Program-made: the position numbers and the translations under genes
Shown here: one piece after another, positions 1 through 41,565 of the stretch
How the letters are laid out: every line of letters starts with the position of its first letter
Position numbering within the stretch: the first letter of the stretch is position 1
The notes under the pieces: model-generated
Seen by the model: only the letters and a program-made list of their open reading frames with translations
Told to the model about the DNA's origin: nothing
Database searches by the model: none
NCBI GenBank assembly: GCA_030610655.1
Contig: JAUWRG010000008.1
Location: 1-41,565 of the forward strand
Source: Dehalococcoidia bacterium
GTDB lineage: Bacteria; Chloroflexota; Dehalococcoidia; E44-bin15
Direction: 5' to 3'
DNA: 41,565 nucleotides

Positions 1-177
1 CGCCACCAGAGGATCATTCTGGACATGGACAGCTCGGAGAGCCCCGTGTATGGGGAGCAGGAAGGAGCGGCCTACAACGGTCATTTTGAGTGTGTCTGCT
101 ACCACCCCCTGTTCTGTTTTAACCAGTTTGGGGATTGTGAAGGAGCAGTCCTCAGGCCAGGCAATGTACACAGTGCC
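1..177 (+). pseudogene. IS1380-like transposase remnant (internal fragment, truncated at both ends)
   Basis: Frame 1 reads RHQRIILDMDSSESPVYGEQEGAAYNGHFECVCYHPLFCFNQFGDCEGAVLRPGNVHSA, which resembles the DDE-region block of IS1380-family transposases (LD-DS-D/E-P-x-G-xQEGA-NGH-CYHPLF-LRPGN). Similarity stops at about 177. Confidence 0.75.
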
Positions 178-430
178 GTGGGTGCTGTGGCTGATAGCGG
201 CCAGGGAAAGGCAACCCATCGGGGCGATGGCTGAACTTATGAAAGCCCGCCCCAAGGTGTGGCAAGGGCTACGTCGGGTCTTTACCGTCAAGGAAATGTG
301 GTTGCTGTGCTTTATCGAGCTTGTTGTTATCGGCAGGATGGCGGCATTAATGGGACTACTTCCCACTTTCCTGGTCGAGAGAGGTATGTCAGATGCTCAG
401 GCCGGCATGTTTGTATCGCTGGCAAATTGA
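178..430 (+). pseudogene. MFS-transporter-like fragment
   Basis: Frame 2 gives hydrophobic VPWVLWLIAARERQPIGAM...VFTVKEMWLLCFIELVVIGRMAALMGLLPTFLVERGMSDAQAGMFVSLAN*, typical of part of an MFS permease; truncated both sides. Confidence 0.5.
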
Positions 431-497
431 GAATAACCGGGATGGTCTGTATGGCTCAAGGTACTTAAAGGATAAGGTACAGGCCAAGGAGGTGCTC

Positions 498-692
498 GTA
501 TGCAGCACCGGGGCGATGGAGAAAAACATCGACACAGTCATTGGAAGGAGATTCAAGAAACAGGGAATGAGTTGGACAACCGAGGGGGTGAATAATCTTC
601 TAAAATTAAGAACGCTGTGGTATAGTGACAGCGATTGGGAGGCATTCTGGAGAAAAGAGTCAAGTTATAGGGTGAGCATTTCCCCCAACTGA
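498..692 (+). pseudogene. UPF0236/ISLre2-like transposase C-terminal remnant
   Basis: CSTGAMEKNIDTVIGRRFKKQGMSWTTEGVNNLLKLRTLWYSDSDWEAFWRK resembles the conserved C-terminus of ISLre2/UPF0236 transposases (xEKNID-VI-RRFKK-GMSW-xxGA-NLL-LR). Confidence 0.65.
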
Positions 693-815
693 TTAACACA
701 ACCCACTCGTTTGCCCGATTGACACTTTTGATAATAGGAGACTATTATGAATCTGCTACTTCGCCAATTGAACTGATGGAGTAGATGTTTCAATCCTAGG
801 TGGAAGGAGATAACT

Positions 816-2342
816 ATGGCAAATCTCAAAGATAACTACGATGTAATAGTTATTGGTGGAGGAATGGGGGGCCTCACCTGTGGGACCTTACTGGCCAAGC
901 AGGGATTGGATGTTCTGGTGGCTGAGCGTCTACCTAGGCCGGGAGGGTACTGCTCCTCATTGAGAGACGAGGGGTTTTCTTTCGACCCAGCGGTAGGCAT
1001 ACTGGAGGGTTGCGATAAGGGTGGTGTAGTTTACCAAACTCTTACCGAGCTAAATGTGGAGCGGGAACTTGAGCTCATAAAACTTGACCCAGCAAATCGA
1101 GTAGCAGGTACCGACTTTGACATCCTAGTAGCCGCTCGGGAAGAAGGGTTTGAAGATGACCTGAAACGCCTTTCACCGGGTGAAGGTGAGAGCATACACC
1201 TATTCCTGGAGGAGTGCAAGGCGCTCTACCACGAGATGGCGCTGGTCTCGGCGGGCTCTCCCGACTTGATGGGCTTGGGGCAGAAAATCGGTTTTATGAA
1301 AGACTTCCTGCTTAAATGCTCCCATCTCAGAAAGTACAGTGCTAAATCGGCTAGAGAGGTTACCCACAGCTTCTTCACTGCCCCCAAATTGAGGGCAGTC
1401 ATGCACGGCGTAGCTATTTTTCTTGACCCCGACACCCAAGCCAGCATATTGATGAATATCATCGGTATGGCAGCTAATGAAGATATATGCTACCCCAAAC
1501 AAGGCGGTGTCCAAGCTCTACCCAACATTTTGGTCAAAGCCCTGGAGCGGAATGGCAGCCAGATAGCTCTGAATACAACGGTAAATAGGATACTTGTGGA
1601 AAAAGGCAGGGCTATAGGTGTTGAGTTAGAGGATGGGAATCAAATCAGGGCAAAGTATGTAGTTTCTAATATTGATGGTAAACATACATTTCTCAAACTG
1701 GTTGGAGAGGAGTACCTTAGCCCAAAGTTTATTAAGGAGCTTAATACATCTAAGATATACGGCTCTGTGGTGAGCATTTCTCTCGGAGTGGATATGGACT
1801 TTAGGGCGATAGGTATCCAGTCGAGTGACCTTAGCTACTGCCCCACAAATGATATTGGCGAGCTATTCAGTGGTCAACCGGAAAAGTCAGGCTTAATGGT
1901 AAGACTCCATTCCCTGCTTGACTCTACTCAGGCTCCGCTAGGCAAGAGCACAGTGGGGATTGTGGCCTGTGTTTCCCCTATAACTTTGATAAACTACTGG
2001 AAGCTGGATAAGGATGGACAGAAAGGGAAAGAATATGAGGCAGTAAAAGAGAATGTAGCTGGCAAGCTCATCGCCTCAGTGGAAAAGGTAGTCCCCGGAC
2101 TTTCTGAGCATATTGTGTATAAACGTATAGCCACACCCATTACCTTTGAGAAGGCTACCCTTAACTCTGAGGGGTCAGCCATGGGCTGGTATCCTTTACC
2201 CGGTGGCAAGATGCGAAGCCAGAAGACTCCAATCAAGAATTTATATCAGGCTGGGCACTGGACTTTCCCTGGTGGCAGTGTACCTGCTGTGGTCGCCTCA
2301 GGCAGAAATGCTGCTCAGTTGATACTCAAAGAGACACAATAG
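816..2342 (+). CDS. NAD(P)/FAD-dependent oxidoreductase, phytoene desaturase (CrtI)-like family
   Basis: 508-aa ORF, N-terminal FAD-binding motif DVIVIGGGMGGLTCGTLLAKQGLDVLVAERLPRPGGYCSS, C-terminal YQAGHWTFPGGSVPAVVASGRNAAQLI; RBS-like aaggaga upstream. Confidence 0.85.
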   Translation: MANLKDNYDVIVIGGGMGGLTCGTLLAKQGLDVLVAERLPRPGGYCSSLRDEGFSFDPAVGILEGCDKGGVVYQTLTELNVERELELIKLDPANRVAGTDFDILVAAREEGFEDDLKRLSPGEGESIHLFLEECKALYHEMALVSAGSPDLMGLGQKIGFMKDFLLKCSHLRKYSAKSAREVTHSFFTAPKLRAVMHGVAIFLDPDTQASILMNIIGMAANEDICYPKQGGVQALPNILVKALERNGSQIALNTTVNRILVEKGRAIGVELEDGNQIRAKYVVSNIDGKHTFLKLVGEEYLSPKFIKELNTSKIYGSVVSISLGVDMDFRAIGIQSSDLSYCPTNDIGELFSGQPEKSGLMVRLHSLLDSTQAPLGKSTVGIVACVSPITLINYWKLDKDGQKGKEYEAVKENVAGKLIASVEKVVPGLSEHIVYKRIATPITFEKATLNSEGSAMGWYPLPGGKMRSQKTPIKNLYQAGHWTFPGGSVPAVVASGRNAAQLILKETQ

Positions 2343-2373
2343 CTTATAATGTGCAGTCCGATAAACAAAAAGA

Positions 2374-2402
2374 GGGGCTCTCCCGTCATCTGGGAGAGCC
2401 CC
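2374..2402 (-). terminator. Rho-independent terminator (minus strand)
   Basis: Perfect 11-bp inverted repeat GGGGCTCTCCC-gtcatct-GGGAGAGCCCC; on the minus strand it is followed by a T-rich tract (TCTTTTTGTTTAT). Confidence 0.85.
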
Positions 2403-2407
2403 TGTAG

Positions 2408-3409
2408 TCAGAATCTAGCCCCTTTCCTGGGCTTTTGAGTGGTTATTTTCTTTGGTGGGTTTTGTGTGTTGTAACCTCTTGCGTTTAGAGGACGGTATCT
2501 TTTGTGCAATAGCACTGTCAACGAAATAAGCGAACCAACGGCAGCCCCTATCGCCGCCAAATGCTTCCATGGAATAGCCCAGAGTTCCCCTCTTTAACTC
2601 TTATTGACCAACTCCTCATGTCGATCGAAATAGCCAATGACGAAGTTTGCTCTCACCCTGCCAATAAATGGGTCTTCCTGCCAACTCCCAGTCAATGTTC
2701 CCTCACTATTCGGCAGTATAGTCACCTGCCCCAGGTCTAGCTCGCTACTTCTGCCAAACAGATCGCTAAAATACGCTTCAGCAGCTATGGTCAGATGAAC
2801 ATTGCCCGAGTTTTTCACCACAACACCCACATCCACCGGCCCTTTCTCAACAGAACCCGGCAAGATGAGGGAGGCGATCTCAGCATTAGCAGCAATATCG
2901 GTATCAGTAATGCCAGGGACGGTGATATAGAAAAGCGATGGGATCCTCATTGAAATGGAGACGCCCTCTTCGTTTACTGAAGGCACAGTCTCGAAGAAGA
3001 GAGCGGCATAATGCCCTCCAGGCTCTATGTCAGCCGGTGCTGCAATGATGACCTCGACCTCTTGGCTTTCACCGGAAGCAAGCTCGAAGTCAGTACAGTT
3101 AACACTCAACCATTTTGAAGCGGAATAGCTCTCATGCCCCGGCTCGGAGAAAATGAAGTTACCATCCTTGTCGATGAAGAAATCCATGACATAGGCACAC
3201 ACTCCTATTGGTTCACCGCCTTGATTTTTAACAGTGATAATCCTTTGCGCTTGTTCACCCTCACTTATGTTCAAATCAACGCGGGTCGGCCAAACTTTGA
3301 TACCCCCTTGGGCCTGTGCTGAATTGGGGAGGATAACAAGTAGAATGGCTCCTAGGAGGATTACGATTGCACACTTTCTCAGAGTTTCCATCAATTCCTT
3401 TGGGCGCAA
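2408..3409 (-). pseudogene. Secreted/membrane-anchored protein resembling DUF916 family, interrupted by in-frame TAA at 2594-2596 (ORF track entry 2594..3409 is the pre-stop part)
   Basis: Signal peptide (CAIVILLGAILLVILPNSAQAQ), beta-rich domain (IKVWPTRVDLNISEGEQAQRIITVKNQGGEPIGV...). After the TAA the same frame stays open to 2408 and encodes RGELWAIPWKHLAAIGAAVGSLISLTVLLHKRYRPLNARG..., a TM helix plus basic tail. Confidence 0.65.
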
Positions 3410-3464
3410 ATGTACGGCAGCGGATGATGTAGAACTGCGCCTGAGGTTATCCCGCGAATCGCCG

Positions 3465-4035
3465 CTATTGACCTACTATTAGGGTATAGGTATGAGGGGC
3501 ACTATAACAGCCTGGCGGTTGTGTGGCGGGTATCTCCAGCTCATAGACCACATTAACTTGACAGCTCTCGGTTGCTGAGCCACCGGGTGGCTACGCTCTT
3601 TGTAACCTCTGTGGAATAGCCGTCAGCACTTGTTCTAAATGGGGTGTCAGACGTCATATAGGTTGGACCCGTATCTCCGCTGGATGTGAAGGTGAAATTA
3701 TCAGGGGGGATATATTTAGTGCTCTCATATCCGCCAACTGCCAAGTTTTGAGTCGTGCTCACTGTAATCCGCCAGTTGGCATTTGCGGTGACGCCCAAGG
3801 TCAATGTTTTTGTCGTGGTAGCCTCAGAAACCATATTGCCAAAATCAATAGCATTGTTGTTGGGGGCTGTCCCACTAACGATTGCGAGGCTGCCGCTTGG
3901 GTCTACATTGACAATGGGAATAACTGACCCTGTGTCGGCAGCGCTAGCTGCCCCAGATAGGCAAAACGCTATAGCTACCACTAATACGAGCGACACCAAG
4001 ACTATTCGTACCTTCATCCCCTGCCTCCCTGACAA
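3465..4035 (-). pseudogene. Secreted beta-rich (WxL-like?) surface protein with a single-nucleotide frameshift near 3585-3587
   Basis: Signal peptide plus TGSVIPIVNVDPSGSLAIVSGTAPNNNAIDFGNMVSEATTTKTLTLGVTANANWRITVS. Removing one base from the GGG run restores ...SVATGGSATESCQVNVVYELEIPATQPPGCYSAPHTYTLIVGQ*, a natural-looking end. Confidence 0.65.
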
Positions 4036-4315
4036 TGCGTTGCGAGTATATACGGGTAAAATAAGTCAAGAGATTAAGCAGTCTTGGGCATCACGACATC
4101 TCACGCTAAAAGGGTTTCCTGAAAAAACCACGAGGCGGTTCAGGAATGTAGTTACCCAATTCATTGGGCAGGTGTGCTTGATGAATAAGGCAATATGGAA
4201 GAGGAATGGTAAGGGCATATATCACTAATCACATGAACCAGTACACGTGTTTGACAGATTCCAGCAGATGAATTACACTCGAGCCAAGCGAAATAAATAC
4301 CAGCCAGGAGGCGAT

Positions 4316-5581
4316 ATGCAACGCAAAAGGAAACTCGGTAGAGGAGTAGCGGTAGTTGGTGCCGGGATGTCGAAGTTTGGCATGTATAAGGACAAAGATT
4401 CAAAAGACCTATTTGTTGAAGCCTTCAGCGAAATGCTTTCCTCAGTGGACAAGGGAGCAGACCCCAACGATATTGATGCCCTCTATTTGGGAAATTTCAC
4501 AAACGATTTCTGGGTGCATTCAGCGCACTGGGGTCCGGTAATCTCCGATTTGGTCGGGCTCATCCCAAAGCCAGCAACAAGAACAGAGGGTGCCTGTGCC
4601 GCAAGCGCGCTTGCCTTCAGGGAAGGCGTTTTTGCTATAGCCTCTGGATTCTACGATGTAGTTCTAGTTAGCGGGGTGGAGGAAATGTCAAAGCGCCCCA
4701 CCGAGGAGGTTGCCGAAGGTTTAGCCATGGCAACTTCTTCCTATGAAGCAGAGGTTGGGTTCACCTTTCCCGGCGTTTTTGGCGCTGTGGCTACCGCTTA
4801 TTTTGAGAAATACGGGGCCACACGTGAGCATCTTATGAACGTTACCATAAAGAGCCATAATAATGCACGACTAAACCCCAAGGCGCAGTTCAACCTCTCT
4901 ATCCGTGATACGATGAATTCCAAGATCGCACGTGCTGAGAAAAAAGGAGAGCCGGTGCCAACTTGGAGAGACGAGAAGGAGTTCCTGCGCGATCCCAAAG
5001 CCAACCCGGTGGTTGCCTGGCCAATGCACCTTTATGACTGCTGCCCCATAAGCGATGGAGCTGCCTGTATGTTGCTGGTAGCTGAGGAAATAGCCAAAAA
5101 CTTCACTGATAACCCGTTGTATGTCGTCGGCATAGGGCAGGGGAGTGGCAGAGCTTTACATGCTGCCGATGACAATACCTACTTTGAAGCCACCAGATAC
5201 GCAGCAAAAGAAGCCTACGAGATGTCAGGGCTTAAGCCAGAGGATATTCAGTTTGCTGAGGTTCATGATTGCTTCTCCATAGCTGAAATCATTCATCTGG
5301 AGGACCTCGGCTTTTTCAAGCCAGGAGAAGGATATAAAGCTGTGGAAGAAGGCTTAACCAGATTGGATGGTCCCAAGCCAATTAATACCTCGGGAGGACT
5401 TAAATGTAAGGGGCACCCTGTGGGGGCAACGGGCGTGTCTCAGCTTTTTGAAGTTTGGAAACAGTTGAGAGGAGAGGCAGGAGAAAGACAAGTGCCCATC
5501 AAGAACCTGCGAATTGGAGCAGCCCACAATCTGGGAGGAACCGGAGGGACTTGCTCCTTAACCATTCTTGAAAGGAGATGA
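4316..5581 (+). CDS. Thiolase family protein (acetyl-CoA acyltransferase / SCP-x-like)
   Basis: VAVVGAGMSKFG, EGACAASALAFREGVFAIASGFYDVVLVSGVEEMS, C-terminal HDCFS / NTSGGLKCKGHPVGATGVSQ motifs. ATG at 4316 has RBS AGGAGG at 4306-4311, so this start is preferred over 4247. Confidence 0.9.
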   Translation: MQRKRKLGRGVAVVGAGMSKFGMYKDKDSKDLFVEAFSEMLSSVDKGADPNDIDALYLGNFTNDFWVHSAHWGPVISDLVGLIPKPATRTEGACAASALAFREGVFAIASGFYDVVLVSGVEEMSKRPTEEVAEGLAMATSSYEAEVGFTFPGVFGAVATAYFEKYGATREHLMNVTIKSHNNARLNPKAQFNLSIRDTMNSKIARAEKKGEPVPTWRDEKEFLRDPKANPVVAWPMHLYDCCPISDGAACMLLVAEEIAKNFTDNPLYVVGIGQGSGRALHAADDNTYFEATRYAAKEAYEMSGLKPEDIQFAEVHDCFSIAEIIHLEDLGFFKPGEGYKAVEEGLTRLDGPKPINTSGGLKCKGHPVGATGVSQLFEVWKQLRGEAGERQVPIKNLRIGAAHNLGGTGGTCSLTILERR

Positions 5582-5585
5582 AGCA

Positions 5586-5999
5586 ATGGAAGAAAGGCCC
5601 TTTAGCGATATTTCTTATGCACAATTTCTCAATGAAGAAAAACTCATGGGCTCAAGGTGCAAGAAGTGTGGTGCCCTGTTCCTACCTCCTCGCTCTATTT
5701 GCACAAAATGCTACGGTGCAGACATGGAGTGGGTAGAGATGAAAGGCAAAGGTAAGCTCGTTGCATTTACTTGCATATCTGTGGGACCGCCATTCATGAT
5801 AAGGGAAGGGTATGACAGAGCACATCCCTATTGCTCCGGCGTTGCCGAACTGGAAGAAGGGATAAAGATTGTCGCTCGCATTGAGGGGGTCGATACGACG
5901 AAGCCTGAAACTATAAAAATCGGCACCCCGCTTGCTGTGCGCTACCTGCATCGGGGTGAAGCAGATAATATGAAGACTTACCTGGCATTTTCAGCCTGA
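5586..5999 (+). CDS. Zn-ribbon / OB-fold protein (DUF35 family), partner of thiolase
   Basis: CKKCGALFLPPRSICTKCY zinc ribbon followed by OB fold; directly downstream of thiolase, a classic DUF35-thiolase pair; RBS AAAGGAG upstream of 5586. Confidence 0.85.
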   Translation: MEERPFSDISYAQFLNEEKLMGSRCKKCGALFLPPRSICTKCYGADMEWVEMKGKGKLVAFTCISVGPPFMIREGYDRAHPYCSGVAELEEGIKIVARIEGVDTTKPETIKIGTPLAVRYLHRGEADNMKTYLAFSA

Positions 6000-6126
6000 A
6001 GTGTTCATTACACCTCGGACTAAAATGACCCGTATTTGCCATCTACATACACAAGATGACAATTTGTTTGCTTGATTTGTCGCAGGAGCGGGAGATAGTT
6101 AGGGCAGCGTTAAACCTTCAGAGTGT

Positions 6127-6411
6127 TCATTCATCTTGGTCTTTGTCCTCTTTGAAATGGTCCGCTACGCTTTTACCAAAATCTTGAGCTGCCTTCCCTA
6201 CGTCTCTAAATTTATCTTTGACATCCTCATCCTTAAACCTGCTGGTAAAGGCCTCCGCTGACGCACGCGCACTCTTGCCGAACTCCTTGGCTTTTTCTTT
6301 CAGCTCAGGGTCTTTGAATATCTCGCTTATAGCGCTGCCAAATGCTTCCACCATTTCACCAAGGCTTTCAGCGGCGCTTTTCTTACCGGATTTTCCTTTC
6401 TGCGACATCAT
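6127..6411 (-). CDS. Small charged, helical hypothetical protein
   Basis: 94-aa Lys/Glu/Ala-rich ORF (FKDPELKEKAKEFGKSARASAEAFTSRFKDEDVKDKFRDVGKAAQDFGK), amphipathic helix pattern. Confidence 0.6.
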   Translation of the reverse strand: MMSQKGKSGKKSAAESLGEMVEAFGSAISEIFKDPELKEKAKEFGKSARASAEAFTSRFKDEDVKDKFRDVGKAAQDFGKSVADHFKEDKDQDE

Positions 6412-6440
6412 TCTCTTTTCTAGCTGGAATTATGCGTAAA

Positions 6441-7628
6441 TCAAATTATGGCGCCTTCCTCTTTCATTCCAGCTATATCATCCCAGGTGTAGCCCATCTC
6501 CAACAGAATCTCCTCGGTATGTTGACCCAGTTCTGGAGCCTTGCTCGCTATCTTGCCCGGCGTCTTGCTCAGCTCAACGGTGACTCCAGCCACCTTGACT
6601 TCACCAACCGCGGGATCGTCCAGACTCATAATATAATCATTTGCAATAAGCTGCGGGTCCGAAGCTAACTCGGTAAAGTTCTTAACCGGTGCCCATGGGA
6701 AATCATACCTGTCCAGCCGCTCGATCCATCCACGCTGGTCTCTGGTAAGGAACACTTCGTCAAACACAGAAATTAGAGCCGTATTGTTGTCACGCCTCGC
6801 TTCGGCAGTGTTGAATCTGGGGTCATCAATCAAATGCTCAATGCCCATTGCCTGACAGAATTCAAGCCAGGTTGGTTCATCCTGCACCAGTGCTACTTGT
6901 ATCCACCTTTTATCCCTGGTTTGATAGCAATTGTATATCGCGTTCTCAGATTCGTGAAGCCATCCAAATATATCCTGCCCAGAAACAAGGCAAATATCAA
7001 TACAACAAGAGGCGACAGTAATTAAGCTCCCCAAGAGGGATGCATGCACCATCTGCCCCTCATCGGTCCGTTCCCGGTGAAAAAGCGCCAGCATGATGCC
7101 ATATGCCAGAAATGTTGATGCTGTATAATCACCTGCCGCCGGTGGACATTGCGGCGGGCAGTAATCACGCTCAACCAGGCTCGACGCCAACCCGCATGTG
7201 GCAAAACCAAGTAGCCTCAAAAGCACCGCGATTCCGCGCCGGGCCCCTAAATCCCCACCCCGTGCCAATGGCATAGATAAGCCCGGGATTGACCCCAGAT
7301 AGGCTCGCATAATCCATACCCAGCCTCTCCATGCCAGCCACTCTCAGCTTGGTTACAAAAACGTCTGAGTTCTCCACCAATTTGTGTGCTAGGTGGCGTG
7401 CTTTCTCATTACGCAAGTCCATGGCGATGCTTCTCTTACCACAGTTGCTCTGCTCAAAATAGGCATTGTACCTGCCAATCGGTATGCCCTTCAGTCTACC
7501 TTCTCCACGGGCGGGGTCACCGCCGGCGGCATTCTCTATTTTGATAACCTCAGCCCCCATCTCAGCAAGATAGGCGGAAGCACCTGGGTCAAATCCAGCA
7601 CCCTGATCCCTTCAAGAGGCATTCGCAT
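6441..7628 (-). pseudogene. CaiB/BaiF (family III) CoA-transferase with two frame breaks
   Basis: Three pieces join end to end: MRMPLEGIRVLDLTQ (start 7628), MGAEVIKIENAAGGDPARGEGR...EATWF (ORF 7171..7560) and ATCGLASSLVERDYCPPQ...GDYTASTFLAYGIMLALFHRERTDEGQMVHASLLGS (ORF 6441..7310). One break sits at the AAAA run 7203-7206. Confidence 0.8.
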
Positions 7629-8273
7629 CTATGTTTTTCTCCTCTCCACTAACATTGCCGTGCTGGCGATGAGAACTTCCAATACCTCGGTGCCGCTAAT
7701 CGGCGGCGCATCCCGCTTCCTCAACTCATAAAGGCTCCTCAGGAGTTTGCGCTGCTCGTTATAGATCTCGATACTATGGCGCAGGGCATCATCGGTGATG
7801 GTCACCTGAAAGTGCTCCTCCAAGCTGCTCTTGAACCTTTCCAGTTCGCCCACCAGCCACCCCACTGCTGCGCCGTCAGCCTTGATCGGCACACTGAGAA
7901 AATGGAGATAGAAGGGAGTGTAGAGAAGTTCCACCTTGTCGTGCTTCCACACATCGAACATGCGGCGAATATGATCGCAACTGAAAAGAGCAACCAGCCC
8001 GTCGAGGAATTTGTACTCTCCCCTCATTGCCTGGTCGAGGGAGTGGCGGCAAAAGGTGCAGGTCGTGTGGGCAGTATAGACATCCGCCAATTCCGTGTTA
8101 GTACTCCCCGTAGCTCTCATGCGAAAGGGAAACATGCCGGCAGCGTGAATAATCTCCACCGGAACATATGTGCAGTAGTACCCAATCACCTTACCACCCT
8201 TTTCCTTCCACCGCTCAATGTAGGGATTGGTAAGGGACACAGCCGGTCTGCTCAGTTCCTCCAGTGCCGTCAT
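7629..8273 (-). pseudogene. 2-hydroxyacyl-CoA dehydratase family (HgdB/BcrC-like), C-terminal half missing
   Basis: MTALEELS...GGKVIGYYCTYVPVEIIHAAGMFPFRMRATGSTNTELADVYTAHTTCTFCRHSLDQAMRGEYKFLDGLVALFSCDHIRRMFDVWK; ends in ISGTEVLEVLIASTAMLVERRKT*, about 214 aa against the ~370-420 aa expected. Confidence 0.75.
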
Positions 8274-8427
8274 TCGTAGCTATCTCTTTCGCTAAAAGCT
8301 ATTTCAAGAAACGGAAGACTATATGTAAATTATATCCTAGATAACGGTCAGCGATGCTACCAAGAGCACCATGAATTACTGAGAATGGATAAGTCTTTTC
8401 ATCGTTACCACTCTTGTTTCCAAACTA

Positions 8428-8456
8428 GTAGGGGCAGGTTTGAAGCCCGCCCCTAC
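8428..8456. repeat. Palindromic intergenic repeat (GTAGGGGCAGG...CCCGCCCCTAC)
   Basis: Near-perfect inverted repeat gtaggggcagg tttgaag cccgcccctac in a non-coding region. Confidence 0.7.
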
Positions 8457-8504
8457 CGCGCCGTTGATTTCACAGGGATTCTGAGGCATCTCCAATTGAA
8501 ATGC

Positions 8505-8700
8505 CATTGCGAGGTCTCCGAAGGCGACTCGCCTTTGGCGAGAGCGTCAGCGATGAAGCAATCTAGAAGAGGATTTGCAGGGCGCATGTCATTCTGAGCG
8601 GGCCTGAATGAAACGAATGGGCCCGAAGATTCTCCCCCCACTGAGATTCTTCGCTGCGCTCAGAATGACAATATTGATCCGGTGGGGGTCTGGGTAGACT
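8505..8700. repeat. Dispersed intergenic repeats of the 'ATTGCGAGG...GAAGCAATCT' and 'GTCATTCTGAGCG...CGCTCAGAATGAC' type
   Basis: cattgcgaggtctccgaaggcgactcgcc...gatgaagcaatct followed by 13-bp perfect inverted repeat GTCATTCTGAGCG (8588-8600) / CGCTCAGAATGAC (8657-8669). Spurious ORF contains the familiar string CHSERSEES. Confidence 0.75.
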
Positions 8701-8892
8701 TATTCCGTTCGCCTCGAGCCTGTCGAATGGGTCTCCCCTCTGGCGGGGGTCTGGGGGTGTCCACCAGGAACACATGCTAGGGCGGTGGATGGAAAGAATG
8801 AGGTCACCAGTTCGAATAGGCCATCTACAATTTGCAAGGAATGTTCCACGCTTACCCTGGTCTAGGAATGTTATTAGAGTAAGGCTTGGCCC

Positions 8893-9498
8893 TTACTTCC
8901 TCAGCCTCGATCTGTTCCGCCTGGGTATGATAAAACCGGTGTTTTTCACATACTCGATATATGCGTCTCCGTAGCGTTTGATGAGGTCCTTTTTCTCAGC
9001 CATGCACATCACATAGAAGATTGGTACCCAGATGAATGAGAATATGGCGAGAAAGGGAGAATTCAACAAGAAGGCGATCACCCACCAGAATGTTACCTCA
9101 CCGGCTGCCTGAGGGTGCCTGATTTTCTTGTATATGCCGCCAAACAGAGGGTGATCTTTCTTCACTAGAATGGTCTCCCGTCCAGCATCTCTCATGCCTC
9201 TCAACCACAGGTATCCTCCCGGGACGGCAATCAAAATCGCTATCAAAGCCGAGAGCCACCAGTCCCAGGGGAAGGATCGGGGAAAAGCTACTGGCAGCGG
9301 ATAGAAAAAATAGACCACATAGTTGACACCGGCGACGGTCATAAATATGGAGGCTGTGATTCTGTACCGTGTGCATTTACGGTATGCTGTTTCACCAATC
9401 TTCTCCTCCAACGCAGCAGGACCGGCACTTTTCACATAGAAATAGAGGCAGAGTATGGCGCAAATAAGCATTGAGGCGAAATTTATCCATGCGATCAA
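8893..9498 (-). CDS. Isoprenylcysteine carboxyl methyltransferase / phospholipid methyltransferase-like membrane protein
   Basis: Multiple TM helices; C-terminal KKIRHPQAAGEVTFWWVIAFLLNSPFLAIFSFIWVPIFYVMCMAEKKDLIKRYGDAYIEYVKNTGFIIPRR matches ICMT/PEMT pattern. Confidence 0.75.
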   Translation of the reverse strand: MIAWINFASMLICAILCLYFYVKSAGPAALEEKIGETAYRKCTRYRITASIFMTVAGVNYVVYFFYPLPVAFPRSFPWDWWLSALIAILIAVPGGYLWLRGMRDAGRETILVKKDHPLFGGIYKKIRHPQAAGEVTFWWVIAFLLNSPFLAIFSFIWVPIFYVMCMAEKKDLIKRYGDAYIEYVKNTGFIIPRRNRSRLRK

Positions 9499-9721
9499 TT
9501 TACCCCCTTCAGTAGTAACCTGTGCAGATACGGCAGTGTCAAGTCTAGCAGATAGAGCATCACTTATACAGGGGCAGCGCCCTAGAGCCTGAGGTGCGTA
9601 GTATTTTCAGTGTGAGTGAAAAATTAGCAACACCCATAGTTCGAAACTAGAAGAAAGCGATTTTACATCACGCACGGCATTTGCTATATTACCAAAGGAC
9701 GAAAAGGCGAAAGAGTGAAAA

Positions 9722-10702
9722 ATGAACGTACTTGGCATTGAGACATCGTGTGACGAAACAGCGGCCGCCGTGGTACAGAATGGCACACAGATCCTGTCCA
9801 ACATCATCGCCTCGCAGGTGGACATCCATTCCCGCTACGGCGGCATTGTACCCGAGGTGGCATCCCGCCAGCACCTCCTTACCATGATTCCCATAATCGA
9901 GGATGCGATGTCCCAGGCTCAAGCCCGCTGGAGCGACCTGGATGCAATCGCCGTTACCAACGGGCCGGGTCTCGCTGGCTCCCTCCTTGTTGGGGTGAAC
10001 ATGGCCAAGGCCATCGCTATGGCCCAAGGTCTCCCCATCATAGGCATAAATCACCTCGAGGCCCATATCTACGCCAACTGGTTGGAGGGGAGAGCACCAG
10101 ACTTCCCGGTGGTCTGTCTCATCGTCTCCGGGGGACACACCGACCTGGTTCTAATGAGAGGGCATGGGGACTACCAACTTCTGGGGAGGACCAGGGATGA
10201 CGCCGCTGGCGAGGCCTTCGACAAGGTGGCCCGCATCCTAGGGCTCGGCTACCCCGGCGGCCCGGCCATTGAGCAGGCAGCCGTTGACGGCAATGGCACA
10301 ACTCACCACCTGCCCCGCGCCTGGCTCAAGGGGACCGACGACTTCAGCTTCAGCGGGTTAAAGACGGCGGTGCTTCGCCTGGTACAGGAAAACGATGATA
10401 TATCGGTAGCCAACGTCGCCGCCAGCTTTCAGGAGTCGGTGGTCGATGTACTGGTGAGCAAAACTATGGATGCGGCAAGGAGGCTGGGGGCTCGCCAGGT
10501 CCTCCTCTGTGGCGGTGTTGCCTCGAATCGGCTTCTTCGCCAGACGATGGCCCAGCGCTCACCCATCCCCATTCTCATCCCCAGCCCCATCCTGTGCACC
10601 GACAATGCAGCAATGACTGCCTCCTGTGGCTATTTTCGGCTCAAAGCTGGCGAAACCTCAGGATGGGACCTCGATGTGGAGCCCAACCTCAGGCTGGCAT
10701 GA
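9722..10702 (+). CDS. tsaD: tRNA N6-adenosine threonylcarbamoyltransferase TsaD
   Basis: [86 protein letters not shown]. Confidence 0.97.
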
Positions 10703-11870
10703 GAGGACATTCACCGCATTTCCTCTCCAGGCAAAAGTTACTATAGAGGTGAATCAGCCCCTGCTGACGCCTCGCCGAGTTCACCAACTTGGATCCCATG
10801 GAGATCTGCCGTGTCATCTGCCTCGTTATATGGTTTTCGCCAAGCTTAGGGTAGTTCTGATAAAGTTCTAGCGCGTGCCGGCCCAGCTTTGATCTTTCCC
10901 CTGCCACGGCAAATGAGAAAGACAAAACGATGTTTACCGCCATCTCACCTGCTCTCGCCCGCCCAATCAACGATCCATGGTCGCTTCCGGTTAAAATCAA
11001 ACCATCCTCCAGCTTTCTACGCCCATTTTTTGCATCTGTCTCCATGACAAGCTGGAGCAGCCCCTGAGCCAGTCCCCCATTTCTAAGGTAATGGGCAAGC
11101 AGATAAGCCGCCGCGCCGATGCGCCGCGGCGGCATATTCAGCGGACGTATACCGGCGAGGTTCCACTGCAACAGAGCCGCCTCAGCCGAGAGCGCTCTCT
11201 GAAACACCTGACCATGTTTCTCGGGGCAGCTATCTTGAGCAATCTCCTTTAACATCCTCAGCGGCATTCGGCGCGCCAGCTCCTCAAAGGACTCGCTGTT
11301 CCGACTGTAGCCCAGAGCCCGCATCAGCCCCTCATAAAGCACCTGGTCTCGCTCATTTATGGCTAACTTCGCCTGAAATTGGCCAGCCTTCGAGCGAAAC
11401 CGTTCCTCCCCCGCTCCATCCAGCACCTCCCTCACCGCATGTTCACCAAGGCGCATCACCACATCCCCGCAAGGCTCCTCAGGCACCACTAGGGTGGTTG
11501 GAAAACCACCTAAATCGTCCACGTAAGGGTGCAACGGGAGAACAGGCACAGCCCTGCCATCCTGAAGAACAGTGCCCCCATATCTATCATCCCACATCAC
11601 CACGTGGAGGATGACACCGTTGTAGTTGGGGTCTCGATGGTGTCCATGAGCCTGCCACCCGCTGGACCTGACATGAAGCTCCACATCCCCCCGAAGCTCC
11701 CCACCGTTTGTGGCGATGATGGCATGGCGAAAGTCGGGGCCATCGACACCACCGCGCCTCCCGGGGTAGACCACCTTAAGCCACTCCCCACCTGCGGTGA
11801 CCAGCTCCCTGTTGCGCATCACATCGCTCTGCCATAATCGAGACAGCAGGCTTTCCTTCATCCGCTCCAT
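10689..11870 (-). CDS. DUF2851 family protein
   Basis: [69 protein letters not shown] and C-terminal C-X2-C-X2-C-like [11 protein letters not shown]; start at MERMKESLL (11870) preferred over 11909 because the repeat homology and operator palindrome begin just upstream. Confidence 0.8.
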
Positions 11871-11881
11871 ACATGCACCTT

Positions 11882-11899
11882 TTACACGATTGCGTGTAA
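11882..11899. promoter_or_regulatory. Operator-like palindrome TTACACG-ATTG-CGTGTAA
   Basis: Perfect 7+7 palindrome just upstream of the DUF2851 start; related copies at 12050, 22973 and 23781. Confidence 0.55.
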
Positions 11900-12051
11900 T
11901 ACTGGCCAAAAAACAAATCCCTGTCCCTCAACCATCTCCATCAACCTGACTACATGTCGCCCACGTCCTCTTTTCAGCGATGATATGGTCGACCCTGAAT
12001 CCATCCCGCTGTACTTCTCCTCTCTACCTCTTGCTCCGACAAAATTAATTT

Positions 12052-12065
12052 ACACGTTTCCGTGT
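12052..12065. promoter_or_regulatory. Operator-like palindrome ACACG-TTTC-CGTGT
   Basis: Identical 14-mer to 23781-23794, located in the HTH-upstream part of copy A. Confidence 0.55.
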
Positions 12066-12177
12066 GATTTGTCAAAAGCACGTTTAAAGAGTAAGAAGAA
12101 TCATTCAGCAAGAATATGACCATGAGAGGAAATTAGATTTATCTCAATCTAGGCCAATTAGTATAAATGGCTGTCTA

Positions 12178-14637
12178 TTAAGCTGAAACCCGCTGCTCGC
12201 CCCTGCTACCATGTGCTTCCTTTGCCAACCTCCGCTCAGTGAGAACCTTCTTGGTATGCTCTATCTCTTCAGGTGTAACCTTCTGGCGCATCTCCTCCAG
12301 GTTGCGCATGATCTGGGCAAACCTTGAGCCCTCAGCAGCGCTGATCCATTCGAGTTGTAACCGCTCCGGTCGTATTCCCAGCTTCTCCATACGGGCCCAT
12401 AGCCTCTCCGCGCGGCGCTTGGTCCAGTGGTTGGCGGTGATGTAGTGGCAGTCGTTTATATGGCATCCAGAGAGCAGTACAACAGCAGCCCCTTTCTCAA
12501 AGGCGTGAAGGATGAACTTCTCGTCCACTCTTCCGCTGCACATAACGCGGATGAATCGGTTGTTGGGTGGATACTGCAGCCTCGACACTCCAGCCAGGTC
12601 ACCCCCAGCGTAGCTGCACCAGTTGCACAGGAAGCTTATGATCTTCTGCTCGGGCTCTTCTTCCAAGGCAGCGTCTATCTGGGCAAGTATCTGTTCGTCG
12701 TTGAAGTGCTGCATGGTTATGGCATCGAAGCGACACTCCGCAGCGCAGGTGCCGCAACCAGCACATGCCGCAGCTACTATGTATGCCCCCGTCTTGGCCT
12801 TCACGTCTACCGTTATCGCCCCGTATGGACAGACCTTGACGCAGACGCCGCAGGAGGTGCATTTGTCCAAGTCTACTATTGCCTTTAGGGCCTCCATTTT
12901 AAGTGTACCTGCGTTCAGTATGATGGCACTCTTGGCGGCCGCTGCCCCTGCCTGGGTTACGCTGTCCTTAATATCCTTGGGTGCCTCCACAGAGCCGGCG
13001 AAGAAGATGCCCGGCGTAGGTGCGTCCACTGGCCTCAGTTTGGGATGAGCCTCCATTAAGAAGCCGTCGCTAGTCTGAGAGAGATTCAGGATTTGGGCTA
13101 GCTCCTTCAGGTCATCCTTGGGCTCCAGCCCTACCGCTAAAATCACCATGTCCAGATCGTACTCCTCAACACGTGCCGCTGTGGTGTTCTCCACCTTGAG
13201 GCGGAGGTTCCCGGTGGCAGGGTCTTCAGTGACCTCACCGGGCAGGCCACGAATATAGTGGACGCCTTCTTCTTTGGAACGTCGGAATAGGTCCTCGAAG
13301 CCCTTGCCAAAGGCGCGAATGTCAATGTAGAAGATGTATATCTCGGCATCTGGGTAGTGCTCCTTGATGAGCAGGCTGTCCTTTATTGTGTTCATGCAGC
13401 ACACGTTAGAGCAGTAGGGATTGCCACGATTCTCTGTTCGTGAGCCAACACACTGAATAAAGCCGATGCGCTTCGGGGTCTGACGATCTGAGGGGCGCAC
13501 CAGGTGACCTTCGGTAGGGCCACCACCGCATATCAACCTTTCAAACTCTATGCTGGTGATGACGTTCTCAAAGCTGGTATAGCCGTACTCGTCCAGCGGA
13601 GTAGGGTCATATATGCCCATGCCTGTGGCCACGATTATTGTACCTACATCCAGTTCAGCAATCTCGTCCGCCATGGTCAGGTCTATGCATTGCTTGTCAC
13701 AGGCATCGAGGCACTTGTCGCAAGCTATAGGGTTGTTTCCCAGGCAGTGCTCCATGTCGATAAGATAAACAGAGGGTACCGCCTGAGGAAATGGCATATA
13801 TGCCGCCTTGCGCGAGGAGAAGCCTTGCTGAAACTCGTCGGGCAGTACCACGGGGCAAACCTCAGCGCAATCTCCGCAGGCATTGCACTCGTTCGCATCT
13901 ACATAGCGCGCTTTTTTTCGCACGCGCACCTTAAAGTTACCAACATAGCCCGATACCTCCTCCACTGTGCTGTATGTCAGAAGCTTGATGCGGGGGTGGC
14001 GACCCAAATCCATCATCTTGGGCCCGAGCACACATATTGAACAGTCCATAGTGGGGAAGGTCTTGTCGATTTGGGCCATTATGCCCCCTATGGACGGCTC
14101 CTTTTCCACCAAATATACCTGGTGCCCGGCATCAGCCAGGTCGAGGGCCGCCTGGATGCCAGCGACTCCGCCGCCTATCACCAAAGCAGCATTGGTGACA
14201 GGAATCTCCATCTCCTGCTGGGGCTGAAGTAGGCGGGCGCGAGCCACCGCTATCTTTACGATGTCTTTGGCCTTCTTGGTGGCTGCCTCACGGTCATGGA
14301 GGTGTACCCAGCTACACTGTTCCCTTATGCTGGCCATATGCAAAAGGTAGGGATTGAGCCCAGCACCCGCCACACAGTTGCGGAAGGTAGGCTCATGGAG
14401 CCTGGGAGTACAGGAGGCCACCACCACACGGTTCAGCCTGTATTCCCGTATGTATCTCTTTATCTCCTCCTGCCCCGGGTCAGCGCAGGTGTACCTATTC
14501 CTCACCGAGACCACCACGTCAGGAAGCTCCTCGGCGAAACGACGAACCTCCTCAGTGTCGACTGACCCCGCTATATTGAGTCCGCAGTCGCAGACAAATA
14601 CTCCTATTCTGAGTTCCTCTTCAGCCAACCAACTCAC
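12178..14637 (-). CDS. HdrA-like flavoprotein fused to C-terminal MvhD-type domain
   Basis: N-terminal VFVCDCGLNIAGSVD...VVASCTPRLHEPTFR, GGGVAGIQAALDLADAGHQVYLVEKEPSIGG, TFPTMDCSICVLGPKM, CNACGDCAEVCPV, CTSCGVCVKVCPYGAI, CAGCGTCAAECRFDAI, then MvhD-like FLCNWCSYAGGDLAG...MCSGRVDEKFILHAFEKGAAVVLLSGCHINDCHY. Confidence 0.92.
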   Translation of the reverse strand: MSWLAEEELRIGVFVCDCGLNIAGSVDTEEVRRFAEELPDVVVSVRNRYTCADPGQEEIKRYIREYRLNRVVVASCTPRLHEPTFRNCVAGAGLNPYLLHMASIREQCSWVHLHDREAATKKAKDIVKIAVARARLLQPQQEMEIPVTNAALVIGGGVAGIQAALDLADAGHQVYLVEKEPSIGGIMAQIDKTFPTMDCSICVLGPKMMDLGRHPRIKLLTYSTVEEVSGYVGNFKVRVRKKARYVDANECNACGDCAEVCPVVLPDEFQQGFSSRKAAYMPFPQAVPSVYLIDMEHCLGNNPIACDKCLDACDKQCIDLTMADEIAELDVGTIIVATGMGIYDPTPLDEYGYTSFENVITSIEFERLICGGGPTEGHLVRPSDRQTPKRIGFIQCVGSRTENRGNPYCSNVCCMNTIKDSLLIKEHYPDAEIYIFYIDIRAFGKGFEDLFRRSKEEGVHYIRGLPGEVTEDPATGNLRLKVENTTAARVEEYDLDMVILAVGLEPKDDLKELAQILNLSQTSDGFLMEAHPKLRPVDAPTPGIFFAGSVEAPKDIKDSVTQAGAAAAKSAIILNAGTLKMEALKAIVDLDKCTSCGVCVKVCPYGAITVDVKAKTGAYIVAAACAGCGTCAAECRFDAITMQHFNDEQILAQIDAALEEEPEQKIISFLCNWCSYAGGDLAGVSRLQYPPNNRFIRVMCSGRVDEKFILHAFEKGAAVVLLSGCHINDCHYITANHWTKRRAERLWARMEKLGIRPERLQLEWISAAEGSRFAQIMRNLEEMRQKVTPEEIEHTKKVLTERRLAKEAHGSRGEQRVSA

Positions 14638-14640
14638 CTC

Positions 14641-15864
14641 CTAGTCTAAAGACCGGGCTGCCACAGATGCCAAGTCCTGGATCTCCACTTGTGTCGTCTT
14701 CCCATCGCCGCTTTTCTGGGCACACTTCAGGTGTATCTGGCACTTGGGGCAGGCGGTCACCATCACATCAGCTTTAGTAGCCCCTGCCTGGGCGAGACGT
14801 TGCCCCTGTATCTGTCGGTTTACCGCACCACAGTGCACCCAGGGGCTCGCCCCGCAGCAGAGCGCTTTCTCCCGGTTTTGCTCCATCTCCACTAGTTCCA
14901 GACCCGCTACTGCAGCCAGGATTTGTCGAGGCTCATCGAATATCCTCGAGCATCTTCCCAAAGTACAGGGGTCGTGATAGGTGGCCCTTTTCTCAAGCAT
15001 GCCCAGTCTAAGCTCACCGCTTCGCAGCAAAGGCGCTATTACCTCTGTCAGATGCACAACCTCAATTCCGGTACTCCCCAGTATCTTGGGGTAATCAACC
15101 TTTAGCGTATAGTGGCATTCAGGACAGTTTGTGATTATCTTTCCTACACCGTGGCGAGCGAATTCCTCCATGTTAGCTCGTGCCAGAGCCAGGAACCCCT
15201 CTCTGTCCCCCTGGAGCAGCAGGTCTCTGCCGCAGCAGCGCTCATTGGCGAGGATGTTGAACGGTATGTGAGCACGGTTCAACAGCCTGAGCGCTCCCTT
15301 TACCCCATCGAGTGTGTCGACCCCCAGGTCGCTGAACAGAACATCGAAATATGGGGCACAGCCCACAAAGAATATCGTGTCACACTGCTCGGCTAGTTCA
15401 ACGTCCTGAGGCAGCCAGCCCAGCCGGTCCTGGTGCAGGTCGCCACGGGCCATCATGTGCATCACCGCCTGAAGCGCCCCGCCGTGGGTGCACTGCAACT
15501 GGGCCCCTTCCTCGAGTGCCTCAAATCTCAGGGCATGGATAAACTCGGGGAACCTCACGCGGTAGTTGCAGCGTTCGGTACACATGTAGCAACTGATGCA
15601 GGACCAGATCGTATCGTCTTGCGGTATGTTTCTGTTCTGTCCCAGCCTTCTCTGCGCTATAAGACGGGGGTTAAAATCCGGGTCGTGCTGGGCAACCGGA
15701 CACACCACGGTGCACTTGCCGCAGTCAAGACAGAGGTTTATCCTGGTATCGCTTATTTCTCGTTCCGTATCGAACAACCTGTAGTTACATCCTCTCTCTC
15801 CATGAATGGTCATTCTATCTTGTACATGAGTGGCTTGGCTGAGCCAGTCGCCGCTATGCTCCAC
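14641..15864 (-). CDS. HdrC-HdrB fusion-like (Fe-S)-binding protein (two 4Fe-4S motifs + two CCG domains)
   Basis: CLDCGKCTVVCPV, CISCYMCTERCNYR, then two CCG motifs: ANERCCGRDLL...ITNCPECHYTL and YHDPCTLGRCSR...ALCCGAS...TACPKCQIHL. Confidence 0.9.
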   Translation of the reverse strand: MEHSGDWLSQATHVQDRMTIHGERGCNYRLFDTEREISDTRINLCLDCGKCTVVCPVAQHDPDFNPRLIAQRRLGQNRNIPQDDTIWSCISCYMCTERCNYRVRFPEFIHALRFEALEEGAQLQCTHGGALQAVMHMMARGDLHQDRLGWLPQDVELAEQCDTIFFVGCAPYFDVLFSDLGVDTLDGVKGALRLLNRAHIPFNILANERCCGRDLLLQGDREGFLALARANMEEFARHGVGKIITNCPECHYTLKVDYPKILGSTGIEVVHLTEVIAPLLRSGELRLGMLEKRATYHDPCTLGRCSRIFDEPRQILAAVAGLELVEMEQNREKALCCGASPWVHCGAVNRQIQGQRLAQAGATKADVMVTACPKCQIHLKCAQKSGDGKTTQVEIQDLASVAARSLD

Positions 15865-16267
15865 CGGGAACGGCAGACCGCATCTGCCCGATCTCTGCGA
15901 TAAAGCTCGTTACCCGTCCTACAAAGTGGGAGCCATCGCCGCGTGGCACATGGGTGAGGACCAGTCTCTCTTCTTTCAGCCCCAGTAGCCTCATTAGCTT
16001 CCGCGCCTTCTCGCACTCCTGCGTTATAAGTGCAGGATCGGTGTCAAACTGGCATTTCCCTGGTTCACACCCCAGAAGCATCACTCCGTCCGCTCCCAGT
16101 TCAAAAGCCTTGAGTATCAAGCCTTGATGCAACCGAGAGAGGCAGCTAACTCTGACAACTTTCACCGATGCTGGGTAGGAGAGCCCTGCCTGCGCTACCG
16201 CCTCGACACTGCTCAGGCCATCCCAGTTGCAGGCAAACACAACTACATTTGCCTCTGACTTACTCAT
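15854..16267 (-). CDS. Stand-alone MvhD/FrhD-type hydrogenase iron-sulfur subunit
   Basis: VVVFACNWDGLSSVEAVAQAGLSYPASVKVVRVSCLSRLHQGLILKAFELGADGVMLLGCEPGKCQFDTDP. Confidence 0.9.
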   Translation of the reverse strand: MSKSEANVVVFACNWDGLSSVEAVAQAGLSYPASVKVVRVSCLSRLHQGLILKAFELGADGVMLLGCEPGKCQFDTDPALITQECEKARKLMRLLGLKEERLVLTHVPRGDGSHFVGRVTSFIAEIGQMRSAVPGGA

Positions 16268-19200
16268 GAAACCTCAACCATAATGGGCGCTCTCCCCAAC
16301 AAAGCTTCCAGCGTGGCTATTATCTGTTGGTTACTTTGAGTAGCCTGAGTTATGGCACCTGTTGGACAGTGGGCAATGCATGCCCCACAACCGAGACATA
16401 GTGCCTGGTCAACATAGGCGCAGGCTATGCCACCGCCGCGTTCTTTCATCTCTATGTAAGGGCAAATGGCAGCGCAGTCGCCGCAGCCGCGGCACAGTTT
16501 GCTATTAATGGTCACCGCATTAGCGCGCGGGCTAACCACGCCTTGGCCAATATAGGCTGAGGCCCTGGCAGCAACCGCTGCCCCCTTCAGCACCTGTTCC
16601 TCAGGCAGATCCTCTGCATCAGTCGATATGATGAATATGCCAGCCGTTTCTTTCATGGCGGAACTTTTAAGGGCAGCAGTATCTCCCCCGTTAGGTGCAT
16701 CCGAGCACCTCCTGTGGGCAAGGATGCGACCGAGCAGGTTCTCTCTGGGGATAACACCGTCACCGGCTGGCATTTCCCCGGTTAGCTGTCCAATGTCCAG
16801 TATCACCGCACCGGCCCCACTCCGGCTAGTCTGTGACTGGTACTTCACCACCACCTCATAGCTCCCCGGCGAGCCATCCAAATCCAAGACCTGGGGCCAT
16901 TGCCTAACAAGTATACCTTGCTCCTCGAGCTCTTTCAGCAGGGTATCCCTTCTGCGTACATATTCGAGGCTATGTTGCTCTGTGGCACTGTCCGATTCGG
17001 GACCAGAAATAACTTCTACTGAATAGCCCTGGTCTGCCAGGTTTCTCGCTGCAGCCAGACCACAAAGCCCTGCGCCCAATACGAGCACGCCTTCGGCCAC
17101 GGGACGCTCCTCGCTTGCTGCTGCCAAGGACCCCCTGGCCCGGGCGACCCCTGACGAGATTATGCCTATCGCCTTGCGTGTGGCCCCTACTGGGTCGTCC
17201 TGGTGAACCCAAGCGCATTGCTCACGGATATTTACGAACTCTATGTTCCTGTCATAGCCCAAGGGGAGGCCACGGCTGAGGTTCTGCTGGCACATCACCC
17301 GCCTGTCGGTGCAGCTAAAGCATATCTGCTCCAGGCCACAGCATCGGCAGGCAGCGAGCACCACCTTGTCAAGGTCCCACTCTGCAGCCTGGGCCACAAT
17401 CATACTTGCTCCTTCTTCGTTACATGCCTGTGATATCTCCAGAACATTGCAAACGCCAGGAAGCTGTAGCACTTCATTGGTCACCTGATTGCAATCTATC
17501 ACCGAGCTTATGCTACCACCGCAGCGGCATAGGACCACGCCGACGCGGGTCTCCCCAAGACTGGCTGGCTCTGCTTCCTCGCGCGTTTGTTCCAAATAGA
17601 CATCTGGAACGCCTGCGATATCTGTCTCCTTTGGGCGTGGTAACTCTCTCGACTTGAGCTCAATGGCGGCCTTAAGCGCAATGGCTGAAGCCCTAGTAAG
17701 CTCGCCTTCCCCTGTATCCACTTTATAGATGCCCGGTCTTGTGAACTGCAAAGGGGCACTTTGGGCAATTTCACGCCTTCGTATATAACTGTTTGTCCCA
17801 TTGTCGTCGGTAGTGAAATCAATTACGATCTCGGCAGGTATCCCTACTTGGCAGACACTGTCCTTGTGGAATACGGCGTTCAGTTCGCATACCCGTTCGC
17901 ATTCCATGCATTCGCTGCACAGGGCGCAGTTGATACAACGCCCGGCCTCGCGCTCTACCACTTCCCCAGGGAGCCCCAGATTTGTTTCCTCAAAGTTACC
18001 CATCCTTCTGGAAATGGGGATTGCATGCATGCGGGCTCGCTTGTAATAAGAAACATCCCTTTCTCTTATATCAACCTCTACCACCTGAGGTTTCTCCCGA
18101 CTGCGACCCCTCCTCAGATCGCGTCCCCTCAGGTACCGGTCTATCGACTCTGCGGCGCGCAAGCCAGCGGCCACAGCATCTACAACATTGTTGGATCCGG
18201 TGATGCAATCGCCGCCAGCAAAAATACCGGGTATTCCGGTCTCAAGGGTTAGAGTATCCACTTTTATGGTGTCGTTATCGCTATCGACATCAAGCCACCT
18301 CATATTTAACAGGGACGTGTTGGGCTGCTGTCCTATGGCCACTACCACATGGTCAGCGTCAATCACGAACTCAATTCCTGGTATTGGCTCAGCCCTGCGG
18401 CGGCCATCGGCTTCCATCTCACCCATTACCATACGCTGGCACCGTATACCAGCTACCTTGTTCCCGTCACCGAGGATCTCCACCGGAGCTGTCAGGTATT
18501 CTATAGAAATGCCTTCCCTGATGGCATCCTCTACTTCTTCTCTCACCGCAGTCATTTCCTCCGCTGTGCGGCGATAGATTATTCGCACCTGTCCCTTGCT
18601 CCGTCTGTTTGCTGCCCTAGCCGAATCCACAGCGCTATTGCCACCGCCAATGACCACGATATTGGAGCCTACGAAGGCACCCACTTTCATATTCAGTGCA
18701 AACAACAGCGACATGCCATCCACTACGCCTTCTAGGTCTTCACCTGGGATGTTCAGTTTGTTGCTTCGGTGAGCACCTATAGCCAGGAAGAAGGCTCGAT
18801 ACCTTCGCTCTCTTAGATCGGATATCGTTACGTCACGGCCTACTGTCACCCCTGTCTTTATATCCACTCCCAGGGCCTTGATTGCTTCAACTTCTCTATA
18901 GCGTACCTCCCAAGGGAGGCGGAATCTGGGAATGCCCGTGGCCAACATCCCACCAACTACCGCGTGTGATTCGAATATAGTGGGGCTATAGCCGCGGCGC
19001 GCCAGCTCCCATGCGGCGGTAAGGCCAGCAGGTCCGCTCCCAATAATGGCTATTTTTTCTCGCCTGTACCCAGCAGCGGCCTTGCGCTTGTAGTTGATGC
19101 CGCCGGGGGCGTTATCCGCAGCATAACGATGCAGGGCATGGATGAATACAGGGCTGTCAACTTCGCCTCGCTTGCAATTGTCCTCGCACGGATGCGTGCA

Positions 19201-19806
19201 AATGCGGCCGAGCACTCCGGCCAGAGGTGCTGCCTCATTTATCAGTCTCAGGGCCTCATCCACTTTACCCTTAGATAGCAGCGAGACAAACCCCTGGACG
19301 TTGATACCGAGGGGACACGCTGCGCGGCAGGGAGCAACCCCCTTCTTCTCTATGTAATACGCTGAAGGTACTGTCTTGGCACCCAAAACAGGGGCGTGGA
19401 TGGCACTGTGGGACACCCTCCGACCGTCGAACAGTAAGGGCACCTGTACCGAGCATGCTTCCTCGCAGCGGCCGCAGCCGGTGCACAGGTCCTCTCGAAC
19501 GTAGCGAGGGTATTTTGTTGCCCTTATGGTGAACCTCCCCTGCTTACCCTCTATGGCCATAACTTCGGAGTTGGTGTATAGGGTAACCAGTGGATGGCTC
19601 GCTGCTCGAAGGAACAGTGGCCAGATGCCAAGCAACTCCTCAGAAGAAGTGACTGCGGCACCCTCAGTAATATCCACTAAGCTCAGTGCCGCGGACGGTG
19701 TGATTAGCTTGACCTCCACGCCCAACTCAGCCAGGGTGAGAGCGGCCTGTGCCGCACCCGCACTGCTGCCAATAACAGCAACCCCCCTAGTCATTTGCAC
19801 CCTCAC
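16264..19806 (-). CDS. 1180-aa multidomain flavoprotein: HdrA-like fragment + NfnB/GltD-type FAD-NAD(P) module + second HdrA-like module + terminal 2x[4Fe-4S]
   Basis: VAVIGSSAGAAQAALTLAELGVEVKLI; CTGCGRCEEACSV; GltD module CRAACPLGINVQGFVSLLSKGKVDEALRLINEAAPLAGVLGRICTHPCEDNCKR, IIGSGPAGLTAAWELARRGYSPTIFE, VIGGGNSAVDSARAANR, VVVAIGQQPNT; HdrA N-terminal-like GVVLCRCGGSISSVIDCNQV...CAWVHQDDPVGATRKAIGIISSGVARAR; CRGCGDCAAICPY and CLGCGACIAHCPTGAI. Confidence 0.9.
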   Translation of the reverse strand: MRVQMTRGVAVIGSSAGAAQAALTLAELGVEVKLITPSAALSLVDITEGAAVTSSEELLGIWPLFLRAASHPLVTLYTNSEVMAIEGKQGRFTIRATKYPRYVREDLCTGCGRCEEACSVQVPLLFDGRRVSHSAIHAPVLGAKTVPSAYYIEKKGVAPCRAACPLGINVQGFVSLLSKGKVDEALRLINEAAPLAGVLGRICTHPCEDNCKRGEVDSPVFIHALHRYAADNAPGGINYKRKAAAGYRREKIAIIGSGPAGLTAAWELARRGYSPTIFESHAVVGGMLATGIPRFRLPWEVRYREVEAIKALGVDIKTGVTVGRDVTISDLRERRYRAFFLAIGAHRSNKLNIPGEDLEGVVDGMSLLFALNMKVGAFVGSNIVVIGGGNSAVDSARAANRRSKGQVRIIYRRTAEEMTAVREEVEDAIREGISIEYLTAPVEILGDGNKVAGIRCQRMVMGEMEADGRRRAEPIPGIEFVIDADHVVVAIGQQPNTSLLNMRWLDVDSDNDTIKVDTLTLETGIPGIFAGGDCITGSNNVVDAVAAGLRAAESIDRYLRGRDLRRGRSREKPQVVEVDIRERDVSYYKRARMHAIPISRRMGNFEETNLGLPGEVVEREAGRCINCALCSECMECERVCELNAVFHKDSVCQVGIPAEIVIDFTTDDNGTNSYIRRREIAQSAPLQFTRPGIYKVDTGEGELTRASAIALKAAIELKSRELPRPKETDIAGVPDVYLEQTREEAEPASLGETRVGVVLCRCGGSISSVIDCNQVTNEVLQLPGVCNVLEISQACNEEGASMIVAQAAEWDLDKVVLAACRCCGLEQICFSCTDRRVMCQQNLSRGLPLGYDRNIEFVNIREQCAWVHQDDPVGATRKAIGIISSGVARARGSLAAASEERPVAEGVLVLGAGLCGLAAARNLADQGYSVEVISGPESDSATEQHSLEYVRRRDTLLKELEEQGILVRQWPQVLDLDGSPGSYEVVVKYQSQTSRSGAGAVILDIGQLTGEMPAGDGVIPRENLLGRILAHRRCSDAPNGGDTAALKSSAMKETAGIFIISTDAEDLPEEQVLKGAAVAARASAYIGQGVVSPRANAVTINSKLCRGCGDCAAICPYIEMKERGGGIACAYVDQALCLGCGACIAHCPTGAITQATQSNQQIIATLEALLGRAPIMVEVS

Positions 19807-20350
19807 TTCGCCTTCTGTGCTCTAACCCATAGTTGTAGCCCAACTCGAAAGCCTTAGCATTGAACTCCTCCGTTCCCTTGGGTACAGATGTCAGAACGGA
19901 CTTCTTGAGGGACTCGGGGGAAACCACTTCGCTAACCGCTGCTAGAAAGCCAAGCATGATGATATTAGCCACCACTACCCTCCCCATGTCCCGCGCCATG
20001 CGGGTAGCTGGTATGGAGAAGGGTGACGGGTTTTGCGATGGGTCGGGTTTTACCAAATCTGGGTCTATTATCACCAGTGTCTCTGCAGGGAGATTGTGCC
20101 CGTGCTTACTGTAGGCCTCCTGCGATAGGATGATAAGTACATTTGGGTTCTGCACATACGGATAGTCTATGGGTTCGTCGGAAATGACTACCTCCGACAT
20201 GCATGAGCCACCGCGGGCCTCTGGCCCGTAGCTTTGGGTGAGGGTGGCGAAACCCCCTCCATATATGGAGGCAGCTTGACCCAGTATCTGCCCTGATAAT
20301 ATGACCCCCTGTCCACCAAATCCAGCTATTCTTATTCCCTTTATACTCAA
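19787..20350 (-). CDS. korC: 2-oxoacid:ferredoxin oxidoreductase gamma subunit (KorC-like)
   Basis: IRIAGFGGQGVILSGQILGQAA...TQSYGPEARGGSCMSEVVISDEPIDYP. Confidence 0.9.
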   Translation of the reverse strand: MSIKGIRIAGFGGQGVILSGQILGQAASIYGGGFATLTQSYGPEARGGSCMSEVVISDEPIDYPYVQNPNVLIILSQEAYSKHGHNLPAETLVIIDPDLVKPDPSQNPSPFSIPATRMARDMGRVVVANIIMLGFLAAVSEVVSPESLKKSVLTSVPKGTEEFNAKAFELGYNYGLEHRRRSEGAND

Positions 20351-20403
20351 ACTCTTTCACCCCATCTACTGCCCTAGTAGAGCCAAACACATTCGGCTGC
20401 CTA

Positions 20404-21249
20404 TTAGTTTTCCTTCCCGCTTACTCTGTCAAGCAATTGCTCATATTGATCCCAGAATGTCGGGCGCTCTATGTCGACAAACTTACCCACGACAATAGGT
20501 CCGTCGAAAGTTATGTCTAGATCCTTGGGATCGGCTCCATCTCGAACTATGCTTCTTTTCTGATATTCATGCATTGTCTCCAACCCCTGTGGCTGCTTGT
20601 TCATGCGTCCGTACAACGTCGGGCAGGGGCTTATCACTTCTATGAAGCTGAATCCCGGTTTGACCATCGCCTCGGCGATGGACCTCTCCAGTTGGCGCGC
20701 GTGTAGCACTGTCCAGCGGGCAACATATGTGGCGCCGCTGGCAGCCACAAGGTAGGGCACGTTAAAGGGATTCTCGATGTTGCCGTAAGGCGAGGTGGTG
20801 CTGCGGGCGTCGACAGGCGTGGTAGGCCCCAGTTGTCCACCAGTCATGCCATAGTTGAAATTGTTTATGCAGATGACGGTCATATCCATATTACGCCGTG
20901 CCGCATGGATGAGGTGGTTGCCTCCTATGGCTACAAGATCGCCGTCTCCTGAAAAGACCACCACGTTCAACTCGGGGTTTCCCAGCTTCAGGCCGATGGC
21001 GAAGGGAAGGGCCCGACCATGTGTGGTGTGAAATGAGTCCAACCTAAGATAGCCTGCCGCCCTTCCAGCGCAGCCAATTCCCGAGACGACCGCAATCTTA
21101 TCTGGGTCGAGACCAGCGCGGTGGATAGCCTTGATAAAACATCTCATTGCTGGCCCTATGCCACACCCAGCACACCAGATATGCGGCATTCTGTCCAATC
21201 TGAGGAAGCTGTTTATGATGTTTTGTTCTACACTTACGTTACTTGTCAT
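20404..21249 (-). CDS. korB: 2-oxoacid:ferredoxin oxidoreductase beta subunit (TPP-binding, KorB-like)
   Basis: WCAGCGIGPAMRCFIKAIHRAG...VSGIGCAGRAAGYLRLDSFHTTHGRALPFAIGLKLGNPELNVVVFSGDGDLVAIGGNHLIHAARRNMDMTVICINNFNYGMTGGQ. Confidence 0.93.
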   Translation of the reverse strand: MTSNVSVEQNIINSFLRLDRMPHIWCAGCGIGPAMRCFIKAIHRAGLDPDKIAVVSGIGCAGRAAGYLRLDSFHTTHGRALPFAIGLKLGNPELNVVVFSGDGDLVAIGGNHLIHAARRNMDMTVICINNFNYGMTGGQLGPTTPVDARSTTSPYGNIENPFNVPYLVAASGATYVARWTVLHARQLERSIAEAMVKPGFSFIEVISPCPTLYGRMNKQPQGLETMHEYQKRSIVRDGADPKDLDITFDGPIVVGKFVDIERPTFWDQYEQLLDRVSGKEN

Positions 21250-22397
21250 TGCACTACTTCCTTAATAGCTTTCAGTATGGTCTCGGGAAGGTGCACACTT
21301 CCACCCATGTGCGGCACGAGCAACGTAGTGGCCCTTCCTGCAGCGCACCTTTCTACCTCCAACACAATCTGACCGTAGTTTAGCTCGGGGACAACGAAAG
21401 CCTTGACCCGTTGCGCCAGTTCCATGATGCGTTCCTCGGCGAATGGCCACACTGTTATCAGCCGCAGCAGACCTGCGCGAATCCCACTATCCCTTGCCTG
21501 CTGTACCGCCAGTCGGGCGATGCGGGCGGTTATTCCATAGGCGCAGACCACAACCTCTGCGTCCTCTACATCGACCTCGTCATATCTTATTATGTCTCTC
21601 CTGTTGAGCCTGATTTTGTCCACCAAACGCCGCACCAGCTTGTCTTGGGCTTCAGCAGTCATTACCGGGTATCCCTTCTCATCGTGGGTAAGCCCGGTAA
21701 CGTGGAAGCGGTAGCCCTCGCCAGCTATGGCCATTGGCGGTACCAAATCCCCGTCCGCTTTGTAAGGTAGGTATTGCTCCGGCGCTACGGTAGGCCGTCG
21801 TCGATTTGAGAGTTCATCAGGTGATATACTTGGTATCACTACCTTCTCGCTCATATGCCCCACCACCTCGTCGGCCATCACCAGCACAGGAACACGGTAT
21901 ATCTCCGACAGGTTAAACGCCGTAATAGTAAGGTCGAATATCTCCTGAGGAGAGCTAGGCACCAGCGCGATAATTTCATAGCTGCCATGTGAGCCCCACC
22001 GTGCCTGCATCATGTCTGCATGAGCGGGTAGTGTGGGCAAACCAGTGGATGGACCGGCCCGCTGTATATTGACCACAACGCAGGGCGTTTCCAGCATCAC
22101 TCCCAAACCCAGGTTCTCCATCATTAGACTGAATCCCGGCCCAGAGGTCGCCGTCATCGCCTTCATCCCTGCCCAGGACGCGCCCAGTATGGCACTCATA
22201 GATGCTATCTCGTCCTCCATCTGGATATATATACCCCCCACGTGCGGAAGCCGCTCACTCATCCTCTCGGCCACCTCGGTGGCTGGGGTGATGGGATAGC
22301 CGGCGAAGAAGCGGCAACCTGCGCTGATGGCCCCCTCGGCGCAGGCCACATCACCGTTCATGAAAAACGTTCCACAGAGCACTCCGTCTTCAGACAT
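21246..22397 (-). CDS. korA: 2-oxoacid:ferredoxin oxidoreductase alpha subunit (KorA-like)
   Basis: FMNGDVACAEGAISAGCRFFAGYPITPATEVAERMSERLP...QMEDEIASMSAILGASWAGMKAMTATSGPGFSLMMENLGLG...QRAGPSTGLPT. Confidence 0.93.
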   Translation of the reverse strand: MSEDGVLCGTFFMNGDVACAEGAISAGCRFFAGYPITPATEVAERMSERLPHVGGIYIQMEDEIASMSAILGASWAGMKAMTATSGPGFSLMMENLGLGVMLETPCVVVNIQRAGPSTGLPTLPAHADMMQARWGSHGSYEIIALVPSSPQEIFDLTITAFNLSEIYRVPVLVMADEVVGHMSEKVVIPSISPDELSNRRRPTVAPEQYLPYKADGDLVPPMAIAGEGYRFHVTGLTHDEKGYPVMTAEAQDKLVRRLVDKIRLNRRDIIRYDEVDVEDAEVVVCAYGITARIARLAVQQARDSGIRAGLLRLITVWPFAEERIMELAQRVKAFVVPELNYGQIVLEVERCAAGRATTLLVPHMGGSVHLPETILKAIKEVVQ

Positions 22398-22408
22398 ACA
22401 AACTCCCG

Positions 22409-22690
22409 TCAGCTCTCGTTATCGCTTGGTTCCAGGTAGATGGCGAATTCCGGACAAAGCATCTCACACAAGCCACAGCCCAGGCACTTACTCTCGTCTG
22501 CTACTATAGCGAGGGTATAGCCCTTGGAGTTCAACTCTTCACTCATCTCGAGCACTGCCCTGGGGCAGAATTCCACGCAGTAGCCGCACCCCTTGCATCT
22601 ATCCTTGTCGATCAGCACTTTGGCCGGCTTGGTAGCCTTTTCCGCCTGATCGAATGGTGTTCTCCATAACTTCATATCAGTTCCCTTCAC
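22409..22690 (-). CDS. korD: 2-oxoacid:ferredoxin oxidoreductase delta/ferredoxin subunit, 2x[4Fe-4S] (KorD-like)
   Basis: VLIDKDRCKGCGYCVEFCPRAVLEMS...DESKCLGCGLCEMLCPEFAI; first gene of the minus-strand operon. Confidence 0.9.
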   Translation of the reverse strand: MKGTDMKLWRTPFDQAEKATKPAKVLIDKDRCKGCGYCVEFCPRAVLEMSEELNSKGYTLAIVADESKCLGCGLCEMLCPEFAIYLEPSDNES

Positions 22691-22901
22691 ACTTGCATAT
22701 TGCAGTTATATCCCATTCACGAATGTTCCCCACCCAACACCACCCCCTCTTATCGGTTGAGATCTCATCTGCCTGGTTTCCGAATGATGCACCCATTCCC
22801 ACAACGAAGGCTATCTACCATTACCGAAAAGAGACCTCCGAGCTTATATCTTACACTCCTATCACCGTAGCAGTCAAATCAACTTAGAAGACCAATATTT
22901 C

Positions 22902-22961
22902 TTAAAGGAACTCTTGCTTCAGCCAAACCTGGGCTGACGGGCTTTCCGTCACTCGCTCCAT
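22902..22961 (-). pseudogene. N-terminal stub of a DUF2851 gene
   Basis: Minus strand ATG at 22961 reads MERVTESPSAQVWLKQEFL*; compare intact DUF2851 start [20 protein letters not shown] at 11870. Same position relative to the upstream palindrome and DUF488. Confidence 0.55.
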
Positions 22962-22972
22962 ACAGACCATCC

Positions 22973-22990
22973 TTACACGATTGCATGTAG
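22973..22990. promoter_or_regulatory. Degenerate operator-like palindrome TTACACG-ATTG-CATGTAG
   Basis: Same position as 11882-11899 in copy A with two substitutions. Confidence 0.45.
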
Positions 22991-23042
22991 CCCTACACAA
23001 AAAATGAAGCCTTGTCTTTCAACCATTCCCATCAACCTGACC

Positions 23043-23468
23043 TCATGGCACCCACACCCTCTTTTCATCGATGACATGAGCGACTTTGAATCCATCCCGT
23101 CCCAACTCCTGGCCAATAAACCTTCTATGTCACCGCCAAGGAAGGCGCTCGGCACAGAGAATGACCACACTCCTCTCACAGGCCAGTTCTTCAAGTCTGC
23201 TAAGCCCCTTCCTAAACTCCTCCGTGTCGACATAAGCCTCGTATCCCTTCCTTCGATATCCCCCTAGTTCCTCGCCGAGATAAATATAACTAAAGCCCGC
23301 TCTCTCAAGCAGCCGGGGAAGCTCATCCTTTTCAAAGTGTTTGAATCTCGCTGTGGGGAAGCGACGTACGTCCACCACCACCTCAACACCTACGCCCTTG
23401 AGCAGCGCTAAGAATTCATCTGGGGCACGATAGCTCGTTCCCAAGGTATAGACAACCTCACCGCTCAC
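23043..23468 (-). CDS. DUF488 family protein with in-frame TGA at 23130-23132 (readthrough frame shown; ORF track ends at 23130)
   Basis: VYTLGTSYRAPDEFLALLKGVGVEVVVDVRRFPTARFKHFEKDELPRLLERAGFSYIYLGEELGGYR...VVILCAERLPWR[TGA]HRRFIGQELGRDGFKVAHVIDEKRVWVP*. The TGA replaces the Cys of the family C-H-R motif. Confidence 0.8.
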
Positions 23469-23529
23469 CCTCTATTATCCTCTCGAAACTCACGAAATCC
23501 TGATCATCTGAGGCAAAAATCACCCATCT

Positions 23530-23769
23530 TTAAGGCTGTTCATTTCTTTTCGCCCCGTACTCAAAACCAGCCCGCTCGGCGACGATAGTGAGCAGCCTCG
23601 ATGAGGTGCCCCTGGGACGATACATATCCCGCTCCCACTCACTGATGGTCTGCTGGCGCGTGCCCAGCTCATCGGCCATCTCCTGCTGGGTGATGCCCAA
23701 ATGCTGCCTCAGGGCGCGAACGCCTTTTGCATCCCACTGTAGCTTCTTCTTTCTCCCTCTTGCTCTCAT
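23530..23769 (-). CDS. XRE-family HTH transcriptional regulator
   Basis: GVRALRQHLGITQQEMADELGTRQQTISEWERDMYRPRGTSSRLLTIVAERAGF, a canonical HTH_3; palindrome 23781-23794 lies just upstream of its start. Confidence 0.85.
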   Translation of the reverse strand: MRARGRKKKLQWDAKGVRALRQHLGITQQEMADELGTRQQTISEWERDMYRPRGTSSRLLTIVAERAGFEYGAKRNEQP

Positions 23770-23780
23770 AGAGGTATTTT

Positions 23781-23794
23781 ACACGTTTCCGTGT
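23781..23794. promoter_or_regulatory. Operator-like palindrome ACACG-TTTC-CGTGT upstream of the HTH gene
   Basis: Perfect 5+5 inverted repeat identical to 12052-12065. Confidence 0.55.
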
Positions 23795-23942
23795 TCGACG
23801 TCAAAGGTAGCATTCAAGGGAAAAAGAGACCTATATAGAATAATTTAATAATAAGAATAAACTAAATTTACCTCAATTGCCGCCAATAGCTATTAATGCT
23901 TATCTGCCTACTTGCAGCCTACGCTAATCTAGGCTAATATGA

Positions 23943-23969
23943 TTAGCAGTCTGCTGGTGAGAGTGCTAA
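23943..23969 (+). promoter_or_regulatory. CIRCE element (HrcA operator) upstream of groES
   Basis: TTAGCAGTC-N9-GAGTGCTAA; matches CIRCE TTAGCACTC-N9-GAGTGCTAA with one mismatch. Confidence 0.92.
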
Positions 23970-23995
23970 TCAGATAATTTATAGGGAGGGCGAAA

Positions 23996-24289
23996 GTGGT
24001 AACTAAGTTGAAGCCGTTGGGAGACCGAGTAGTAGTGAGACCAATGACTGAGGAAGAGGTAAGCAAAGGAGGTATTATATTACCTGATACCGCGAAGGAG
24101 AAGCCTCAGCGTGGTGAGATCATCGCCGTGGGCCCGGGAAAGTTAGACGAGAATGGCAAGAGAGTCGCCATGGAGGTGAAAAAGGGCGACAAGGTGGTCT
24201 ACGCCAAGTATGCCGGCACTGATATCACCGTCAACGATGAGGAACTCCTGATCCTGCGCGAGAGCGATATATTGGCTAAGTTCAGTTAA
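23996..24289 (+). CDS. groES: Co-chaperonin GroES
   Basis: GTG start, [12 protein letters not shown]...[24 protein letters not shown]...[20 protein letters not shown] agggaggg. Confidence 0.97.
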
Positions 24290-24304
24290 TTAAAGGGAGG
24301 AGAA

Positions 24305-25912
24305 ATGGCAAAACAGCTTGCTTATAGTGAAAATGCAAGGACACATCTAAAAACTGGGATGGATGCCCTGGCCAATGCGGTTAAAATCACCCTGGGACCA
24401 AAGGGGCGGAACGTAGTGCTGGACAAGAAGTTCGGCCCCCCTACCATAACCAATGACGGCGTCACCATCGCTAAGGAGATCGAACTGGAGGACCCCTTCG
24501 AGAACATCGGGGCTCAACTGATAAAGGAGGTGGCAACCAAGACTAATGATGTCGCCGGCGATGGCACCACAACCGCCACCGTGCTTGCTCAAGCGATGCT
24601 CCACGAAGGGATGAAGAATGTCGCTGCCGGGGCAAACCCCATGGCATTAAAAAGGGGCATTCAAAAGGCAACCGCCTGTATTGTGGAGGAGCTCAAGAAG
24701 ATATCAACTCCGGTAACCACCCGCGAGCAGGTATCCCAGGTTGCTGCTATCTCGGCGGCCGATGAGGAAATCGGCGATATCATCGCTGAGGTCATGGACA
24801 AGGTGGGCAAGGATGGCGTGATCACCGTTGAGGAAGGCAAGGGGATACAATTTGAAACAGAGTACGTCGAGGGGATGAAGATCGATAGAGGTTACATCTC
24901 CCCCTACTTCATAACCAACCCAGAGAGAATGGAGACGGAGATCGAGGACCCCTATATCTTGCTCACCGATAAGAAGATATCCGCTGTCGCCGACCTTCTG
25001 CCCGTCCTAGAGAAGATACTTCAAGTATCAAAGAATATCCTCATCATCGGCGAGGATGTCGATGGAGAGGCGCTGGCCACCCTGGTGGTCAATAAGCTCA
25101 GGGGCACCCTCAACTGCCTAACAGTGAAGGCACCGGGCTTTGGTGATCGCAGAAAGGCAATGCTCGAGGATATGGCCATCCTCACCGGGGGCACAGTGAT
25201 TACCGAGGAGATGGGGCGAAAGCTCGACTCAGCCACAATTGAGGACCTCGGCAGAGCAAGAAAGGTGGTGGCCACCAAGGAGGATACCACCATTATCGAG
25301 GGCAAGGGCTCGGATGAAGCCATTCAGTCGAGGATAAAGCAGATAAAGGCCCAGATAGAGGATAGCACATCCGAATTTGATAAGGAGAAGCTGCAGGAGC
25401 GCTTGGCAAAGCTCGCCGGCGGCGTTGCCGTGCTTAAGGTGGGGGCCGCCACCGAGGTCGAACTAAAGGAGAAGAAACACCGCGTCGAGGACGCCCTCTC
25501 CGCCACTAGGGCGGCTGTGGAAGAGGGTATCGTCCCCGGCGGTGGGGTCGCTTTCGTTAATGTCCTCCCCTGCCTGAATAAGATCAAGGCCACCGGTGAT
25601 GAAGCAACCGGGGTTAATATCGTCAGACACGCCCTCGTCGAGCCGCTGAGGATGATCGCCATCAACGCCGGCAGGGAGGGCTCGGTGGTGGCGGAGAAGG
25701 TGAAGAGGAGCAAGCCAGGGATTGGCTACGACGCCCTGAGGGACGACTATGCCGACATGCAGAAGCGGGGAATCATCGACCCGGCCAAGGTAGCAATAGC
25801 CGGGCTGGAGAATGCAGCGAGCGTCGCCGCTATGGTGATCACCACCGAGGCGCTGATTTCCGATCTTCCCGAGAAGGAAAGGCCAGCAATGCCCCCAATG
25901 CCTGAGTACTAA
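24305..25912 (+). CDS. groEL: Chaperonin GroEL
   Basis: [75 protein letters not shown]-terminus PAMPPMPEY. Confidence 0.98.
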
Positions 25913-25933
25913 GCCTGAGAAATCTTCGCTCGG

Positions 25934-25973
25934 AAATTGTAGCCATGGTCTTGAGATCGTGGCTACAATTTTT
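25934..25973 (+). terminator. Rho-independent terminator after groESL
   Basis: 12-bp perfect stem AAATTGTAGCCA...TGGCTACAATTT followed by T run. Confidence 0.85.
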
Positions 25974-26016
25974 CACTAAATCTTTCATGATAGTACTTGG
26001 GTTGAGGAGGAGTGTG

Positions 26017-27153
26017 ATGCGTATTGCCCAAATAGCGCCATTGGAGATGAGGGTGCCCCCCACAGCATATGGCGGCACCGAGCTAGTCGCTAGCCTGCTC
26101 ACCGAGGAGCTGGTGAGGAGGGGACATGATGTAACCCTCTTCGCCAGTGGGGACTCGGTAACGAAGGCGAAGCTTCATTGTGTTTGCCCCCATTTCCTTA
26201 GAGCCTCTGATAGAGATAGAGGGATCCTAAATATACTCAATTTCGTTGCTTGCCTAGAACAAGCGGAGAGGTTCGACATCATCCATAACCACACCAATTT
26301 TGAAGGGCTAGCCACAGCAGGTCTGGTGAAAACGCCGGTGCTTACCACCCTTCACAACGAATTGAAGGGTGACCAGCTCACCCTTTTCGCGGCATACAAA
26401 GGATACTATAATACCATTAGCAGATCAGCAAAGGCCCTGCTACCGGAGAAGGAGCGCTTCGCTGGGGTGATCTATAACGCCATCGACTGCAAGTCCTATC
26501 CCTTTCAGTCGGAGAGGGGCGATTACCTGCTCTTCCTCAGTCGCATCAGCTCTGAGAAGGGTCCCCACATCGCCATCAAGGTGGCAAAGCGGCTGAAACG
26601 AAGGCTGATCATCGCAGGCAATGTTGAGGCTAAGGATGAAGAATACTTCCAACAAAAGGTCATGGCGCAGGTCGATGGCGACACCGTCCAGTTCTTCGGA
26701 GAGGCAGATTACGACCAGAAAAGGGAGCTCTTCGCCAATGCCTCCTGTCTCCTGATGCCGATAACCTGGCCTGAGCCCTTCGGCTTAGTGATGGTCGAGT
26801 CAATGGCTTGCGGCACCCCGGTTGTCGCCTTCAATGAGGGCTCAGCGTCTGAGGTCATTTATCATGGCGAGACAGGCTTCATTGTGGAGGACATGGATGA
26901 AATGGTACGAGCAGTTGGTGAAATCGATAGTATCGACCGCAAAGCTTGCCGTGAGCACGTGGAACGAAACTTCGATACCCCGCGAATGGCGAATGATTAT
27001 CTCGCCGCCTACCAGCGGATACTTGAGTTGGAGACTAGGGAAAAGTATCCCATCATCGATTTGACTCCCCCAGCAGAGCAAGTTGCCACCCACCAGAGCA
27101 CGATACCTCTCGGAGAGTTCAAAAAGGCGGCAGGCGCGATCTCAGAAAACTAG
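26017..27153 (+). CDS. Glycosyltransferase family 4-like
   Basis: MRIAQIAPLEMRVPPTAYGGTELVASLLTEELVRRGHDVTLFASGDS...FLSRISSEKGPHIAIKVAKRL...PITWPEPFGLVMVESMACGTPVVAFNEGSASEVI. ATG 26017 with RBS gaggagg preferred, because ORF start 25945 lies inside the groEL terminator. Confidence 0.92.
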   Translation: MRIAQIAPLEMRVPPTAYGGTELVASLLTEELVRRGHDVTLFASGDSVTKAKLHCVCPHFLRASDRDRGILNILNFVACLEQAERFDIIHNHTNFEGLATAGLVKTPVLTTLHNELKGDQLTLFAAYKGYYNTISRSAKALLPEKERFAGVIYNAIDCKSYPFQSERGDYLLFLSRISSEKGPHIAIKVAKRLKRRLIIAGNVEAKDEEYFQQKVMAQVDGDTVQFFGEADYDQKRELFANASCLLMPITWPEPFGLVMVESMACGTPVVAFNEGSASEVIYHGETGFIVEDMDEMVRAVGEIDSIDRKACREHVERNFDTPRMANDYLAAYQRILELETREKYPIIDLTPPAEQVATHQSTIPLGEFKKAAGAISEN

Positions 27154-29364
27154 GTGGAGGGGTCACTTTTGGAACGGCATGTCCTAAAAGAGAACGATCT
27201 GATGATGGTCTCGGATGAGATGGGTGATATGCCTCGCGGTCGGCGCAGGCTCGGGCTTTACTGCTGCGATACGCGTTACCTCTCCATCCTTGAAACAAGC
27301 ATAGATGGACAACAGCCGCGCCTTCTCGCCTCATCAAGCGAGGAGAACTATGTCTGCGATATCCAGATGGCAAACCCCACTATGGAGCTTTCTGATGGCA
27401 ACACCGCCCTGGCACGGACCATCAGCATCAGGCGCAGCCGCTTCCTTAAAGATGGACTCCATGAGTCTATAAGCTTCTACAACCACAATCCATTCCCCAG
27501 TCCTATCCAGTTCACCATCGTGTTTGGCAGCGACTTTTGCGACATCTTTGAGGTGCGAGGCGCCGAAAGACCGCAGCGAGGGGAGCTTAGCCCACCATTC
27601 TTCGCTGATTCCCGTCTGACCTTAAGCTACCTCGGGCTGGATGAGGTGGTGCGGCGGACCGAGATCATTTTCGAGGCCAACCCATCAAACGTAGAGATTG
27701 ATGTATGCGCCGCAGAACCTGTCCTTCGTCGCCCTAGCACCTTCCTACCCGATGCTGTGGAGCCGGCCGTCATGACGGTGTTTCGCTCCGCTTGCGCCAA
27801 GATGACCTGGGATTTAACCCTTATGCCAGGTAAGCCTCAGTCCATCGCCTTTCACATCCTAACCGCAGAAGGTGAGCTTACCCCTATGGCGGGAGCCTTT
27901 GACAAGGGCCTAGCTGATTTGCGCAACTCCTATCAGGATTGGCACCGCCAGTGCGCCAAGCTGGAAACCGATAACCAGCTATTCAATCAGCTTCTCCACC
28001 GGAGCACACTTGACCTCCGCCTCCTCATGGATCTAACCCCCGAGGGGCTGGTGCCCACTGCGGGCATCCCCTGGTTCGCATGTATCTTCGGGCGTGACAG
28101 CCTCATTACCTCCCTACAGACACTGATGCTTAATCCGCAAATAGCGGTTAGCACCCTGCGCTTTCTGGCAAAGCATCAGGGAACGAAGGTCGACCCGTGG
28201 CGAGATGAGGAGCCGGGCAAAATTCTTCATGAGATGCGCAAGGGAGAGATGGCAACAACCGGGGAGATCCCACACAGTGCCTACTATGGGAGCGTGGATG
28301 CCACCCCTCTTTTCCTGATACTGTTCGCCGAGACCATGAGATGGCTCGACGATGATACACTTTACCAAGAGATCTTGCCTTCAGCCAAGAGAGCCTTGGA
28401 GTGGATGGAGCACTACGGTGACTTAGATGGCGATGGCTATTTGGAATACCTTAGCCGCTCGTCACATGGCATCAGAGACCAGGGCTGGAAAGACAGCTAC
28501 GGGGCCATAACCTATCCCGATGGCACACAGGTTGAGCCGCCAGTGGCGCTAGTTGAGGTACAGGGCTATGCCTATAGGGCGATGAAGCAGATGGCTGTGT
28601 TATTAACCCGAAAAGGTGAGGTTTCCCTTCCCGCCAAGCTCGAAAAAAAGGCTACGCTGTTAAAGGAAAGGTTTAACCGGGATTTCTGGCTTGAGGAAAA
28701 ACGCGCCTTCGCTCAGGCACTTGACGTCGACAAGAAACCTGTAGAGGTGATCACCTCAAACCCGGGGCACTGCCTCTTCTGTGACATTGTGGATGAAGAG
28801 AAGGCGAGATACCTGGTGTTGCGCCTTACCTCAGCCGATATGGCTAGTGGCTGGGGCATCAGGACGGTGAGTAACGGGGAACCAACATACAATCCGATGA
28901 GCTATCAAAATGGCAGCATATGGCCCCATGACAACTCCCTCATCGTTGCCGGGATGAGGAGATATGGCTACCCTTGGGAAGCAGAGCAGATCGCCACTCA
29001 GCTTTTCGATGCTAGTCGGTTCTTCCCCTATGCACGCTTGCCCGAACTCTTCTGCGGTTTTACCCGCGATCGAGAGGGCTACTCTGTGCCCGCAGAGTAT
29101 CCGGTGAGCTCGAGCCCCCAAGCCTGGACCGCAGGAGGCGCCATCCTCCTTTTCCAGTCGTTGCTTGGGCTTCAGGTCGATGCCTTCTCAAAGAGAATCT
29201 ACCTAACCCCAAAGCTGCCCCCATGGCTGGAGCAGGCCTCAGTTAGGGGTCTTCGCATCGGCGAGGGCACAGTGGATCTCCACTTTGAAAGTCACGATGA
29301 GGACACCAGCTTCGAGATAACTCAGAACGAGGCTGGAGTCGAGGTAGTGCTCCCCCCATATTAA
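27154..29364 (+). CDS. Amylo-alpha-1,6-glucosidase / glycogen-debranching-like protein (GDE N-terminal domain + GH catalytic domain)
   Basis: RRLGLYCCDTRYLSILETSIDG N-domain; GIPWFACIFGRDSLITSLQTLMLNP, DLDGDGYLEYLSRSSHGIRDQGWKDSYGAI, PMSYQNGSIWPHDNSLIVAGMRRYG. Confidence 0.88.
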   Translation: MEGSLLERHVLKENDLMMVSDEMGDMPRGRRRLGLYCCDTRYLSILETSIDGQQPRLLASSSEENYVCDIQMANPTMELSDGNTALARTISIRRSRFLKDGLHESISFYNHNPFPSPIQFTIVFGSDFCDIFEVRGAERPQRGELSPPFFADSRLTLSYLGLDEVVRRTEIIFEANPSNVEIDVCAAEPVLRRPSTFLPDAVEPAVMTVFRSACAKMTWDLTLMPGKPQSIAFHILTAEGELTPMAGAFDKGLADLRNSYQDWHRQCAKLETDNQLFNQLLHRSTLDLRLLMDLTPEGLVPTAGIPWFACIFGRDSLITSLQTLMLNPQIAVSTLRFLAKHQGTKVDPWRDEEPGKILHEMRKGEMATTGEIPHSAYYGSVDATPLFLILFAETMRWLDDDTLYQEILPSAKRALEWMEHYGDLDGDGYLEYLSRSSHGIRDQGWKDSYGAITYPDGTQVEPPVALVEVQGYAYRAMKQMAVLLTRKGEVSLPAKLEKKATLLKERFNRDFWLEEKRAFAQALDVDKKPVEVITSNPGHCLFCDIVDEEKARYLVLRLTSADMASGWGIRTVSNGEPTYNPMSYQNGSIWPHDNSLIVAGMRRYGYPWEAEQIATQLFDASRFFPYARLPELFCGFTRDREGYSVPAEYPVSSSPQAWTAGGAILLFQSLLGLQVDAFSKRIYLTPKLPPWLEQASVRGLRIGEGTVDLHFESHDEDTSFEITQNEAGVEVVLPPY

Positions 29365-30689
29365 AGCTTGAGTAGCCTATGGAAGCTATGCTCCTCGGTA
29401 ACGGGGCCAACGACAGCCAGGTTGAGGCTTTCAGAAACCAGTAGTTGTCTCGCCACCCTTTTTAGGTCCTCGGGGGTGATGGCATCGATTATCGATACCG
29501 CTTCATCGACGGTGTAAATGCGCCCGGTTAGTATCTCTTGTCCCCCCGTCCAGCTAGCAACATTCCTGGTGTCTTCCATACGAAGTAAGAGACGCCCCTT
29601 GGCATACTCCTTTGCCTTGGATAGCTCCGCCTCAGGGATGCCCTCTTTGAGGAGGTGCAACTGCTCCAAGAGGGCTTGAATAGTGCTATCGATGCGCTTC
29701 GGATCAACACCGGCATACACGGTAATAGCCCCTGAATCGAGAAAGTGTTGCACATAACTATAAATGTCGTAGGTAAGCCCCCTTCTCTCCCGAATCTCCA
29801 AGAACAAACGGCTGCTCATCCCCTCTCCAAGAACCACATTAAGCATGTCCAGATTGAAACGATCGGGGTGAAGGATGGGTACACCGCGTATCGCTAGGCA
29901 AAGGTGAGCTTGCTCGGACTCCCTTGGCTCAATACGGAGTTGAGGTTCCTGCTGGCTGTCGTCGGTGGGATACGGAGGCTTTGGAATACCCCTATCCCAA
30001 TCGCTCAAAGCCCCACCTACGGCTGACAGTACCTCGTCATGGCTTATGTCGCCAGCAACGCTGACTACAACGTTATTAGGCACATATTGATAGCCGATAT
30101 AATCCATAAGCATCCCTCGACTCAAGCCAGTTACCGATTCCTTGCTCCCAATAATATCGCGGCCCAGAGGCTGGTTGGGCCATACCACCTCATCGATAAG
30201 CAAACTCACTCGGTAGTGTGGCGAATCCATGCTCTCATTGAGTTCCTCTATAATGATCTGGCGTTCCCGCTCTATGTCCTTGGCATCGAACTTGGAATGC
30301 TGTAGCATATCGACTATTAAGTCTAAAGCAAGGGGGAAATGGGGACGAGCCACCTTGCACCAGTAAATGGTGAGTTCCTTACTGGTGGCCCCATTGAGTA
30401 TGCCGCCTACTCCCTCAATGGCCTCTGAGATATCCTTTGATGTAGGTCGGCGCTGCGTCCCCTTGAAAAGGAGGTGCTCAACAAAGTGGGAAAGCCCCGC
30501 TTCCTCCGCTCTTTCATAGATAGAGCCTGCACCAAGAAAGAAAATAATGGACACGGAGTGGGTGCCAGGCATAGAGCTAGTGATAATCCGCAGCCCGTTA
30601 TCCAGAACGCTCTTTTGATACATCGCCCACTTAAGGTAAATACTAGCCACATCTCCTACCCCTGTCAACCAGCGGTTGACTTCGCCCAA
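29361..30689 (-). CDS. M16 family zinc peptidase (start may be about 30623)
   Basis: HFVEHLLFKGTQRR (HxxEH motif) with LNGATSKELTIYWCKV, YVPNNVVVSVAGDI, GEGMSSRLFLEIRERRGLTYDIYSY. Confidence 0.93.
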   Translation of the reverse strand: MGEVNRWLTGVGDVASIYLKWAMYQKSVLDNGLRIITSSMPGTHSVSIIFFLGAGSIYERAEEAGLSHFVEHLLFKGTQRRPTSKDISEAIEGVGGILNGATSKELTIYWCKVARPHFPLALDLIVDMLQHSKFDAKDIERERQIIIEELNESMDSPHYRVSLLIDEVVWPNQPLGRDIIGSKESVTGLSRGMLMDYIGYQYVPNNVVVSVAGDISHDEVLSAVGGALSDWDRGIPKPPYPTDDSQQEPQLRIEPRESEQAHLCLAIRGVPILHPDRFNLDMLNVVLGEGMSSRLFLEIRERRGLTYDIYSYVQHFLDSGAITVYAGVDPKRIDSTIQALLEQLHLLKEGIPEAELSKAKEYAKGRLLLRMEDTRNVASWTGGQEILTGRIYTVDEAVSIIDAITPEDLKRVARQLLVSESLNLAVVGPVTEEHSFHRLLKL

Positions 30690-30735
30690 TGCAATTGCTA
30701 ATATGCTACATGTAAAGTCTCCATAGGCTTGAGGT

Positions 30736-31569
30736 GTGAAGAGGGAGACCGAATTGGAGATTGCCCCCGGAATTCATTCTATCCCGGTGGACAAAGGCTC
30801 TTTCATGGGCTTTTTCGCACCGAATGTCTACCTGGTAGTCGATAGGTCTCATGGTGCACTTATCGACTCTGGATACAGCGATGAGGAATCCATCAGGGCA
30901 CGAATTGATTACATAAAGACTGTCCAGCCAGACTTACGGTATATTATGCTCACGCATACTCACCCAGACCACATTGGTGGCGCAACTATGATCGGGGGGG
31001 AAACAGGAGCAGAGATCGTTCTCCACTCCGCTGAGATAGGGCAGGCGACCATCCCGGTGTATAAGGCTGTTGAAGATAGTGATAGCTTGCTCCTTAATGA
31101 CATTAAACTAGACGTGATTCATACCCCAGGACACAGCCCAGGGCATATCTGCATTTACCTCAAGGAGCAAAGGGTTCTCTTTTCTGGGGACCACATTCTG
31201 GGCACGGGCACTACCGCAATGAGACCACCTGATGGTGATATGGCTATATACATTGATTCGCTGAGGAAGCTCCTCAATTATGATATTGCCACAATCTACC
31301 CGGGCCATGGCCCTCCAATAAGGGAAGCCAAACGAAAGATCGAGGAACTGATCCAGCATCGCTTGGAACGAGAGGAGCAGGTACTAGCTGGGCTGAGGCA
31401 AGGGAAGGCAACGGTGAGAGAACTGGTGGATGAGATCTACCCAGAGCTAGATAGTCGCCTCCATTTTGCTGCCGAGGGACAGATTCTCGCCCATCTCATT
31501 AAGCTGGAGCGGGAGGGAAAGGCATCCTGTCTGAGGAAAGGAGAGGATACCCACTACACCATCAATTAG
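30736..31569 (+). CDS. MBL-fold metallohydrolase
   Basis: THTHPDHIGGATMIG, HTPGHSPGHICIYL, LFSGDHILG, IYPGHGPPI; GTG start. Confidence 0.92.
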   Translation: MKRETELEIAPGIHSIPVDKGSFMGFFAPNVYLVVDRSHGALIDSGYSDEESIRARIDYIKTVQPDLRYIMLTHTHPDHIGGATMIGGETGAEIVLHSAEIGQATIPVYKAVEDSDSLLLNDIKLDVIHTPGHSPGHICIYLKEQRVLFSGDHILGTGTTAMRPPDGDMAIYIDSLRKLLNYDIATIYPGHGPPIREAKRKIEELIQHRLEREEQVLAGLRQGKATVRELVDEIYPELDSRLHFAAEGQILAHLIKLEREGKASCLRKGEDTHYTIN

Positions 31570-31599
31570 CCACTGTTACGTTACCAATACGAGGAAGAT

Positions 31600-32901
31600 A
31601 TGCATGGACTTTCTATATTCCCTCCAACCACGCAGATTGATAGGAAGAATCATCTCACTATTGGCGGTTGCGATGCCGTGGCTCTGGCCAGTGAGTTCGG
31701 CACACCTCTCTATGTCTTCGACGAAGCAACCCTGAGAGGCAAATGTGCTGAATACCGTGAGGAGTTCGGTCGTCGCTACCCAGATAGTCTTGTCATCTAC
31801 GCTTGCAAAGCCTTCATCAACCGAGCTTTAGCGCTGATTTTCAAGGAAGAGAGCTTTGGGCTTGATGTAGTCTCTGGCGGGGAGCTTTCCATCGCCAGAT
31901 CGGTGGACTTCCCCATGGAGAAGGTCTATTTTCATGGCAACAATAAGTCGCGAGAGGAGCTGGAGTTGGCTATCCATTGCGGCGTTGGTCGGGTTGTGGT
32001 GGACAACTTTCATGAGCTTTCCTTGCTAGAGAAGCTGGCAAAGGAGGCAGGGGTCAATCAAGGGATTCTTCTCCGCTTCTCCCCTGGGGTGGACCCACAT
32101 ACTCACGCCTATGTATCCACAGGAGACAGCGATAGCAAATTCGGCTTCCCCATGACACAGGCTGAGGAAGCCATCGCTCAGTCAATGTCATGCCGCAATT
32201 TTGAACTCAATGGACTCCATTTTCACATCGGCTCGCAGATCTTCGAGCTGGAATCATATCTAAAAGCGATCGCTGTAATACTTCACTTCGCTGTTGAGCT
32301 GAAAAACAAATACGGGTTTAGACTCAATGAACTCAACGTTGGTGGAGGACTAGCCATCACCTATAGTGAGGATTCGCCCGCCCCAACAATTGTTGAACTT
32401 GCCCAGGCGATCACTTCCAGCATTTTACAAGAGGCCAAGGTGCTCGGTGTTGAGCCTCCGCGGCTTATCCTGGAGCCAGGAAGGTCTATCGTAGGTCAAG
32501 CAGGGGTCGCCCTTTACACCGCGGGGGCGATAAAAGAGATCGCTGGTGTGCGTAAATATGTTTCAATTGATGGGGGCATGGCGGACAACATCCGCCCCGC
32601 CCTTTACCAAGCTAAGTATGAGGCAGTGGTAGCAAACAAGATGGAAGGCGACTCAGAGCGGGTCACCATCGCCGGAAAATTCTGCGAATCGGCAGACATC
32701 CTGATTACTGACATCGACCTTCCCAAGCTTGAACCCGGTGACATCATCGCCGTCCCGTGTTGCGGCGCCTACTGCCTCTCTATGGCGTCAAACTACAATG
32801 CTTCGCTGATGCCGGCCATCGTTCTGGTCAAGGACGGGCAAGCGCGCCTAATTCGGCGCCGCCAGAGCTATGATGATTTGATGAGCCACGATATTGTCTA
32901 G
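31600..32901 (+). CDS. lysA: Diaminopimelate decarboxylase
   Basis: YACKAFINRALALIFKEESFGLDVVSGGEL, HFHIGSQI, LNVGGGLAI, EPGRSIVGQAGVALY, CCGAYCLSMASNYN. Confidence 0.95.
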   Translation: MHGLSIFPPTTQIDRKNHLTIGGCDAVALASEFGTPLYVFDEATLRGKCAEYREEFGRRYPDSLVIYACKAFINRALALIFKEESFGLDVVSGGELSIARSVDFPMEKVYFHGNNKSREELELAIHCGVGRVVVDNFHELSLLEKLAKEAGVNQGILLRFSPGVDPHTHAYVSTGDSDSKFGFPMTQAEEAIAQSMSCRNFELNGLHFHIGSQIFELESYLKAIAVILHFAVELKNKYGFRLNELNVGGGLAITYSEDSPAPTIVELAQAITSSILQEAKVLGVEPPRLILEPGRSIVGQAGVALYTAGAIKEIAGVRKYVSIDGGMADNIRPALYQAKYEAVVANKMEGDSERVTIAGKFCESADILITDIDLPKLEPGDIIAVPCCGAYCLSMASNYNASLMPAIVLVKDGQARLIRRRQSYDDLMSHDIV

Positions 32902-32915
32902 TTAGAGGAGAACCT

Positions 32916-33917
32916 ATGTGGCAGGTAGTGGGACATGAAAAAGCGGTAGGGCTTTTGGATCGGTGCCTGAAGAATGAGAAACTGGCCCATGCCTATCTCT
33001 TCGTCGGTCCACCGCATGTTGGCAAGATGAGACTGGCGATAGACCTGGCCAAGGCGCTGAATTGCCAGGGCGAGGATAGGCCATGTGGCGATTGCGCCCA
33101 ATGCGTAAGAATTGAAGAGCTAAAGCATGCCGATGTTCAGGTGATTGGCCTCGATGGTAGGGCGGAGATAGGCATCGACCAGATGAGGGAGATGCAGCAC
33201 TTCGCTAGCCTCAAACCATTTGAGGGGAAGTATCGAGTTTTTATCATCGATGGGGCGGAGCACCTCTCGCATGAGGCCACCAACTGCCTACTTAAGACCT
33301 TGGAGGAACCGCCGTCCAATGTTCAGCTCATCTTGCTTGCCTTAAATGAGAGGGGGCTTCTGCCTACAGTGCTCTCTCGTTGTCAGAAGTTAGAGCTGAG
33401 GCCATTGCCCATTGCTACCTTCCCAAAGATATTGACTGAACGCTGGGGAATCACCGAGGAAAGGGCGAGGACGCTGGCAAAGCTCTCACGCGGTTGCGTC
33501 GGCTGGGCAGTCAGCGCTTTGACCGACGACCAGCTCCTCCAAGAGCGATCGGAGAGGCTGGCTTCATTGCTACGTCTCACCGAAGAAGAGCTGGCCGAAC
33601 GCTTCTCTCATGCCGCTCAGCTAGCAAGCCAATTCAGCCGAGATCGACAATCCGTCTATGAGGTTCTCTCTCTATGGATTGAGTGGTGGCACGACTTGTT
33701 GTTGATCAAAGGGGGGTGTGCCAATTTCATTAGCAATGTGGATCAAGAGGCAAAGCTTCACCAAGAGTCGCAGAGATATAGCTTGAAGGAAATTAAGGTA
33801 TTTGTAGAGAGCCTGCAGCAGTCCATGGCGCAACTGGAGCAAAACGCTAATCCCCGTCTGGTGTTGGAGGTGCTCATGCTCAGCATTCCGAGAAGAAAGG
33901 GGGAGCGAGTCCTTTAA
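32916..33917 (+). CDS. holB: DNA polymerase III delta' subunit (clamp-loader AAA+)
   Basis: MWQVVGHEKAVGLLDRCLKNEKLAHAYLFVGPPHVGKMRLAIDLAKALNC, CGDCAQCVRI, FIIDGAEHLSHEATNCLLKTLEEPP. Confidence 0.9.
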   Translation: MWQVVGHEKAVGLLDRCLKNEKLAHAYLFVGPPHVGKMRLAIDLAKALNCQGEDRPCGDCAQCVRIEELKHADVQVIGLDGRAEIGIDQMREMQHFASLKPFEGKYRVFIIDGAEHLSHEATNCLLKTLEEPPSNVQLILLALNERGLLPTVLSRCQKLELRPLPIATFPKILTERWGITEERARTLAKLSRGCVGWAVSALTDDQLLQERSERLASLLRLTEEELAERFSHAAQLASQFSRDRQSVYEVLSLWIEWWHDLLLIKGGCANFISNVDQEAKLHQESQRYSLKEIKVFVESLQQSMAQLEQNANPRLVLEVLMLSIPRRKGERVL

Positions 33918-33919
33918 AT

Positions 33920-34747
33920 ATGACCGAAATAGTTGGCGTTCGTTTCAAACGGACAGGGCGCGTGTATTACTTCGACCCAGCGGGCATCGATCTAGACTTG
34001 AATGATTGGGTGGTGGTGGAGACTGAACATGGCGTTGAGGTAGGCAGGGTAGTCATCTCCCCAAAACAGGTCCTCTCCAGCGAGATAACTGAGCCTCTAA
34101 AGCCTGTGTTACGCAAGGCAGAGGAAGAGGATATAAGGCGACGAGAGGGATCCGAAGGCAAGGAAAAAGAGGCGCTGGACGTATGCCAGGAAATGGCCAA
34201 ACAGTTCAACCTGCCGATGAAACTGTTGGCCGCAGAATACAACCCTGATGGCACTCGCCTTACCGTATACTTCAGTGCTGAAGGTAGAGTGGACTTCCGA
34301 GACCTGTTGAAGGAGCTCACCAACACCTTCAAAACACGCATCGAACTCCGACAGGTAGGCTCCCGCGATAAGGCAAAGCTTTTGGGCGGGGTTGGCAAGT
34401 GCGGTCGCCCTCTGTGCTGCGCCACCTATCTCTCCGAGTTCAATCCAGTCACCATTAAAATGGCCAAGGAGCAGGATCTACCGCTTAACCCGATGAAAAT
34501 CTCCGGGGTTTGTGGAAGGCTACTGTGCTGCTTGGGCTATGAGTGTGAGCAGTACCGCATTATGAAAGAAAAGCTCCCTGCGGTCGGTCAGCGAGTGAGC
34601 ACCCCTATGGGGTCAGCTACGGTGGTGAGAGGCAACCCGCTGAGAGAGACGGTCATAGTGCAGCTAGAGAGCCAAGCCACAGTGGAATTGCCTGTTGAGC
34701 AGGTAAGCAGTAAGAAGGAAAGGCCACTCAGGGGAAAGGGCGCTTAA
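33920..34747 (+). CDS. PSP1 domain protein, RicT/YaaT-like
   Basis: VGVRFKRTGRVYYFDPAGIDLDLNDWVVVETEHGVEVGRV, GGVGKCGRPLCCATYL, SGVCGRLLCCLGYECEQY. Confidence 0.93.
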   Translation: MTEIVGVRFKRTGRVYYFDPAGIDLDLNDWVVVETEHGVEVGRVVISPKQVLSSEITEPLKPVLRKAEEEDIRRREGSEGKEKEALDVCQEMAKQFNLPMKLLAAEYNPDGTRLTVYFSAEGRVDFRDLLKELTNTFKTRIELRQVGSRDKAKLLGGVGKCGRPLCCATYLSEFNPVTIKMAKEQDLPLNPMKISGVCGRLLCCLGYECEQYRIMKEKLPAVGQRVSTPMGSATVVRGNPLRETVIVQLESQATVELPVEQVSSKKERPLRGKGA

Positions 34748-34749
34748 TT

Positions 34750-35268
34750 CTACTTAACTCTGTGCGAGACGGGAACAAACTTCTGCCATTCGCTGTGCCT
34801 GTGAATATACTCATAGGGGACAAAGTAGCCGCTAACGTGAGGAGCGGATGGCTGGCGGGTGAGCCTCATTCCTGCCTCTTCAGGGGTGCGTCCTGCTTTA
34901 CGATTGTTGCAAGGGATGCAGGCACTCACCACATTCTCCCAGATGTGTTTTCCCCCTTTGTAACGTGGGATCACATGATCTAGAGTAAGCTCTTTAGTGT
35001 GCCTGCCACAATACTGACAGGTGTATCCATCGCGGCGGAACACCTCGTGGCGAGTTAACTTCCTTTGAAGGCGGGGGCGCTTCACCAGATAAACGAGGCG
35101 TATCACCGAAGGGAGGGGAATGAGCTCATTAATGGTGTGGATAACCCCGACGCCGTTCTCCAGTAGTTCAGCCTTGCCTCGAAGAAGTAGAACCACCGCC
35201 CGCCGTGCACGGGCGACATTAAGCGGCTCGTAGTTTTGATTTAGCACCAGAACTGGGGAGTTCACCAT
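34750..35268 (-). CDS. HNH endonuclease family protein
   Basis: CQYCGRHTKELTLDHVIPRYKGGKHIWENVVSACIPCNNRKAGRTPEEAGM. Confidence 0.93.
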   Translation of the reverse strand: MVNSPVLVLNQNYEPLNVARARRAVVLLLRGKAELLENGVGVIHTINELIPLPSVIRLVYLVKRPRLQRKLTRHEVFRRDGYTCQYCGRHTKELTLDHVIPRYKGGKHIWENVVSACIPCNNRKAGRTPEEAGMRLTRQPSAPHVSGYFVPYEYIHRHSEWQKFVPVSHRVK

Positions 35269-36141
35269 CTAGCGTCTCCTCCTCAACCGCTGGGTGTGCT
35301 GTTTTCCCTCCTCCGAAGGGGCAAAATCAGAGCGGTAATCAGGAGCCATGATGTTGACATTTGAGCTCATACTGTTGTCCGCCAGTCGCGAGCCTATTCG
35401 GGTTTCGATATCCTCCAAGGCTAGGCAGGTGGTGATCACCGTCGGCAGCCGCGCATTATAGCGATAGTTGATCACCTGATACAGCTTCTCCTGCGCCCAG
35501 GGCGTGCCCGCTTGCTCACCAAAGTCATCGAGAATGAGTAGAGGTGCATTCCTGACCTTGTCGAAAAATTCATCATAGGTCACCGTGCTATCTGGGCTGA
35601 AGGTGGCACGAAGGTAATCGAGGAGGTCGGGAACCACCTTAAAAAATACAGGCTTGCCTTTCTGCAACTGATAATTGCCGATGGCAGCGGCCAGATGTGT
35701 TTTGCCACACCCATTAAGACCAAGAAATACTATCCAATCTTTCGGTGCCTCAGCGAATCTGCGCGCCTCATTATAGGCCCGTTCTAAATTCTTTTGCTCC
35801 TCAAGAGGGAGATTAACTCGCCTGCGGTCAAAGTTTTCGAAGGTCATATTACGAAGCAGCTTGAGCGCAAGGTCTCCACTTTCTCGCCGCAGGCGCAGCA
35901 AGTGCTCTTCTTCAGGCTCTCCATGATTGCACTGGCATGGAACCACCCTGGTGAAATCAGGACGCCCTGACGGAAGCAACGGATGGACAAATCCTGCTCC
36001 CCTGCATAATGGGCACTCCTGCGCCTCGGAGACCTGCTCACCGCTTTCAACGCTTGACCACGTGTCCGTATCGGCCCTTGATATACTTGTCCCTGTCCTC
36101 TTTAAAATCTCTCCCAGGCTTTCCATGCTTCTTACCCTCAT
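35269..36141 (-). CDS. DnaC/IstB-like ATP-binding helicase-loader protein
   Basis: FLGLNGCGKTHLAAAIGNYQL Walker A, APLLILDDFGEQ Walker B, preceded by CPLCRGAGFV...CQC Zn-binding segment. Confidence 0.9.
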   Translation of the reverse strand: MRVRSMESLGEILKRTGTSISRADTDTWSSVESGEQVSEAQECPLCRGAGFVHPLLPSGRPDFTRVVPCQCNHGEPEEEHLLRLRRESGDLALKLLRNMTFENFDRRRVNLPLEEQKNLERAYNEARRFAEAPKDWIVFLGLNGCGKTHLAAAIGNYQLQKGKPVFFKVVPDLLDYLRATFSPDSTVTYDEFFDKVRNAPLLILDDFGEQAGTPWAQEKLYQVINYRYNARLPTVITTCLALEDIETRIGSRLADNSMSSNVNIMAPDYRSDFAPSEEGKQHTQRLRRRR

Positions 36142-36739
36142 CAGCCCAGCGCTCCAGTATACTGGAGATGTACCGCCATTTGCGTATATTCAGGCTCACC
36201 GCCTCCCTAAAGGCATCCTCGATCCAGGAGGCGGGGTAGATCCGCTCCGCCTCCTTTAGCTCCTCAGCGATCATCGGTGTAAGCATGCCGATGTTCTCCT
36301 CATAGAGGGTGAAGATATTGGGTTGCTCCTTTGCCTCCTGACATGGCTCTCTCCTCGGCAAAGCACCCAGGTCAATCTCCCCTCTAGCAACCTTAGCTAA
36401 CGCTACCCTATCGCTCTCGGTATTTAGAAAGTAGAGCTCCTCGCTACTCCCCTCCCGGTCCAGCGTCAAATGAATTAGGGTGCCCCGCGATATCGCCCGC
36501 TCCAAGCCCTCACGAAGCCTGTCGGCATTGACAACACCTGCCATAAGCATCTTATCGCCAAGAAGCTCACCATAGGTGACAAATCTGGGGTACCCCCGCT
36601 TTTGATAAAGGCTCCAGAATATGTGAAGCGTTATCCTGAGCTCAATGATATCATCGATGTGCGGAAGAAGGTCACTAAAGAAAATATTGGGCAGCGGGGT
36701 GAAACGCATCTTTTGTGGGAAACCAGCAAAGGGCTTCAT
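36047..36739 (-). CDS. DnaD-domain replication protein
   Basis: IFTLYEENIGMLTPMIAEELKEAERIYPASWIEDAFREAVSLNIRKWRYISSILERWADEGK matches the DnaD C-terminal domain. Confidence 0.88.
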   Translation of the reverse strand: MKPFAGFPQKMRFTPLPNIFFSDLLPHIDDIIELRITLHIFWSLYQKRGYPRFVTYGELLGDKMLMAGVVNADRLREGLERAISRGTLIHLTLDREGSSEELYFLNTESDRVALAKVARGEIDLGALPRREPCQEAKEQPNIFTLYEENIGMLTPMIAEELKEAERIYPASWIEDAFREAVSLNIRKWRYISSILERWADEGKKHGKPGRDFKEDRDKYIKGRYGHVVKR

Positions 36740-38085
36740 CCCACCCGCTCCACTTCATAGTCAGCGAATTTTACCGTTCTCGCTAGAAACCGCAATTTCC
36801 CCTCGCCAATAGGTCCATTGCGGTGCTTCTCCACTATGATGTCAGCAACACCTCTGGGGTAAGGCTCATCGGGATGCCGCTTGTTCCATTCGTCCTCTTT
36901 TATATACATATCATCCCGGTGGATGAAGACCACTATATCGGCATCCTGCTCGATAGAGCCGCTCTCCCTGAGATCGGAAAGCTGGGGACGGTGAGATGGC
37001 CGACCCATTGGAGCCCTGGAAAGCTGAGAGACGGCAAGTAGGGGCACATTCAACTCGCGGGCGAGCTCCTTGAGGGAGCGAGATATCTCAGTGACCTCCT
37101 GAACCCGGTTCTCCCTGCCATCGCCCCGTATCAATTGCATATAATCCACGACGATAAGGTCGATGCCCCGCTCGTAGTGAAGCCGCCGCGCCTTAGATTT
37201 CATCTCCACCACCCTCAAGGCGGGCGAGTCATCGATAAAGATCGGCGCTTCGGAAAGAACGCCCGTGGCCTCCATCATCCTTCTCTCCTCCGCCTCCGTC
37301 TGCTCGCCAAGGCGCAATCTCTTGGTGTCCACCCCCGCCTCGCTGGAGAGCAAGCGCTGCACCAGTTGTACCCGTGACATCTCCACGCTGAAGATAGCGA
37401 CATGGGCTCCCTGCTGGACTGCGGCATTCCTGGCGATGCCTAAGGCGAGGCTAGTTTTGCCTAGACTCGGCCTGGCGGCAAGCACTATCATATCGGAGCG
37501 CCGCAGCCCTCCAATGATATCATCCAGCACACGAAAACCGGTGTATACGACCTCCCCCTCGAAGGGACGAATCTCGCTTTCCTCGAAGTACCTGTCAAGA
37601 AGCTCGCGTATCGGGACAAAATCGCGGGGGCGCTGACCATGACGTAATCGGAAAAGGACATCCTCTGCCTTACCGAGGGACTCATCGATGTCCGGTCCTG
37701 CCTCGTAGCCGATGGCCTTGATCTGCTCCGCCGCGCCGATCAATCGCCGCATTACCGACATGCGGTGCACAATCCTGGCGTAGTGCTCGATATGCACCGA
37801 TGTAGGCACAATGAAAACAAGATAGCTAAGATAAGCGGGACCTCCCACCGCCTCCAGCCTGCCGCGGCGCTCGAGCTCGTGGGCCACGGTGACCTGGTCT
37901 ATGGCCTCGTTTCGCTCATAAAGAGAAAAACAGGCTTCATAGGCCCACTGATTTTTCTCCCGATAGAAGTCGCCCGTCCTGAGGAAGGTGGCGATGCTAA
38001 AAATGCCATCGCCATCGATGAGCAGGGACCCGACTACCGACTCCTCAGCCTCAATATCGTGCGGGGGCAGCGTTTCGGCGACCAT
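36736..38085 (-). CDS. dnaB: Replicative DNA helicase DnaB
   Basis: PPHDIEAEESVVGSLLIDGDGI, GLRRSDMIVLAARPSLGKTSLALGIARNAA, DLIVVDYMQLIRG, SDLRESGSIEQDADIVVFIHRDD. Confidence 0.97.
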   Translation of the reverse strand: MVAETLPPHDIEAEESVVGSLLIDGDGIFSIATFLRTGDFYREKNQWAYEACFSLYERNEAIDQVTVAHELERRGRLEAVGGPAYLSYLVFIVPTSVHIEHYARIVHRMSVMRRLIGAAEQIKAIGYEAGPDIDESLGKAEDVLFRLRHGQRPRDFVPIRELLDRYFEESEIRPFEGEVVYTGFRVLDDIIGGLRRSDMIVLAARPSLGKTSLALGIARNAAVQQGAHVAIFSVEMSRVQLVQRLLSSEAGVDTKRLRLGEQTEAEERRMMEATGVLSEAPIFIDDSPALRVVEMKSKARRLHYERGIDLIVVDYMQLIRGDGRENRVQEVTEISRSLKELARELNVPLLAVSQLSRAPMGRPSHRPQLSDLRESGSIEQDADIVVFIHRDDMYIKEDEWNKRHPDEPYPRGVADIIVEKHRNGPIGEGKLRFLARTVKFADYEVERVG

Positions 38086-38087
38086 CG

Positions 38088-38552
38088 CTAACCATTATCC
38101 CCCTCAACAATAACCTTTATCTTGGGTACAAGCTCCCCTGACAGCCTCACCACCACGTCGTATTGACCCAACTGGTGAATGGGCTCTTCAAGCTCGATCT
38201 TCCTCTTATCTATGTCGTGCCCCATCACTCGATGAATTCCCTCAGCGATGTCGCTGCTGGTGACCGCCCCATAAAGGCGACCCTGCGCTCCCACCTTGGC
38301 CTTAATGACAACCTCTACTCCCTCCAGGGCCTGAGCTAGGCTCAGAAACTCAGCATCAGCGACGAGTTGGCGACGCGCCTCAGCTTGACGCTGCTCCTCA
38401 ATCCGCTTCAGCAAGGAAGGAGAGGCAAACTCAGCAAGCTTTTTGGGAAGGAGCAAGTTCCTCCCGTAGCCATCGGCTACCTCCTTAACCTCCCCAGCCC
38501 TCCCTAAACCCGACACGTCCTGAAGCAATATCACCCTCATCTTGCCACACAT
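38088..38552 (-). CDS. rplI: 50S ribosomal protein L9
   Basis: MRVILLQDVSGLGRAGEVKEVADGYGRNLLLPKKLAEFAS. Confidence 0.96.
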   Translation of the reverse strand: MCGKMRVILLQDVSGLGRAGEVKEVADGYGRNLLLPKKLAEFASPSLLKRIEEQRQAEARRQLVADAEFLSLAQALEGVEVVIKAKVGAQGRLYGAVTSSDIAEGIHRVMGHDIDKRKIELEEPIHQLGQYDVVVRLSGELVPKIKVIVEGDNG

Positions 38553-38576
38553 TATAACCCAATAATGGGGAAATAA

Positions 38577-38600
38577 AAAGGGATTCTTTCAAATCCCTTT
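38577..38600 (-). terminator. Hairpin between yqeY and rplI
   Basis: AAAGGGATT-ctttca-AATCCCTTT, followed on the minus strand by TTTTTATTT-like tract. Confidence 0.55.
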
Positions 38601-38647
38601 CGACATTTTTGACGCCCCTCACAGAGACACTGGGTGGAGGAGAATAG

Positions 38648-38683
38648 AAAAACCGCACCTTCCGTTCTTATGATGCGGTTTTT
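38648..38683 (-). terminator. Bidirectional-type terminator downstream of yqeY
   Basis: AAAAACCGCA...TGCGGTTTTT, 10-bp perfect stem with A/T flanks. Confidence 0.75.
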
Positions 38684-38729
38684 GGTAATAAATCTAAAAG
38701 AAAACAGTTAGCAGGCGTTCCGTTTTAAA

Positions 38730-39179
38730 CTATGATTCGGAGAGCAATTCGGACACCACATCGCTCACCTCACGCCCGTCAGCCTTCCCTTTGACCTGGG
38801 GCATAAGCTGAGCCATCACCTTACCTTTGCCCCCGGGGCCATGGGCCCCCACCTGTTCAATAATACTTCGAGCAGCCTCTACTATCTCATCATGACTCAT
38901 CTGTTTTGGCAGGTACTCAAGTAGAACAGCTAATTCCGCCTCCTCTTTGGCAACCAGGTCCTGGCGGTTTCCCTTAGAAAACTCGGCGATGCTCTCTCGG
39001 TGCTGCTTCACTTCCTTGGCAATAACATCGATAATGCCCGAATTGTCGAGGGGAGCTCCCTTGGCTTTCTCTACGTTCTTCTTTCCTGCGATAACCAAGC
39101 GGAGCACCGATCTTCGGACAGCATCGCCTTTCTTAGCTGCCTCTCTTAAGTCAGCGGTAAGCCTTTCTTCCAGTGCCAT
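38730..39179 (-). CDS. GatB/YqeY domain protein
   Basis: LRLVIAGKKNVEKAKGAPLDNSGIIDVIAKEVKQHRESIAEFSKGNRQDLVAKEEAELAVLLEYLPKQMS. Confidence 0.93.
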   Translation of the reverse strand: MALEERLTADLREAAKKGDAVRRSVLRLVIAGKKNVEKAKGAPLDNSGIIDVIAKEVKQHRESIAEFSKGNRQDLVAKEEAELAVLLEYLPKQMSHDEIVEAARSIIEQVGAHGPGGKGKVMAQLMPQVKGKADGREVSDVVSELLSES

Positions 39180-39209
39180 ATTAGCCCTTACTATAAAACA
39201 AACTCTACT

Positions 39210-39392
39210 CTAGCTGCTTCGGGCGCTTTTTCGCCGCTTTGCCGCTTCTTTCTTCTTACGCTTTGTAGAGGGCTTCTCGTAGTGATTCCTCCGGCGCACC
39301 TCAGAAAGAATACCTTCCTGCTGCACCTTCCGATTGAATCGCCTGAGGAGACTATCGAAGCTCTCAGTATCAGAAAGCATTACATCTGCCAC
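39210..39392 (-). CDS. rpsU: 30S ribosomal protein S21
   Basis: ESFDSLLRRFNRKVQQEGILSEVRRRNHYEKPSTKRKKKEAAKRRK. Confidence 0.94.
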   Translation of the reverse strand: MADVMLSDTESFDSLLRRFNRKVQQEGILSEVRRRNHYEKPSTKRKKKEAAKRRKSARSS

Positions 39393-39562
39393 ATGATCCC
39401 CCCCCTTCTATGGTCCATCTACTTGGCGTATCTTAGCTACTTGCGACCGATGTGTCAAGAACCCTCACCCTTCGACCGATAAACTCAGGACAGGCCCTAG
39501 CCCTCTCACGTCAAGGTCGAGTACAAGAGGTTGCCTTTGGCCAATATATGGTATAGAATCTC

Positions 39563-41565
39563 ATGAAAATGAGCAGTCTCCTCACGAGAATTGTGACACT
39601 GGTATCACCCAAGGCAATATACGCCATAATATTGCTCATGATTTTTGGCGTTGCCCTAGCGCTCAGGGTATGTCTGCCCTATGAAAGCGTATTTGTAGGA
39701 GACTGGGTTAGATTCGGACTGAATGACCCGTGGTACCACATGCGATTGGTGGAGAACCTGGTGCAGCACTTCCCCCACCGCATCGCTTTCGACCCCTTTA
39801 CCCTCTTCCCCTATGGGCAGCATGTCCCTTTTGCCCCCTTCTTCGACCTTCTTCTGGGATTCGTGATATGGGTCATCGGCCTGGGCTCTCCAAGCCAGCA
39901 CACTATAGAAGTAGTGGGGGCATATTTCCCCGCTGTTTTAGGGGCTCTGGTTACCATACCGGTGTACTTCATTGGCAAGGAGCTTTTTAACCGCAATGTC
40001 GGACTGCTGGCTGCTGGCTTAATTGCCATCCTGCCCGGAGAGTTCCTCTTCCGTTCCCTACTAGGATTTACCGACCATCATGTAGCCGAGGTTCTCTTCA
40101 CCACAATAACAGCCTTGTTCTTGATATTGGCGATCAAAAGCGCCAGGGAAAAAGAGACAACCTTCAGCCATATATGGCGCAGGGACTGGAGGAATGCGAA
40201 AAAGCCCCTGATCTATGCCCTGCTGACCGGGTTAGCCCTGGGGATATATCTCCTTTCCTGGATCGGTGGGCTGCTCTTCGTATTCATAATAGCCGCCTAT
40301 ATCATGATTCAATACATCGTCGATCACCTGAGGGGCAAATCAACGGACTATCTTTGCATTATCGGAGTGCCGATATTTCTTGTTGCTTTGATAATGGTCG
40401 CCCCATTGTTTAGTCAGCTTAGCTGGGTTAGGGAAATCTGCATTGCATCATTAATCATTGGCGTGTTGACCTTCCCGGTGACAAGCGGCCTTTCCCGACT
40501 GGCGGCTTATATGAAAATGAGGCGAGCCTTCTACCCGGTGGCACTCGCTGTCCTTGGTTTGGCGGGGCTGGGACTCTTCTACGCTATCGATCCTTCGCTG
40601 CTCAGCTCGATGCTGGGAAGATTCAGCATATTCACGCCAACCACAGCAGGACGAACCATCGCCGAAGTGCAGCCACTTTTCTCAATATCTGGTGTTTTAA
40701 CACTGTTGCATTACTTCACCGCCGACATTTTCCTCGCCCTCATAGCGCTCGGCCTTCTAATTTACGCTGTGGTCCGGGAGGGGAGCTCCGAGAAAACATT
40801 TCTCGTTATCTGGTGCCTGATAATGCTAGCCGCCATGCTAGGCCAAAGGCGATTTGCCTACTACTTTGCGGTAAATGTCGCCCTTCTCGCCGGATATTTA
40901 TCGTGGCGAATACTGGAATGGAGCTATCTCACAACAGCGCCGTCGAAGCGTGAAAAGCGAAAGAGGAAAGCGGCGAAGAGGAAAGAGCCAGCGAGGTCTA
41001 TTAGAAGCTATCTCAGCACGAGATATGTTTGGACAGCAGTGGTAGCGATAATCGTATTTCTCGTAGCATTCTACCCCAATATTGGGGCAGCAATGAACAC
41101 CGCGAGAAACCCCTCGGGTCCCGATGAAGCCTGGCATAGCTCGCTCCTCTGGATGAGAGAGAATACCCCGGACCCATTTGGAGATCCCGGTTTCTATTAT
41201 GAGCTATACCAGAGGCCCTCAGCAGGAGAAAGGTATGACTATCCCGAATCGGCCTACGGCGTGATGAGTTGGTGGGATTACGGTCACTGGATCACGCGTA
41301 TCGCCCACCGCATACCCAACGCAAATCCCTTTCAAGCAGGCGTTGGTGGCGCCGCCTCCTTCTTCACTGCCCAGGATGAATCCTCGGCAAGCCAAATTCT
41401 CGATAACAAGGTCTCCAGATATGTAATCATCGACTATGCGATGGCGACATCGAAATTCTATGCCATGCCGATCTGGGCTGGAGCAAGCTCATCGCAGTTT
41501 TTCGAGACATACTATCAGACAACGGCAGAGGGAGGAGTAGAACCTGTAACCTTATATTACCCGGA
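39563..41565 (+). CDS. STT3/AglB-like oligosaccharyltransferase, partial (runs off window end; absent from supplied ORF track)
   Basis: Open frame from ATG 39563: MKMSSLLTRIVTLVSPKAIYAIILLMIFGVALALRVCLPYESVFVGDWVRFGLNDPWYHMRLVENLVQHFPHR...; GFTDHHVAEVLF; TIAE (from 40655) resembling the TIxE motif; SWWDYGHW (TGG at 41270) = WWDYG signature. All in one frame. Confidence 0.9.
   Translation, partial: MKMSSLLTRIVTLVSPKAIYAIILLMIFGVALALRVCLPYESVFVGDWVRFGLNDPWYHMRLVENLVQHFPHRIAFDPFTLFPYGQHVPFAPFFDLLLGFVIWVIGLGSPSQHTIEVVGAYFPAVLGALVTIPVYFIGKELFNRNVGLLAAGLIAILPGEFLFRSLLGFTDHHVAEVLFTTITALFLILAIKSAREKETTFSHIWRRDWRNAKKPLIYALLTGLALGIYLLSWIGGLLFVFIIAAYIMIQYIVDHLRGKSTDYLCIIGVPIFLVALIMVAPLFSQLSWVREICIASLIIGVLTFPVTSGLSRLAAYMKMRRAFYPVALAVLGLAGLGLFYAIDPSLLSSMLGRFSIFTPTTAGRTIAEVQPLFSISGVLTLLHYFTADIFLALIALGLLIYAVVREGSSEKTFLVIWCLIMLAAMLGQRRFAYYFAVNVALLAGYLSWRILEWSYLTTAPSKREKRKRKAAKRKEPARSIRSYLSTRYVWTAVVAIIVFLVAFYPNIGAAMNTARNPSGPDEAWHSSLLWMRENTPDPFGDPGFYYELYQRPSAGERYDYPESAYGVMSWWDYGHWITRIAHRIPNANPFQAGVGGAASFFTAQDESSASQILDNKVSRYVIIDYAMATSKFYAMPIWAGASSSQFFETYYQTTAEGGVEPVTLYYP

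Follow-up and report, generated by a model that had tools for sequence, protein, structure and literature searches.

Closest described systems and the present locus

Full-length HdrL proteins are already known, namely HdrL of Desulfobacterium autotrophicum, HdrA of Moorella thermoacetica and HdrA9-11 of ANME-1 (PMC2702500, PMC9430772, PMC9012536). The Moorella protein, of 1487 aa, belongs to a MetFV-HdrABC-MvhD complex and is NADH-oxidising (PMC9430772). In StnC, the FAD serves as a non-bifurcating NADPH feeder, with a cluster ligated by Lys170 (PMC10482914).

The window analysed here, a stretch of 41,565 nucleotides from a Dehalococcoidia bacterium, holds a conserved eight-gene operon in the order KorDABG–P1180–FlpD–HdrCB–HdrA2(FlpD), whose products appear to link NAD(P)H with a bifurcating Hdr-like enzyme and with a 2-oxoacid enzyme that fixes or releases CO2. 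The Kor, FlpD, HdrCB and HdrA2 genes lie outside the region covered by the preliminary description. The eight genes are:

22409..22690, minus strand: KorD, a 2[4Fe-4S] ferredoxin-like delta subunit (best NCBIfam matches OGOR_delta and OorD, below cut-off)
21246..22397, minus strand: KorA, 2-oxoacid:acceptor oxidoreductase alpha subunit (NF006412, 583 bits, cut-off 411; PDB 1yd7, 8ys5)
20404..21249, minus strand: KorB, TPP-binding beta subunit (Pfam TPP_enzyme_C; best PDB match 8ys5_C, a 2-oxoglutarate:Fd oxidoreductase beta subunit)
19787..20350, minus strand: KorG, gamma subunit (Pfam POR, 125.8 bits; 20-base overlap with the start of P1180)
16264..19806, minus strand: P1180, a 1180-aa reduced HdrL-type iron-sulfur flavoprotein (stop-free ORF, full-length homologues)
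15854..16267, minus strand: FlpD/MvhD subunit as a separate gene (Pfam FlpD, 108.2 bits)
14641..15864, minus strand: HdrCB fusion, 2[4Fe-4S] plus two CCG motifs (Pfam CCG in two stretches; CX..CC..CxxC motifs)
12178..14637, minus strand: HdrA2 fused to FlpD (NF040770, 1209.7 bits, cut-off 1100; mapped on 5odc_A)

All four Kor subunits (alpha, beta, gamma and delta) are thus present by Pfam and NCBIfam, and several of the operon genes overlap by 4-20 bases. The operon HdrA2 is complete: mapped on 5odc_A, its E365, K419 and C202 correspond to E356, K409 and C197 of Methanothermococcus HdrA. Pfam finds no NfnA-like partner domain among the eight operon proteins, no NuoG/FdhF-like scaffold or HydBC-like partner domains in P1180 or the operon, and, as a candidate HdrB substrate, no DsrC (PF04358) in the genome. 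A candidate Kor substrate is 2-oxoglutarate; the KorB match to a 2-oxoglutarate enzyme does not fix this, and succinyl-CoA synthetase, present near two loci only (L100 and L018), lends it weak support.

This arrangement is widely kept. Kor lies upstream of P1180 in 17 of 18 loci, spread over several families at 34-73% protein identity, and FlpD-HdrCB-HdrA2 follows downstream in 15 of the 18. P1180 stands without Kor or HdrA2 nearby in genome G131 (locus L100) and without downstream Hdr genes in L099; from L100 and the Anaerolineales locus L030, the modules are separable or replaceable.

Anatomy of P1180

P1180 is read on the minus strand from 19806 to 16264, with a GTG start, 1180 codons and zero stops; the plus-strand frame over 16264-19806 has many stops. 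The preliminary description had identified this ORF and all motifs it named are found in P1180, the strand being absent from it. That description had also considered a frameshift or a fusion of separate genes, and the survey across genomes instead returned single-ORF homologues of 1060-1220 aa that align end to end at 34-73% identity and come from independent assemblies, which is why P1180 is not regarded as a frameshift or assembly fusion. A chimeric assembly, frameshifted pseudogene or contaminant contig would fit the absence of P1180 from relatives of the same family (f1) outside the genus, the closest P1180s being in family f48. Such an artefact is nonetheless exceedingly improbable, and was ruled out: one gene encodes P1180 in about 20 relatives, and GroEL and TsaD on the contig are 95% and 94% identical to those of G127, a genome of the same genus that carries both operon ends at the same place, with the operon middle falling in an assembly gap. 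The same genome rules out the operon as unique to the source genome within its family.

Along the protein, the following features can be distinguished:

19507..19806, minus strand: first HdrA-type Rossmann piece, aa 1-100; GxGxxG degenerate, Cys197 motif lost (BLAST to HdrA2 Ross1, 31%; motif scan)
19444..19494, minus strand: inserted-ferredoxin half 1, aa 105-121, with C108, C111, C114 and C118 (36% to the HdrA2 inserted ferredoxin; Cys invariant in 8 orthologues)
18127..19338, minus strand: GltD/NfnB module, aa 157-560, FAD and NAD(P)H Rossmann folds, with C160, C164, C203, C207 and C211 (Pfam; PDB)
17923..18021, minus strand: displaced (permuted) NfnB N-terminus, aa 596-628, RMGNFEET..EAGRCINC with C624 and C627 (HMMER)
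17887..17919, minus strand: inserted-ferredoxin half 2, aa 630-640, with C630, C633, C636 and C640 (Cys invariant in 14/14 aligned P1180 and HdrL sequences)
17107..17559, minus strand: second HdrA N-terminal domain (N2), aa 750-900 (33% to the HdrA2 N domain; N-domain tree)
17287..17355, minus strand: Cys-rich motif AACRCCGLEQICFSCTDRRVMC in place of SCTPRLHE, aa 818-840 (family conservation; 0/89 canonical N domains)
16543..17094, minus strand: shortened second Rossmann domain, aa 905-1088, without the E/K and CxGSR..CSxxCC lobe (motif scan; architecture comparison)
16297..16524, minus strand: C-terminal 2[4Fe-4S] ferredoxin, aa 1095-1170, C1105-C1147 (Pfam Fer4; Cys invariant)

By its sequence, P1180 is a cut-down HdrL: a tandem HdrA that carries GltD/NfnB inside the ferredoxin of its first HdrA and has lost both TrxR lobes. 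The original domain reading, with two HdrA-derived pieces around GltD/NfnB, an altered N-domain and a short Rossmann domain, was right and is backed by conservation, and two of its details can be refined. The cysteines of its single 4Fe-4S site (C108-C118) are real but form one half of an inserted 2[4Fe-4S] ferredoxin, whose partner half is C630-C640; likewise, its Cys-rich linker has genuine cysteines, but the last four are this second half, and C624/C627 look like the RCxxC of an NfnB N-terminus. P1180 thus shows a trait of HdrL and the Moorella protein: its GltD/NfnB module splits the HdrA inserted ferredoxin, one Cys motif lying on either side (segment BLAST, Cys alignment).

The GltD module scores 143.9 bits for Pyr_redox_2 and 59.6 bits for Fer4_20 in Pfam and matches 9bov, 8oh5, 4ylf and 5jca in the PDB, so that its nearest solved relatives are NfnABC/StnC and NfnB. 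Both Rossmann folds of NfnB and its N5-contacting Arg are retained, R296 being the equivalent of T. maritima Arg187 and unchanged across the first 8 members of the alignment. The colinear NfnB motif RCx2Cx4Cx3CPV is not found in P1180; an RCxxC comes after the module, not before it, where aa 596-628 align with 4ylf_B 12-43 and 5jca_L 16-46 (HMMER) at low score but in a characteristic pattern. The proximal-cluster Glu of NfnB is absent from the P1180 family, which has His226 or Lys at that site and His/Lys at the position of StnC Lys170. Some members lack the NADP-type YRRT signature, and the predicted nucleotide is accordingly left as NAD(P)H.

In the second half, N domain and C-terminal ferredoxin follow in order and the TrxR lobe is missing. 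The replacement of SCTPRLHE by a Cys-rich stretch, already proposed from the sequence, is real: ACxCCxxxQxCxSC is kept throughout the P1180 family and occurs in none of 89 canonical HdrA N domains, nor at other HdrA/HdrL loci. The N2 domains of the family form one clade in the N-domain tree, and the motif is, judged on that tree, of single origin; it may provide an extra set of Fe-S ligands. An AF2 model of the whole protein was of moderate quality (pLDDT 69, pTM 0.54); its Cys-rich loop had a pLDDT under 50 and gave no usable geometry, and Foldseek gave confident matches to GltD-type folds only.

A motif scan of P1180 found neither the bifurcation Glu/Lys (E356/K409) nor the CxGSR..CSxxCC cluster site nor Cys197 (TFPTxDCxxC). 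The full-length HdrLs at L019, L020, L022, L028, L029 and L053 have two CxGSR sites each, and TFPTxDCxxC is found in five of the six, L020 being missed by the pattern. P1180 also scores under the NCBIfam HdrA cut-offs (NF040770, 263.8 vs 1100; NF041778, 181.4 vs 1400; NF041891, 172.7 vs 1300). The idea of a one-protein bridge between NAD(P)H and Hdr chemistry thus holds in part: P1180 keeps an NAD(P)H/FAD module together with Fe-S wiring, but the flavin lobe, E/K pair and adjacent cluster are gone from both HdrA halves; Hdr-type bifurcation would therefore come from the downstream HdrA2 (with HdrCB).

Proposed role and alternatives

The available data are compatible with a model, to which we assign a probability of roughly 0.55, in which P1180 serves an HdrA2BC complex as a StnC-like input/output arm for NAD(P)H that does not itself bifurcate, the complex in turn exchanging low-potential electrons with Kor. 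Gene order suggests a putative physical complex of P1180, FlpD, HdrCB and HdrA2, perhaps with Kor. NAD(P)H would pass a hydride to the FAD of the GltD module, from which single electrons would exit via the GltD clusters and then the HdrA-derived ferredoxin clusters. FlpD and/or the C-terminal ferredoxin would hand them to the true bifurcating FAD of the neighbouring HdrA2. One branch would then run through HdrCB to a disulfide-type acceptor, and the other would deliver low-potential electrons to ferredoxin or straight to the Kor of the operon, which could use them for reductive carboxylation, as in making 2-oxoglutarate from succinyl-CoA. Run backwards, the system would oxidise 2-oxoacids and confurcate the electrons to yield NAD(P)H.

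This feeder reading is drawn from the HdrL domain order minus both TrxR lobes, with the bifurcation residues in HdrA2 and not in P1180; from the StnC- and NfnB-type GltD relatives, the His/Lys at the Lys170 position and the lack of an NfnA gene; from the overlapping genes with Kor upstream (17/18) and Hdr genes downstream (15/18); and from the NADH oxidation by Moorella HdrA, itself an HdrL. Counted against it were the conserved R296, a Kor link by gene order alone, the exceptions L100 and L099, the missing DsrC, the YRRT loss and the AF2 quality of P1180.

Could P1180 itself bifurcate, its GltD FAD acting like the b-FAD of NfnB and splitting electrons between an own low-potential Fe-S chain to ferredoxin or Kor and a higher-potential chain to HdrCB? 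The invariant R296 and the two retained GltD cluster motifs would suit this, and the HdrA2 flavin would not be required. The operon, however, encodes no NfnA-like partner and a complete bifurcating HdrA2, the NfnB proximal-cluster Glu is replaced by His/Lys, and StnC/NfnABC, the nearest solved relative with the same fold, is a non-bifurcating feeder despite its Arg (PMC10482914), which together make self-contained bifurcation distinctly unlikely. Somewhat less so, although still rather unlikely, is a purely oxidative operon, in which 2-oxoacids released by amino-acid fermentation are oxidised by Kor, and Hdr/P1180 makes NAD(P)H by confurcating the electrons of reduced ferredoxin and a thiol donor. 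Kor enzymes commonly run oxidatively, and the genome has five POR_N genes. Dehalococcoidia are, moreover, described as living mostly by fermentation and having only part of the TCA cycle (PMC11650866). Yet the parts are identical to those of the feeder reading, direction is not readable from sequence, and the best matches of KorA and KorB are to general 2-oxoacid and 2-oxoglutarate enzymes, not IOR/VOR.

Possible, if doubtful, is that P1180 works with Hdr only, Kor being merely co-regulated and ferredoxin freely exchanged. The separated or replaced modules at L100 and L030 speak for this; against it stand the overlapping reading frames and the presence of Kor beside P1180 at 17/18 loci, which span several families and 34-73% protein identity. 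Beyond the feeder reading itself, we tentatively consider, as possible if doubtful, a system not described before: 2-oxoacid synthesis driven by NAD(P)H (or the reverse reaction), where Hdr bifurcation might hand low-potential electrons directly to Kor, with P1180 as a de-flavinated tandem HdrA and pure NAD(P)H-to-Fe-S adaptor, whose Cys-rich N-domain might carry an added or self-completed [4Fe-4S] site replacing the trans-acting Cys197.

Significance and comparison with known systems

If true, Kor would join hydrogenase, formate dehydrogenase, formylmethanofuran dehydrogenase and MetFV as clients of Hdr bifurcation, and energy-limited subsurface Dehalococcoidia might have a route to make 2-oxoglutarate, or to shed the electrons of 2-oxoacids, that needs no membrane pump dedicated to it. 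Evolution would, furthermore, have stripped a bifurcating protein of its flavin sites and retained it as an electron-wire scaffold. The new conserved Cys motif makes the question of an N-domain cluster testable.

What appears to be new is the reduced HdrL form and its Kor operon. The preliminary description had asked whether P1180 belongs to a well-known family: full-length HdrL (~1500 aa) with the same domain order is indeed known, but the open-access literature searched contains no earlier report of reduced HdrL or of a Kor-Hdr-HdrL operon.

Like HdrL and Moorella HdrA, P1180 has the layout of a tandem HdrA, its second half being incomplete, with GltD in the first half and an adjoining MvhD/FlpD gene, and it would share an NAD(P)H input role with them (PMC2702500, PMC9430772). 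Those proteins keep both TrxR FAD lobes (with E/K in both in Moorella), whereas P1180 lacks both lobes and Cys197, has the Cys-rich N-domain motif and is partnered with Kor, not Met, Dsr or Fdh. With type III HdrA9/10/11 of ANME-1 and Bathyarchaeota it shares an NfnB/GltD insertion of ~500 aa in the HdrA inserted ferredoxin (PMC9012536, PMC12054007); these have a complete single flavin domain with K409/E356, in contrast to the second N domain without flavin lobe of P1180. Its best solved GltD matches, StnC of Sporomusa ovata StnABC and the NfnABC large subunit (8oh5, 9bov, 9n5u), embed the GltD FAD in an Fe-S scaffold from which electrons pass to a distinct bifurcating module (PMC10482914), but the scaffold is NuoG/FdhF-like there and HdrA-derived in P1180, and the partner HydBC-like there and HdrA2 here.

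The neighbouring HdrA2 resembles HdrA2B2C2 and HdrA2-MvhD fusions in exceeding the NCBIfam cut-off (1209.7 vs 1100), unlike P1180 itself (263.8), which is not HdrA2, and HdrC and HdrB are fused in this operon. Kor has the four subunits of OorDABC/KorABCD 2-oxoglutarate:ferredoxin oxidoreductase, its best structural sequence matches (8ys5, 6n2n). In contrast to those enzymes it shares an operon with Hdr genes, its substrate assignment being predicted. In the methanogen Hdr-Fdh-Fwd/Fmd supercomplex (7bkb), the low-potential electrons of Hdr bifurcation go straight to an enzyme that fixes CO2; in the present locus, Kor would take the place of that enzyme as the putative CO2 enzyme of a putative complex, and NAD(P)H would be the donor.

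The P1180 gene, which encodes a reduced HdrL-type iron-sulfur flavoprotein, reads as one uninterrupted frame:

19806→16264, minus strand: P1180 gene, GTG start, 1180 aa, zero internal stops on translation.

Every motif named in the preliminary description is present in this ORF. The window is one contig, C57, of a Dehalococcoidia-type genome (1.68 Mb, 99.8% complete, 0.8% contamination), and this contig is genuine, since its GroEL and TsaD are 95% and 94% identical to those of a same-genus genome. An assembly or frameshift product is ruled out because single-ORF homologues exist in independent assemblies (72, 68, 53, 40 and 34% identity) and a family member is encoded in about 20 of the 393 genomes sampled from the class.

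Domain-wise BLAST, with the individual HdrA domains of the operon's complete HdrA2 as queries, shows a domain order that is fixed across P1180 and its relatives. Specifically, the N-terminal half comprises an HdrA Rossmann piece, the first cysteine motif of an inserted ferredoxin, a GltD/NfnB module, a linker and the second cysteine motif, followed in the C-terminal half by a second HdrA N domain (N2), a short Rossmann domain and a 2[4Fe-4S] ferredoxin. Canonical HdrLs of ~1500 aa (L019, L020, L022, L028, L029, L053) share this order but add two complete TrxR lobes, so that P1180 is best understood as an HdrL, a tandem HdrA carrying a GltD insert, that has lost both lobes by deletion. At locus L105 the protein is encoded in two pieces (728 + 360 aa) that break at, and thereby support, the linker/N2 boundary; L104 encodes a 950-aa version without the second Rossmann domain. 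The genome itself also holds a paralogue on contig C86, an unreduced HdrL divided between two genes (908 and 539 aa); this second Hdr locus further contains a complete HdrA, two FlpD genes and a pair of HdrCB-like genes.

The cysteines are invariant in eight aligned orthologues, down to 34% identity. C108/111/114/118 and C630/633/636/640 form two CxxCxxCxxxC halves of the one inserted ferredoxin, the GltD helical domain contains C160, C164, C203, C207 and C211, and two more clusters are predicted from C1105–C1147. C624 and C627 lie within RMGNFEETNLGLPGEVVEREAGRCINC, which matches the NfnB N-terminus in 4ylf and 5jca (HMMER; weak score, characteristic pattern). From this match we infer that the NfnB RCxxC element was relocated behind the GltD module, a circular permutation that would place the two ends of the module next to each other, ready for insertion. 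StnC (8oh5) and NfnABC (9bov) align colinearly through the same region.

The Cys-rich replacement of HdrA's SCTPRLHE that had been proposed holds up as ACxCCxxxQxCxSCxxxRxxC. At the loci examined, all complete N2 domains of the family carry it, and none of 89 canonical HdrA N domains does. A tree built from 119 N domains places all 24 that bear the motif in one group (SH-aLRT 100), with few columns leaving the inner branching unsure. Four extra cysteines (C822, C823, C829, C832) are likewise invariant in the eight orthologues. In methanogens Cys197 donates a ligand across the dimer (PMC9012536); as P1180 has lost this residue too, the motif may allow a single chain to complete its own N-domain cluster, or may bind a second one. 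AF2 gave a model of moderate quality (pLDDT 69) that is not reliable in this loop.

Motif scans of P1180 found neither TFPTxDCxxC (Cys197) nor CxGSR…CSxxCC, and the lobes bearing E356 and K409 (Methanothermococcus numbering) are gone. The operon's HdrA2 retains E365, K419 and C202 at the equivalent sites. Since the E/K pair distinguishes bifurcating from non-bifurcating HdrA (PMC12054007, PMC9430772), bifurcation is expected in HdrA2, not P1180. In the HdrA2 genes of several relatives (L010, L013, L016, L018, L030, L090, L095, L104), the codon at precisely the position equivalent to Cys197 is an in-frame TGA (DCSI*ILGPKM), most likely encoding selenocysteine; the window's HdrA2 (Cys202, about 14032-14034) and others have Cys.

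The operon runs KorD, KorA, KorB, KorG, P1180, FlpD, HdrCB, HdrA2-FlpD, and its neighbouring genes either overlap by 4–20 bases or stand 3–53 bases apart; general 2-oxoacid and 2-oxoglutarate enzymes are the best matches to the Kor proteins. Of 18 wider loci, 17 have Kor upstream of P1180 and 15 have FlpD–HdrCB–HdrA2 downstream, the exceptions being L098 (truncated P1180), L099 (no downstream Hdr genes) and L100 (no Kor or Hdr genes). At L100 (107-16983), P1180 has no Kor or HdrA2 neighbour; close to it lie genes for succinyl-CoA synthetase, a gene similar to pyruvate phosphate dikinase, a weak FlpD, and the gene of a 993-aa protein that resembles the FMN domain of glutamate synthase. On an Anaerolineales contig (L030), Kor beta/gamma adjoin HdrCB and HdrA2, and P1180's place is taken by a short piece resembling HdrA together with a 216-aa Fe-S protein that is NuoG/HoxU-like: the same core with a different input module. 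We found no earlier description of a Kor–Hdr–HdrL operon in the open-access literature, which is not proof of absence.

All but one of the 23 family members group as a single clade (100/99) in the GltD tree. The exception is L018, whose GltD module joins Anaerolineae HdrLs; in the N-domain tree its N2 domain falls in the P1180 group, a disagreement that possibly reflects domain exchange or a long-branch effect. The nearest relatives of the window's P1180 belong to another family, f48. DUF2851 and DUF488/GroES flank the operon (region 11910-23129; loci compared, L140, L143, L146 and L148), and both its ends are at the same place in the same-genus genome. Other genera of the family keep TsaD/DUF2851–DUF488–GroES without it, so horizontal acquisition by this genus is the simplest reading.

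We propose that P1180 acts as an NAD(P)H feeder. NAD(P)H would reduce its GltD FAD, from which electrons would pass along the Fe-S chain to the HdrA2 FAD and there divide between HdrCB and ferredoxin/Kor, the whole route being possibly reversible. A YRRT signature, present in the window's P1180 and absent from other family members, hints at NADPH as the nucleotide; DsrC, a candidate acceptor for HdrCB, is absent from the genome. The proposal draws on the complete HdrA2 encoded alongside, on the domain search, which found no NfnA partner among the operon proteins, and on Moorella HdrA, which has the full-length architecture and oxidises NADH (PMC9430772). It also draws on Stn, the best model for the mechanism: the GltD FAD of StnC does not bifurcate, the cluster closest to it is ligated by a Lys, and its sole task is to pass NADPH electrons to a separate bifurcating module (PMC10482914). 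In P1180 the corresponding position is occupied by His or Lys.
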